Shown here piece after piece: positions 1-64,000 of a DNA stretch of 64,000 bases. This stretch comes from Mesodorylaimus sp. YZB2_4 (lineage: Eukaryota; Nematoda; Enoplea; Dorylaimida; Dorylaimidae), in assembly GCA_030248295.1 (NCBI GenBank), contig JASANH010000138.1, positions 558,001 to 622,000 on the forward strand, given 5' to 3'. The first letter of the stretch is position 1, and the number at the start of each line of letters is the position of its first letter. The translations under genes were made by a program, and so were the position numbers. Below the pieces are notes generated by a model. That model saw only the letters and a list, made by a program, of their open reading frames with translations, did not search any database and had not been told where the DNA came from.

Positions 1-2
1 TT

Positions 3-467
3 GGTTCTGATCAAGGTTGGGCCCTGCGTCGCCGTCTAGTTCGCACGTCTCACGGCGCCTTCGGCTTCTTTGACAAGAACATCAACACCGACGATGGCCC
101 GAGCATGCTATTCGATGTGGCGCAGAAACGATACATCTACGTGGCCGATGTGAACCGCCTCTTAAGATTGGATCGGGCGCTGGCAACCTATTACTTCACA
201 CCTCCGCCAGCTGCCAGCGTTCGCAATGTGCGAGATTTGTGCGCAGTCGTCTTGAACGATAACGAGTGCATCGACTGGCACCAGGACGGCCAGGTCTTTC
301 GGTCCGGACTCGCTCCATCGTCGCTGAAGTATTTAGCTGCTAAGACAATGTTTCGTGCCCTTCCAAATCTGCGAAACCGAATCACTTTCGAACAGTTCCA
401 ACGGCTGACTGGAATCGGAGATATGGACGGCCATTTCGACAAAAATACGAGGAAGTGGATAATATGA
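3..467 (+). CDS. 3'-terminal exon of an unidentified gene, weakly SOCS-box-like C-terminus
   Basis: The reading frame is open from the left edge of the window to TGA at 465-467, giving about 154 residues, so this is a partial gene whose upstream part lies outside. I do not recognise the protein. It has a stretch RLLRLDRALATYYFTPPP followed by a segment with RSGLAPSSLKYLAAKTMFRA, which resembles the helical LxxLxxxxIRxxL pattern of SOCS boxes (elongin B/C binding in E3 ligases). The match is weak and no LPLP motif is visible. The alternative is an unrelated C-terminal domain. An in-frame ATG at 105 exists, but the frame continues upstream with normal codon usage, so 105 is unlikely to be the real start. 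Confidence 0.55.
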   Translation, partial: GSDQGWALRRRLVRTSHGAFGFFDKNINTDDGPSMLFDVAQKRYIYVADVNRLLRLDRALATYYFTPPPAASVRNVRDLCAVVLNDNECIDWHQDGQVFRSGLAPSSLKYLAAKTMFRALPNLRNRITFEQFQRLTGIGDMDGHFDKNTRKWII

Positions 468-846
468 TGTATGATATCTAGCGGTTGAGGGTTTGATGAC
501 TAGAATTGCACTAAACTAGTTTCAATCCGCATATTCTTTTTGAAAAATTTCACGCATCCTACAGTGCTTTTCAAGTTGTGGTAAACAGCCCTGAGTACAA
601 TTTTGAATTTCCCGCTATGTCTATTCAAGCTTTTTATGACATTCTGTGCGTGTCGTACTGTATTCGCCATGCTTTTCGCCTTTTCGCCGTCGACGCCAGT
701 CGAATCGTATCTAGCTAGAGAGATATAGATATCTATCTATATCGATAGATATAGTTTTGAACAGAATAAAAACTGACTTCTGATATCGAATTAGGTAAGC
801 TAATTGCTAACTATATATTTCATCAAGCGATCTTATTTTCTTCATT
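468..846 (+). other. 3' UTR and intergenic spacer before DDX23
   Basis: No gene is visible. An AATAAA polyadenylation signal at 765-770 probably serves the upstream gene. An AT-rich, partly palindromic GATA/TATC stretch lies at about 718-755 and could form a hairpin or be a decayed microsatellite. One TACTGTA word lies near 656. The DDX23 promoter must lie here, but I see no convincing TATA box or initiator. Confidence 0.5.
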
Positions 847-3800
847 ATGAGCTCAAATGGAATTCAGCCGTCGCCCGAAAAAGCGTTGGCATGTGAAGTC
901 GTGGTGAAAGAGGAAAAGTCTTCATCGGGAAAAAAACGTAAACGAAGTCGAAGTCGTTCTACGGAAGATCGCCATCGTAACCGTCGATCGCCCGGTGGCA
1001 GCCATCACAGAACAAGTGATCGGAAGAAACATAAACGATCGGACAAAGAGGACTCTCAGCGGCGAGACGAGAAAACTTCGAAAAGTAAGCATCGTAAAAC
1101 TACGGAGGAAGAGAAACGTCATTTATCTACTGGTAAAAGCAATGATGACCGACACAGATCATCCTCTATCAATGATCGTGGAGCTGATTCGAAAAATAAG
1201 GCATCTTCCGCTGTGAATGCTCTGGAGGACGGAGAAATTGATGACGATGAATTGGCCTCGACCAATGGACAAAAGATCAAGAAAGAGCCATTGTCGCTTG
1301 AAGAACTATTGGCGAAGAAGAAGGCGGAAGCCGAGGAGCAGGCAAAACCGAAATTTCTGTCAAAAGCGGAGAGAGAGGCTTTGGCCCTGAAGCGTCGACA
1401 AGAAGAAGTGGAGGCACAAAGGAAAATAATGGAAGAAGAAAGGAAAAAGAGAATAGATTTTTTTAACAACGGAAAGAAAAAACCGGGTAAGAACTTCTAA
1501 TTTAATTGTTCCCAATTAACTGCTCATTTACATTCTACGGTAACAACCACGAAGTGTGTCTGAATTTGATGTCGCGACAAATGCCAAATTGTAGAGTCTG
1601 TGAATTGGTCATGGCCAATCGGTCAGGTAGGAACGAGCGATCAGAGCGCCCAAACTGTATGTGTACATGGTGAACGGGCAAGCGATCACTTTTCCCCACG
1701 TCGGTCTATTAGTCCGCCAGATATTTCTCCCCTGTGCCAATAGATTGTCATTTTCCTACCCATTAACGCAGTGGCTGGTTGAATGCCGTTCAAACCTTGC
1801 AGAATGTGTTCTATGATCTTGCATTTACTTCGGTTCTTGTTCCGATATCAAATTTAAACACACTTCGTAAAAAGTCGTGTTTTTTGTCACGATTAAGATT
1901 CATAGTCTTGTTGCATTTTAGACGACGATCGGGAAGAACGGGACAGACGGGAACGAAGAGAAAGGCGTGAAAGAGAAGAGCGCGAACGAGAAAGAGAGAG
2001 AGAGAGAGAAAGAGAAGCTCGGAAGAGAGGTGGTGGCGGTGATGATGAAGACAGCGATAATGAACTTCTGGAACGATACAAGGCAGAGATCCGACAAGCA
2101 AAGTCGGCTGGTTATACGGATGCGGATAAGGAAATCCAAGCTATTAAGGTACTTAGTTTTTATCATGCATAAGGTATGCCTACTTCACTGATGGTGGTAC
2201 TATTTTTCAGGAAAGATATCTCGGCCAGATGCAACGCAAAAGAAAACGTGGCCGACGATTGCATGAGCGAAAGTTTATCTTCGATTGGGATGCCTCCGAG
2301 GATACTGCGGTAGATTATAATCCGTTATACAAGGAGCGACACGAGATACAGTTCTTTGGTCGCGGGCATGTTGCTGGTATTGATATCAAAGCTCAGAAAA
2401 AGTCGCAGTCTAAATTTTACGGCGAACTGATGGAGAAGAGAAGAACGGATGAAGAGAAACAACAGGAAGAGTAAGCCGTCGCTTTCTTCTGTTTTGCGCA
2501 GCATAGCAGCTGTAGACTGCTTTTAGGAAGCATCAAAAGAAACTGATCGCTAAAGAGGCCAAACAACGCTGGGATGATCGGCACTGGTCGGAAAAAGAGT
2601 TGGAGTACATGCAAGACCGTGATTGGCGTATCTTTCGCGAGGACTATTGTATCTCGATCAAAGGAGGCAACGTGCCGAAACCACTTCGATCTTGGGAAGA
2701 AGGGGGTCTCCCGAAAGAAATTCTGGACGTCATATATCAAGTTGGATATAAGGTATGAGTTTGTGCGCTCAGAATCTTTAGAGTAGTCACAGCCAGGAGG
2801 TTGAAGATGCATTGAAATGTTTAACGGGTCTTTTACTTTTGCACAACATTCCGCTGTTATTTTAGGAACCAACGCCAATTCAGCGACAGGCCATTCCGAT
2901 TGGATTGCAGAATCGCGATGTTATCGGCGTTGCGGAAACGGGAAGTGGTAAAACGGCGGCGTTTCTCATTCCGTTGTTGGTGTGGTTACATTCTCTGCCG
3001 AAAGCTGAAAGGTACTGTCCCAGGTCTCTGGTGACTTCTTTTTATAAAATTGCTTTTAGGGAAAGAGGAGCACTCGACCAAGGCCCCTACGCTGTCATCC
3101 TCGCACCAACGCGTGAGTTGGCTCAGCAAATCGAAGAAGAGGCCAATAAGTTTGGCACGTTGTTGGGTGTGCGTACCGTATCCGTGATTGGAGGTTTATC
3201 CCGCGAGGATCAAGGTTTCAAATTACAGTTGGGTTGCGAGGTATGCACATCGCATTGCGTAATGGGATCTTTAATTTAAAAACGATGCTGTGCTGTATAT
3301 GTGTTGTAATTTTCCTGTTTTAGGTGGTCATTGCTACTCCTGGTCGACTGGTCGACGTTTTGGAGAATCGATATCTGGTGTTGAACCAGTGTACTTACGT
3401 GATTCTGGACGAAGCCGACCGTATGTTAGACATGGGTTTCGAGCCGAGCGTACAAGCAATTCTGGAGAAGATGCCGGTCAGTAACTTGAAACCAGATACG
3501 GAGGAGGCGGAAGAGGAAGGAAAGCTAATGGAGAACTTCTTTTCGAAGAAGAAATATAGACAAGTAATTTATCTTAGAAAGGTTTTGTTTTGTTCGATTT
3601 TGTTTAACACTTTATTTTTCAGACTGTCATGTTTACGGCTACGATGTCGCCGGCTGTGGAGCGGCTGGCTCGAACGTATTTGCGGAGACCAGCCGTAGTG
3701 TACATCGGCGCTGCTGGTAAACCAACGGAACGCGTAGAACAAGTGGTCATGATGCTTAGCGAGTCTGAGAAACGCAAAAAGCTTGTGCAAATTCTGGAAA

Positions 3801-4345
3801 GTGGGATCGAACCACCAATTATCATCTTTGTTAATCAAAAGAAGGGGGCTGACGTGTTGGCCAAGGGATTGGAGAAACTGGGTGTAAGTTAATTTTAGAA
3901 TTTATTGGACCGTATGGGTAGTAATAAGAGCTTTGCCTTGTAGCACAATCCGTGCGTTCTACACGGCGGCAAAGGCCAGGATCTGCGTGAATACGCTTTG
4001 GCAAGTTTGAAGGACGGAAGCAAGGATATTCTTGTGGCTACGGACGTTGCTGGTCGTGGTATCGACATCAAGGACGTTTCCTTGGTTATCAATTACGATA
4101 TGGCCAAGAGCATCGAGGACTACACCCATCGCATTGGTCGTACTGGTCGCGCTGGCAAATACGGAAAAGCGATAACGTTCTTGACCAAGGAGGATTCGGG
4201 CGTTTTCTACGATTTGAAGCAGGTTCTAACGGAAAGTCCGATATCCACGTGTCCACCCGAACTGGCAAATCATCCTGACTCGCAACAAAAGCCTGGTCTG
4301 TTCGCAATGAAGAAACGAAGAGACGAAGTAGTGTACAGATCTTAG
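847..4345 (+). CDS. DDX23: DEAD-box ATP-dependent RNA helicase DDX23/PRP28 (U5 snRNP)
   Basis: Nine exons: 847-1486, 1922-2148, 2211-2470, 2527-2752, 2866-3011, 3060-3240, 3324-3563, 3623-3883, 3944-4345. Phases close to an 860-residue protein (human DDX23 is about 820). The N-terminus (to about residue 290) is RS/RE/K-rich, as in metazoan PRP28, and exon 2 contains an AGAG-rich run coding RE repeats. The helicase core shows the Q-motif region ([10 protein letters not shown]), motif I AETGSGKT, Ia PTRELAQQ, Ib TPGR, II DEAD, III TAT (SAT in many relatives), [20 protein letters not shown] and [12 protein letters not shown]. In the family, PRP28 helps exchange U1 for U6 at the 5' splice site during spliceosome activation in the nucleus. 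The C-terminal [11 protein letters not shown] matches the family's conserved tail. ATG 847 is the first in-frame Met. Confidence 0.97.
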
Positions 4346-5131
4346 TGACAGATCTGTTGCACCGTCTGATGATGAAAAATTTAGGTATTTGGAGTTTACA
4401 TAACGATTTTTCGTGGTCTTTGTCTCTTGCATCGCGGAAACTTTTTGCGTTGTAACAAAGCCCCTTGAAAAACACTCGTTGACAGTCTAGGACTGAGTTT
4501 TACGACAGCGTACACGACCACTTAACGATTAGTTGTGTCAATCGTATAAACCAGTAATATCTTGCTGGCTGGCGACCCGTTTCATGGTGAGTCCTTGAGA
4601 GCGCCTTCAGTTACGGTACACTGGCTCGACTGTTGAAGTGTTTGCCGCTCTCCGTCTGGCACTGTTCGATAGGACACACTGCAGTGCCTGACGTGCGGTT
4701 ATCTCCTCCCAAACCCATTTGTTGTTGCCACCTTGCTCGTATTCACGCTGATAACGGCCCCATGAGTCTGAATAGGCTATTTGAAGATTAGCTTATCGCT
4801 AGGCTTGTTTTGCCCTGGTTTGAGTTCCGTGGGAGGATTGTTTTGGGGAAGACTGACGATGAGACTGTATGTATGTAGTACCTTTGCGTGTTTATGTAGT
4901 ACCTCTGCTTTTGAAGGCATGTGACAAATGGGCATAGGGGTGAAAGTTGGCCGACAAATAAGTTGACGTCTTCCGCGTACAATGTATTGGCCATATCGGT
5001 TACATCTGAACGTCACTTTTGTCATGTGATGCTTTGTGAACCCACGGGGGGAGATGAGGCAGTTATAAGCTTTGTGGAAGGTTTATTTTCAGAACTTGGG
5101 TCATTGTTTCCAAGGAATAGCGTACGTGATC
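4346..5131. other. intergenic spacer between DDX23 and the SLC5 gene
   Basis: No conserved coding exon is visible. It holds the DDX23 3' UTR and the presumed SLC5 promoter and 5' UTR. The reading frame of SLC5 exon 1 is open upstream of ATG 5132 to about 5072, but that extension has no conserved residues. Confidence 0.4.
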
Positions 5132-8100
5132 ATGGCTCTTCTGGAAGACGGTTCAACAGATGTGAAGCACCTGAGTGTCATCGACTACATCGTCTTCGCG
5201 GCCATGTTGACCATATCGGCTCTAATTGGTGTCTATTACGCGTGTACTGGTGGCAAGCAGAAGACAGCTAGCGAATTCCTGATGGCCAACCGTCAAATGG
5301 GAGTGTTGCCAGTGGCCCTGTCGTTGCTGGCTAGTTTCATGTCGGCCATAACCTTATTGGGTATACCCAGCGAGATGTACTCGTATGGAACGCAGTATTT
5401 ATTGATCGTTGGCTCCTACGTGATCGTCATGTTCATAGCGGGACACCTCTTATTGCCCATATTTTATCAAATGCGACTGACCAGTGCTTACGAAGTGAGT
5501 GCGCTGTATAGTGCTTGGCTATGGATAAAATATGACACGACATGAGTGGCTCTTGTGCCAGTAGTGCGCTAGTCTAGAAAGTGGGGTTCCACACAAGCTC
5601 GCACACAGGCACATCCCTCTGGCACAGGTCAACGAAAGCTCTTAGCACGAAGTGTTGCACCTGACAGCAAATTACAACTTCCTTATTTGAAGAAGATCAC
5701 AATTACTAAATCAGGCGCGAGGCCTTGCATGAAATTGAGGTCAGCTATGCGGAAGAGTGGGCAACTAGTTCAGGACTTTTTCTCTGGCATCCTCGACAGA
5801 TACGACGAAAAACAGCAAAATGCGATCTCCTCCCGTTTTTACAAGCTGCTTGGGACACATGCCAGCGCCTTGCTCCTTGTCTCGACATGAATGATTCGAC
5901 CTCAAGTTTTCTTATCCATAACATAGATATAAGTGTGTGAACATGACAGCAATTTTTGCAAGGAGTCCGCTTCTCACTTGATCTGACCATTCGAGACTAG
6001 GCTGATTAGTTCCAGCTGCAACAAGTGGTTTAGGTTTTTTATTCACGGCTATTTTCAGTACCTGGAGCGACGATTTCACAGATCTAATCGGTTGGCTGGC
6101 ACTATTACCATCATTCTTCAAATGGTAAGGCAAAGTGTGGACTTTCCGGAAGGCACGTCTATGCTTTTAAGTCAGAGGAACCTGACTTGCAGGCACTTAC
6201 GCTCTCGAAACCTTCTGATTTTAGAGCATGTACATGGGCATCGTGTTGTATGCTCCTGCTTTGGCTCTCAATGCGGGTAAGGCATGATGATCCCCCATAA
6301 GTTTTTCATTAACCTTCTTTTTTTATAGTGACTGGCTTGAGTTGGACGATGTCAATTTTACTGCTCGGCATCGTCTGCACTTTCTACACAACCATAGTAA
6401 GCTATCGCAAAGCTGTCTAGATGGATGGAGTGAAACTGTATTTTTCAGGGTGGCATGAAAGCAGTCATGTGGACAGACGTGTTCCAGACGCTGATTATGT
6501 TCTTGGGCATGCTAGCTGTTGTGATTCTCGGTTTGATTGAGATCGGTGGCTGGTCGAACATGTGGGCTGCCATTGAACGTGGGAAAAGGGTTGAATTCTT
6601 TGTGTAAGCATGATTATCGTGCACCAAAGGCTGTATTTAAACCAGTTGATTTCAGCTTCGACCCAAATCCTCTCTTGCGACACTCTTTCTGGTCTCTCGC
6701 CTTTGGAGGCTCGTTCACGTGGCTTGTTATCTACGGCATCAACCAATCCCAAGTACAACGCTACTGCGCCACCAAGACTATGCGCAAAGCTCAAATGTAT
6801 GACTGCTCCTGTGTGAAAAATGAGGCCAATACGTGCGCACTGCTTCTTCCATTTCAGCGCATTGTGGTTGAACTTACCCGGACTCGTCCTCCTGCTCATA
6901 ATCTGTGCTATTACGGGTCTGATCGCGTACGCGTACTATGAATCCTGCGATCCACTTACTGTCAAGACCAAAATTACAAAAAGTGATCAGGTACGGATTG
7001 CTTGAGTGAGAGGACGTATTATCGAAAGAACAGCGACTCTGTTTCAGATTTTACCTCTATTTGTCATGGACGTGTGCAGTAAGATACCCGGATTTGCAGG
7101 ATTGTTCATATCAGCTGTGTTTAGTGGCGCTATGAGGTAAGTGCGGAAGGGAGAGTACGTGGTATTGTTGCCATGCAGGCCAAATAGAAGCACGATACCG
7201 TGGTCTGTAGCGCTTACCATTCAACCATCTTAAGATTTTTTCGCACCTTTCAAAGCAATTTTTTCGCAATTAAATTCTCAGTTAAATTTTCGCAATAAAA
7301 TTAAATTTCTTTTCAATTTTTTTCGCAATTTTTTTCAGTACTGTCTCGTCTGGTGTCAACTCGTTAGCCGCGATAACTTTGGAAGACATCCTGAAACCTT
7401 ACGTGCTTCGGCTATGTTTCAAAAGCATAGCGAAAAACGGACTTTCAGAAGAAAGAGGAGCCATCGTGTCAAAAATATTAGCTTTGAGTTTTGGTCTGCT
7501 TGCAATCGCTCTGGCCTTTGTTGCATCAGCCATGGGTAATGTTCTACAGGTATGCAAAGGTAGAGCCTAAAATGCGAAATTGACGTTGAGACTTTGGTTT
7601 AGTATTTTTCGCGATTGTATGAGCACCATTTTTTAGGCTGCTCTAGGTCTTTTCGGTATGATCGGTGGACCTTTGCTCGGCGTCTTCCTCTTGGGTATTC
7701 TCTTCCCATGCGCAAACTGGAAGGTAAGATTCGTCGCCCTAGCACAATTACCATCAAATACTAATCAGTCCCTATTTCAGGGCGCCCTCTCTGGTCATGT
7801 GTTCGGTGCTGTGGCTTCTCTGTGGGTCGGATTCGGTAGCTATATCTACAAATACCCGCATCCTCGCGCGCCAATGTCAGTCGACGGGTGTTTTTCCAAC
7901 GTGACTATCAATGGGACACATTTACTTGAGGCACTAGAGCTTGAGGAGAAAGAAAGGGAGGACTACGATGGTTTGAGTATCTACCGCCTCTCTTACATGT
8001 GGCAAGGAGCATTCGCTGTGCTGTGCACTATGGCGTTTGGCCTTATCATTAGTCTTCTCACGGGTACGCTTTGAAGTGCTTCTCTCTGCGCTCTTCCGCC

Positions 8101-8498
8101 CATTACTGCGCGCATTATAGGCTGTTCAAAAGACAAGGAAGTCGACCCGGATCTCCTTTTCTCGTTTTCGTGCCAACGCCGACGTTGGACTCTGGACTCG
8201 AAAGTAAATAGGTGCACAGTATAGAGCGGATTCAAAGGCTGACCGGAAGGAAATTATCTTTTACTGTTCAATCACTGTTATTCGTATCTTGCTTTAGGTG
8301 AAGACCTACGACCCAGTCACTTCGTCATCCAAGACCCCACTGACACTTAGCCCCACTATGGAATCTGGTGTATCAAATACTGCAGTCTGGTCATACGAAG
8401 GCGGCCGTCAGAATTCAGTGTACGGTAGCGAAGCAAGCGAGCATATCGTTGAGATGAACCATATCGGAGAGAGAGCCACGAAACCTAATTTTTCTTAG
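5132..8498 (+). CDS. SLC5-family sodium-coupled monocarboxylate/multivitamin-type transporter
   Basis: Thirteen exons: 5132-5494, 6059-6124, 6225-6276, 6329-6396, 6449-6603, 6656-6796, 6858-6990, 7048-7136, 7339-7549, 7637-7723, 7781-8063, 8121-8203, 8298-8498. Phases close to 643 residues. Exon 1 carries the first membrane helices, with EFLMANRQMGVLPVALSL and GIPSEMYSYGTQY, typical of the SMCT/SMVT branch. Later landmarks are YLERRFHRSNRLAG, TDVFQTLIMFLGMLAVV, WLVIYGINQSQVQRY and the SSF signature SSGVNSLAAITLEDIL. The family imports lactate, short fatty acids, vitamins or iodide with Na+ across the plasma membrane; the exact substrate cannot be read from sequence. A hydrophilic insert with N-x-T sites after the 11th helix region and a Ser/Thr-rich cytoplasmic tail end the protein. 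Some exons are only 52-89 bp. Confidence 0.93.
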
Positions 8499-8661
8499 GC
8501 TGGTGTGTTTTAGACTTTACTGTACTTTATTGCACTTTATTATGTAGCTTTATCATTATGACAATACAGTGCGAGTGATAACGCCTAGACACCGAATCAG
8601 GCAAGTTCAGAGCAAAAAATCGCTGTCACGATTTAGTCCTTATTTAGTTCGTATGGCGAAG

Positions 8662-11600
8662 TTACAAGAACGCATCATTCGTCTGCTTCTGCCAGCAACC
8701 ACTTACCAACGGCGTGGCGCGACTCGCGGTGGCCGTCATCGTTTTCTGAGCGAGTGCCGACAATGGGGAATACGAGACCACGCTACTGTTTAGTGAGTAC
8801 CTTCGATTCACATCTCGATCGCCGCTACTCGCTCGAAGGAACCGAGTCGGAGGCGGTGGTATAATGGGGGCTTCCGATTCATCTCTGCTTCTTCTCCGAG
8901 TTCCTCTGCTCAATTCTTGCATATCGAACGAGTGTGGCGATCGCATTCGCAGCAAGGCGATCGTATCACCAGTTTCGCATCTTCTCTTAGGTCTCGCTCG
9001 AATCGAATTGTTGTGTACTCCAGTCGACCCTTTTCCATCACAGCACATGCTTTGATTGCGAGACTCGGCCGCACTATCCTGCAGAGATCGATCGGTATCC
9101 CCATTGGTCGGAGCAGTTTTCTTAAGCATGCCATGAGTCTCCGAAGACGAAGATTGGCTGGTTAGTGTCAGCCTATCGCAAAGACGAATCTGCTTTTGAC
9201 GTAACGAGTCAGCCCGACGGCAATTGGCGCATAAATCGCCTCCCACAGCGCAGCGCTGACGAGATAAGGTCGGACTGGCGACCGTGCTGGCTGGCGAACA
9301 GGAGAGTGCCTTCGCCGCCTTGTTGGCTCCATTTTTTGGCGACAAAGCATTCGATTTTCGTTGAAATACAGAGCGACGAATTCGGGTGGACAGATCGCTC
9401 TCGACGTCGTTGTCACCAGTCAGGTGTGGTAACAACGAGGACATCAAAGTGGCTGCCGTACTCCCTTGTCTGCTCGTGAAAGCTGTACCCGCCGTAGCTG
9501 GTGCCGACGAGTAGGTGCCCGAACTGACTTGACGCAGAAGAATCCAACGGTACCAACGCTTTCTAACAACACCTCGGACTTCACTGTTCATGAAACAATA
9601 GACCAGTGCCACCATCAGGCCCTGAAATTCCAACTGTCATAAGTTCTGTCCCAGCCAAGGCTATCAGTCACTCACTTGTAGACTGCCGAAGATGTGCTCA
9701 ATCGATAGGCACACGAGCAACGGCCACGTCAGCTGGTCCGTGTCCAATAAGAGCATTGGGATTGATATGATGAAGTAGTACACACCCAGGATTACCACGA
9801 GCAGGACACTAGATTTGGCTAATTTCCTGAAAGAAAAACTCGAACATAGCCTCCTTGAGCTGGATATGTTCACGTTGCTTTAAAACCTAAGCTCGTTCTA
9901 ATTAATCACAGGGGACAGTCTTACCTGTAACGCCTCGTCTCTGTGATGTGCGAATCTTTCAATTTCAAGAACAACTCCCGAATCATATTAATAAATAGGA
10001 GAAAGTTAATCTGAAGAGAATAGAAAGCTTGTTTGGACAGGCGAGGGAACTGAAAAATGCCAACCTACAGTAAGAACAATTAGATTGTCATACATAAAAG
10101 CTCCATAATGCTGGTCAACATTTCGAAGGAAGGGCGGTGCAGCGAGTCAGTGTTTTGTGCTTTGTGCTCAAGATCACATGGGGGCCTCTTCCTCCTAATA
10201 CTCGATAAGGGGAGGAAAGGAAAGACACAAATTTTTCATCCACAAAGAACGATGAGAACGCAGAAAATGTAGAGTCCTCGCTTAATTGGAGTCGGAATTC
10301 GTATGCGTACTAATATTAGGTGATGCTTGTACAAAAGAGGGCCGACGGGAAGGCAAAGCCCGCCCAGCGGGAGACAGTTAATTAGAACGCAGACTAAAGC
10401 CATAGCCTGTGCAAATATGGACACGCCCCCTTCGGAGTGACAGATACGGAGAAACACGGGAGGGTGAGCATGGCCTTTCCAATCGAGGCGAAAAATATCT
10501 TTGCCTTTGGCAAAGCAGAAGGGGATGACTGTGCAGTTTGACAGATTAGATATTCGACGCAGCCAACCTTAACCTGTCCAAAGGTATCGACGTTCGAAAA
10601 GTAACTATTTATCCTCAATAGACCCCCGTCCGCTAGGATTGTATACTCTGTCACAGTCCCCAGGGGCAACTTACAATAATCGTGGCCATGATTGGTCCGC
10701 GCAAGATCCAGAAATAATTTAGATTCAAATAAGAGACCCAACATCTAAAAAACAAGTGGCAGCGACCAAGTAACGAGCATACTGTATAGTCTTACAAGTG
10801 ATCCTCGACCAAAATTTTCACAGCGATCCAAGGCACAATAACTAACATTGGGGCCACTGGAAGCAAAAAGTATGAGTCAATTTAGGAACAGCCTACAGCG
10901 GAAGGCGAATGGTTGGCGTACCCCATCCGAATATTGCGTAACCAGCTATGCCCGTTTCACGGAAGACAAAAAAGTATACGACGTTGTGCAAGTAAAGTCC
11001 TTCGACCAACAACCAGAAGTAACTCGCCACCAAGGAATAATTCCAAATGGCTATCACCAATTTACATTCCCAATGCTGAAAGAACAAAGAGTTCGCTTAG
11101 AATGTGAGCATGAGCCAAGATTCTGCTGACGAAATGATTAGATTATATTTAGACACAGCGAGTCATGCACCATTGTGTGCCACCTACGAGAAATCCGTGG
11201 CGTTCGTGTCCTAGCACACCTGGCTAATCTCGAATAAAGTAAGCGGGCCTAAGTAAGCTTACCAGTCCTCCTTTCACAAATTTAAGCATTCCACTCTCTT
11301 CGGTCACTTCACCATCGATGGTCATGCCTCGACCATTTTCGAATAAATAATATTGCAACAGACACATTATGGCCCGAATCATAAACGCCAAAAATAAATG
11401 CAGGTGAATAAAATTTCGGGGACAGTGCAGTCTCCTGAAACATATATACTGTCTTTGAACATTGTGTACATCTTGTATACAGTACATGTGAGGAGGGTGT
11501 ACATGTCATCAGTGGGCGCGGAAGTTGAATCTCACATGACAGGTAACAAGACCCGTGCTTAATTAGTTGTTCCCAAAGTAGCTGACAAGACCCGTGACAA

Positions 11601-12729
11601 GTGATACATCATGCATGAGCTTTTGGTACAGCGAATCGGACAGGAAATGCGCATGAGAAAGCCTCATTCTACGAACCCATCACTAGGTAAGCAATGGTCG
11701 AATAACAATGAGCCTCACTTGAATAATATGAATACCAACGAGGCGAGGGCTAATGCCACGAACGAGATACTGTAACATATCGGACCAACCATCTGAGTCT
11801 TTTGTAAGATCTGAAAATCACTGCCTGGTTAGGAAAATCCGAGCACTAGACAAACAATGTAGCGCCTCCTATTACCCCTTGCAATTTCAAATGCAAAGAT
11901 GGCGATGACGTCGGTGGTGGAGTCTTCTGCGTTTCAAAACAGCTGCCGTACAACTGCAAAAAATGCGACTCGTTGGTCGACACGTAATCCCATATTGGAA
12001 TTGGTCCTTCGCTCGAATCGTGTCCAGCTTTACAAAGTATGTCGATCTCTACATCTAAAATACACAAGTGATCTTACTGTAGGTCGGCTGGCTACAGCAG
12101 GGAAGGTCTCGTGCTAAAGTGCACTAAAGTGGCCTTTCGTGAACATGAGCGAGGAAGGACTGTTACATGGCACAGGAAGAGAGCCATCCAATGGAACATT
12201 GTTTGAAATGGCGCCATGCTTTCGCTTTGCTTTTGTAAGGCTTCTATGGCCACAGGGTCTTTCACCCGTAACACACGACTAGTTGCCCAGCAAGCTAAAT
12301 GTCGCAGGCCTGACAGGGAGTGAAGAGGCGTTACAGTAATCCTCCACTTGCCTGGCGTGTGCATGCCCAAGATGTATTTGGGGCAAGACTTTGTTGAGAA
12401 ATTTCCGATTGTAGCTGGTCTCCAACAAGAAAACGAATCATAAAAATACGGACAGTAGCCAGCTGAAAAGATATCGTTCTTTTTGGAGTTGGCGATTGAG
12501 CATGATCTTTCAACTTACGCGGAGCGGGATCCACTTGCTTCAACTTTTTACATATGTTTTGTACACGCTGAAGAAACTGTATGGTTTCCTGTTTTGTTTG
12601 AGCTGGTGACGCTTGTTCTAGCATGTGTAACTGAGACAACAGGATTCGCTTTTCCGCTTCAGACGCAACTTGAGAAGCACTTGTCATACTGCGATCGAAA
12701 CGAAATTCGTCGTCGTCGTCCTGATAGTG
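8662..12729 (-). CDS. class B (secretin-type) GPCR, PTH/calcitonin/PDF-receptor-like; 5' end missing
   Basis: Eleven minus-strand exons, 5' to 3': 12729-12519, 12462-12352, 12054-11876, 11810-11719, 11434-11263, 11075-10922, 10856-10796, 10744-10675, 10010-9925, 9826-9676, 9621-8662. Phases close to 748 residues. The hormone-binding ectodomain shows YDSFSCWRPATIGNF, then SCPKYILGMH and a later CKAG...WDY segment, as in the family's disulphide fold. TM1 contains GPICYSISFVALALASLVF. TM2 shows RNFIHLHLFLAFMIRA, which most resembles parathyroid hormone receptors. TM3 shows FWLLVEGLYLHN, and TM7 GLMVALVYCFMNSEVR. A very long Ser/Arg-rich cytoplasmic tail of about 300 residues follows TM7. No signal peptide is seen, so at least one upstream exon is missing. 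The intron after exon 2 uses a GC donor. The ligand is unknown; Gs coupling is usual for the family. Confidence 0.9.
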
Positions 12730-15700
12730 CTAAAATCACCGTGCCTATCATGGTCTCGCGGTCAGTCAGAGGCAGGCAGGACAGAGCCCCGACTGCACTA
12801 TTTGGTTACTGTATACGAAGGTTTGGTGAGAGACGGACCCGTCATAGCGCTCTGCCTTCATAGCTCTTCATTTTTGTTCTGGCCAAAAGCGAACAGCCAA
12901 CAGCACCACCCCGTCTGGCATGACTTGGAAGGAAAATGTGTATGGAACAGCATTATATATACAGTCTGTCTCCCTGTCTGAGATTTACGACTAAGAAGCT
13001 TTTTGGCGCGCCTCTAAAACACTACAAAATTGGAGATTCACGCCTAAGAAAAGAATCCAGAAGCTCGACTGGAATCGATAGCCTCTTCAGAATGCTATCC
13101 CAAAAAAAGCTTGCGGAAGGATATTAGTCTTTGTAGACACTGGAGCAAGGCTTCCTCTGAGAAATAGGCCGGCGACTATCGAAAAGTTTGGAGGCTTACC
13201 TCTGTCTCTGTGCGTGCTAATAATGGGGTGGAGACCAGAAGCAACGCAATCCAAAAAAGGCGACCAACCGAGGCCCCCATGGTTCTTCGTACTCGCAATA
13301 TCATAAGTGGCTAAAATGAGACAACATTTGTAAGCCTGGCAGTTGTTCAGACACTCGCGCCTTCAACTGAAACAAGATACCAGTATCAGTAGGTGTTTGG
13401 TTCGGTGACAACAAAGGATACAGTTCGTGAAAAATATCCAAACATATCAGGGATACTCTGTCAGATAGGAGACAATCTCACCAAGGCACCTGCATTATAA
13501 GCGCTATAAGCATGAGAAAGATGTCGCTTACTCGACGAGATCGTTAAACACGAAGAATGACAGCCGTGTTTGAATTCATCCTCGGGTGTGCCGAGCCTTT
13601 GGATACCCCGTGGCGAAAAAGGGAAAGACGGCGAAGAATCTTTCTTCGCTTCGAGACAGCGCACGATAGAAAAGGAGAAGCACTCCTAGCTGCTCGCTGC
13701 CTCCCCTTGGATGGGATTAAAAGAATATCGGTCGGCCGGACAAGGGGGACGTCAGCTCGGATGTTGTCCCTTTTCTTCTTTTATTAACGCTAGCCGGTTC
13801 ACCGGGGGCGCGCTAGCGCGCTGATTAGGGGCTGACATTCGGCGCTAAGCCATCGACCAATTGCCTGAATCGCTGCTTGTCTACTGTATGACGCATGAAC
13901 TAGCTGAACTGACAAGCTCTTCGCCCCTACGCACCGTCCACAAAGTAGCTCAGGGTCCTGCCCGAACGAGGCCTGATGGGCGGATACATGACATCCGATC
14001 AAGCCCCTGGACACTACCTCAGATTAGCTTTCGAAGAGGTATCTTCATTCAAGGACGACAGCCTTTACAAGGCCTGGCTACGAGGCATGGCATCTCAAAC
14101 AATACGCTTTAGCAGTTCCAGCAAAGATCAAGGGCCCACTCGGACTCGAGACAACTTCTTTCTACTCTAAATCTTATACGATGGTATGCCTCGGAAGTTG
14201 TTTTCACTACAAAACTTCAGGGCAGAGTGAGGGCAGAGTGCCACTGCCTATAGGGCCGCCGAAGGGTATGCGCATCTCGCTGTGATAATGCTTGTTTTCA
14301 CGAGGGGGACCCGCCGGTACTGACTGATCGGGCGTGAAAAATCGCATTGGTCTAAGCTAGCTAATAATTAGTGCGCTTTACCTTCTATCGCACGTGCCAA
14401 TGGATCTCGCGGGACAGCGTCTTCCGATACAATAAAATCAAGCATCTAGGCAACACGGGAAGTATAGTAACATGTTTTCGTTTAGGGGTGTCTCGATGAA
14501 AGAGAGCCTAATGAAATATCCGAGTACAAAGGCCTCAGGTTCTGCCCGTTCATGGTTCTACGAGATTCGTGTTCTCAAACCGTGTCAAGCAGCTCACAGA
14601 GTTTCACGCTAACAAGTTTTCAAATAAAAAAATGAGCCTACCTCTCTCAGAAATTCAATCGAACTTCGGAGGCGAGCTTAATTTCGCACTTGTAGTGGAA
14701 TGCCATTTCGAGCATTGGGCTATTATTCACGCCTAACTTATCGCCGCTAGTGTCGCCGAATGCAGGTGGTCCAAGCGAGGATGCTAATATTGCTGCGACA
14801 AAATAATAACATGTAAAATGTCTGATAGTATATAGACGAGTAGAGAGTGCCGGCAGATCGGATGTTTGGACTGGATCAGTGGTCCTAAGCAGCTGAAGGA
14901 GAAACGTGGGAGCACTTTGAGGCTCGAGTAGAACTTGCTCAGCAGGACTGTCTTCTTAGACCACCGCTGAGGAAAGGCTCCTGGGAGAAATTAAATTCAC
15001 ATAGTTGGATGCGCCGCCACCTTTGCTCATTAGGGTCAAAGGAAGCTACTGGAGGCGGGTTTACTATGCTGACAGGCAATTGCCATCGTTATTGGCTTGA
15101 CGTCAGCTGAACGCCGCTGTGCCGGAACAAAGCGAGCGCGTGATCAATGGGAATGATGTCCAGTATGGCTACATCCAGTTGCCGCCGCGGCTATCATTAT
15201 TGATTCACAGTGGAATGGAAAGGTATGCCGGCATGCCTCCATGATTGTTGTGATGAAGATGGCTGTACGCAGGTGAGGAGGCACTGACGTTAAACAAGGA
15301 TTGAGGAAGTGGAGATAACTTCCCTCGAGCGAAAACCTTCGTTTCCTCTGCCTTCATATGACACTCCGGGCAACCAACTAATAAGGCAATATAGAAGCAG
15401 AATTGATTTTCGAATGGATTATTGAAAGAGAGGCTTGTGAAATATGGCTAGGGCATGGATAGACATTGATAGATCAGCCAGTGGTTTTGTGTGGTCTCTA
15501 CGTCAAATCAAGCTGATAACACGATAGTCTGATACAGTTAATCGAGTATGAGCCCCCGTTCGTTAGTAAAATCTTCAGTGCACATGCGTGTACAGTATGA
15601 TAAGCTCACGCACATTTATCTACGACAGGTACAAGGGATATCCTGCCTCTTATCTCCCTTGTCTACTGTATCCTTTTTATTTAGAAGGTTCCGGTCAAAG

Positions 15701-17449
15701 TCTAATGATGCTTTGTACGCAGTCAAGCGGGCATAGAGGGACGAAGCAAAAATAGGTCCTTCACACAAAGCCAGTGATGAACAAGGGTCATGTGAGGTCT
15801 TCGTCAAATCACCACCATAATCTCATGTCGATATTTCTAAACTCATCATTTTTATTGACAGACCCTGCTGAAAGTTTGTGCTCTTCTTAGAAGCCTTTAA
15901 AAAACACCCCCCCCCCACCCCCCTAAGGGACCCCCCCCCCCCCCCCCCCCCCCACCACCCAGCAGTCTGATAGGTAGATGCGACTACTCAAGAAGGCGCA
16001 CAATGATCAAACTTGAGAGTGGGTTAGTCATTAGTTCTGTTCGTACTCGTGCCAGAACCGGCGCAATTTCCTAGTTGTGCCAGTATTTGCAGAAATGTTC
16101 CAGAATAAGCGATTTCATTCAAGGGAGAAGGTGTTGTGACGACGCGAGGAATTCTGCGAGTAGGCTCAAAGACGGCCGATTACAGTATGTAAATTCAGAA
16201 GAAATTTTACAATTCGAGGGTGTTGTACTTTGTTCGATCAATGACGAAGAGTGATAACTATTGAGGGCGCAGCGTTTGACAACTCTGCGTACCGCAAGAA
16301 ATCGTATGTAGATAATGGATGTTTGCTTATTGGGCGGAGTGACGAAGTTACATGCCTCAAATCTCTATGCTCACTGCGAAACCCGTTTCTGGCTTTATGA
16401 TCTGATTTTTGTGGACACTACTCTATTACGTGATTTTTACATAAAATAATCCGCGGCCCGTGTCAATCACCAACCAGGGGCTTCATTCTGACAGACCTTC
16501 GGTCAAGGGCTTCTTCGTTCATCCTTGGAAAGACCAGGAGGAACTTCATGGTTGATTTTTTTAAGATTCTGCTTGAGCAGGGTTTCTATGTCGTTGTCGT
16601 AACCGTTTTCCGTGCTGACTTATGTTCCTGTTGCACTATCAGTTCAGCGGCGAATACGCAGGGTAGGGTGCATTCTGCCATGACAGAGACTTAAATTGGA
16701 TGCAGTAAGTAGGCCTGATAGGGCTAAATGGAACCCTGGTTTTCGCAGAAGCCTCGTTCAGTCAAGACAGAGCTATATACAAGGAGCAGTTAAGAGAAAG
16801 AATGAACCTCATATAGAGTCAGCCGCAGCGACAATCATTTTGAAGATTCTTCGTAATAGCAGGAGCTGAAAGCATGAAAATAGGAATTTTTGTTATCATA
16901 GAATAGAATGAAAAACAGTTTTATTTATTCTTCCAGTACATATTTTCCCTGAATCAGGGTGCTTCTAAAAACTAGCTGCCCTAGAGGTTAAACAGTGAAT
17001 CAAGAACACACTGTACACACTTAATCCGCTAAATACTGTCCGGTTAACACGTATACTTCACTACATTTTCTCACTACTCATTACCTGCTACCCTGAGCTC
17101 CTGAGAAGCAGACACTTCTCTGCATCATCAAGGCTACTATGCAGTGGCATGTGATAGGCACTGGTACGGCACCACTTTTTCCACAGCAAGAAGTGACCTC
17201 TTTTTGTCTAGCATAAGGGATTAGCCGGACAGTATTTAGCGTGAAATCCTTGGCTCGCCCTAGGACAGACTAGGGCTGACCAGAGGATGGCTCAAGCCAG
17301 GAACCAACCCACGCAGTCCACGGACACTTATTGATATGTTTTACTGACCCACACCAATAAGGTCGTGTAGACTCACAATTCGGGGAGCAGCCGCACGTGC
17401 CGGCCGTCAAAGGGGTTCTGACGGGGAGTAAGTGCTCCGGGAAGTTGAT
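12730..17449. other. gene-poor region, 4.7 kb, with unplaced short open frames
   Basis: I see no recognisable gene. The missing first exon of the class B GPCR (signal peptide) should lie here on the minus strand, but I could not identify it. Short frames at 13112-13310 (with a VDTGA string) and 13976-14170 look faintly protein-like and may be decayed mobile-element pieces. A long C-homopolymer tract is listed separately. TACAGTA/TACTGTA words occur near 12807, 13884, 15592, 15661 and 16183. Confidence 0.35.
15906..15960. repeat. poly(C)-rich low-complexity tract
   Basis: Two long C runs (about 10 and more than 20 bases), separated by a few A, T and G bases, fill this stretch. The minus strand is therefore G-rich and could form G-quadruplex structure. 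Such runs are also common places for sequencing or assembly error, so its length should not be trusted. Confidence 0.85.
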
Positions 17450-17950
17450 GGCTTGGTGGGGGGGTCCTAAGAGGAGAGGGATTCTTCTCTTTCCCCCTTA
17501 GCCCCTTGAAAAAAAGTTTATAGGGAAGAAGAAAGGGAGGAAGGAAAAGGGGGAGGGCGGGGCAAAGCCTCTTTGCCCTCCCCAAGGCCCACGCCTTTTA
17601 GGCCCAACAAACCATCCACAACACCACCCACCCAACAAAACAAAACACACTTTTCTTGGACGGCGACAAAAAAAGAGGACACCACCCAGACACCACCAAA
17701 AACCAGCACGGACCCCACCCCCCCCCACCCACCCAAAAAGAAGGATTAGATGCCGTCGAGGCAAGTCGGGTCTCAACTCTCTCTCCTGCGTGTGCAGAAA
17801 CTAGTTTTTTTACGTAATAGAGCGAAAGGACAACGGATAGAGATCTTGATATTAATAAGATTATATCGAATTGATTACCTGATTTCACTTTACGGAATCC
17901 TCTGGAGGAGGAAGTATCGTGGTTCAAGGTATTTCACGGGAAGGAGAATA

Positions 17951-18883
17951 ATGGAGAATCAAGCTTCCAATACGATGGAAATCGAAAATGAGTTCATTTT
18001 GGAAAACACCACGTCTGTCAAGAGGGGGTTCGAGTTTGCCTACATCTTATTGCGGTCGAATGATCTGCTCGACAAGAGTGTAGAGGTGATTATGAAAGCC
18101 ATCTCGGAAGAAAATCCAAAAGAAAGACATCCATTATTTGCTTGGCGCTTCGCTCGTGCAATTAAGCTGGCCTATCCAACAAAAGAATCACGTGACCTGG
18201 TCGTCAAGGAAAAATTGTCAATTTTCAATATTCGTGTCGATATTGAAATGCCAAAAGTGTTCACTCCCGAGGGGAGAAAAACCATTCATTTGTTTGGAAT
18301 ACCGATCGACATTGGACACACGGAAGTAGAAAAGTGGCTCAAAGATCACGGATTTCCAAGCAGGTCAGAAATGAGATGGATCACCTATCGTGGAACGGAA
18401 ATTAGATCTGGTGCAAGATCAGTTATTGTGTCGTTGCCCCCTGAGAAGGAAATACCTGGATACATCGACTTCAAGCCTCGTGATCAAAGAAAAGCATTCT
18501 CGGTCCAAGTATGGTATCACGGAATGCCCATTTGGTGCTGGCGATGTAAGAGCAAAGGCCACATGGCAAGGAATTGCTATCTTGCCGACTACCGACCAGA
18601 ACCAGGCTCATATGCAGCGATGGCCAGCGGTGGTGGAGGATTTCGACAAGCTGCTGAATCAGGATCGATAGGACCGACTCCGACAACGAATATATCGAAC
18701 AAGCCTAATGAGATCAGCAATGAAGAGTACCCCCCACTGACAACCTTGACCGCCAATGCACCAGTCATCACTCGACCGAACCGAGAAACAGCTGCCACAG
18801 CAGTGGCAAGTGTTCAAGAAATTCTTCCTTTTTTTCGAAAGAATCGCCTCTTTCGAATCACCATCCATGCGCCTTTACGATAG
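17951..18883 (+). CDS. LINE ORF1: RNA-binding protein with CCHC zinc knuckle
   Basis: ATG 17951 (MENQASNTMEIE) is chosen because the open frame upstream to 17750 is low-complexity leader sequence. In its own frame the protein is about 310 residues and ends at TAG 18881-18883. Residues about 20-200 look like the RRM-like nucleic-acid-binding region of Tx1/L1 ORF1 proteins (for example KTIHLFGIPIDIGHTEVEKW). The zinc knuckle CWRCKSKGHMARNC (C-x2-C-x4-H-x4-C) lies at about 18538-18579. A Gly/Ser/Pro-rich linker follows. At 18829-18835 the frame crosses seven T. Past it, the zero frame reads only about 16 non-conserved residues before the stop, while the -1 frame enters a conserved NADAR domain. 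ORF1 therefore probably continues there by frameshift, or a single T has been lost. Confidence 0.85.
   Translation: MENQASNTMEIENEFILENTTSVKRGFEFAYILLRSNDLLDKSVEVIMKAISEENPKERHPLFAWRFARAIKLAYPTKESRDLVVKEKLSIFNIRVDIEMPKVFTPEGRKTIHLFGIPIDIGHTEVEKWLKDHGFPSRSEMRWITYRGTEIRSGARSVIVSLPPEKEIPGYIDFKPRDQRKAFSVQVWYHGMPIWCWRCKSKGHMARNCYLADYRPEPGSYAAMASGGGGFRQAAESGSIGPTPTTNISNKPNEISNEEYPPLTTLTANAPVITRPNRETAATAVASVQEILPFFRKNRLFRITIHAPLR
18829..18835 (+). promoter_or_regulatory. candidate -1 ribosomal frameshift site (T7) joining ORF1 to NADAR
   Basis: In the ORF1 frame the codons are CCT TTT TTT CGA, so T TTT TTT fits the X XXY YYZ slippery pattern. A -1 slip gives CCT TTT TTT TCG AAA and enters the NADAR frame exactly at its conserved FFSKES start. 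A one-base deletion in a homopolymer, either real or a sequencing error, would look identical. I did not identify a convincing downstream pseudoknot. Confidence 0.5.
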
Positions 18884-19461
18884 ATGGCCAAAGCTTCACT
18901 TCAACTGAGCAATATCTGTATAAGGAAAGGGCGAAAGCAGTGGGTGACAAGGAAGACGAAATGAGGATCATGAACGCGGAATCAGCGGCTGAGACGAAAG
19001 CGATTGGCAAAAAGATCAAGTGGAACGAAAAGGATATGGGCAAGTGGATTGATTTCGCGAAGAAAAAATTGTATTTGGCAAACTTCAAAAAATTCGAATG
19101 CAATCCGGAATTAAGAAAATTTCTGTTTGAAACATCGCCTAAACTACTGGTGGAGGGCAATCCGAACGATAGTCGATGGGGTGTTGGCCTGAGCTGTGAC
19201 GATCTGGAAATTTTTGATCAATCCAAATGGAAAGGGAAAAACGAATTTGGCAAGCTGCTGACGGAACTGCGAGACAAGATGATGACATTGCCGCAGTTTA
19301 AAAAGGAAGTGCATGAAGTGATGGAGAAAAGAAAGCAAGCCGAAATGAGGAAACGACAGCGTAGCAGCGACGGGGAATCGAGTAGAGAGGAGCAATCGGA
19401 CACGCATCCAAAACGTAAGCAGAGCTGTAACAATGTCCTGGATGAGAGCTTGGCTTTTTGA
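18835..19461 (+). CDS. NADAR (YbiA/DUF1768-like) domain encoded inside the LINE
   Basis: Read in the -1 frame from the T7 run, the sequence gives a full NADAR domain of about 155 residues and a basic, Ser-rich tail, ending at TGA 19459-19461. Landmarks in order: FFSKESPLSN, IDGQSFTSTEQYLY (with the Glu placed like the family's catalytic Glu, codon 18907-18909), AAETKAIGKKI, then KLLVEGNPNDSRWGVGL and WKGKNEFGKLLTELRDKM. These match the family's start and its ND..WG.G and GKN.LG..L..LR signatures. Family members hydrolyse N-glycosidic bonds: YbiA acts on riboflavin precursors, and NADAR proteins remove ADP-ribose from guanine. No local ATG precedes the conserved start; the first is 18961, inside the domain. 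Production as an ORF1 fusion is therefore likely. The link to retrotransposition is inference. Confidence 0.88.
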   Translation, partial: SKESPLSNHHPCAFTIDGQSFTSTEQYLYKERAKAVGDKEDEMRIMNAESAAETKAIGKKIKWNEKDMGKWIDFAKKKLYLANFKKFECNPELRKFLFETSPKLLVEGNPNDSRWGVGLSCDDLEIFDQSKWKGKNEFGKLLTELRDKMMTLPQFKKEVHEVMEKRKQAEMRKRQRSSDGESSREEQSDTHPKRKQSCNNVLDESLAF

Positions 19462-19469
19462 AACTGTAA

Positions 19470-22400
19470 GATTGGGTTTCGGGCGGTGCTAGGTCTTGTT
19501 GGTCAATATTTCTTGATCTCATCATAGGTCCAAAAATATTTTTTGCAACTCACAATACTGCTGGGCTGAGAAATAAGGTGCCAAAAATTCTCTCAGTTTT
19601 TGAATTTTTGAAAGTGTATGATGTAGTTTGTATGCAGGAGACGCATTTTCGAAACCACTCTGAAGCGGCCTACTTTGACAGTGTTTTTGAAAGCAGATTT
19701 ATGATTTTCCATAGTTTTTCACAAGAGTATTGTTCAGGGATATGTATGTTGGTCAGTAGGGCTTGTTTGTTCTCGGAAATAACTCGCATAACCAGTATTG
19801 AAGGTAGAGCAATAGCATTGAAGGTTCGATATGAGTCTAGGATTTTTCTTCTTTTTGGAGTATATGCGCCTGCTCAAGAGTCCCCTAGGAAAGCTTTCTT
19901 TGACCAGTTACTCGACAAGGCTTTAGAAAAGTTCCGGTACCACGATGCTGCCTTTTGCATGGGAGATTTCAACTTTGTCGAGTCCAAGGAGCTCGACCGA
20001 AGTGACCTCACGGTCTATCCAGAGGGCGGGCTGAAAGAGTTTTCTAAATTTTCATCTAAATTTAAATTGCACGATATCTTCCGATATCATAATCCGAAGA
20101 CAAAAGAATTCTCTCATCTTGCTCACAGTTCCAAAACTCAAGGGCGACTTGACAGAATTTATGGCACTGAAAACGCGGTTGAGTCGTACAGCAAGCATGA
20201 ATTCATAGAAACAGGACTGTCTGATCATAAGATTTTTCAAATTTCTTTTATATTTAGCTTTGCGCAGATTAAAAGAGGACCTTCTTACTGGAAACTAGAC
20301 GTAGAGTTTTTACAACGTGACGATGCTTTGAAGGAACAAGTCAAAAATAAGCTTTTGTTTTTGGAGGCCTACCTCCAAGGCGCATGCGATAGGGATGTGC
20401 TGAGTGCGTGGGATCAGTGCAAGTCTGAAATAGGACGGTTGTGCAGAGCATCTAAAACTCAGTTCGAGTCCTACGGAAGGAAAAGAAGAGCGGGTATAGC
20501 AAAGGACCTGGAGAGGGCTAAGGCACTGCTGGCACAGTATCCCAGGAGTGACGTGATGAAAGCTGAATACGAGGAAGTAAGGGAAAAACTAAGGAGTTTT
20601 GACCGCGAGGAAATCAGGAAGAGATTGGCAAAAACGCACTATAAAGATTTGGCAACAGACCAGTTCACGCTGGTAACAGCCAAACTAATGCAAAAGAATT
20701 CGGCTGAATTAAGAACAGTGTACGCGATTAAAGATGATAAGGGGATCGTGCATGATAATCAACTGGAGGTGATAGCAGAAGTGAGAAGACAGTACGCATC
20801 GTTGTTCACAAGTGCAGGGACGATCAAGGAAAATGCGGCAAGAATGTTTTTAGACCAACCTCCCTTCGGTACAGCCGACGAGGTAGACAGGGCTGCACTG
20901 GAGGGAGAGATAAGTGAAGACGAGGTAAAAAAAGCGGTACTCTCCTTCAGCAAAAAGAAATCGCCAGGCAGTGACGGGCTGCCAATAGAATTCTATTTGA
21001 CGTTCTTGGCTGAGCTAAGTGTCATTTTGACCAAAGTTTTTGCAGCTAGCTTGCGTCTAGGGGAGTTGCCAGGGAGCTTGTACTTTGGAATAATATCCCA
21101 GTTGTACAAAGGAGAAGGTGATAAAAAGCTTAGGTCCAATTGGAGGCCACTGACCATGCTCAATGTGGACTACAAAATCCTGGCTAAGGTTTTAGTGATA
21201 AGGCTTAGGAACATAATGTGCAAGCTTGTGCACCCCGACCAAACGTGCTCAGTGCCAGGAAGGGACATAAGGGACGGAGTGCTTACTTTGTACAACGCAG
21301 TTGAGTATGTCAATGAGAAGGAAATGGGGGCCATGCTGTTGTCTGTCGATCACATGTCGGCCTTCGACATCATCGAGTGGGAGTATATGCAACGTGTGCT
21401 AGAATGGTTCAGATTGGGCGAGGGGTTCCAGAAATGGATAGGAATAATTTACAAGGATGGCCTAGTTGCTTCTTCGGTTCAGGTGAACGGTTACATATCC
21501 ACCAGCTTCCATCCTAGTAGAGGGGTCAGGCAAGGTTGCCCACTGTCCGCACTGCTATATGTACTGGTGTCGGAAACAGTGACCAATTATATCAGGAGGG
21601 ACAAACTGGTCAAAGGACTGGACATCTTAGGACAAGAGCAAAAGATAAGTAACTATGCGGATGATACGAATTTCTTGGTGTCTGATGAACATTCAGTAGG
21701 TCGTATCATGCACATCTATGAGCACTATAAAAGAGCCAGCGGGGCAACATTGAAAACAACCAAGACAAAGATTCTGTGTCTAGGAAAGAAAGAGCCTGAC
21801 AGCGTAGGACCCGAGCTGAGGCCCTTTGTTGTAGACAAGGTAAAAGTCTACGGATTTTTCATTGGAAAAGAGGGAATGGAAGTTGCGGATAATTGGACTG
21901 GGGTACGGGAGCACATCGCCTCATTAGGCACTAGGATAGCACATTCAGAAGTTTCCCTGTTTGGCAGGATTCATGTAGCAAATACATATTATCTTTCAAA
22001 GTTGTGGTATCTTGGATCAGTAATTGCACCTGGAACTGACTTACAAAAACTCACAGAAAGAATGATTGACAATTATCTTTGGCATCCAGCCAAAGTCAAC
22101 AAAATAAACAAACTAGTGCTGAAGAGGAGCAAAGACCTGGGCGGAATAGGCTACCCGGACATAGGCTGGAAGATACTCGCTTTTAGGTTGATGTTACTCC
22201 TTAGAAGAACCCTGGCGCAGCAGGAAGCCGTGTGGCACAGATCTTTCGACTACTTTTTCGAGCGAGTTAGGCATGCAAAGTTATGTCATGTAGGAGAAAT
22301 AAAGACACCTCGTCTGTACAAAGATATAAGAAGGGCGGAGCTTACAGCGAACTTCAAGCTGCTTGACCAGCACAGCGTCGGGCTGGACACGAAAACATAC

Positions 22401-23042
22401 CCGATAAAGCATGTCAAAACAAAGATGCTCTATAAACACCTGATGGAGAAGAAGACAGGGAAGGCCACAGCTGCCATGCAAAGTTACTGGTGTGAAAAAT
22501 TGAGTACAGCTAATCTGGACTTCAGGGCCTACTGGAGACTAAACACGAGCAAACATGTGGACGGTCTGACCAGGTCGATACACTACAGTCTCCTGTACAA
22601 GGCACTGTACACTCGGAGTAGGATCACCAACTTCGCAGATGTAGATGAGTCGTGCAAGTACTGTGAGACAGTAGCGGGCCAGAGTATCCGCGAGGACGGA
22701 TACCATGTTTTCGTAGAGTGCCAAAGAGTGCTTGAGTTCTGGAAGAAAGTGGAAGGCCTTCTCCAAAGAATGGATCCTTCCATCAAGTTCAGAGATGAGA
22801 ACAAGATCTTCGGTCTGGCGGGCATAAAAAGCAAATCTACTTTCGTGACAGCGAACATAGTTTTGCAGTCAGTCCAGAGATGTGTTTGGTTCGCCAGAAT
22901 GGATTTTGAGGAAAAAGGAAAACTGGTAGATTTATGGGAATCACTGAGGAAGAGACTTTGGGTCTTGACAAAGAGGGCTCAATTCATTTTGGACAGGCAT
23001 CGGTTTGAGGATACTTTTCATCTTTTTTCATGCAAGAATTGA
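19470..23042 (+). CDS. LINE ORF2: AP endonuclease plus reverse transcriptase
   Basis: The frame is open from 19470 (after a stop at 19467) to TGA 23040-23042, about 1190 residues. The endonuclease occupies roughly 19535-20260, with ATHNTAGLRNK, CMQETHF, MGDFNF, GRLDRIYG and GLSDHKIF. The RT occupies about 20960-21790, with SVDHMSAFD (motif A region), GVRQGCPLSALLY and the catalytic YADD. A C-terminal finger CKYCETV...GYHVFVEC at about 22650-22725 is typical of L1/Tx1 ORF2. No RNase H domain is visible. There is no in-frame ATG before the endonuclease's essential start: the first ATG codes the M of MQETH. Initiation must therefore use a non-AUG codon (GTG 19578), re-initiation or another mechanism, or an upstream ATG has been lost. 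Catalytic motifs look intact. Confidence 0.93.
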   Translation, partial: DWVSGGARSCWSIFLDLIIGPKIFFATHNTAGLRNKVPKILSVFEFLKVYDVVCMQETHFRNHSEAAYFDSVFESRFMIFHSFSQEYCSGICMLVSRACLFSEITRITSIEGRAIALKVRYESRIFLLFGVYAPAQESPRKAFFDQLLDKALEKFRYHDAAFCMGDFNFVESKELDRSDLTVYPEGGLKEFSKFSSKFKLHDIFRYHNPKTKEFSHLAHSSKTQGRLDRIYGTENAVESYSKHEFIETGLSDHKIFQISFIFSFAQIKRGPSYWKLDVEFLQRDDALKEQVKNKLLFLEAYLQGACDRDVLSAWDQCKSEIGRLCRASKTQFESYGRKRRAGIAKDLERAKALLAQYPRSDVMKAEYEEVREKLRSFDREEIRKRLAKTHYKDLATDQFTLVTAKLMQKNSAELRTVYAIKDDKGIVHDNQLEVIAEVRRQYASLFTSAGTIKENAARMFLDQPPFGTADEVDRAALEGEISEDEVKKAVLSFSKKKSPGSDGLPIEFYLTFLAELSVILTKVFAASLRLGELPGSLYFGIISQLYKGEGDKKLRSNWRPLTMLNVDYKILAKVLVIRLRNIMCKLVHPDQTCSVPGRDIRDGVLTLYNAVEYVNEKEMGAMLLSVDHMSAFDIIEWEYMQRVLEWFRLGEGFQKWIGIIYKDGLVASSVQVNGYISTSFHPSRGVRQGCPLSALLYVLVSETVTNYIRRDKLVKGLDILGQEQKISNYADDTNFLVSDEHSVGRIMHIYEHYKRASGATLKTTKTKILCLGKKEPDSVGPELRPFVVDKVKVYGFFIGKEGMEVADNWTGVREHIASLGTRIAHSEVSLFGRIHVANTYYLSKLWYLGSVIAPGTDLQKLTERMIDNYLWHPAKVNKINKLVLKRSKDLGGIGYPDIGWKILAFRLMLLLRRTLAQQEAVWHRSFDYFFERVRHAKLCHVGEIKTPRLYKDIRRAELTANFKLLDQHSVGLDTKTYPIKHVKTKMLYKHLMEKKTGKATAAMQSYWCEKLSTANLDFRAYWRLNTSKHVDGLTRSIHYSLLYKALYTRSRITNFADVDESCKYCETVAGQSIREDGYHVFVECQRVLEFWKKVEGLLQRMDPSIKFRDENKIFGLAGIKSKSTFVTANIVLQSVQRCVWFARMDFEEKGKLVDLWESLRKRLWVLTKRAQFILDRHRFEDTFHLFSCKN

Positions 23043-23216
23043 AAAATATGGAATAGAATGAAAACAATAATAAGAATAAAAATATATATAAAAGATTCTT
23101 TGATCATTTAAGGACCAGTTTTTTCGTGTTCTTTGTGGGGACTAAAGGATGCATTGCGATCTTCAGTATGTGTCTGATTTTGTACCGCGTTTACGTGCCA
23201 GTTAAGTAAAATATGC

Positions 23217-23255
<39 letters not shown>

Positions 23256-23257
<2 letters not shown>

Positions 23258-24210
23258 AGAAGAAGCCAGGCCCAGGAACCCACGACAGGACGCCGGAGGC
23301 GCGGGGGGGGAAAAACCCCCAAACCTCAGCAAGACCAAAAATAATCCCCACAAAATCTACCACACAGCTGGGCCGGAAATAGTCTAGCCCATAAAGAAAA
23401 TAACAGGACCGAAAAAGAGTTCAGTCCGTAAAACAGTCAACCAAACACACACACACGCGGGGTTAGCCGAGTTAGACAAACCCCACCAATCCATACCACT
23501 TCGAATTACTCCACCATCGGAACCGGGCAAGGAATCACCTCACCGGCCACCGGAGTCGCGACCAAATCATCACCATCAGCTGACATGCACACATCCGAAA
23601 CCAACGATTCGTCGTTGCTGAATGGGAATCCACCATTGGCCGGATCCGGAAAATACATGGCCAATCGGGCCGGCGACAGCTGCTGCACGCGGGCAATCCA
23701 CATAGCCCAAGCCACCAGGAAACGATGACCCCATCGCTTCCGCCCGGAAGAAGGTGGAGAAACAGGTTCACGTGTGGTGGCACCTGGCATACAGTTGCTC
23801 ACAAGCGTCCGCCGGAACAACCCCTGGGCCACGAAATGCACAAAGCTTACGTTTAGCTTCCAAGTCCGAAGACCTGGCCTGTAAGCTACCCAGGCAAGGG
23901 AGTTCCCGACACGAGTCAACCTCGATGCTCGGTACACACCAACACGCTCCTCCCGTGACGCCAATGTGATAGACGGAATAACACTACATTGGAGAAGACA
24001 CCGCGGGGAGCGGATGGACTCAAAAAGCTTCCAGGCAGGTCACCTAGTCGTAGGTGCCCGAGACATCAACCCGACGGGTTTCAGCCTCGCCTGGAGGAGC
24101 GTATCGAGCGGCCAACGAAGGCAACTGATACGCTGTATGCGGCGGCCAGTCAAGGCAACCACATACTTCTCCGTGTATAAGGCGGCCAGTTAACCCCTAG
24201 TTGGTCTCAC
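23256..24210. other. GC- and CA-rich sequence after the LINE tail, with a minus-strand open frame
   Basis: Immediately after the LINE poly(A), base composition changes to GC/CA-rich, unlike the flanks. A minus-strand frame at 23964-23506 codes 152 residues ending PVPMVE. I recognise no domain in it; it contains RKRWGHRFLVAWAMWIARV and PARLAMYFPDPANGG. The segment could be a piece of another mobile element or a diverged gene. A GGCGGCCAGT word occurs twice within about 40 bp near 24140-24190. Confidence 0.3.
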
Positions 24211-25531
24211 TGTTTGCAGCATCAAGTAGCGACTGTACGATGCCTGTGCTAGAAGATAGTTCTTCCTTTCGTACGATTCATGTTTCAATTGAAGTTATTA
24301 TTGTTTTTGGGCTACTTTTTGGGGTTTTCGGGCCGCCGTTTGAGAACCGCTTAAACGATTTCGGTAATTTTTGGTACTAGCATGTCCTACCTATCAACCT
24401 ATGATACTACCAAACGGTTTTGCAAAATGATGGCTGGTTGTCGAGATATGCAGATAAAACCGTTTCGCCCTGTGTTATAACATGCGTTGGGTCTGTGGAC
24501 CCAAGAGTTCGACCAACTACGGGTTAAGGCAACCAGATACAGTACCTTCTCCACAGGCCAAACACGCCTACTACATGCGGATTAAGTGTGTACAGTGTGT
24601 ACTTGATTACAGTATACGTGTTTGACCATTTAATGGTCAAACACGCATACTGTATATTATGCGCACGTATACTGAAATGGCATGAACATTACCATATGAA
24701 AATAAAACTTCAAGTTAGTGAGCTGGGCAGAGCTGGGGTTGAGCACTGGGACTACCGGGAGAAATTTTATTGGAGACATCTTTCAACCAGGGACAATAGT
24801 TATTTTTGACGCGAGTAAGATTCCCATATTGCCCCTCATATGTTTGCATAGGAGCGCATGAGATATTTCATGACACGCGATTGTACTGCGCATACGAGTA
24901 TGCAGCATCAGGCTATTTAAAACCATCAGGCCTGCTTAAGACTTTGGGCTGTAATTAGAAACGGTCAGTGCTCACAGCGCTAGTGGTGATTGCTACGAGT
25001 CCGTATATCAGACTTCGGTGTGTTTTCGTGGTCGGAGGGTGTTGTAAGTGGATTCATTTATACTCGTATCCGTACATACTTGCGCTAAGTAAAGACTTTG
25101 TATGTTGTATTTTATGCAGTAACGTTACACAGTAGCCCGGCCACGAGCACCCGGAATCGATGCCCAATGTAGATATACTCGTATACGTTTAAACTGGTTG
25201 AAGCATTATTGGAGGAAACGGACTATTTCCAAAATCCCAGCCCTGGTAGGCGGTCGGCTCCAAAGTAATAAACATGTCCACGTATTCCTAATGCATTTCC
25301 GAAGACGGATTTGCGGATGAGTGAGCCCTGGGTTTCCAATCACTTTTCCTCGTTCGTTCCCTTGCGACGGTACGAGGTCATAACTGGGTGTTGAGGCAGG
25401 GGAAAGATTGGGTGACAGTTGCACAAACCTTTTAGATCAATCTGCGGCAGTGGAGCGAGGGCAAAGAAGAGAAAGAAGGCAATGCCGTTGACAGGTCGAT
25501 AGATGGTGCAAAATGAAGCTATTCGTGTCGA
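24211..25531. other. intergenic region containing a palindrome
   Basis: No gene is recognised. An AAGGCAACCA..ATAC word shared with the preceding segment (near 24143 and 24526) suggests a diverged repeat. The 47 bp palindrome is listed separately. Confidence 0.3.
24608..24654. repeat. 47 bp near-perfect palindrome bounded by TACAGTA/TACTGTA
   Basis: Two 23-base arms pair at 22 positions around a single central T. The inner part of the arm is GTGTTTGACCATT and its complement, and the outer ends are TACAGTA and TACTGTA. It could be a minimal inverted-repeat element or a transcribed hairpin. Confidence 0.9.
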
Positions 25532-25895
25532 ATGGTCCCAGTGAAAAGCTTCCACCAAGGCACGCTTGTGGCCGAGCCAATGGGCAACTGGTGCAGAAAG
25601 TATTTGAAGGAAGCGGAAGACGAGGTAATGAATTCGCTTTCAGAACATACTTTCTGAAATCGATCTGCTGCCCCAAAGCGCTCGTGTCTTTAGACTAGTT
25701 GTCGCAAGCTTTCAAAAGGGAATGCACTAAAGGCCACCAAGGCCTGTTCTGCTCTTACGACCTTCGTTCTTGTAAGTTGCCCATTTCTGGCACATCCACC
25801 AGTTCAGTTGTGCCTTATTGCCCACTTTCCATCTGTAGTCGCCTACTCTCCAGCATGAACTGGACCAGAATCTCGTCGGTGGACGGGACGAATAA
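25532..25895 (+). CDS. possible small three-exon gene of unknown function, 75 aa
   Basis: Three segments join in phase with plausible splice sites: 25532-25624 (donor GTAATG), 25694-25771 (acceptor CTTTAG, donor GTAAGT) and 25839-25895 (acceptor CTGTAG), ending at TAA. The product would be 75 residues, starting MVPVKSFHQGTLVAEPMGNW and rich in Lys and Glu. I see no signal peptide, membrane helix or known domain. A further acceptor (CCTTTTAG at about 25433) upstream could introduce a 5' UTR exon or more coding sequence. Consistent phase across two introns is the only support, so chance is possible. Confidence 0.3.
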
Positions 25896-27130
25896 TGATT
25901 CAGCTGCCAGGACCTTTCCAAACGGTCCTCATGGCCGCGGTATGGTCCCTTTGTGTGAGTGCGCACCAAGTTGACGTCTTCGTCAGTCTTATGTTCCCGA
26001 CACTATTCGCGTGATCGCGTGGTTGTCCGGGTCTCTAATGCACTCATTGACAGAGGCGAATTAAGGAAGGCCTTGGCCGGCACTTATTTGTTGAGAATAG
26101 AATTTAAAAGGACCCTTTGGACAAACCTAATCAAGAGTCGGCATGTTTTCAATGCAAGCTTACGAGTTAGCCCGATGTGCGACTGGACTGCGACTAGGTT
26201 TGTCCGAGTTCGGTCCGCTGCAGGGCCAATTTTCTGCGTTTGACCAAGTCCTAGAGGCATCCGGAATATTACATATGCGCATAAAATATGAATACACAAA
26301 CTGTCACTGACATCGACCAACTCCATCACGGGCCTCTTTCCTCCAGGCGCCGCTTTTGCTGGTCGGGCTGTTGAAGAGCGAGCTCGTATCTAAGCGGTCG
26401 GTCGGTCGGCAGGAGAGTTGGTAAATTTACTAATCGTCAGAAAGGGACTTCTATTAGGAACCCATCCCACACCCAGTTCGGAAAGTGAGCCAGAAGTGAA
26501 AATATGGTTGGCGTTTTGAAAACGTCCAGTCGTCAACGGGACACAGCCAAGTACGTTATTAGTGATATGGGTGTATAAAGCCGTCTCAAATAACATTCGT
26601 GACTTACACTTTCCTACATGCATTACAGGTGGCTAAAGTACGGCACGTTAGCCGTGTCCGATTCGTCTTTACCCTCCTTGAAAGGGATGATAACTGAGAG
26701 TGATCTCACTGAAGAGACCTTCCAGAACCGCAATTTTATCCCCTGCAGTCGAAGCGTATCGTTGTCTTACATTTCCTACTCTGGCACCGAATCGTCATCA
26801 AAAACGCACGATTGTAACGCCAATGGAATTCGACGCATGAAACCAAGTAACTGATTTAGTCAGGATTTCTGCTATGAGCCTTCAATTTGTTCGCGTTGAG
26901 GGGCGGTGGTTCCGAAACCCAAGAAGGTGCCTTAAACCTCCATTGTGTGTGGCTTTATCAAAAAAAACCAATATGCTGCCCGGGCCTGAAGCTTTCTGTT
27001 GACATCGAAAGCCCGTATGATTAGTGCCAATGCCTTTTGTCCCGCGTCCGTTTGGCACTGGCCAATTATAATCGGGTCTCCCGTTATCATTATGACCATA
27101 CCCTCTTCTCCACTAACGACTGGCTGGAGC
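25896..27130. other. intergenic or 5' region of SSUH2
   Basis: No confident exon is seen. Open frames at about 26618-26854 (+) and 26932-27132 (-) look mildly protein-like. The plus-strand one could be an upstream exon of SSUH2, since a possible donor follows at about 26850, but no homology supports it. Confidence 0.3.
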
Positions 27131-28694
27131 ATGATGGATGAGCGTCCGGGGAAAACGCCGCGTTACTTTCTAGAAGACGAATGCGATTGCGATTGTACGC
27201 CAAGGCAAAGAAAGACCAGTCCTAGAGAGAACTTGGAATCGTCGTCAAGTGACCGAGTCAGGTATCACGCCCCACGATCGCCGTCTATACCCACCTTACT
27301 TCCTCAGGTTTTTAGGTCAGTGATTGAAAGCTTTAAGCTTTCAGACAACGATGTCAGGGATGCCTTGTGGGAATTCGTCTTGCATAAACGCTGCTATTCG
27401 AGGAAACCGGTCATCGAAATGAACATACTGCGCATTGAGTGCACTTGCGTCTTTCGAGTGAGCTAGCGTTTTTAGTCCTGTCGATATACGCTGCACAAAG
27501 CTCTATTGTTTCAGTACACATTGGAAACTCGTGTCGAACAGCTGCAGACACGCTGGGTAACAGAACCCTATGATGGTAAGTCTAGCAAGCAATTTTATCC
27601 CTACTTGATCAAGCAGTTAGATTCCTGGTAGGAGCTGAAGGACCGTTACCACTCGCCCCAGTACACCAGTCGAGTGGCCGCGAAAGCAGTTCAACCCTTT
27701 CGGGCTGTCACCAAAGGATGGGGGTACCAAGAAGTGCAACTGTCAAGTTATGTGTGCACTGCTCTGGACGAGGTGTCAAACCGTGCGTCAAATGCATTTG
27801 CACGGGGAGAGTGAGTGCCATGAGTGACTTCGCTTGCAGCCAGTCTCACCGCAACCGTTTCAGGCTCGTTGCCCATTTTGTCAGAATCACACTTTCCACC
27901 ACGACGGAGTTGGTCACTTGCATTCGAGTCGTTGCTTGCACTGTTCCGGTTTTAGTTATCTGCCGTGTCCTTATTGCAAAGGCGTCGGGCACAGCAGGTG
28001 TGGAAAGTGCAACGGCAAAGGAAAACTAAAATCGTACATGCAACTGAAGATTACCCTGTAAGTGGTTTTGTATTTGGTTGGCTTCAGCAGACACATGACT
28101 TTGTCATCCCACTTTAAACTGGTGGACTGCCCCTAGTGGCAAGTGCCGAGTGATTTTAGTCCGGCTTCTAATCAAATCAAGTTCTGTGTCTGTGCTGGGA
28201 AATAATTAAATTTCAGACGAATTTCTTTCTGCCTTAGGAAAACTGTCGTGAGTGATTTGATTATCCCAAGCACACCAGACCCTTCAGACAGTCACGATTC
28301 ATTGCCGCTGCCCGCATCGGTCTTGAAGAATGCTGATGGGGCAGTAATTTTTGAAGACCAATGTTTGGAAGGAGGCGTGCAGCCAATAAATTCCTCTTCC
28401 ACTACGGCCATGATCGAACGCATATCATTTCGGTTGCTGAGGCAGCACGAGTTTGCGTACCCTGGAGGCAAAGTGAAAATGCAAGTGAGCACCACTCTGT
28501 CCTATTCTTTAAGATGCTACAAAGACTTTTCTTAGAAACACAAGCTGATGGTCATTCCGATCGCCATGGTGGAGGCAGAGTACAGAAAAGTGTCAAGAAC
28601 CTTTCATATTTATGGTCAACAAAAAATGGTGCATTTCTCAGATTATTTCGCGAAATTTTCAGTGCGCTGCGGTGACGGATGTGCTGTTATGTGA
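27131..28694 (+). CDS. SSUH2: SSUH2-like protein with DnaJ-type CxxCxGxG zinc-finger repeats
   Basis: Six exons: 27131-27457, 27515-27575, 27632-27810, 27864-28057, 28238-28484, 28536-28694. Phases close to 388 residues. The N-terminal part is low-complexity with an acidic DECDCDC patch. The SSUH2 core follows: VRDALWEFVLHKRCYSRKPV, then YTLETRVEQLQTRW, then a cysteine-rich region with paired CxxC repeats (CVHCSGRG, CVKCICTGR, CPFC, CLHCSGF, CPYCKGVG, CGKCNGKG), as in DnaJ-type fingers. After this comes the family's beta-rich domain. SSUH2 is found in animals and linked to tooth development in mammals; its molecular role is poorly known. The protein ends CAVM, a CaaX-type prenylation motif. 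Codon phase and domain order are complete, although an additional 5' exon cannot be excluded. Confidence 0.9.
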
Positions 28695-29645
28695 CAGATA
28701 CTGTATATGCCCCTTGTATGGTGTAAAAGTCGGTATGCAAACTGGGTGAAACGAACCAAGTCTTCACACTTTCAGAGCACCTAACCCGCACAAGTAGCAG
28801 CATCAGCCGCAATGCCTTCTGCTACGCGGGTTTGTATGAATTGACACGTCGCTAGCTTGACTGTGCGAGCGTGTGGAGGGGTCGCTAGCTACTTGCATCA
28901 CAGCGAACATTACTTGGCATATGATCAACATCGTGAGTGAAAGGGCGCAGTCAACTCTATCAGTCTTCTATCGATATAAGAAGGCGAGCTAGTCTGCATA
29001 TCGTTACGATACTGATCGATACTGGACTACCGGATGCCGCCATACTACAACTGGTATTCCGGCAACGCGTGTGCGTACGAAAAAAGGTTTTGATAAACAT
29101 CCTATTGCACGAAGTCCGTCGCTGTGAACACGGAACTTTTATCGGCGGTAGACCCCGTTAGGCGTGGCTTCACCAGCTAGCCGGTTTATTGTTATTCTAA
29201 CATTACGGGCTCTGAACTGTATAAATTTTGTGAAGACAGCAGTTCTATATGCTGCTTCCGTCTTTCCAACTTTCCTATATAAAGCATAAACATGAGCTGG
29301 CACTTGACGGCTGTAATGGTCGTGGGGACTCATGCTAAATGTACATATTCAGCGCGGATAGGCCCCCCCACGGGAAAGCCAGTCGTCTCCGCTATAAACA
29401 AAGCTCTTACGTGATGTTTTTGGTGGGCGTTACTCGTACTGTAGCTATCGATAGGTACCTACACCAGGCTACGTGCCAGAATAGTACTCTACCCTACTCC
29501 TACCCCGCTTCGTATGAGACAGATATCTACTCGGCCACTCACTAACAATAAGTCGTGGAAGTGTACAGCACCATTTACTTCCTGGTCTGGCGTCGGGCAA
29601 ATTGGTCGATTGAACGTACTTGAGTTGAAATCCGTGGTTGAGAAA
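28695..29645. other. spacer between SSUH2 and hexokinase
   Basis: No gene is recognised. It should contain the SSUH2 3' UTR and the hexokinase promoter. Open frames in both strands have no recognisable features. Confidence 0.4.
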
Positions 29646-31792
29646 ATGGTGGACAAATGCATCCCGCACGATCCTCAAGTAGCCTATCACCACCTATCAG
29701 CCATAAGGCACTATGAGACTTGATTTTTAAATGATTTTATACTATAGATAGACGGAATTCTGCGTAAATTCAATTTGGAGGATGACAAATTAAAGTCCGT
29801 GACGAAACGAATGGGTGACATGATGGAGCGTGGATTGTCGGACGATCCAAAAACGGTGTCAAACTCGTCGTTGAAAATGTTGCCGTCGTTCGTATGCGCT
29901 TTGCCTGATGGCTCGGAGAAGGGTGACCACATGGCGTTAGACTTGGGTGGTACTCATTTTCGCGTATTGGTGGTCAAATTGGAAGGAGGGGGACGTCAAA
30001 GTCAAGAAGGCAAAAAATTCAAAGTGCCTGCTGCGATCATGACTGGCTCTGCTGAAAAGGTATGTTGCGCTGGTTTGATAATTTGCGAAAGGGTTGGTCA
30101 TCACTTTCTCAAGACTGGATGCGGCTCCGCATGAACGACAGTTTTCGGAAGGCTGGTCTGCTCCATTGACCAATATAGCAAATCCATTTCCTTAGCTCTT
30201 CGAGTACCTGGCCGAATGCGTGGGCGGTTTTCTGGAAGAGCGCAAGTTGGAAGGCAAGAAATTACCGCTGGGGTTCACTTTCTCGTTTCCTGCTCGTCAA
30301 GAAGGTTTGCGAGTAGCCCACTTGATCACTTGGACCAAAGGTTACAAGGTCAGTGGTGTCGAAGGACAGGACGTAGCCAAGTTGCTTCAAGAAGCCATAC
30401 ACCGCCGAACTGTAAGTTTGACTCTGATGTGCTTATTCTGTGCCGCAATGCTGTTAGTAATTCAGGGAGGCGACGTGAACGTTGTGGCTGTGGTGAACGA
30501 TACAGTAGGTACTTTGATGTCATCTGCCCACGAGGATCCGATGTGCCAAATCGGCGTTATTCTGGGTAAGAATGACTGACCAAAGCTCACATTAACCCCG
30601 CACGACTTGACCTGACAGGAACTGGCACAAATGCCTGCTACATGGAAGCTATTGAACAATGTCCGAAGATGCAGCAGTATCTGCGAGATCGTGGGTTCGA
30701 CAAGGTCTGGTTCCATGGTCGAGTTTATGCGCAGATGTGACGCTGTGTTTTTCATAGATGATAATAAACATGGAATGGGGTGGTTTCGGAGATTTGGGCG
30801 AGCTAGAAGACATCCGTACCGAATTTGATATCGGCGTGGACAAAGCATCCATAAATCCTGGCCGCCAAATGTGCGTGTACATCTTTTCCTAAACTACTCG
30901 CTCGTTCGTGACGAGATTATTGTTTTAGTTTTGAGAAAATGATCTCTGGAATGTACATTGGCGAGCTGGTGCGACTAATTTTGTTGAAACTGATGCAGGA
31001 GCAGATCATCTTCAGCACTGAACAATGGAGTCAACTCAACTCGCAAAACGGGTTCCCTGGGCGATCCGTGGGTGACATTGTTCGGTAAGAATACGGTAAA
31101 TTCAGCTTTGTCTGACAAAGCTGATGCAGGGCTTTGTTGCAGGGTAACATCCGTCGATGCGAGCAGTGCTGAAAGTATCAGTGCGATTCATGACATTCTA
31201 AAGAAGCTGGGTGCTCCCGAACCGTCCAGCACTGACAGCGCTAACGTGGCTTTCGTGTGCATTTCGGTGATTAAGAGGTCCGCTGAATTGTGTGCCGCTG
31301 GTGAGTTTGACCTTTGACTAGGTAGACGACATTAGCGGGTTTATAAGCACTACGAGTATTCTCTGGCCGCAAGCATCGGGAAGTTTTGGCTATACTCTGT
31401 CACTGTTTATCGCGACATATGTGCTTTAGGTATCGCGGCGATCTTGAATCGTCTGAAGCAGCCAAAGGTAACGATCGGAATCGACGGCGCTGTGTACCGC
31501 TACAACCAGCCGCACTTTGACCAGTTCCTCAAAGATCGATTAGCCGTCTTGATTGAAGTGCCCTGCGAAGTAAGTATATGCAATTGTATGATTGCAATCT
31601 CCAGATTTCCCTTCTCGGATCTTTTAGTTCACCTTGAAATTATCGACTGACGGAAGCGGCCGTGGGGCTGCCCTTGTCGCTGCTGTCGCTTCTCGTTTGA
31701 GCAAGCAAGTCTCAGAAACTAAATCAAGCGCAGAGGCGAAGGAAGTGAAGCCAGCTAAGCAAGAGGCCGACAAAATGTGCGTCATGGCCTGA
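29646..31792 (+). CDS. HK: hexokinase
   Basis: Ten exons: 29646-29678, 29748-30059, 30196-30411, 30466-30565, 30619-30704, 30758-30870, 30929-31084, 31143-31300, 31430-31569, 31628-31792. Phases close to 492 residues, the usual size of a single-unit animal hexokinase. Motifs: phosphate-1 [13 protein letters not shown], sugar-binding [11 protein letters not shown] (Cys is more usual than Ala here), catalytic Asp in [27 protein letters not shown] and the nucleotide site [14 protein letters not shown]. It phosphorylates glucose with ATP at the start of glycolysis. The first exon ([11 protein letters not shown]) is the least certain part: it rests on one ATG and a good phase-0 donor. After the last conserved helix comes a Lys/Glu-rich tail ending CVMA, which fits a CaaX pattern and is not usual for hexokinases. 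Confidence 0.95.
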
Positions 31793-34700
31793 GGTTCAAG
31801 GTGGATTCAAAAAATTTACAACAATCAGCAGTTTTGGAATACAGGATAACGTTACTGTATGGTGGACCCACATGTGTACCTTTGTGTGACTGATATGTAC
31901 CTACTGTACGTACTCGTGCTGGTGTCGATGCTCGCTATGAGAGCGGTGTGAATATTAGTTTTAGGGGTCCTGCAACTGTCAGCATGGAAGCGAACCATTC
32001 TGAACTGGTGATACTGCATTCATCAGTTCGTAGGTGATAGTGGCCGCTAGGAGCCAGCATACAGTCTTGTCACAGACTCGACCCCTTTGAAAGGGGCGTG
32101 GGATGTGCACTCGTAATACGGGTGTGTGTAAGTCTAAAAGTGATTAGACGAAATTGTTCAAAGGAAAATACGAAAAAATAATTATCTCCAAATGCTATAG
32201 GCATAAAACGAAATCGTAGGAGACGGAGAAGCCGCTCTCTTCAATTTTCTTTAATCGCTTACGCTCGCCTCCTGAGATTCCGGCCCGCCTTATACGAGCT
32301 CGCGGCCAAGCACCCAATAGACCAGCTAATTGCCATTCTCGCCTGGCCCTTTTCTTTTCTACCTATTCTATAGACTCGTTCACTTTCTCATTCTCTGCCA
32401 ATCCCTTTCCTCCGAGGAAATTCGATAGAAGACTCCTAGGCCGTTCGTCTCGCTTTAGCCTCTTAATCTCCTTGATTGTTTTTCATCATTTATTTCTAAA
32501 CAGCCGCCCCGGTATGAGATAAGGAGGTACTGTAGCACGCCCTTCTTGCAAGGTGCCAGGCCTGCTGAGATGACTGGAACCGTGAGCCATCAACGGATAG
32601 ATATGGAGCAATGGGTGCTTGAGGTTCAGGCGAAAGCAAGATGTATCCGACGTGGATAGGGGTAGCTATTTTCAGATGCTTCTGTCATGTTACTGCTCGG
32701 CGGAACACAGGTTCGATGCCCACTTTTTTCAAAGCAGTGACTTTTCCAGCTGTCCCACGAGGCCCTAAGTAGGTTCATGTGCTCGTCGTCTGCAGTCCTT
32801 ATTAACTATCCGCTCAGACTGGTGAGACAGGGAGGACATCTATCAGCCAGTCAAAACAGCCCGTGCACCATTCAAGACTGGAGTAGATCCTGTGATCTGC
32901 ACACCTCCACTTTGATGTTACCCTATTCGCCCCTAATCAGCAATCCATATCACACCCACTTAGCCCGCTCCTTATCTGTCTTACGGCACGTGCACGTGCC
33001 AACACTTGTATCCGTTTGCGTGGCTGCGAAAAATGCCTAGAAAACAAGAAATGCACACATTTTACGATAGCATCTTGGAGACGTGTATCCGCTACCAGTG
33101 CTCGGAGCCACCCCACTCGGCATCTCTTAGGCTGGCATTACATAAAACATCTCGCGGTAGTCATAGGGGCCGGTGTAAGATGTATCCATAGACTATTAAG
33201 TTTGTGATATGGTAAAACATTAGAAAAATCGGGACCACGTTGCTACGAACACAAACAGACAGGCGATCATACGTTTTGGCTTAGTTTCCTAGCCGCCACC
33301 TTCTGAGCAAAGGAGCCGAACGGCGTCTACGAGAAAAAAACAACAGCTAGAGTCTCTGCCCCACCACTTCAGAAGTTTGGTGCCTGTAATCGCTGCCTAC
33401 ACGAGTTGGCCGAGTTGGAAGTATAGGTCGAGTGAAGGATGCCATAAAGACGAGTGTGAAAAAGTGCCTGCAATCGACTTTTAGCACAGAGAATAACTCT
33501 ATTCGATTCGCATTATAACGAGCCACTTAGCCCTTTGGCCGGTCATAAGGTACCTTCTTTATGTTGAACACTGCTCGCTTGCCGGGCTGGGTGGTCTGGA
33601 GTGCGCGCTAGAGGACGACCCAGCTGACCAGTGGTCAGGTGGAATCTTTCGTAGATCGATGCCTTATCAGGATCAGCTCACAGGGCCATTTTGTCGCGTT
33701 GTTGGACTGCGAATGGTGGGCGTTGTGAGCGAGGCTGGATGGAAGGCTAGATATGAGTGTGGTATGCGCGAGGCGGAGTAGAAGGGAGCCCATCTTCTTT
33801 CACGGCGCCTCGGTAAATAGTCGTATTTGCGCAACGCCAGGGCGAGCTACCTTACATAGGTATGCATTCAAAGCGAGACCATTCTCTTTGCTCTCTTATC
33901 GGGCACAAAAGGAAAAGAAGGTGTCGCGACAAGAGGCAGCTGTATGCGGGCGGGCTCTCACGACGCATCGCGACCAGCCTCTTTGGATCGTGGAAGCTGC
34001 CAGCGAAGACTTATATGTACATAAGGCGAACGTCTCCACGATTTTTCATGTTTAGTTTATGCGCCGCTTCGTGATCACGCTTCCAAAGAAGGCGCTGCCT
34101 ACGGGACTGCTCGACATGGAAATATGAATTTACTGGCACCCACTCGGCTGCCAGGCGGCGGGTGAAGAAGTTGGGAAGAAAGGCCAAGGTGGCACTGCGG
34201 TCCGGCCGTGTTGGCCGTGGCGCGGTTTACTCAGGTTCACTTATAGGAATCTAAAAGAAGGCCTTTTACGGAGCTATAGATTGCCTTTGGTCTAGGTAAA
34301 CCAGCTGTCTATGGCTTCGTGCGCGTCTAAGTTTACGTAAGACTTATAATATTTTAACATATTCAAAATTGTACATACACGATGTTGGCGGGCGCCGTGA
34401 CTGAGTTGAGCACTGTGTACAGACATATTACTGTATGTGTGTAGGAGACTGGCTGAGAGCTCGCTCGGACGGGTTATTAGGAAACTGTTATGGAATGGAT
34501 GCCGTCGAGCAAATACGCACCCAGCTTCGACCCGAACTTTCGTCAGAGGATCGACGGCTGATCAAGTAAGCTGTCCTGTTGTTCTCCTTTTTCGTCTCGT
34601 TTTTCTTTGTCACCTTTAACTGTCGGTCTCCTTGTCGCCGTCCCATTGCCCTCCACGAGCCCACCTTTTGGGCATCTTTCAAACGTCTGACCCGCCTGGA

Positions 34701-37700
34701 CAGCAATTTTTGGCTTGGCATGCTCGATTAGCCGATTGGGGGATCCGATCTTTGACTGTAAACTGTACCGCGGGGTCCCCTATGTCCTCGCTCAATCTAG
34801 GCACCATCTTCGTGCCCATTTGTCTCATCAGCGAGGCTTGACCAGGCGGGTCATTTCTAATTAGGCGGAAAAGAAGAGCCTAATGCATCTTTTCAACCGC
34901 GCGCGCCGCCCAAGAAGAGACCGTGTGCACATGGTATGCCATTCTAGAAGACGAATAGCTAAGACGGTTTCCGAGATCTCAACTGGCCACCCGTCGGAGC
35001 CACTTGAATGACTCGGCTTCGGTTACAGCACAGCCAAAAAGCAGATGGAATCCAAATGCGATCGGCCCGTGTGGGCAGGTACGAAAAGCGCTCTGACAAG
35101 AAATGAAATACATTGGTTTGTGATAGAAAAAGAGGGCTATTAGACGCTGGTTCTTTTGTATTGGTGAGGCTCGAGTCATCGTCTTGGACTAGTGAGCGGC
35201 AGCTGGTCAAAGGAATAGGCCGTTCGTCAAACGGAGACGTTTTCACGCTTGGTCAGGCATCGAGCCCTTTTTCCTTTCGTTTTCCTTCGCAAATTACCTC
35301 GCCGCCCATCATATTTGTTTGGTGGGCCCGCCCAGGGGATGGAGTAATCCGTGAATGCTTTCCCCACTTTGCTTACGCTTAAAAACTTTTTTGGGTGCGT
35401 AAGACAAGATAGCTGCTCGCCTTATCAGTTCCTTTACATGACTTGTTGAGTCGAACGTTGCATGCTTTTTTGTAAAACGCGCTTTCTGCCTTGTATGTAG
35501 CGTCTGCGTGCTTGCGGCATGCACGCTGTCGAAAGGATAAGAATGTGCCATAACTTGCGTCGCCGCGCTGAGCCGTGCAGGACATTCTCCGTTACATAAG
35601 GACAGTTTCTTGCCTTGGTTCGGACGTAGGTAGGGATGGTCTAATGCTTTGATTGGATCGTCAACTTGATGAAGACGCGACGATCGTTTGCTTAGTCGCC
35701 AAATTTTCCGCTTTTCGGTGCACATGACGAAGGGGCGTGGGCTGGGGTTCATTGGAGCGTTCTTCTCTTTTCGGCGAGCTACCGGTCGTACAGACGCTCG
35801 CTTATTAAATAAACAAATAAAGTCAGTCTTAATTCGATAAATGGCATCTGTCTGTGGCTTCGACCTGTCCACCGAGGCAAGGCTAGGCAAGAAGGGGCGT
35901 CACTGGGCGAGCCGTCTGTCCGTCTGTTGTTCTTCACGAGCAGCATACCTTATTGGGAGAGGATTTTTCGTTGATTCGTCACAACAGCACTTTCCACTTT
36001 GAATTATTGATACAAGGCGTGATCTAAGGTAAATAGAGACGCCGTACCGTGCGTGCGTCCGATACTGTTAATCGTCGCTCCGTCAGTCGGGGCCACGCCA
36101 TTCATTGCTCGAGCGCAGGCAGTCAATTTGCTAATTATGATCAAAACGATTGACTGAACCTCGCTGCGTCTGGTGGTCAAACATCGGAATCGTTTGCGGT
36201 TCGGGTTTTTATGCTTTTTTCCTTTTGCGGTGCTCGACAAAGCGTAGACTCTGCTGGGCATCTGAGTTTTGGGAGAGTGCTAGTGGGACAGCGCATCAGA
36301 GTTGCGACCACTTAGACGTTCTTTGCATATCTTAGGTGTGAATCTTGCACCCCGGCGTGGCGTTCTTCCAATGCGCCACTTATCTTTGCTTCTTTTCCTC
36401 CATCGTCTCTTTGCATCCACCAATCTCAATTTGTTCCATTGGCATGGTAGGGATTCAAAAACAGCAGCTCGGCCCAAATGACCTTTCTTTCAAAGCTCCT
36501 TCGGGATCCTCTAATGTTGGCGTGTGAAAGTGAAAGGAGCAATGAGGTATAGGTGAAAAAAATGAAAGGTAGAAACCGAGCGCGTAGTGATTTGGTGGAG
36601 GAAAATTACTCAAGGCCGATCCGTTTTCGTTTTCCGGCGACGGACGCGGCGTCTGTTCATAAGATGAGGCGCCTAGTTTTAAGTAGGAAATAGAAACACA
36701 AATCGGCTTTGGTTTTCGTACCTGCGAACAAACTGGCGTCTACGATTCGCCAGCTTCGCATTTCATTATTCTGCTCACTCTTCAAAGCCCTCCTTTTTCT
36801 CCCTCTTGTAGTTCAGACTGTCGAACCTGTGTCACGCTCCTGATTTCGATGGAGGATTTGCAGAGTCCAAAGTGCTTCCATGAATCCTTTGGTTTGACGT
36901 GTCTCTCGCCTATTCTTCAATCGACAGCTTTTCTAGGCGAGTGACTTAGAATGGGGTAACGTTAGTCTCGATTCTTCGCTTGACTAACTTCGAATATGGC
37001 AAGGAAGATTTAAGTTTTTCTATCCAGAACTCGTAATATGATGGACTCTTTTCGGCATCTTTTCTCCCATCGTACTGTAAAAAAGTGACAAAAACTTGAG
37101 AAATCGCCTCGAGCCATTCTAGGCGACTAGGAGTACTGTAGACGGTTAGTTAGTAACTTTATTGTCACTCGGCCGTGTATCCTTCAAGGACGACAATGAT
37201 GAATGAGATGAGCGGTAGGCCCTGTTGGGTGGGCCTCAAATGATGAGAGAAAGCGGTATGGAGTAGATGTTATTTTTTGCATGAGGGAACGGGTTCGTCA
37301 TGCGACTGTGTCTATTCCCAAAAAGGCTACGGCTTGCACTCGTATCGTTCCTGTTGCCAACAAAGCCGGTTCTGATTCGGTCGTCGGAAACGGTTAACTG
37401 AGTACGTGGGACATCCAATGTGCTCGTCTTCGTACCAGCCAGTGCTGTCGTAGAAGGTCGTAGCCAAATCGGCTGCGGACAGCTTTTGTAAGCGGAATTG
37501 CTTTCTTTTCCGAATATGGTATTTCGGACTCATTTCGAAAGTAATAGACCTCCGAACGGGATTGCATCGGAGGACATCAAAAATGTTTGTCGCACTAAAT
37601 AATAATCCAGACCTGTTTTTGGAAAGGTGGACATAGTGCGTTCAAAGCCGCTGCCATCCGCACGCAACGATAGACTGGTGTAAAATTGAAAAAGTGCAAA

Positions 37701-39633
37701 GTTTATTATTTTTCTGATGATCAGTCTGAATTGCCTTAGTCACGAAAGCCTGAATGAATTCAATGTAATCTTGAGCGAAAGACAGGATTTCTTTCGAGTG
37801 ATTGCGCGCACTTGTCATCGCGTTTGCGAGTCCCTTGCCTTTTATGGTAATCCGAGCCACCATCGTTGTTGGTAATCCTAACCTCTCATCTTTTTCTTTT
37901 CCCCGCCGTGACTGCCGTTTGAATAGGGAGGGCGAAAGCAAGGCGATGAAAGTATAAAGCTCGTGTCCTGACTCATTTCCTTGCCTGTCTGCCTACATTG
38001 GCGTTCATTGAATGGACTCGATTTGAGGATCAGTCAGCGCGGCCAAAAATGGCCATGCGACACACGTTCACACGGCGTATTTCCGTTTTTCTTATGCTCT
38101 CGTCGACTTAGGTATTGTTAGCGTATTCGCATTTCCGCTTCTCATTTTCTTCGCCAGCTTCGCATTCCGTGCCCGTCATTACAACACTTTCATAAAGGCA
38201 CCCAGTTCGGGCAGTGGGTCAGTGAAAAATCATCATCCATCCTGGCCCTTCACCAAGATGCCTTCTTGCGAGTCGTGTATGCAACATGACAGAGTCAATT
38301 TACAAACAGATCGACCTCTCCTTGTTGATCCATTCATCCTTGCACTTGCAACAATCATCTTCACCGCCGACAAACTCGACACGCCCCGGGCAATTTTCAA
38401 GAGTCACAATGAAAAGATGGTTTGGACGATTCGCTCTGCTGCTTTTGCTCTTCATCGTACTACGTCTACTCCTAGTGCGTTTCTTTCTGCACGACGGAAA
38501 CGCGACTTCATTCATAAACCGACTCCAATGACGACCTATTCGAAGAATGTCACATTAGTCATAATAGGGTAGCTATCCTGGCCGCCCCTTCTTCAGGTGT
38601 GTGTCCTCCACGTGCGCCCTACCAAAGCCGAAATTGGCCTCGCACTCGACTCGGAAGTTCAAATCAGGTAAATCGTCGATGCTCGAGCCCACCCGCCCTT
38701 TTCCCTAAGCCGTCGTGGGAACGTTATCGTTCAGTCGTGTTTCCTAGGCTCCTTTTCATACTGTCGACCTCCCGGGATGTTTCTTGATTGTTTTCTACAC
38801 GAAAATACGAAAGGCCAGCCCCGGTGGCGCGTGGTTTATGAAGGTGTGATGGATCGGATTGCTGGCCGCCCTTGCCAGTGCTTGCGCTTCAGGGCGCGGT
38901 ATCTCGTGGCTTGTCATTGATCATAGTCAAGTTTATGGCATTTTCTCAAGTTTCTCAACTTGTTGTAAGCTGGCAGTGCAGATCGGATCACCTTGCCCCG
39001 CAACTTCCCTAGACCATGTTTCAGAAACTAAATCCACCTTCTACCGTTACATTATTTTATAAACATACAAAACGCGTGTCCATTAGCCATTCGAATGTAG
39101 CGTGTGATGTGAGGACTCGAAGGATTTTCAAATTTCCCGCATCTCCCTAGCTTTTCTCCTTTGATTGGCCACCATCCTCTCACGGCGGGGCGGGGCCTTG
39201 CGCTGTTGGTCGCGACGCCCCCTGAGCTACTCTCCAAGCCCGTCATATGGAAGTGAACGAGCCTCGGCGATGGTCGTTTCGATTTTGATGTCCTCGAGTC
39301 GAGTTTACTTCCAGGCACCCGACCAAGTTGCCTTCTCGCGAACAAAGAAGATGGGTCGTGGAGGTAGCTGTTAGACGCTCTGCCTGCCTACTGTCGCCTC
39401 GCCTAAGAAGAAGCTAACGATTTTTCTTGGACCAATCGTCTTCAAGACCGCCTCTGCTTCTTTGCGCGGTCGTCTTAGAAAGAACCTTAGCTTACTGTAG
39501 AAACGCGTTAGCTTATTGAAAATGGCCGATTCGTCTTAAAAGAGACTTACAAACGGTGTTTTCTTTTAAGGTGTCAATAGAAACTCGGCGTTTCGTTGAT
39601 TCAGCTTGACGTATCTTCCCTTCTATTCATATT
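31793..39633. other. 7.8 kb gene-free region upstream of Prospero
   Basis: No conserved exon, RNA gene or transposon domain is recognised. The size and position before a developmental transcription factor suggest it may hold enhancers and untranslated 5' exons of Prospero, but this is inference. TACTGTA words occur near 31853, 31905, 32530, 34431, 37076, 37135 and 39495. Confidence 0.4.
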
Positions 39634-42600
39634 ATGTCCGCTGGTCTCCCAGCGTCGGCCACTGGCAGCAGTTTATTCCCGAATTTACCTCGTTCAGTCG
39701 TCTCGAATTCTTCGTCTTCGGTCACTGCTCTTCTCCAGCAACAGTTAGCACCTGCGGGCAACTTGTCCGGTTCGGGCCCCGGATACGGCTCCACTTATCC
39801 ACCTCCGAATTCATTTTTGGGCAATCCGTACTTCGCAGCAGCAGCCGCCGCCGCAGCTGTCTCGTCATCTCCGGGCTCCTCTCCGTTCACTGGTTTCTTG
39901 AATCTGGAGAAACACTCTCAGCAACATCAAAGGATCAAACTAAAGCGAACTCGACAACGCGTCGACGCGGGTGAACCTCGGAACACGTACAGTAGCTTTA
40001 TCCCGGCTTATCAGAAAGCACCCTCGGCCTCGACTTCTACCACCCCCACATTGCGTCCACCAGCATCCGACTCCTCCACGAAACAAGCCGACGCAGCGGA
40101 GTCGTTATTTCCTGGCTCATTCTTCCTGTCTCAACAGCAAGACTCGAGTAATTCGTACGTGCACAATTTACTTCGAGGAATGCATTTCCAGCAACCTGGT
40201 ACTGAATCCGCTGTCTACCAATCCTCGAATGGCGATAAATCGAAGGATTTCGGCGATAGCGAGTGGGCGGCCACTGGCTCGCTGAAGACAAGCGGGACCG
40301 AGTCAGTGGATGGCAAAGGCGACAAGGTGACGAATGGAACTGCAGTGAAGAGAACGTCCGAGGAAGCAACCGAAGAAGCCGAAACAGAAGATGCATGCCC
40401 GGCCAAGAAGAGAATTTGCTCAGATGAAGAAGTGGAAAATGGTTCCGGGTTGGAGAATGGTAAGAAGACAGGGTCGCCAACTTCTGGCACAGTCAATGGA
40501 AACGAAGTGACGGCGAATCGATCAAAGCGCAAACAGTACCAGCCGCAGCAGTTGGACGTCAATACGACCGGGCAGAGTGCGGGCAATGGAGAACGTGACG
40601 AGGAAGAACAAGCCGCCGATCCGCTGCTTCTCTCAATGACAACCACTGATTTCGACAATTCCGATAATGAAGAATCGGATGGAAAGAGTTTGAGCGACGA
40701 TGAAGATGAGCTGACATCGCCTGTGGCCAACGAGAGTCGAGTTGTGAAAGGTGATCAAAAACGTGGCGGGAACGAAGAGCATGACGTGGAATCGGGCGAA
40801 GACGGTCTGGATGGTGACATGGACGAGGGGCTGGAGGACGGAGATCGAATGGAGATGCAAAAGATGGAGCGCATGCAAAGTCTTATGTTAATGCATCAGC
40901 GCTATGTGGAAATGTTGACCGCCTCACAACAACAGCAGCAAAAGCAGCAACAAGACCAGCGGGCCCGTGGAAATGAGAAAGAGGAAAGTGGTGGGGAGAA
41001 AGGAATCGAGACCAAGTCGGCAACTCTTGTGCCCAACGGCAATGACGGTCGAGCAGACACCAAGACGGTGCCACCTGTCATGAAGGAAGTGAAAACTATT
41101 TCAGAAGCCCTCAAATCCGATCTGTACACGTCGGTGTGCAATATCGTCGATGAATGGGTGGAAAGAATGCAAAAGTGCGTGCATGCTGAAGCCGCCCGTC
41201 TGCACGCCGCCCAGCTTTTCGGCCAGCAACAAGCAGCGCCTCCACCATTCGGACGACACGTACCGCCAGCTTGGGCTTCCCAAATGGAAATTCAGAATTC
41301 GAACCAACGGCCCGCCGTTGCGAGTGCGCCCGTTCTGGGCCCCAATCCAATGAATCCACCGGCAACAGGACAACCGTTGTTTGGACCACCGCCGCTTCCT
41401 GCCGCGAGTCAAAGCCAAGAGAATTCGAGTGGCCTCTCCTCGACGACGGCTAGTGGTCAGCGGCCACAGTTTTATTTCAATCCGTTCTACTACCATTCTT
41501 TCCCGTACGCTTCCGCTGGTTTGAACTTCGCCGCTGCAGCAGCCGCTGCTGCCGCTTCTGGTCAGCAAGGCCCGCCGTCAGCCACGTTTTTGACTTCTCC
41601 AACTGCTCCAACAACGGCTTCTAATCCGGCTGCGACACCTTCGACAATCTTCCCGTCGTTTCCAACCGCAGTGGGAGGCAGTGGCGCTGGGGGATCGAAC
41701 CTAGCCAATCAGACGACACCATCGCCGTACATGGGTCTGAATCTCAGTCACAAAAGTGGATCCGGATCGAGCAATAAGACCGTGTTGGATGACGTATCAC
41801 CGACGTCTAATTCTTTGCCAATGGCTCGAAAAAAGCGCAGCAAGGTTACCGATACTCGAGTGACAAAACTTAGCTTCCGTAGCGACGATCTCGGACAGTT
41901 GCACGCGGCTGCGGCTGCGGCTGCAGCGGCCGCTCATCAGCTCCGAGGATCGCCGGCCACCAGTGCTGGTAGCTTTTTCGCTACCGGAGCTTATCCCCCG
42001 ACTTTGCTACCGCCCCATCTGCTGAACCCCCATCATCATCAAAGTCCGTTCGCTACGGGATCTAGCAACGCTTTGGGAGCCAGCGGTGGGCGTGGAAGCA
42101 GTAACTTCGATGATAGCGATTTGGGAGCCGTCAGTCCGGACAACTCGGATGGAACAGGATCGGAAATGACGCCTTATGATCCGAATATGCCTCAAAGGTA
42201 AGTTTTGTGTTGGCTGGCAAGTAGAAAGGAACCAGGGGAATTTTGACAGGCCTGTGTTACGACATATCTTGACCGTGGCTATGTTTCCTTCTTAGTGTGA
42301 CGTTGACCCCGATGCATTTGCGGAAGGCCAAGTTGATGTTCTTCTACACCCGCTATCCAAGCAGCGCCCTGCTGAAAGCCTATTTCCCCGACATCCGTTT
42401 CAACAAGAACAATACGGCCCAGTTGGTCAAATGGTTTTCGAATTTCAGGTAAGAACTGCTGGTTGTAGCGGGCGTAGGCACTGGTTAAAGTCCTAAGACC
42501 AATGCTAAATTTTGAAGAGCAGTGTTCAAATTTTTGAGCGGGTGGCAATAATTTACGATAATGCGCTGTCGCGTGCCTCACTTGCGCGATGGTTTGTTGT

Positions 42601-45600
42601 CGACATGGCACTGCTGCTTGACGATGGAATGGTTATCGATATCACAAACACTTAATTCGGGGCCCGATCGGCTCGTAGAAAACAGCTCGTTAATCATTTT
42701 AACGTCTTGCTTGTAGTCTGGGCTGTGATTGATCGATGATTGGCTAGATTAGAATCGAGTATCCTCGTAGACATTTAACGCGTCTGGGCACTGACCGAGC
42801 TGGCGACACGTTTTCGATGTTGGATGCTTTGTTGCTTGTGCCGCCTTGATTTTGGCTTATCGTCTCCGTTTTGCTTGCTCCATTAAACACGAATCGACTG
42901 GCCTTCTCTCAAGGACCCTGGGCGCCGTCTGGGTGAAACATCTTCTTCGAGACAAACGTGTTCGATCAGGCGGCAATTTTCAATCGCTTGCACACGCTCA
43001 GCACTTTAAAACGGGCATGATTGATGAGTGTGGCCGTCATATGCGCGTGTGATTAGCGCAAATTTGTGTGAGAAATTTAAAGAATTCTGTCGAGTGGAAA
43101 CGGAGATTTGTGAGGGAGGAAGGGGTCTTATCGTGCGCTGACCGCTGTCTTACTGTTGTCTCATTTGTTCGATGAGGCCGGGCTGGTACTGTCCACGCCT
43201 ATGGAATCAGGCAGGTGGTAGAGACGATGTCTTCTTTTCTCGAAGGGCCATCGGGAGCAGATTGCACTCTTGGCCATTGTGCCGACCCGACTCTTGGCTC
43301 TTGTTTGCGTTACGCTAATGTCTTGAAAATTGCTCAGGCAGCGTGTCAAGCGGTGAACACATTTTAGATTGAAATATTGGAATGGGGACTCAAGGCGGGA
43401 CTAGGCGCAGGAAATCGGGCAATCAATTTCTTGTACAAATGCGTCTCAATTTGCTTTTCTCGCTTGCTCAATCTAGTCAAGGCTCTTGGTACAAAAGGGG
43501 ACGAGAACGAAGAGGCAAATTGTCGCCTTTTCTCGAAACACCTCTTTTCAATCTGCCCACAACGCATGGCACTTAACGTACATTCGATACGTGTCATAGA
43601 GACGTCGTAAGAGGGCAGCAGCGGTTGAAAGAGGAAATTATCACTTCTTTGGCCTTATGCTCGTCTGAATCGATCTCGCTGCCCGTCGGCGTGGGGAATA
43701 AGCCAAGTAGGTGCCCACTTTTTTGGCAGCTGCAGATAAGCTCAAGTTAGTGGCACACTTTGGCGCTGGACGGCGCCCACATGCTGCTCATAAGCCTCTC
43801 CGGCTGAAAAAGCGCTGGTGCTGTGGAGTGGGTAAAGCGAGTCGTGTTACGCGTCAGTGACACGCGGGTTATTGGATGCATGTGTGACAAACAAGCTCAT
43901 TTATGTTGAGGTGGGCATTTGAGGGAGTCACTTTTGGACTGGTCTCTACGAGTGGTGGCTGTGCTGGTGGCTTGGTGGGTTTCTCATCTTGATAATGCAA
44001 GGAGGGCATGGAAGGTCGTAAACGATAGGCGGGCATTAATTGTTAATGAAATTTGCTTTCAAGATGGACGAATGTGCTCGTTTGACGGGGGAGAGTCGGG
44101 ACGTCTCCCTTGGTCGCCGTGGAGGAAGACGTAGGTTGGAGCTTCTCATCTAATAAACGTGGTCCGCAACGCACCGTTTGAAAGATTATACGCGCGGGGT
44201 CCGAACGAGCGATGGCCGATCCTTAAAGGAAATTGCCGATCCAGGTGTGTCAACATAAAGCTCTCAAGGGGTGAGCGTGGCTCCGACGGTGGTCGTTCTC
44301 TTTACTTTGGTCAAAACGGAATGGTCGAGACGATATATGAGATGAAAACGACGTCCTTGGACGCGCAGTCTTCGACCGTCTCGTGGACATTGTTCATCAA
44401 CGCGAAAGCTTTTCATCGTTTTCGCTCGAGCGCTTTTCTCTTGTTGCTTGTCTTCCGAGGACCAACGCGGCCCGTCAATCGTCGTCCAGCTTCTCCGAGG
44501 GCGTCGTTTTGCTTGTGTCCTGGCAGGGAGCTTTCTAAGCGTGTCATATAAGCCGATGAAGCGCCGACTTGGGAACAACCTACGACGATTATAGATTTTA
44601 ATCAGAAGCTACCTGGAGCGAGTCTAGGAGCCTTTATGCTGAGGGGTCGGCCGCATACGTGCACAGCATGAGAGGGCAGTCTACAGTAAGCTAGAGGTGC
44701 AAGAACACGGAGGAGCCGCCCAGGAGGAGAATTGGCCGAGCCTTACGACTAGTGGCTAATAAGAAAAGAAGCTGTTGGAATTATGGGTGGTTGGATCGTG
44801 TTTAGAAGGCATAGTGACAAAGTCAGCTTCAAGAAACGCTGCTGCTGTTGTGGAAGTTGCGCCCGCGACCAGGTGATATCTGGCAGTGCGTCTACTGTAG
44901 GCCCTTTCGGGGAATCTAAGCTGCGCTCTGGTTCATGATTTATGTAGGGTGGTAGGAAAGTATAATGACGTTTACGTAGGGCTCGGGTCGGGCAGGGCGA
45001 TTATATTTGATAATACCTCTAAGCACAGGAGACAAACTTGATTGAGTTCGGGACGGTATGCACGAATTGGGCGTAGGAATTGGACGAAAATTTGGATGGC
45101 ACACAATGGAAAGGTTGATGGAAGCGAATTTTAGAGCGCAAAGATATAGTAGAGTTGAGTGCACAAAAGAGGTCGGCGGTCGGTCTATTCCGGCCTTGCT
45201 TACTCGGATACGCTTGGCTAAGAGCGGTAATAGAGACGATCGTCGGCGAGGGGCGGTGGACCGAAAATGCGCATCACCCGCCTAAGTTCTATTATGGTCT
45301 AAGCTACATTTCCGAGAGCTGCTCCGTTATTCTAGATACCTGTTTCTGTCTGGCCTTTTGCGTCGTCGAATAACAATAATCGTCGTGGAAAACCGGGGCG
45401 CATCAGTCATTGAACTGATGCCGGTTGGCGGGTACCGTTGGCCGCAAAACTACCATTATTTTTTGCCCACTCGCCCCCGATACCCTCCTCTTCCCTTCCA
45501 TTCACTCGAAGCATTTCGAGCGCGACAAGTTTTCGTTTGCGACGTCGCCGATTGAGTCCCGCCCGCCCTCTTTGAACTCCCATTCTCTGCCGAACGGAAA

Positions 45601-47112
45601 CTCACTTCAACAGCACTAAATTTGAACAATACTGTTCGGGCCTACTGTAGGACGGGCTCACCGACGGGCAGACGTCGGCCATGTGAATGAAGAAAAGAAT
45701 GCAAGTGTACTGTCCAGGGTGGGTGGAGTGAGTACCTTCTTGGGCATAACAACACATGTCATCGTGGCATTTTGAATCTCTCGCCGCAAGCCACTTTTGA
45801 ACATGCTCGTTTTAACGCACCTGTCGAATACCGGAAGTGCACAAAACGAGGAGCCGTTCTTAGGGGCGTGGAAGCAGGATTCCCACGCTGTCTGTGTGCA
45901 ACATTTCGTGAGAGTGAATCATTAGGGCTCGGGCAGCAGCGACCCTGATCGGCCCATCTGGTGCCCGCTTTTCTTTTAACCACGCTGGTCCCAGTGAGAG
46001 ACGAAATGAAAGGGGCGAAAGTGGAGACGAGCATGTCTGTAGATAGAGATAATAAAAAGGGCACCCAGGGAGCGACGAGCGGTCAAGGCGCGACGATTGT
46101 TGTGATTGTTTATATTTGTGTTTTCCATTTTCTATTCCCGCATCCTGCCTCACGCTCCAATAAAGCGGCATAGCATGAGAGAAAATCTGCGCTGCCTTCT
46201 ATTTTAATTACACGACGCCGGATAAGGCCGTTTCCTTCCTTGACCAAAATCTGTGCAGTGTTAAATAATTACTTGGTCGGAAACGAATTGGGCTGGGACG
46301 GTGCGGTCTCGCCCAGAGGCCATCCGAGGTCACGTCTTGTCGACCTTGGATACTGTACATCTGGGATTTCTAAGCGTTTCCAATGGACTGTGCTAATGAT
46401 GTGACTAGTGGACAGAGCTGAGGGGACAAGAAAGCTCAATGGGGACTGAGATGAGGATACAGATTAGGGTATGAGCACAGGCAGACAAGCTGGTGAGTGG
46501 TACACTGTGTGATGTAGAGATGGCAGTCGGCTGGTGATCTTATACTACCCACCTTGACTACGGCGCCCAAACAGCCTAGTCCTGTTGCAGGGAGTTCTAC
46601 TACATCCAAATGGAGAAGTACGCGAGGCAGGCATTGGCCGAGGGAATCAAGACGACCAATGAGATCTACGTCAGCGTCGACTCGGAGTTGTACAAAGTTT
46701 TGAATCTGCACTATAATCGAAATAATCATATCCAGGTATGCCCACTAGGCCTCAGACGAGGATTGTGCTACGTCCTGGGCGGGGATGGTATGGTGAGCAA
46801 ACTGCTATTGGAGTACGGAGAGAAGACTCCCCTGTTACCCTTGGGGTCAAATAGGTCCTATTGGGGAGATAAGTGAGGATTGAACTGATGTGCAGTGTTA
46901 TTGCTTCCGCTATTAGTGCCCCTTCGTTTCAGGTGCCTCCGAATTTTCGAAGCGTGGTCGAGGCCACATTGAAAGAATTCTTCCTGGCGATCCAAGCCAG
47001 TCGTGATGCGGAGCCCTCGTGGAAGAAGGCTATTTACAAAATTATAGCTCGTTTGGATGATCCGATTCCGGATTATTTTAAGACGCCCAATTTCCTGGAG
47101 CAATTGGAATGA
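39634..47112 (+). CDS. pros: Prospero/PROX homeodomain transcription factor
   Basis: Four exons: 39634-42197, 42296-42448, 46591-46735, 46933-47112. Phases close to 1013 residues. Exon 1 is a long disordered region with poly-Ala runs (about residues 69-76, 633-641 and 754-765), a Gln-rich run, acidic blocks and the conserved [17 protein letters not shown] motif seen in PROX proteins. The homeo-Prospero domain fills the last 160 residues: [39 protein letters not shown], then [17 protein letters not shown] and the Prospero part ending [12 protein letters not shown]. It is a nuclear DNA-binding regulator of neural and glial differentiation in animals. The homeodomain is split by a 4.1 kb intron just before [11 protein letters not shown] 39634 is the first Met in the frame; further 5' exons may exist. 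Confidence 0.96.
42449..46590 (+). other. 4.1 kb intron inside the Prospero homeodomain
   Basis: It begins GTAAGA and ends TTGCAG. I find no nested gene or transposon domain. Open frames on both strands lack recognisable features. TACTGTA/TACAGTA words occur near 44683, 44895, 45644 and 46345. The length is extreme compared with the 50-600 bp introns elsewhere in the window. Confidence 0.6.
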
Positions 47113-49460
47113 GCATCGAAATGGACAATGATTTGGAATTCAGTATTAGCTAAGTTATGATTTGCTGGCATTGGTTAGGTGATGATTATGAAAGTGGTGT
47201 TAAGTGTCTGCTCTAACATGTATGACGCAGTGCATGACTAACCCGCTGTACAGTGTATCGTTGGCTGTGTAAGACTGCTTTAGCGTTTTATGCTTGGTGG
47301 TACTGTTCATTATCCGAACTTCGGGCGGAGGGAATCTCGTCAAGGTTGTACAGTGGATATCGAGCGAGTTATATTTTGTGCGCACAAAATATTTATTGTG
47401 TTGCCGCCTGCTATGGCGATGATTGGGAATGCTTTAGTGCACTTTGTTCGCTTTGGAGAGTCTTTGGTCGCCTTTCCTGTGATCTCCAAAGATTAGCATG
47501 TTTCGTGATGTTGTGAAGGATATCGGGAATTGAGTGTGTTTTAGGTTTGTTCGATATGTTAGGGAGATGGGCATTTGAGAGATTTTGCATGGGCATTATG
47601 TGAATGTGTCAAGGGAAGGAGATACAGTACTGAATGGCATTGACAAAAGCACGCATTACAGACGCCTAGTGATCACGTGAAAGTTCGGTGCTTGCAGTCT
47701 CCTGGAGGACCACTGCAATGTCCTTCAAATCGCAGCTTTCCGTTCTTCATCAAACGGCACTTACGGCCTCAGCTGCATGATGCAAAGGTCTTCTAGAAAT
47801 TTTTCCAATATTACATCGATGCTGTTTCAACACAGGCAGCCTCTAACTTTTGCACTGACGATGATAGTTTCAAGTAGAATTTGAGAATATGGCTTCGTAG
47901 CACTGATGAAGAAAGGCATGGAAGCTCAAGGTCGCGCTTTCTTGAGGCAAGCTGCATTACACGCAAACACCAATGGCAACCTGGCCAGTCTTAACTGTAT
48001 TCTTGGTATGCAGTATTACACGGACCTCGAGTGCATGGCCGAGGCAGCACTGTACAGCCTATCTTGAGGTCACTCAGGAGTTCAGTGGCCTTTGCGCACA
48101 GGCCGTGATCCATGGCTCTTCTGTAAGTGACCGGCATCACCATGCAGTAGCGGAACTGAACCATAATTCGATCCGCACGTACGCCTTGTCCTCATCACAT
48201 ACGCCCCCCTGAGTCAGAGCCCTTAAAAATCCTGTATGTAGCCCAGGGTCCGTCTTTTCCATACAGATTCTCTTGCCATTTTGTTGCTATCATTAAAAAA
48301 AGGCCGAAGTAGGGGCGGAGTATTAGAATATAATGATCTAGTAATAGGTACTTTTGTACAGAAACATATACGGTACGTAGGGCTGTTTTAAAATCCAGGA
48401 CACCCTTGCTTGCATCCTCGAGTCTGGCAGAGGGGACAGGGGGACAGAGTAAATCTATTTTACTGGAATAGCTCAGCGCAGCTTTTAAAAAATGCAACTT
48501 AAGGTCATAGTAAACGGTCGGCTGAATCCTTCCAGATTGACAATGCCCCCTCCCTCCCCGCTCCCCATTGCTTGAGGCAGTGGGGGGGAAATCATCCCAA
48601 CCTTCCCTTCTAGCCTGCTATTAGCCTTGGCGCTAGTGCTAACGCATGATGCCCTCGGCGGAGGTGCCCCTATTGCAGACATCAGAGGGAATCTGGCGTG
48701 AGAGCTGGTCACCTACGGCCTCGCTTATCATATCGGGAGTGCTGGCAGGCTATAGGCAAAAGCGGGATGGAAGCCCTGTGGGGGAAATGGGGCGGCACAT
48801 GAGAAAGCAATTAGAAAAGACCACTCATATGCATCCATCCCACGATCTACAGTACATACTATGCATGTCGCGCAAGAAACTGCGCGGCCGACATTATCGC
48901 GCGAAACACCAGCGCGATAATGCTCAATCGCTGTTGCAGCCAGTTGTTCTTTCATGCGCAAGTCTGGTTGAATTTTGGATTTTTGAATGCGAACTTGACC
49001 ACATTTAAAAAATAAGCGGTTTTCCGTAACATTGACCAAAAGGTGCTATTTTTATTAGCGAATGACCGAAACCTAACTTTACCCAGTGTTGCGCCGGAAC
49101 TTGACTCATCACGGAATTGTTGAAATGGTCCGCAGACGGTTGTCTGTTGCAGCCAGCCGTCCCAGACTGCGGAAGGAAACTTTACGGCTGTCAATAAGTT
49201 AGGCCTTCATAACCGATTCAGCCTTGTTGAGCTTGTCCCGAACGCCATTGTTCATTTGCGACTCATCGAGCCATATTGTCGACGGGATATCTGATCTGTA
49301 TCCCGTCATAGGCGGTAATTGTCCGATCTCAAATCGCGGCCACTACTTGGACTTAGTTGATATTTCGTGTTGGAGGAATCGATCTGCGCAGGCGCATAGA
49401 AACGAGGTCGTACTTTGATCCTTCTGTTCAGTATTAGCATCTACTCCAAATTTGCGAGAA
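47113..49460. other. intergenic region between Prospero and kinesin
   Basis: It holds the Prospero 3' UTR and the kinesin promoter. On the minus strand at about 49290-48870 there are broken coding-like strings (TIWLDESQMNNGVRDKLNK and EQLAATAIEHYRAGVSRDNV) interrupted by stops. They look like a decayed coding sequence, possibly a transposase, but I cannot name it. Confidence 0.35.
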
Positions 49461-55141
<5,681 letters not shown>

Positions 55142-55918
55142 ACCGAAACGATTAGTGAAGATGGCATATTGGATGGCAGTGTATCGTTCGTCTACGTGCA
55201 GCTATTTTTGTATTCGTCCACGTAACACTTACCGAGTGCTTTGCTGGCCTGATGGGGGATTGGATTCGGTCGCAGTAGGTGCGCCTAACATTGTAGGCGG
55301 ATAAGAGGGACGGTATGGTAATGCAAGTAGTCTTGGGATTCTGGTGCAGGATGAAGCAATCTTGGTTAGGTGTGGTGCGGGATGGCCTCTTTTTGCCTAT
55401 GATTATTTCAAATTGTAGAGTTGCACTTTGACCTGTTTTGTCATTTTGATGTTCGCTTTTGACTGTAGTTACTTTTTCAATCGATGGCGGCTGTGTGACG
55501 TGATTTTCATAATTTTTGAAGGGAATAATTTTATGTTGGCTGGTATATTGTTGTCGTGGGCATTGGCTGACTAACTGCGGATTCGCTGGATTGGGTCTTC
55601 AAGTTGAATAGGCGACCTTTGTTTTATGCGGAGCTGTGGGTTTTTGTTTTGCTTTAACGTTGGGAAGGTTTTTATTATTATCTCAAACAAATTGTGATTA
55701 TCCTTTTGGTTGGCATATTGGCAAAGTGTTTGTGATTGCTTCAGTAAAGTGTTGGAAATGGATGGGTCAGTGATGCCTGGATGGAAGAACCAGCCTTGCG
55801 GCTTTCGAGGATGTGAGGGGATGTGTGGTGGCCATGGGCTCGATTTTAGGCCGGTTGATTAGCCAGTGATCAGTGAATTGTATCGATTCTCAATCATCGA
55901 TCGTATCAGTTCAGCACC
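55142..55918 (+). other. kinesin 3' UTR and spacer
   Basis: No gene is recognised. The sequence is T/G-rich on the plus strand, in keeping with a 3' UTR, and ends in the promoter of the ATP synthase epsilon gene. Confidence 0.4.
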
Positions 55919-56089
55919 ATGACTTACTGGCGGGCAGCGGGCATCAACTACGTGCGATATTCTCAGATCGCTGCTCAGGCTGTTCGGGCTGCTTTGAAGC
56001 CGAATTTTAAAGCTGAGGCGGCCAAGCGAGAGGGATCCACGTTGAAGGTGACAAAGTGGAAGGATGGAAAGGCGGAGAAGAAGGAGTGA
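55919..56089 (+). CDS. ATP5F1E: mitochondrial ATP synthase epsilon subunit
   Basis: A single uninterrupted 56-residue frame starts [20 protein letters not shown] and ends [11 protein letters not shown]. It matches the small eukaryotic epsilon subunit over its whole length (usual length 50-60), including the W-R-A-A-G-x-N-Y-V-R-Y-S signature and the VTKWKDGK end. The subunit sits in the central stalk foot of the mitochondrial F1 motor. It lies about 780 bp after kinesin and has its own apparent 5' region. No intron is visible, which could also fit a retrocopy, but the frame is intact. Confidence 0.95.
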
Positions 56090-57229
56090 TGCGATAGATG
56101 GCTAGTGTACTGCCGTTGGCTGGTTTGCTAATTTTTAGGGTTACGACCTCATTTATAGTTTTGGATCCTTTGATAGCAGTGTTTTTTATTGGTTTGATAG
56201 CGAGTGGTGGGTTGAGGTAGATACGAACGATAGTTTGGTTCAAATATAATGGGCCAGGTCCGATCGAGATATTGTGCTCTACGTCCTAGGGGAGACTGGG
56301 AGACCGCGATTGAGGGAGCCGAAAAGATGGTGATGGCATGGACATGTGGTTCGCAGAGACCCGTACAGCGATGGGATTGAGTCCCAGAGCGTTTGGCAGA
56401 CCAAAGAAACTGTGACTGGACACTCAAAGAAGACATGAGCAAAGTGAAGTGAATCCACAAGATGCAACAGACTGAAAAATGCAGATAAGCGGACCCTGCC
56501 AAGAGCCAGCATCGACCGATCGATCCGACTGCTGGATCGGCAACTAGAATTTTTCACGCTCTATCCGCTGGAAAATGATAATTTGTGGCATACTAAAAAT
56601 CCCATTGATGATGAGAAAATCCCTTTTTTCTCTCAAATTAGCATGTAATGCCATTTTAGGCGCTGGTTAGCTCTCCTGCGTCCTTTAAAGTGGTCTGACA
56701 GCGAGGAAACAGTGCCAGAGATGTCATCGCCATCAATCTTTTATTTTTTGAAGCGGATCGGCCGGATCGGATCGAGATCGGAATCCAGGCTCAGGGTCGG
56801 ATCGGTCGAAGCCGGGCCTAGAGGCGGGACTAAACGCTCAGAAAATGCTGGTGATTCACACAAATAACCTGTCTGATAATCTATCAGCACCATGATCACC
56901 GCAATCAGCATCAACGCTGCCGTTAGTTACCATTCGCTGGTAATAGTTGCGGACTTATATGCTACAGTACTGCACACTGTAATTAGATGCCGTCTGTGAT
57001 CGATATCTCCGGAACGGATAAAATTTCGAGAAATCCCATTGTAGAGTTCGGGTACCATGTCTCGCATGCTGCGGCCACGGTAGTGCAGCGGTTAGGCGTT
57101 CGTCTCTCCGTATTGCTTGGGGTGCGAGTGGCTGGACTCGTCCCGAGTCTAATTCCCGGTGATGGAGGTCAGTTTGCAAACCATACACCCTCGCTGACCT
57201 TGAACGCCAAGCTGTGGGTGACTGGTAAT
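56090..57229. other. spacer with a possible decayed LINE end and a tRNA-like stretch
   Basis: On the minus strand at about 56557-56280, the frame reads RVRLSAFFSLLHLVDSLHFA followed by HVFFECP, resembling the C-terminal zinc-finger region of LINE ORF2. It may be an old fragment. At about 57078-57150, GTAGTGCAGCGGTTAGGC resembles a pol III A box and AGTCTAATTCCCGG a degenerate B box, about 60 bp apart. This suggests a tRNA-derived SINE rather than a functional tRNA. Confidence 0.3.
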
Positions 57230-57899
57230 CTCGTTGGCAGATCGTGGTCGTGGTGTCAATTCCGAACCTACTTTCACTACAAGCTGGACCTGGCATTGCC
57301 CTTGGCCATACAACTTATTATTCTCTGGGTAGCATTGGAGCGGGTGACAGTCTGCTAAGCCGCGGCCTGGTTCATAGTGATCAACTGGGAGTCTGTGGCG
57401 CATTTGGTGATCGTGGCCAGCCTGGTCGCCTCGCTGGCCATCTATTCCCCGTTGGCCTTCACATCGAAGTTCACATTCGATAAGACGACCCAGCGACACG
57501 TCCGAGCTGCAGTCGGCTATGCCAAGACCCATGCTTACGCCAGATTTCACAGTTTCCAAGCCTTTATCCAATTCGCTCTACTCACCGCGGCCACTGCGGT
57601 TACTGTGGCTGGGTTGATCGAGACAACCAGATTCAGCAGGATCCAAATCAGCCAACCCTCAAACCTTGTTTCGTCATATTGCTATCAACAAGCAGTTGTG
57701 TCTGCTACAACTGTGCGAGTCTGTGCCAGCCCTGCTGAACTGCTTGATCCTGGTCATCATACAAAGCTTTCCTCTCATCACTTGCGTATCCTAACCAAAC
57801 AGTGGTCGATCTGATCGAGCACTCAGCCCACTTTTATAGCTATTTCATGTTTTCGCAGAAAGTCAACTCCGTCATTCGGCGCATGTTCAAGAAGAACTC
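57230..57899 (+). pseudogene. decayed rhodopsin-like (class A) GPCR
   Basis: Pieces in order resemble TM3 to TM7 of a peptide-receptor-type GPCR. TM3 ends LIILWVALERVTVC (ER in place of the DRY motif). TM4 is HLVIVASLVASLAIYSPLAF, TM5 FIQFALLTAATAVTVAGLIE, TM6 ALLNCLILVIIQSFPLI, and the TM7/helix 8 end HFYSYFMFSQKVNSVIRRMF. These run through all three forward frames. TM3 is followed directly by an in-frame TAA (57356-57358), the TM5-to-TM6 switch falls near 57625-57650, and the TM6-to-TM7 switch near 57780-57790. The gaps are too short for introns (under 30 bp), so the gene appears broken by one stop and two frameshifts. TM1-TM2 are not found. Sequencing errors are the main alternative. Confidence 0.6.
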
Positions 57900-58076
57900 G
57901 GTGAGTAAAGTCATTGTAATTCCAGGTTGATTATATGTGGCGCATGCACCTGTTTTGTAATAGAATTTTTTGAAGACTTTTACTTTTTAGATCGCAGAAC
58001 AAGTACTGTAGCTCAAGAAACTAAAAAAGGTCATAGCACTCGATTCAGATCATGAGAAAACTTCTCACAGCTTTCT

Positions 58077-60324
58077 TCATTTTTTGTTCTCCTTCACCTT
58101 GTCGTTGGTGGCCGGCGGTTTCTTCAAGGTCGGTTTCGCTTGTTTTCCGGATGCCTGAGCCAAGGCATTCTGAATTGCTTGGCTGTTCGGATCCACACCA
58201 GGCAAAGAACTCACCATGTCTCGCAATGTGTTCGGGTCTGCCATCAAATCGCCAGCATCCTCCGACTGCAAATCCTGAAAAATACGTATATTGGGTGGAC
58301 AAGCCACAACGTTGCGAAATGAACAAAATGATTGCCTCACACTCTCCGAAGTGGCCGACTTTTTTCCTGGATTCTTGGCAGCGGCCCCACTCGTCTTCTT
58401 CCCGTCTTCCGCAGCACGAGGAGCTTTCCCATTGGCCGCGGGCTGTTTTCCAGACTGCGCCATCGACAACTGCAAAGCCAACTTGAGCTGCTCTTCTTCC
58501 GGCATCTGATCCAAGCTCGGCGTCGCTGGTTGACTCGGCCGAGCAGGAGCTGCTTGGCCCATACCAACAGCCGATTGTGGGGTTGTACGAGCTGGCGACT
58601 TTTGATTCGTGCGAGGAGGCGACTTGGGAGTCGTGCGAGCAGGTGATTTTGGAGTTGCGCGAGTAGGCGACTTGGGAGTCGTACGAGCGGGAGACTTTGG
58701 AATCGTAGGAGCAGGCGACTTTGGGGTTGTGCGAGGAGGCGACTTTGAAGTCGTCGGAACCGCTGATTGTGGAGTCGCGCGGGTCGGCGACTTTTGAGTC
58801 GTGCGAGGCGGCGACTTAGGAGTCGGGGTACGAGCAGTCGACTTTAAAGTCGTACGAGCAGGCGATTTCGGAGTTGCGCGAGTAGGCGACTTGGGAGTGG
58901 CACGAGCGGGAGACTTTGGAGTCTTACGAGCAGCCGACTGTGAAGGCGTTCCGACAGGGGCTGAAGTAAGATTCTCCGTTATCGAGTACTTCCAAATCAA
59001 TGAACTCTATCACTTACGACTTGAACCCACTGCTGGTTGCTGCTCACTGACGCTAGCAGCAACTGCCGCAGCAGTTTCTTGTTCTTGACGAGCACGCTGC
59101 TCCTCCATGCTTGCGCGAAGAGCCAAAGCTAACTCCGGGTCCAAAGTAGGATCGACGTCCCCGAAGTTGCCACCCTGAGCAGAAGTGACGGTCGGAGAAG
59201 CCGTGCCTGTTTCGCTGCGCACGATCGGGGAAGTCAGCAACGCTTGCTGCAAGTCCGAGCCAGACGGGACAATGAGCATGTGCGATCTGAAAGAAATCAG
59301 AACTGTAATTAGTCATTCGAATTGTAAGCCACAACACACTCGCCCCGTTCCGTCTTTTCCATTGATCATTTCCAAAAACGGCTTCAGCCTTTCCTGATTG
59401 GCAGTAGTCTGGTCCCCGAAGCAGATGATGTCCACGTTCACCTTTTCCTTCTTGAACATTTTTGCTGTTTCCATCAGCTAATGCAGAAAAAGCACTTTGG
59501 ACATTAAACACACAAACTGTTTCCACATTAAACTCATGCGTTCTTCCGCCGGAATTCTCGCCAACTTTAACAAGAACCTTAGCACTTACCCTGGCGTCAT
59601 CCTCGACAAACAGACTGCCAACGAACAAAATAATGCGCGGCTTGTGATTACGATTTTGGCGATTCTTCAAAGCGAGCTGCAAAAGATCAAGGCCTTCAAC
59701 TTATGCTTACAGTATGGATAAAAAACTTCATCCATACATGAGCGATTTTGAGACCCGTCACAAATTTTGACGAGCCACTTATGGGGATATCATGCAGCTT
59801 CGTGAAGAGATTGTTGTGGTTCGTCGTCAAACTGGCCAGAACAGTCACGCTGCTAAAATGGTGAGGGCTTTTGGGCATCTGTAAGGCACGAATCGTCCCC
59901 ATGCATGGTCCCATGGGTGCCTAACGAGGCCTAGCCATCAACGGATGACAAAACTCTAGAAATCATTATAAAATCCACCCATGCCCTACCCAGGGTCCTA
60001 TCGGAAAACTAGGAAGATTTTCAGCGGGGTCGATAACCCAACTTCGGGTCATCCAGGCTATTGATTCAACGAAGAGTGAAACAAGGCAAACTCACTCAGC
60101 CATACTCAGCAGCCCAACCGTGCATTCGGGACTCATTCGCAATTTGCACTGAATCAGCAAATTCGCGGCGTCTTGTTGAACATGCAACCGGCTCGGGCTG
60201 AAGTCGCCATTGCGCATGTCTTCAGCATTGTCGAAACTGCAAAATAGATGGACCATTTCAGAAATAGTCAAAGGCGGAGGACTGAGACAAAAACTCACCA
60301 TATCATCGTGCTTTCTAGCACCAT
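58077..60324 (-). CDS. PSMD4: 26S proteasome ubiquitin receptor Rpn10/PSMD4 with a repeat insertion
   Basis: Eight minus-strand exons, 5' to 3': 60324-60299, 60236-60096, 59852-59738, 59676-59590, 59477-59344, 59286-59018, 58960-58341, 58274-58077. Phases close to 529 residues (human PSMD4 is 377). The vWA domain is complete, from MVLESTMICFDNAEDMRNGD through HLALKNRQNRNHKPRIILFV and KKEKVNVDII to NGKDGTGSHM. UIM1 is DPELALALRASMEEQ and UIM2 EEEQLKLALQLSMAQ. Between them lie about 125 residues made of some 15 copies of an eight-residue TPKSPART-type unit. The C-terminus has QSEDAGDLMADPNTLRDMVS and a Lys-rich end. Rpn10 anchors polyubiquitinated proteins at the proteasome lid-base junction. 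The intron after exon 5 has a GC donor (GCGAGT), chosen because it restores TGSH. Confidence 0.96.
58575..58950 (-). repeat. 24 bp coding minisatellite in PSMD4 exon 7
   Basis: About 15 tandem 24-base units code variants of R-T-T-P-K-S-P-A. Variants include TIPKSPAR, TNQKSPAR, TSKSPPR and TPQSAV. Units differ by few substitutions, so the array is diverged but still in frame. It supplies many SP/TP sites and evenly spaced positive charges. Confidence 0.9.
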
Positions 60325-61012
60325 TTTTGTACAAAACTTGATTTAGTAAACTAAATAAATTCAGCACCGGAAATTTAGCAGGGAGCTGTGTCACACCGCC
60401 GCAGTCCAAATACTGTAAAGTAGATATTTGTAGATCAGTTGTGGCAGGCGAGGAAATTTCTAGAAGGTGCTGAACGTGTTGGACCAATGGCGAGCGACCG
60501 CGTGACCCGTCGTTCGCGTGTAAAACAGCATGCCAGGCACGTGGGGCATGAAGCTAAGACCAGCTGAGCTATTTCTGTCGGTTGAACTGTACAGTAGCCA
60601 GCAAGCAAGCACTTTACGATCCTATTGGCTTGATGGGTTGGGCAAACTTGCGTTGTGAAACAGGCGGTGAGTGGTCAAGTGATGGTATGCACAAACTAGG
60701 CGCACAATCCGACTGGACAATCAGGATTCGGAGTAAAATCTACCAATTCATATCGTCAAAGCTCATCGACGCAACACTATAACACTCAGCAGAACATCCG
60801 TGTCATTCAAGGATATTACGGTACCGCACTGTTTATTCCTCCTGCCTTTTGTCCACTCATCATATCTTCCCGGTGCCTTGTTCCAGCGAGGTAAGCGATT
60901 TTCCCGATATCATATTATGGGCCTAGGAATATGTAGGGGTGGGTTTTTCTGAGCTATCTCGTGATTTGTGCAGAAGGAACACTGACCTACTTTGTGTCTT
61001 GTGAAAAGTTTC
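60325..61012. other. spacer upstream of PSMD4
   Basis: It holds the PSMD4 promoter on the minus strand. No TATA box is obvious. TACTGTA and TACAGTA words occur near 60411 and 60592. No other gene is recognised. Confidence 0.4.
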
Positions 61013-61309
61013 TCAGCACCAGAAGTTTATGAAATCTTGAAGTTTGTTTCTGACTCGCCATAAGAAATTGTCGTGCACTTTCTTGACTTTAGAGGCAGCT
61101 TTTTGATCCGGAGTTATGGTAGGACCGTTTATTGCTGAGAGTTTGTAAACCGTGGCGTTCAGAGCAATGTAAGTAGACACCTGGTAGGTATCAAGTGCAG
61201 CCATGTATGTACTCGCAGCACCATAAGCATTACATATTGACGCGAATCGGTGTCGTTGGTGACGGACGCGTGCTTTGTCTGCGGCGTATGCGTAATATAT
61301 AACTAGCAT
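61013..61309 (-). CDS. hypothetical open reading frame, 98 aa
   Basis: An ATG-started minus-strand frame ends at TGA near 61013. The composition looks protein-like (for example NAYGAASTYMAALDTYQVST and KKVHDNFLWRVRNKLQDF), with a basic C-terminal part. I recognise no family, and no flanking exons were found. It may be a terminal exon or chance. Confidence 0.25.
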   Translation of the reverse strand: MLVIYYAYAADKARVRHQRHRFASICNAYGAASTYMAALDTYQVSTYIALNATVYKLSAINGPTITPDQKAASKVKKVHDNFLWRVRNKLQDFINFWC

Positions 61310-62089
61310 TTATATATATAGACTTCTTACGAACCGACCGTACACTATGACAGTAAAGCGGGAAAGGCCTCGTTTCTTCGGCCTAACATAGCGGGCGGGG
61401 ATATAACTGGCTTAGCGGGTGTAAAGTATCATCTATCGTCCTTCTTTACATCACTCGCGGTTGCTCTCTAATCCGCGACACATATGACCTTACCCTAAAA
61501 GCAAAATCAGTATCTTATTTCTAGAACCAGCGATCAGCCGTATCGTTCATTTTGGGAACATCAGCTCGACAAGCACCAACGCTGCCGACAAGATCGTTTG
61601 GTTGGGCTTGTCCTGAGACGAAAAAGGATTATCGACTCACGGGTAAGAAAAATAAATTTTCCGGGGTCTGACTATAGGAATACAGTAGTTACTGCAGCCT
61701 CTCAACGTGTGTGCAATTTTCCCCTTCTCCCCACTAGCCATTATATTTATAGTCGACCTCGGATAATTGCAACCGCTCGGGACGTCAAAAAGAGTTTCAA
61801 TCAGCCGAAGTTGCAATGATCCGATATTGCAATTCCGCAAAGTCCAGCTGGGTTTTTGAAAAAAGTTGCAAATACGCGAAGTTTTCTATGCTTTGCGCAC
61901 ATAATCACTACCAGTCTTTATTAAGGCTTTCAAAAAAGTTTTTTTATCAGGAAAACAACACTTTCTTAGTCACATAGTTAAGACTAATCGAGTGCAACCG
62001 AAATCTCTCCCTCACCAATCTTAATGCAAAAACAGTAGCAATTTTGCGTTGACGATAATGAAATACAAAGTTCTTTTCAACCATACAGT

Positions 62090-62240
62090 CTAGTCACCTT
62101 TTAGTCACACCGGATAATGTCACACTCCGCTTATTGTCACAGGTTTTAAAAGTCCGATTTTTTTCCCTATACTATGTGCGTATTTTGAAGTCGCTTATTA
62201 TCACGCTGAATTCGGCCCAGTCCGCTTACTGTTACATAAA
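62090..62240. repeat. short imperfect repeats of a CCGCTTATTGTCACA-type word
   Basis: Four to six diverged copies of CCGGATAATGTCACAC, CCGCTTATTGTCACAG, TCGCTTATTATCACGC and CCGCTTACTGTTACAT lie within the transposon interior. They may be remains of a second, nested inverted-repeat element. Confidence 0.6.
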
Positions 62241-62639
62241 TTTCTGTGCCAAGGATGATTAGGATCAGAAAAATATCACAACAAAACAAGCGCAAATCGT
62301 CAAAAACTAGGATTTTTGCAATAAAATGGCATGGCACCTAGTGCTTCAGCTTTGCTTTGACTGACTCGCATACAGTAATTTAACCTTCGAATAATTACAA
62401 AAGCTGTTTGAAAAGCGCTGCGTCTTTCAAATGGTTACATGGTTCCCAGCAGCCTCAAAAACATCAGAAACCTCAGAAAACTCCTCAAATTTCAAGGTGC
62501 TCCTCAAAATCCTCAAAACCTACTCAAATTACAAAAAGCAAAAAGTGTGATTGCTGGAAAGCTGACCGCACGAGGTACTAATGGCCCGACACTAGAAAGC
62601 AAGGCACTTTTGCTGTTTGGTCCCAAACATACAGTAGGT

Positions 62640-62800
62640 TAGCTGGCCCGATTAGCTTGGGCTGGTACCAGGCTTAGGCTAAAGCTTAGGCTGGCATATG
62701 ACACCAGGCTTAGGCTTACTCTGGTACATATAAGACTTAAGCTTGAGCCGGCCTTACCATTAGACTTCAGCCGGCCTTATACCAGCCTTCGCCTGGGGAT
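62640..62800. repeat. degenerate CCAGGCTTAGGCT tandem repeat
   Basis: GGCTTAGGCT-like and AGCCGGCCTTA-like words recur at irregular spacing of 15-40 bp through this stretch, inside the DNA transposon. Confidence 0.6.
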
Positions 62801-63223
62801 CAGACGGCAAAAGCGCTGAAAGCAGATAGTATCATTGCAAATAAACCAGTCAGGAGTCCAATAGCTCCACAATATCCTTCTTTTGGAAAAGCGCTGTCTT
62901 TGAAATCGAAAGCGATTAAAAAGAACTTTTTAATTCCATTGTCAAGCAGCATTGCTGACTATTCTTACAGTAGGTGCGCTGAGCGAGAATTTTTATTTGG
63001 TCCATCAATCAGCCGATGAAATTAGGAATGATATGTTTCGCTGATATTTTTCAGAAAAATTTCTAAAAATGTCAATAGAAATTTCTGCTATGCTTATCAA
63101 AAAACTTCGCATAATTGCAACTTTTTTCAAAAAATGTTTCTGAACGTTGCATAATTGCAACTTTGTTTAATTGTAAGTCTTTTTGGCGTCTGGAGCGGCT
63201 GCAATTATCCGAGGGCGACTGTA

Positions 63224-64000
63224 TATAAGTATATGCATAAGCACGCCAGGTACACTCTGGTCCATCGTATCATTTCTCGCTAGAGGAAGCAGAAGATATT
63301 GGCTCATTATCGTTCGATGAGATAAGTTCAGAGGCTAACAGCAGTAGCGATGAATAGGCAATTGCTTGGGGGGGGGGGGAATCAGCTAAAATCGATAACA
63401 ATAGCGGCACTGATTATGTTATCCTAGGTCCACCATGCTAGACATGTATAGAAACTGCAAATGTACTCATCAATTAAGCTTACTGTATGCATATTGATTG
63501 AAAATCGGCCTAAGAAAAAGATAAGAAACCTGGATGACTAAAAAGTGTGCTTTAGTGAGGAAAATAAGCTAATTGGCAAAACACAGAAAAATACAAAAAA
63601 TCCTGATCCCAACCTATCCCTGCTGATCGTGAGTTTGATGCATTCAGGGGCTCGCCTTTGTTTTCTTGAGCATAATGATGGAACTTTTGGGGATGAGGGT
63701 ATGGCTGTCAGTGAGAAAATACACTGTATGAGTCAGTTTGTGAAGTATAGCAAAGTCATTTGTCAGCGTAAAAACCTCCTCAAAACTTTCCAAACTCCTT
63801 CCTTAAACTCATCAAAACCTCCTCAAATTCTGGTCTTGCAAGGTGCTGGGAACCATGGGTTAGGAATACACAAAAACGGTACGCTTTAGCGGGAAAAACG
63901 CAAAAAAAATTATTTTTCGCGATTTTAGAGTGTATGTACTTTGGGTCAGTCACAGTCCGGATGGTGTCACATTTTCTTCCCATCCCATCCGGGCCTGGTA
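63224..64000. other. AT-rich terminal stretch, no gene recognised
   Basis: A short acidic frame ending NSSSDE at about 63285-63357 and a frame at 63545-63889 are visible without recognisable domains. A G11-12 run lies near 63368. CCTCAAAA-type words near 63775-63835 recur at about 62450-62520 within the transposon, suggesting a shared diverged repeat. Confidence 0.35.

Follow-up and report, generated by a model that had tools for sequence, protein, structure and literature searches.

We describe here a clade of L1-group LINE retrotransposons in a nematode genome whose ORF1 protein (ORF1p) is, almost certainly, of type I and carries a YbiA-type NADAR domain at its C-terminus. An earlier reading made from the letters of the DNA (the sequence-only reading) had placed a complete NADAR domain within a LINE in the window, i.e., the whole stretch of 64,000 nucleotides that was analyzed, and our searches bear this out. 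When the translation of 18727–19458 was run against Pfam, as that reading had advised, it matched PF08719 with an E value of 1.2e-30 and 107.4 bits (cut-off 35.1) over profile positions 9–162 of 163, with the ORF2 endonuclease and reverse transcriptase (RT) lying downstream. The window sequence also matched solved NADARs (8bau, E 2.6e-11; YbiA 2b3w, E 5e-7), and PF08719 scored above its cut-off in all eight ORF1-NADAR proteins scanned, three of which were database relatives.

Structure of the element and its ORFs

The LINE spans ~17744–23255 on the forward strand, beginning with GATTAG and closing with a poly-A tail at ~23224–23255. Its 5' end is common to the sibling loci L034, L045 and L032 (L033 follows from the next base), and the flanks differ between loci. 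A likely target-site duplication, read from the sequence as AAAAAGAAG with no strand assigned, has its upstream copy at 17735–17743, and the downstream copy emerges from the poly-A at ~23251–23259, where the poly-A makes the length of the duplication ambiguous. All five inspected LINE copies possess an A-rich tail, with a target-site duplication that is plausible in the window copy and ambiguous in the others. At the level of DNA, 10 of the 40 scored matches to the 3' end of the subfamily were at least 96% identical, the window itself counted, and judged by its sequence the subfamily is young.

The ORF2 frame (19470–23042, forward strand, 1190 aa) contains the endonuclease at ~19545–20228 (Exo_endo_phos, E 3.7e-10) and the RT at ~21126–21854 (RVT_1, E 9.7e-27). 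The closest solved relative of a sibling ORF2 was human L1 ORF2p (E 1.1e-68), with R2 far behind (E 1.6e-8), and on these solved-protein matches of ORF2 we assign the element to the L1 group. No ATG precedes the endonuclease motif in the ORF2 frame of the window (19462–19640) or of L034, L037, L038 and L039, so that translation of ORF2 may start at a non-AUG codon or by reinitiation.

Upstream, the N-terminal part of ORF1 in the window copy runs on the forward strand from an ATG at 17951 to 18835, within a CCHC-bearing frame of 17750–18883, and comprises two RRM-like folds (~18032–18238 and 18272–18517, coordinates transferred from AlphaFold and Foldseek results for sibling L034), a CCHC zinc knuckle recognized by its sequence pattern (CWRCKSKGHMARNC, 18536–18577) and a linker. 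The NADAR domain, delimited by Pfam, PDB sequence matches and the sibling fold model, occupies 18838–19281 on the same strand and is followed by a charged C-terminal tail with the stop codon (19282–19461), for which confidence in the sibling model is low from residue 473 onward. The span 18835–19461 given by the sequence-only reading is thus correct for the open NADAR frame and too long for the domain proper. Between the two parts, a T-run at 18829–18835, whose length is unlike that in sibling copies, puts NADAR out of frame with ORF1, as either a real difference or an assembly error. Programmed -1 frameshifting at this run as a means of producing NADAR was ruled out, since siblings read through in one frame: ORF1-NADAR is a single open frame in L008/L034 and L009/L035. 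The placement of NADAR between ORF1 and ORF2 therefore holds for the window copy alone, whereas in siblings the domain forms the C-terminus of ORF1 itself.

Architecture of the intact ORF1 protein

In both L034 and L035, translation from the first plausible ATG runs uninterrupted for 503 aa, and elements of four other subfamilies reach 480–500 aa. Seven elements retrieved from five subfamilies (L034, L035, L039, L040, L041, L042 and L044) have an ORF1-NADAR frame that stays open from a plausible ATG. Intact proteins of 480–503 aa share the order two RRM-like folds, CCHC knuckle, NADAR and tail, with one NADAR per ORF1 in the five scanned. The CCHC pattern is present in all five, with Pfam zf-CCHC above its cut-off in one (L039) and below it in four.

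Structure prediction, also advised by the sequence-only reading, agrees with this order. An AlphaFold model of the L034 ORF1, for which ten relatives were aligned, has a mean pLDDT of 72.1. It shows two RRM-like folds followed by the knuckle region, a linker that is disordered, and NADAR, the last with pLDDT of 89–97 per ten residues. Foldseek returned 8bau as the best match to the model (E 1.9e-9, TM-score to target 0.73), then 2b3w (E 2.1e-8, 0.74), and NADAR is accordingly predicted to adopt the YbiA fold. Tandem-RRM structures came next, the best being 9cb5 (E 2.7e-5) with a TM-score to target of only 0.37, because the two folds lie differently. Under the five-type ORF1 scheme, where an RRM next to a CCHC knuckle defines type I in the accessible text of the source (PMC4120745), the modeled ORF1 of the window family is type I plus a C-terminal NADAR.

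Retention of NADAR across the genome

To place the window copy among its relatives, NADAR, ORF1 and RT matches in the 145 Mb nematode assembly were compared by position. Of 75 NADAR matches, at least 39 (33 loci) lie beside a same-strand ORF1 match (no more than 1.5 kb upstream) or RT match (no more than 4 kb downstream), a lower bound, as the count took in all 45 ORF1 matches and 37 of the 150 RT matches. NADAR follows downstream in 32 of the 45 ORF1 matches and is absent from 13. Among near-complete ORF1 matches (at least 180 of 209 query residues, window counted), it lies just downstream in 17 of 20; the exceptions are C946 and C313 (contig ends inside ORF1) and C250, where an internal deletion has removed NADAR and the front of ORF2. 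The remaining ORF1 matches without a downstream NADAR are C336 and nine shorter or weaker ones. The order proposed by the sequence-only reading is thus repeated in LINE copies across this genome, and its alternative of a domain confined to a single copy fails. That a NADAR gene had inserted by chance into one LINE could be argued from the frame break in the window; set against 17 of 20 near-complete matches and three explained exceptions, the chance of this is negligible, and we regard it as ruled out by genome-wide retention. Around 16 RT places of other LINE clades (29–34% identity, 150 of 424 candidates scored, compared by eye), there was no NADAR match within 8 kb.

Among the 36 NADAR matches that these distance limits did not link to a LINE are LINE pieces (C120, C283) and host genes that contain introns or whose domains are divergent (C18, C230, C38 and C22). 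Two of these host genes, L030 (C18:335139–338330, split over several open pieces) and L051 (C230), possess two NADAR domains, and the very divergent C230 gene could be the orthologue of SNA-3. A further untied NADAR piece is multi-copy (L052 on C289 and L053 on C491, with similar match positions on C929, C765, C936 and C134); it is open over ~97–100 aa, covers profile positions 2–103 and may be the opening exon of a host gene family that has expanded and has no relation to the LINE.

Selection and active site

Among the 10 pairs formed by five intact ORF1s, dN was 0.24–0.35 for NADAR, compared to 0.37–0.51 for the RRM-CCHC part and 0.49–1.19 for the linker; ORF2 gave 0.24–0.32 (six pairs, four elements). 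NADAR thus evolves slower than the RNA-binding half of its own protein and about as slowly as ORF2, and its dN was 0.23–0.42 once the tail and a sixth subfamily were included (15 pairs). With pS of 0.85–0.95, synonymous differences in NADAR are saturated or nearly so, and therefore the dN/dS ratio proposed by the sequence-only reading cannot be given, though the selection that it was meant to detect is evident: a dN this low at saturated synonymous sites indicates, from sequence comparison, strong purifying selection on NADAR. Such selection would also be expected of a domain that did no more than bind RNA or partners.

The active site was assessed in an alignment of 27 NADAR copies from the 30 loci fetched (75 matches), with broken copies and the window copy included and three host loci left out; gaps were left out of the counts, and several copies are near-identical and hence not independent. 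In the numbering of the P. nicotianae NADAR, with residue roles as given in the accessible text of PMC11543638, the expected residue was found at E43 in 25/25 copies, D130 in 27/27, E125 in 25/27, W133 in 25/27, K75 in 25/26 and W89 in 25/26, whereas the mean majority share over 148 scored columns was 0.71. A Glu at the E125 position, not Asp or His, is what distinguishes the YbiA subfamily. The K50 position is more variable, with 19 K, 5 R and 1 E among 25 aligned copies, and the window's own subfamily has R. The equivalent change in the E. coli C7 NADAR, K95R, is reported to have retained hydrolysis in vitro and lost toxin rescue (PMC11543638).

A second ORF1 scaffold and the number of captures

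With the NADAR piece alone as query, none of 142 candidate proteins reached E 0.001. The ORF1 alignment identified at least three database relatives among 7,994 candidates scored, of which P0001 and P0002 are of the CCHC type and P0003 is not. With the NADAR part of P0003 as a query, 86 hits were obtained (itself counted), and a profile of 20 whole-aligned hits matched both NADAR (2.2e-35) and human L1 ORF1p (7.2e-11). The model predicted for P0003, with a mean pLDDT of 90.9, consists of a coiled coil, RRM, CTD and NADAR, and Foldseek returned 8bau, YbiA and the L1 ORF1p trimer for it. An N-terminal HMM of those 20 proteins labels 33 of 88 proteins as L1-type ORF1, including the 20 that built it; P0003 and 32 further proteins are thus L1-type coiled-coil/RRM ORF1p fused to NADAR, and all 20 of the coiled-coil-type proteins examined keep both active-site Glu. 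NADAR therefore also sits on an L1-type coiled-coil/RRM scaffold, where membership in a LINE is judged by likeness of the ORF1 sequence. Beyond these, 447 NADAR relatives were found in bacterial genomes with the NADAR alignment (80 kept, top identity 41%) and 587 in phage records, all below 60% identity, and a scan of viral contigs gave 47 loci with the NADAR alignment alone and no match with the ORF1 alignment.

The phylogenies are compatible with one capture or with two. The CCHC-type LINE NADARs alone form one group in each of five tree sets. A single group of all LINE NADARs was rejected in earlier trees (p-AU 0.024 and 9e-48), but these rejections are suspect, the second less surely so, because the four earlier trees had counted some L1-type ORF1 proteins (P0042 and P0045 among them) as 'other'. 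Once relabeled, the trees placed all 42 LINE-type NADARs on one side of a branch (support 98/93 and 100/98), the others being 20 bacterial or phage sequences in each tree, drawn from 43 loci that had been sampled out of 127, with unlabeled database proteins, host genes, P0080 and the long-branch phage sequences L177 and L180 left out. Adding half of the unlabeled proteins and the host C18 gene, with L174 also omitted, yielded a best tree that splits the LINE NADARs, though a single group was not rejected (p-AU 0.177), nor, in one of the earlier trees, was a topology in which the CCHC-type LINE NADARs group with the C18 domains of the host (p-AU 0.53). The divergent host NADAR at C230 fell outside the LINE NADAR group, on a branch so long that its placement is unsure. 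Given strong grouping in the relabeled trees and no such grouping in the best enlarged tree, one capture with exchange of scaffold and two separate captures both fit these phylogenies.

Relation to known systems

Tx1 LINEs form a clade of the L1 group. A 2025 study reported that several Tx1 LINE families of oyster carry NADAR in ORF1 and that Ectocarpus Gypsy carries it in Pol, and suggested processing of RNA intermediates (PMC12477816). Judged from the accessible text of that study, the ORF1-NADAR fusion described here is not a first sighting, and the statement of the sequence-only reading that the domain has no well-described role in non-LTR elements was fair as to role, with its presence in LINE ORF1 already in print. 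No other report of NADAR, YbiA or DUF1768 in retrotransposons was found in the open-licence literature. Relative to what the accessible text describes for oyster and alga, the nematode family, the anatomy of its ORF1, retention, selection, active site and the second scaffold are new. The Pacific oyster LINEs resemble the window LINE in bearing a NADAR-like domain in ORF1 and differ in host phylum, whereas Ectocarpus Gypsy, which also carries a YbiA-type NADAR, is an LTR element with the domain in Pol rather than ORF1 (PMC12477816). Proteins such as P0003, P0005, P0006 and P0050–P0052 are likewise LINE-type ORF1 proteins with a NADAR at the C-terminus, but their scaffold is a coiled coil, one RRM and a CTD where the window family has a pair of RRM-like folds and a CCHC knuckle. 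Gain of an extra ORF1 domain has a parallel in CR1/L2 LINEs with esterase-type (type IV) and PHD-bearing ORF1, which involve other domains and other clades (PMC4120745).

Outside retrotransposons, DarT1-associated NADAR antitoxins share the fold and the ADP-ribose chemistry, but as described they are bacterial, have Asp at the E125 position and adjoin a DarT toxin (PMC11543638). The LINE domain is not a DarTG1 antitoxin, having Glu in place of Asp in a genome that returned no DarT match (the control of this search was detected in 1 of 14 genomes). NADARs of animal positive-strand RNA viruses likewise belong to selfish elements replicating through RNA, and are reported as parts of a polyprotein instead of an ORF1 RNA-binding protein (PMC9503650). 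SNA-3 is described as an essential nematode trans-splicing factor with three NADARs (PMC9303266); the LINE ORF1, with one NADAR, is not this long three-NADAR protein.

Possible function of the ORF1-borne NADAR

NADAR function in eukaryotes, animals included, has been called unclear (PMC11125620, accessible text), while the biochemistry of NADARs as enzymes that reverse ADP-ribosylation of nucleic acids is established: they are reported to hydrolyze ADP-ribosyl-guanine in DNA (PMC11543638) and to reverse guanosine ADP-ribosylation on RNA (PMC11833690). We give roughly an even chance to a catalytic role in which NADAR acts as an ORF1-tethered ADP-ribose hydrolase within the LINE ribonucleoprotein (RNP), its natural target given that it is tethered to an RNA-binding protein. 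Under this proposal, the RRMs and knuckle would let ORF1p coat LINE RNA and hold NADAR beside it, and NADAR would hydrolyze an adduct attached by an N-glycosidic bond, either ADP-ribose or something related. The likeliest substrate would be ADP-ribosyl-guanine on LINE RNA or nascent cDNA, and removal of the adduct would keep reverse transcription and translation unblocked. The genome contains 10 matches to the PARP catalytic domain on six contigs, nine of them over the cut-off. More tentatively, we raise the possibility that LINEs with at least two ORF1 types keep the hydrolase because animal hosts defend themselves by ADP-ribosylating the RNA or cDNA of retrotransposons, in an undescribed arms race in which NADAR passed between unrelated ORF1 scaffolds.

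Other roles must be weighed against hydrolysis within the RNP. NADAR may have lost catalysis and serve ORF1p as an extra module for binding RNA or partners or for assembly, in keeping with the modular nature of ORF1 RNA-binding proteins (PMC4120745, as far as accessible) and with the K to R change in the window subfamily; yet the active-site Glu positions are retained in 25/25 and 25/27 LINE copies and in all 20 coiled-coil-type proteins examined, well above the mean majority share among the LINE copies, and we find such a loss rather doubtful. Similar chemistry might instead serve RNA processing as in SNA-3. The host is a nematode, mutations of NADAR residues are reported to impair SNA-3, which contacts the cap-binding complex (PMC9303266), and the residues mutated in its NADAR2 (E, D and W) look equivalent, though without an alignment, to those kept in the LINE. 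Against this stand the oyster LINE and algal Gypsy NADARs (PMC12477816), which argue against a purely nematode role, the presence of NADAR on other LINE-type ORF1 proteins, and the position of the host C230 NADAR outside the LINE group, unsure as that placement is; an SNA-3-like role thus seems unlikely. For phage NADARs, soluble derivatives of ADP-ribose or immune signals made from NAD have been proposed as substrates in place of nucleic acid, but the same authors favor macromolecular targets for those of animal RNA viruses (PMC9503650, accessible text), and fusion to an RNA-binding protein would point to an RNP target, making a soluble substrate improbable here.

A young LINE keeping an intact-looking hydrolase on its RNA-binding protein offers a direct genetic test of NADAR role, and if the domain matters for the LINE, nucleic-acid ADP-ribosylation would become a candidate for a new level at which transposons are controlled.

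Surroundings of the insertion

The flanks of the LINE insertion (17498–17743 and 23256–23450) are low-complexity and C/A-rich. Host exons with Pfam matches to a DEAD-box helicase (2866–4342), a sodium:solute symporter (5069–5542) and hexokinase (29748–30131) were observed in the window, whose neighborhood, by these sequence matches, is one of ordinary nuclear genes. The genome as a whole has 133 matches to the cuticle-collagen N-terminal domain, a hallmark of nematodes. Further along the window, 58513–58990 holds a tandem repeat whose units are spaced 24 bases apart; translated from the reverse strand, it reads as a Ser/Pro/Lys/Thr-rich repeat.
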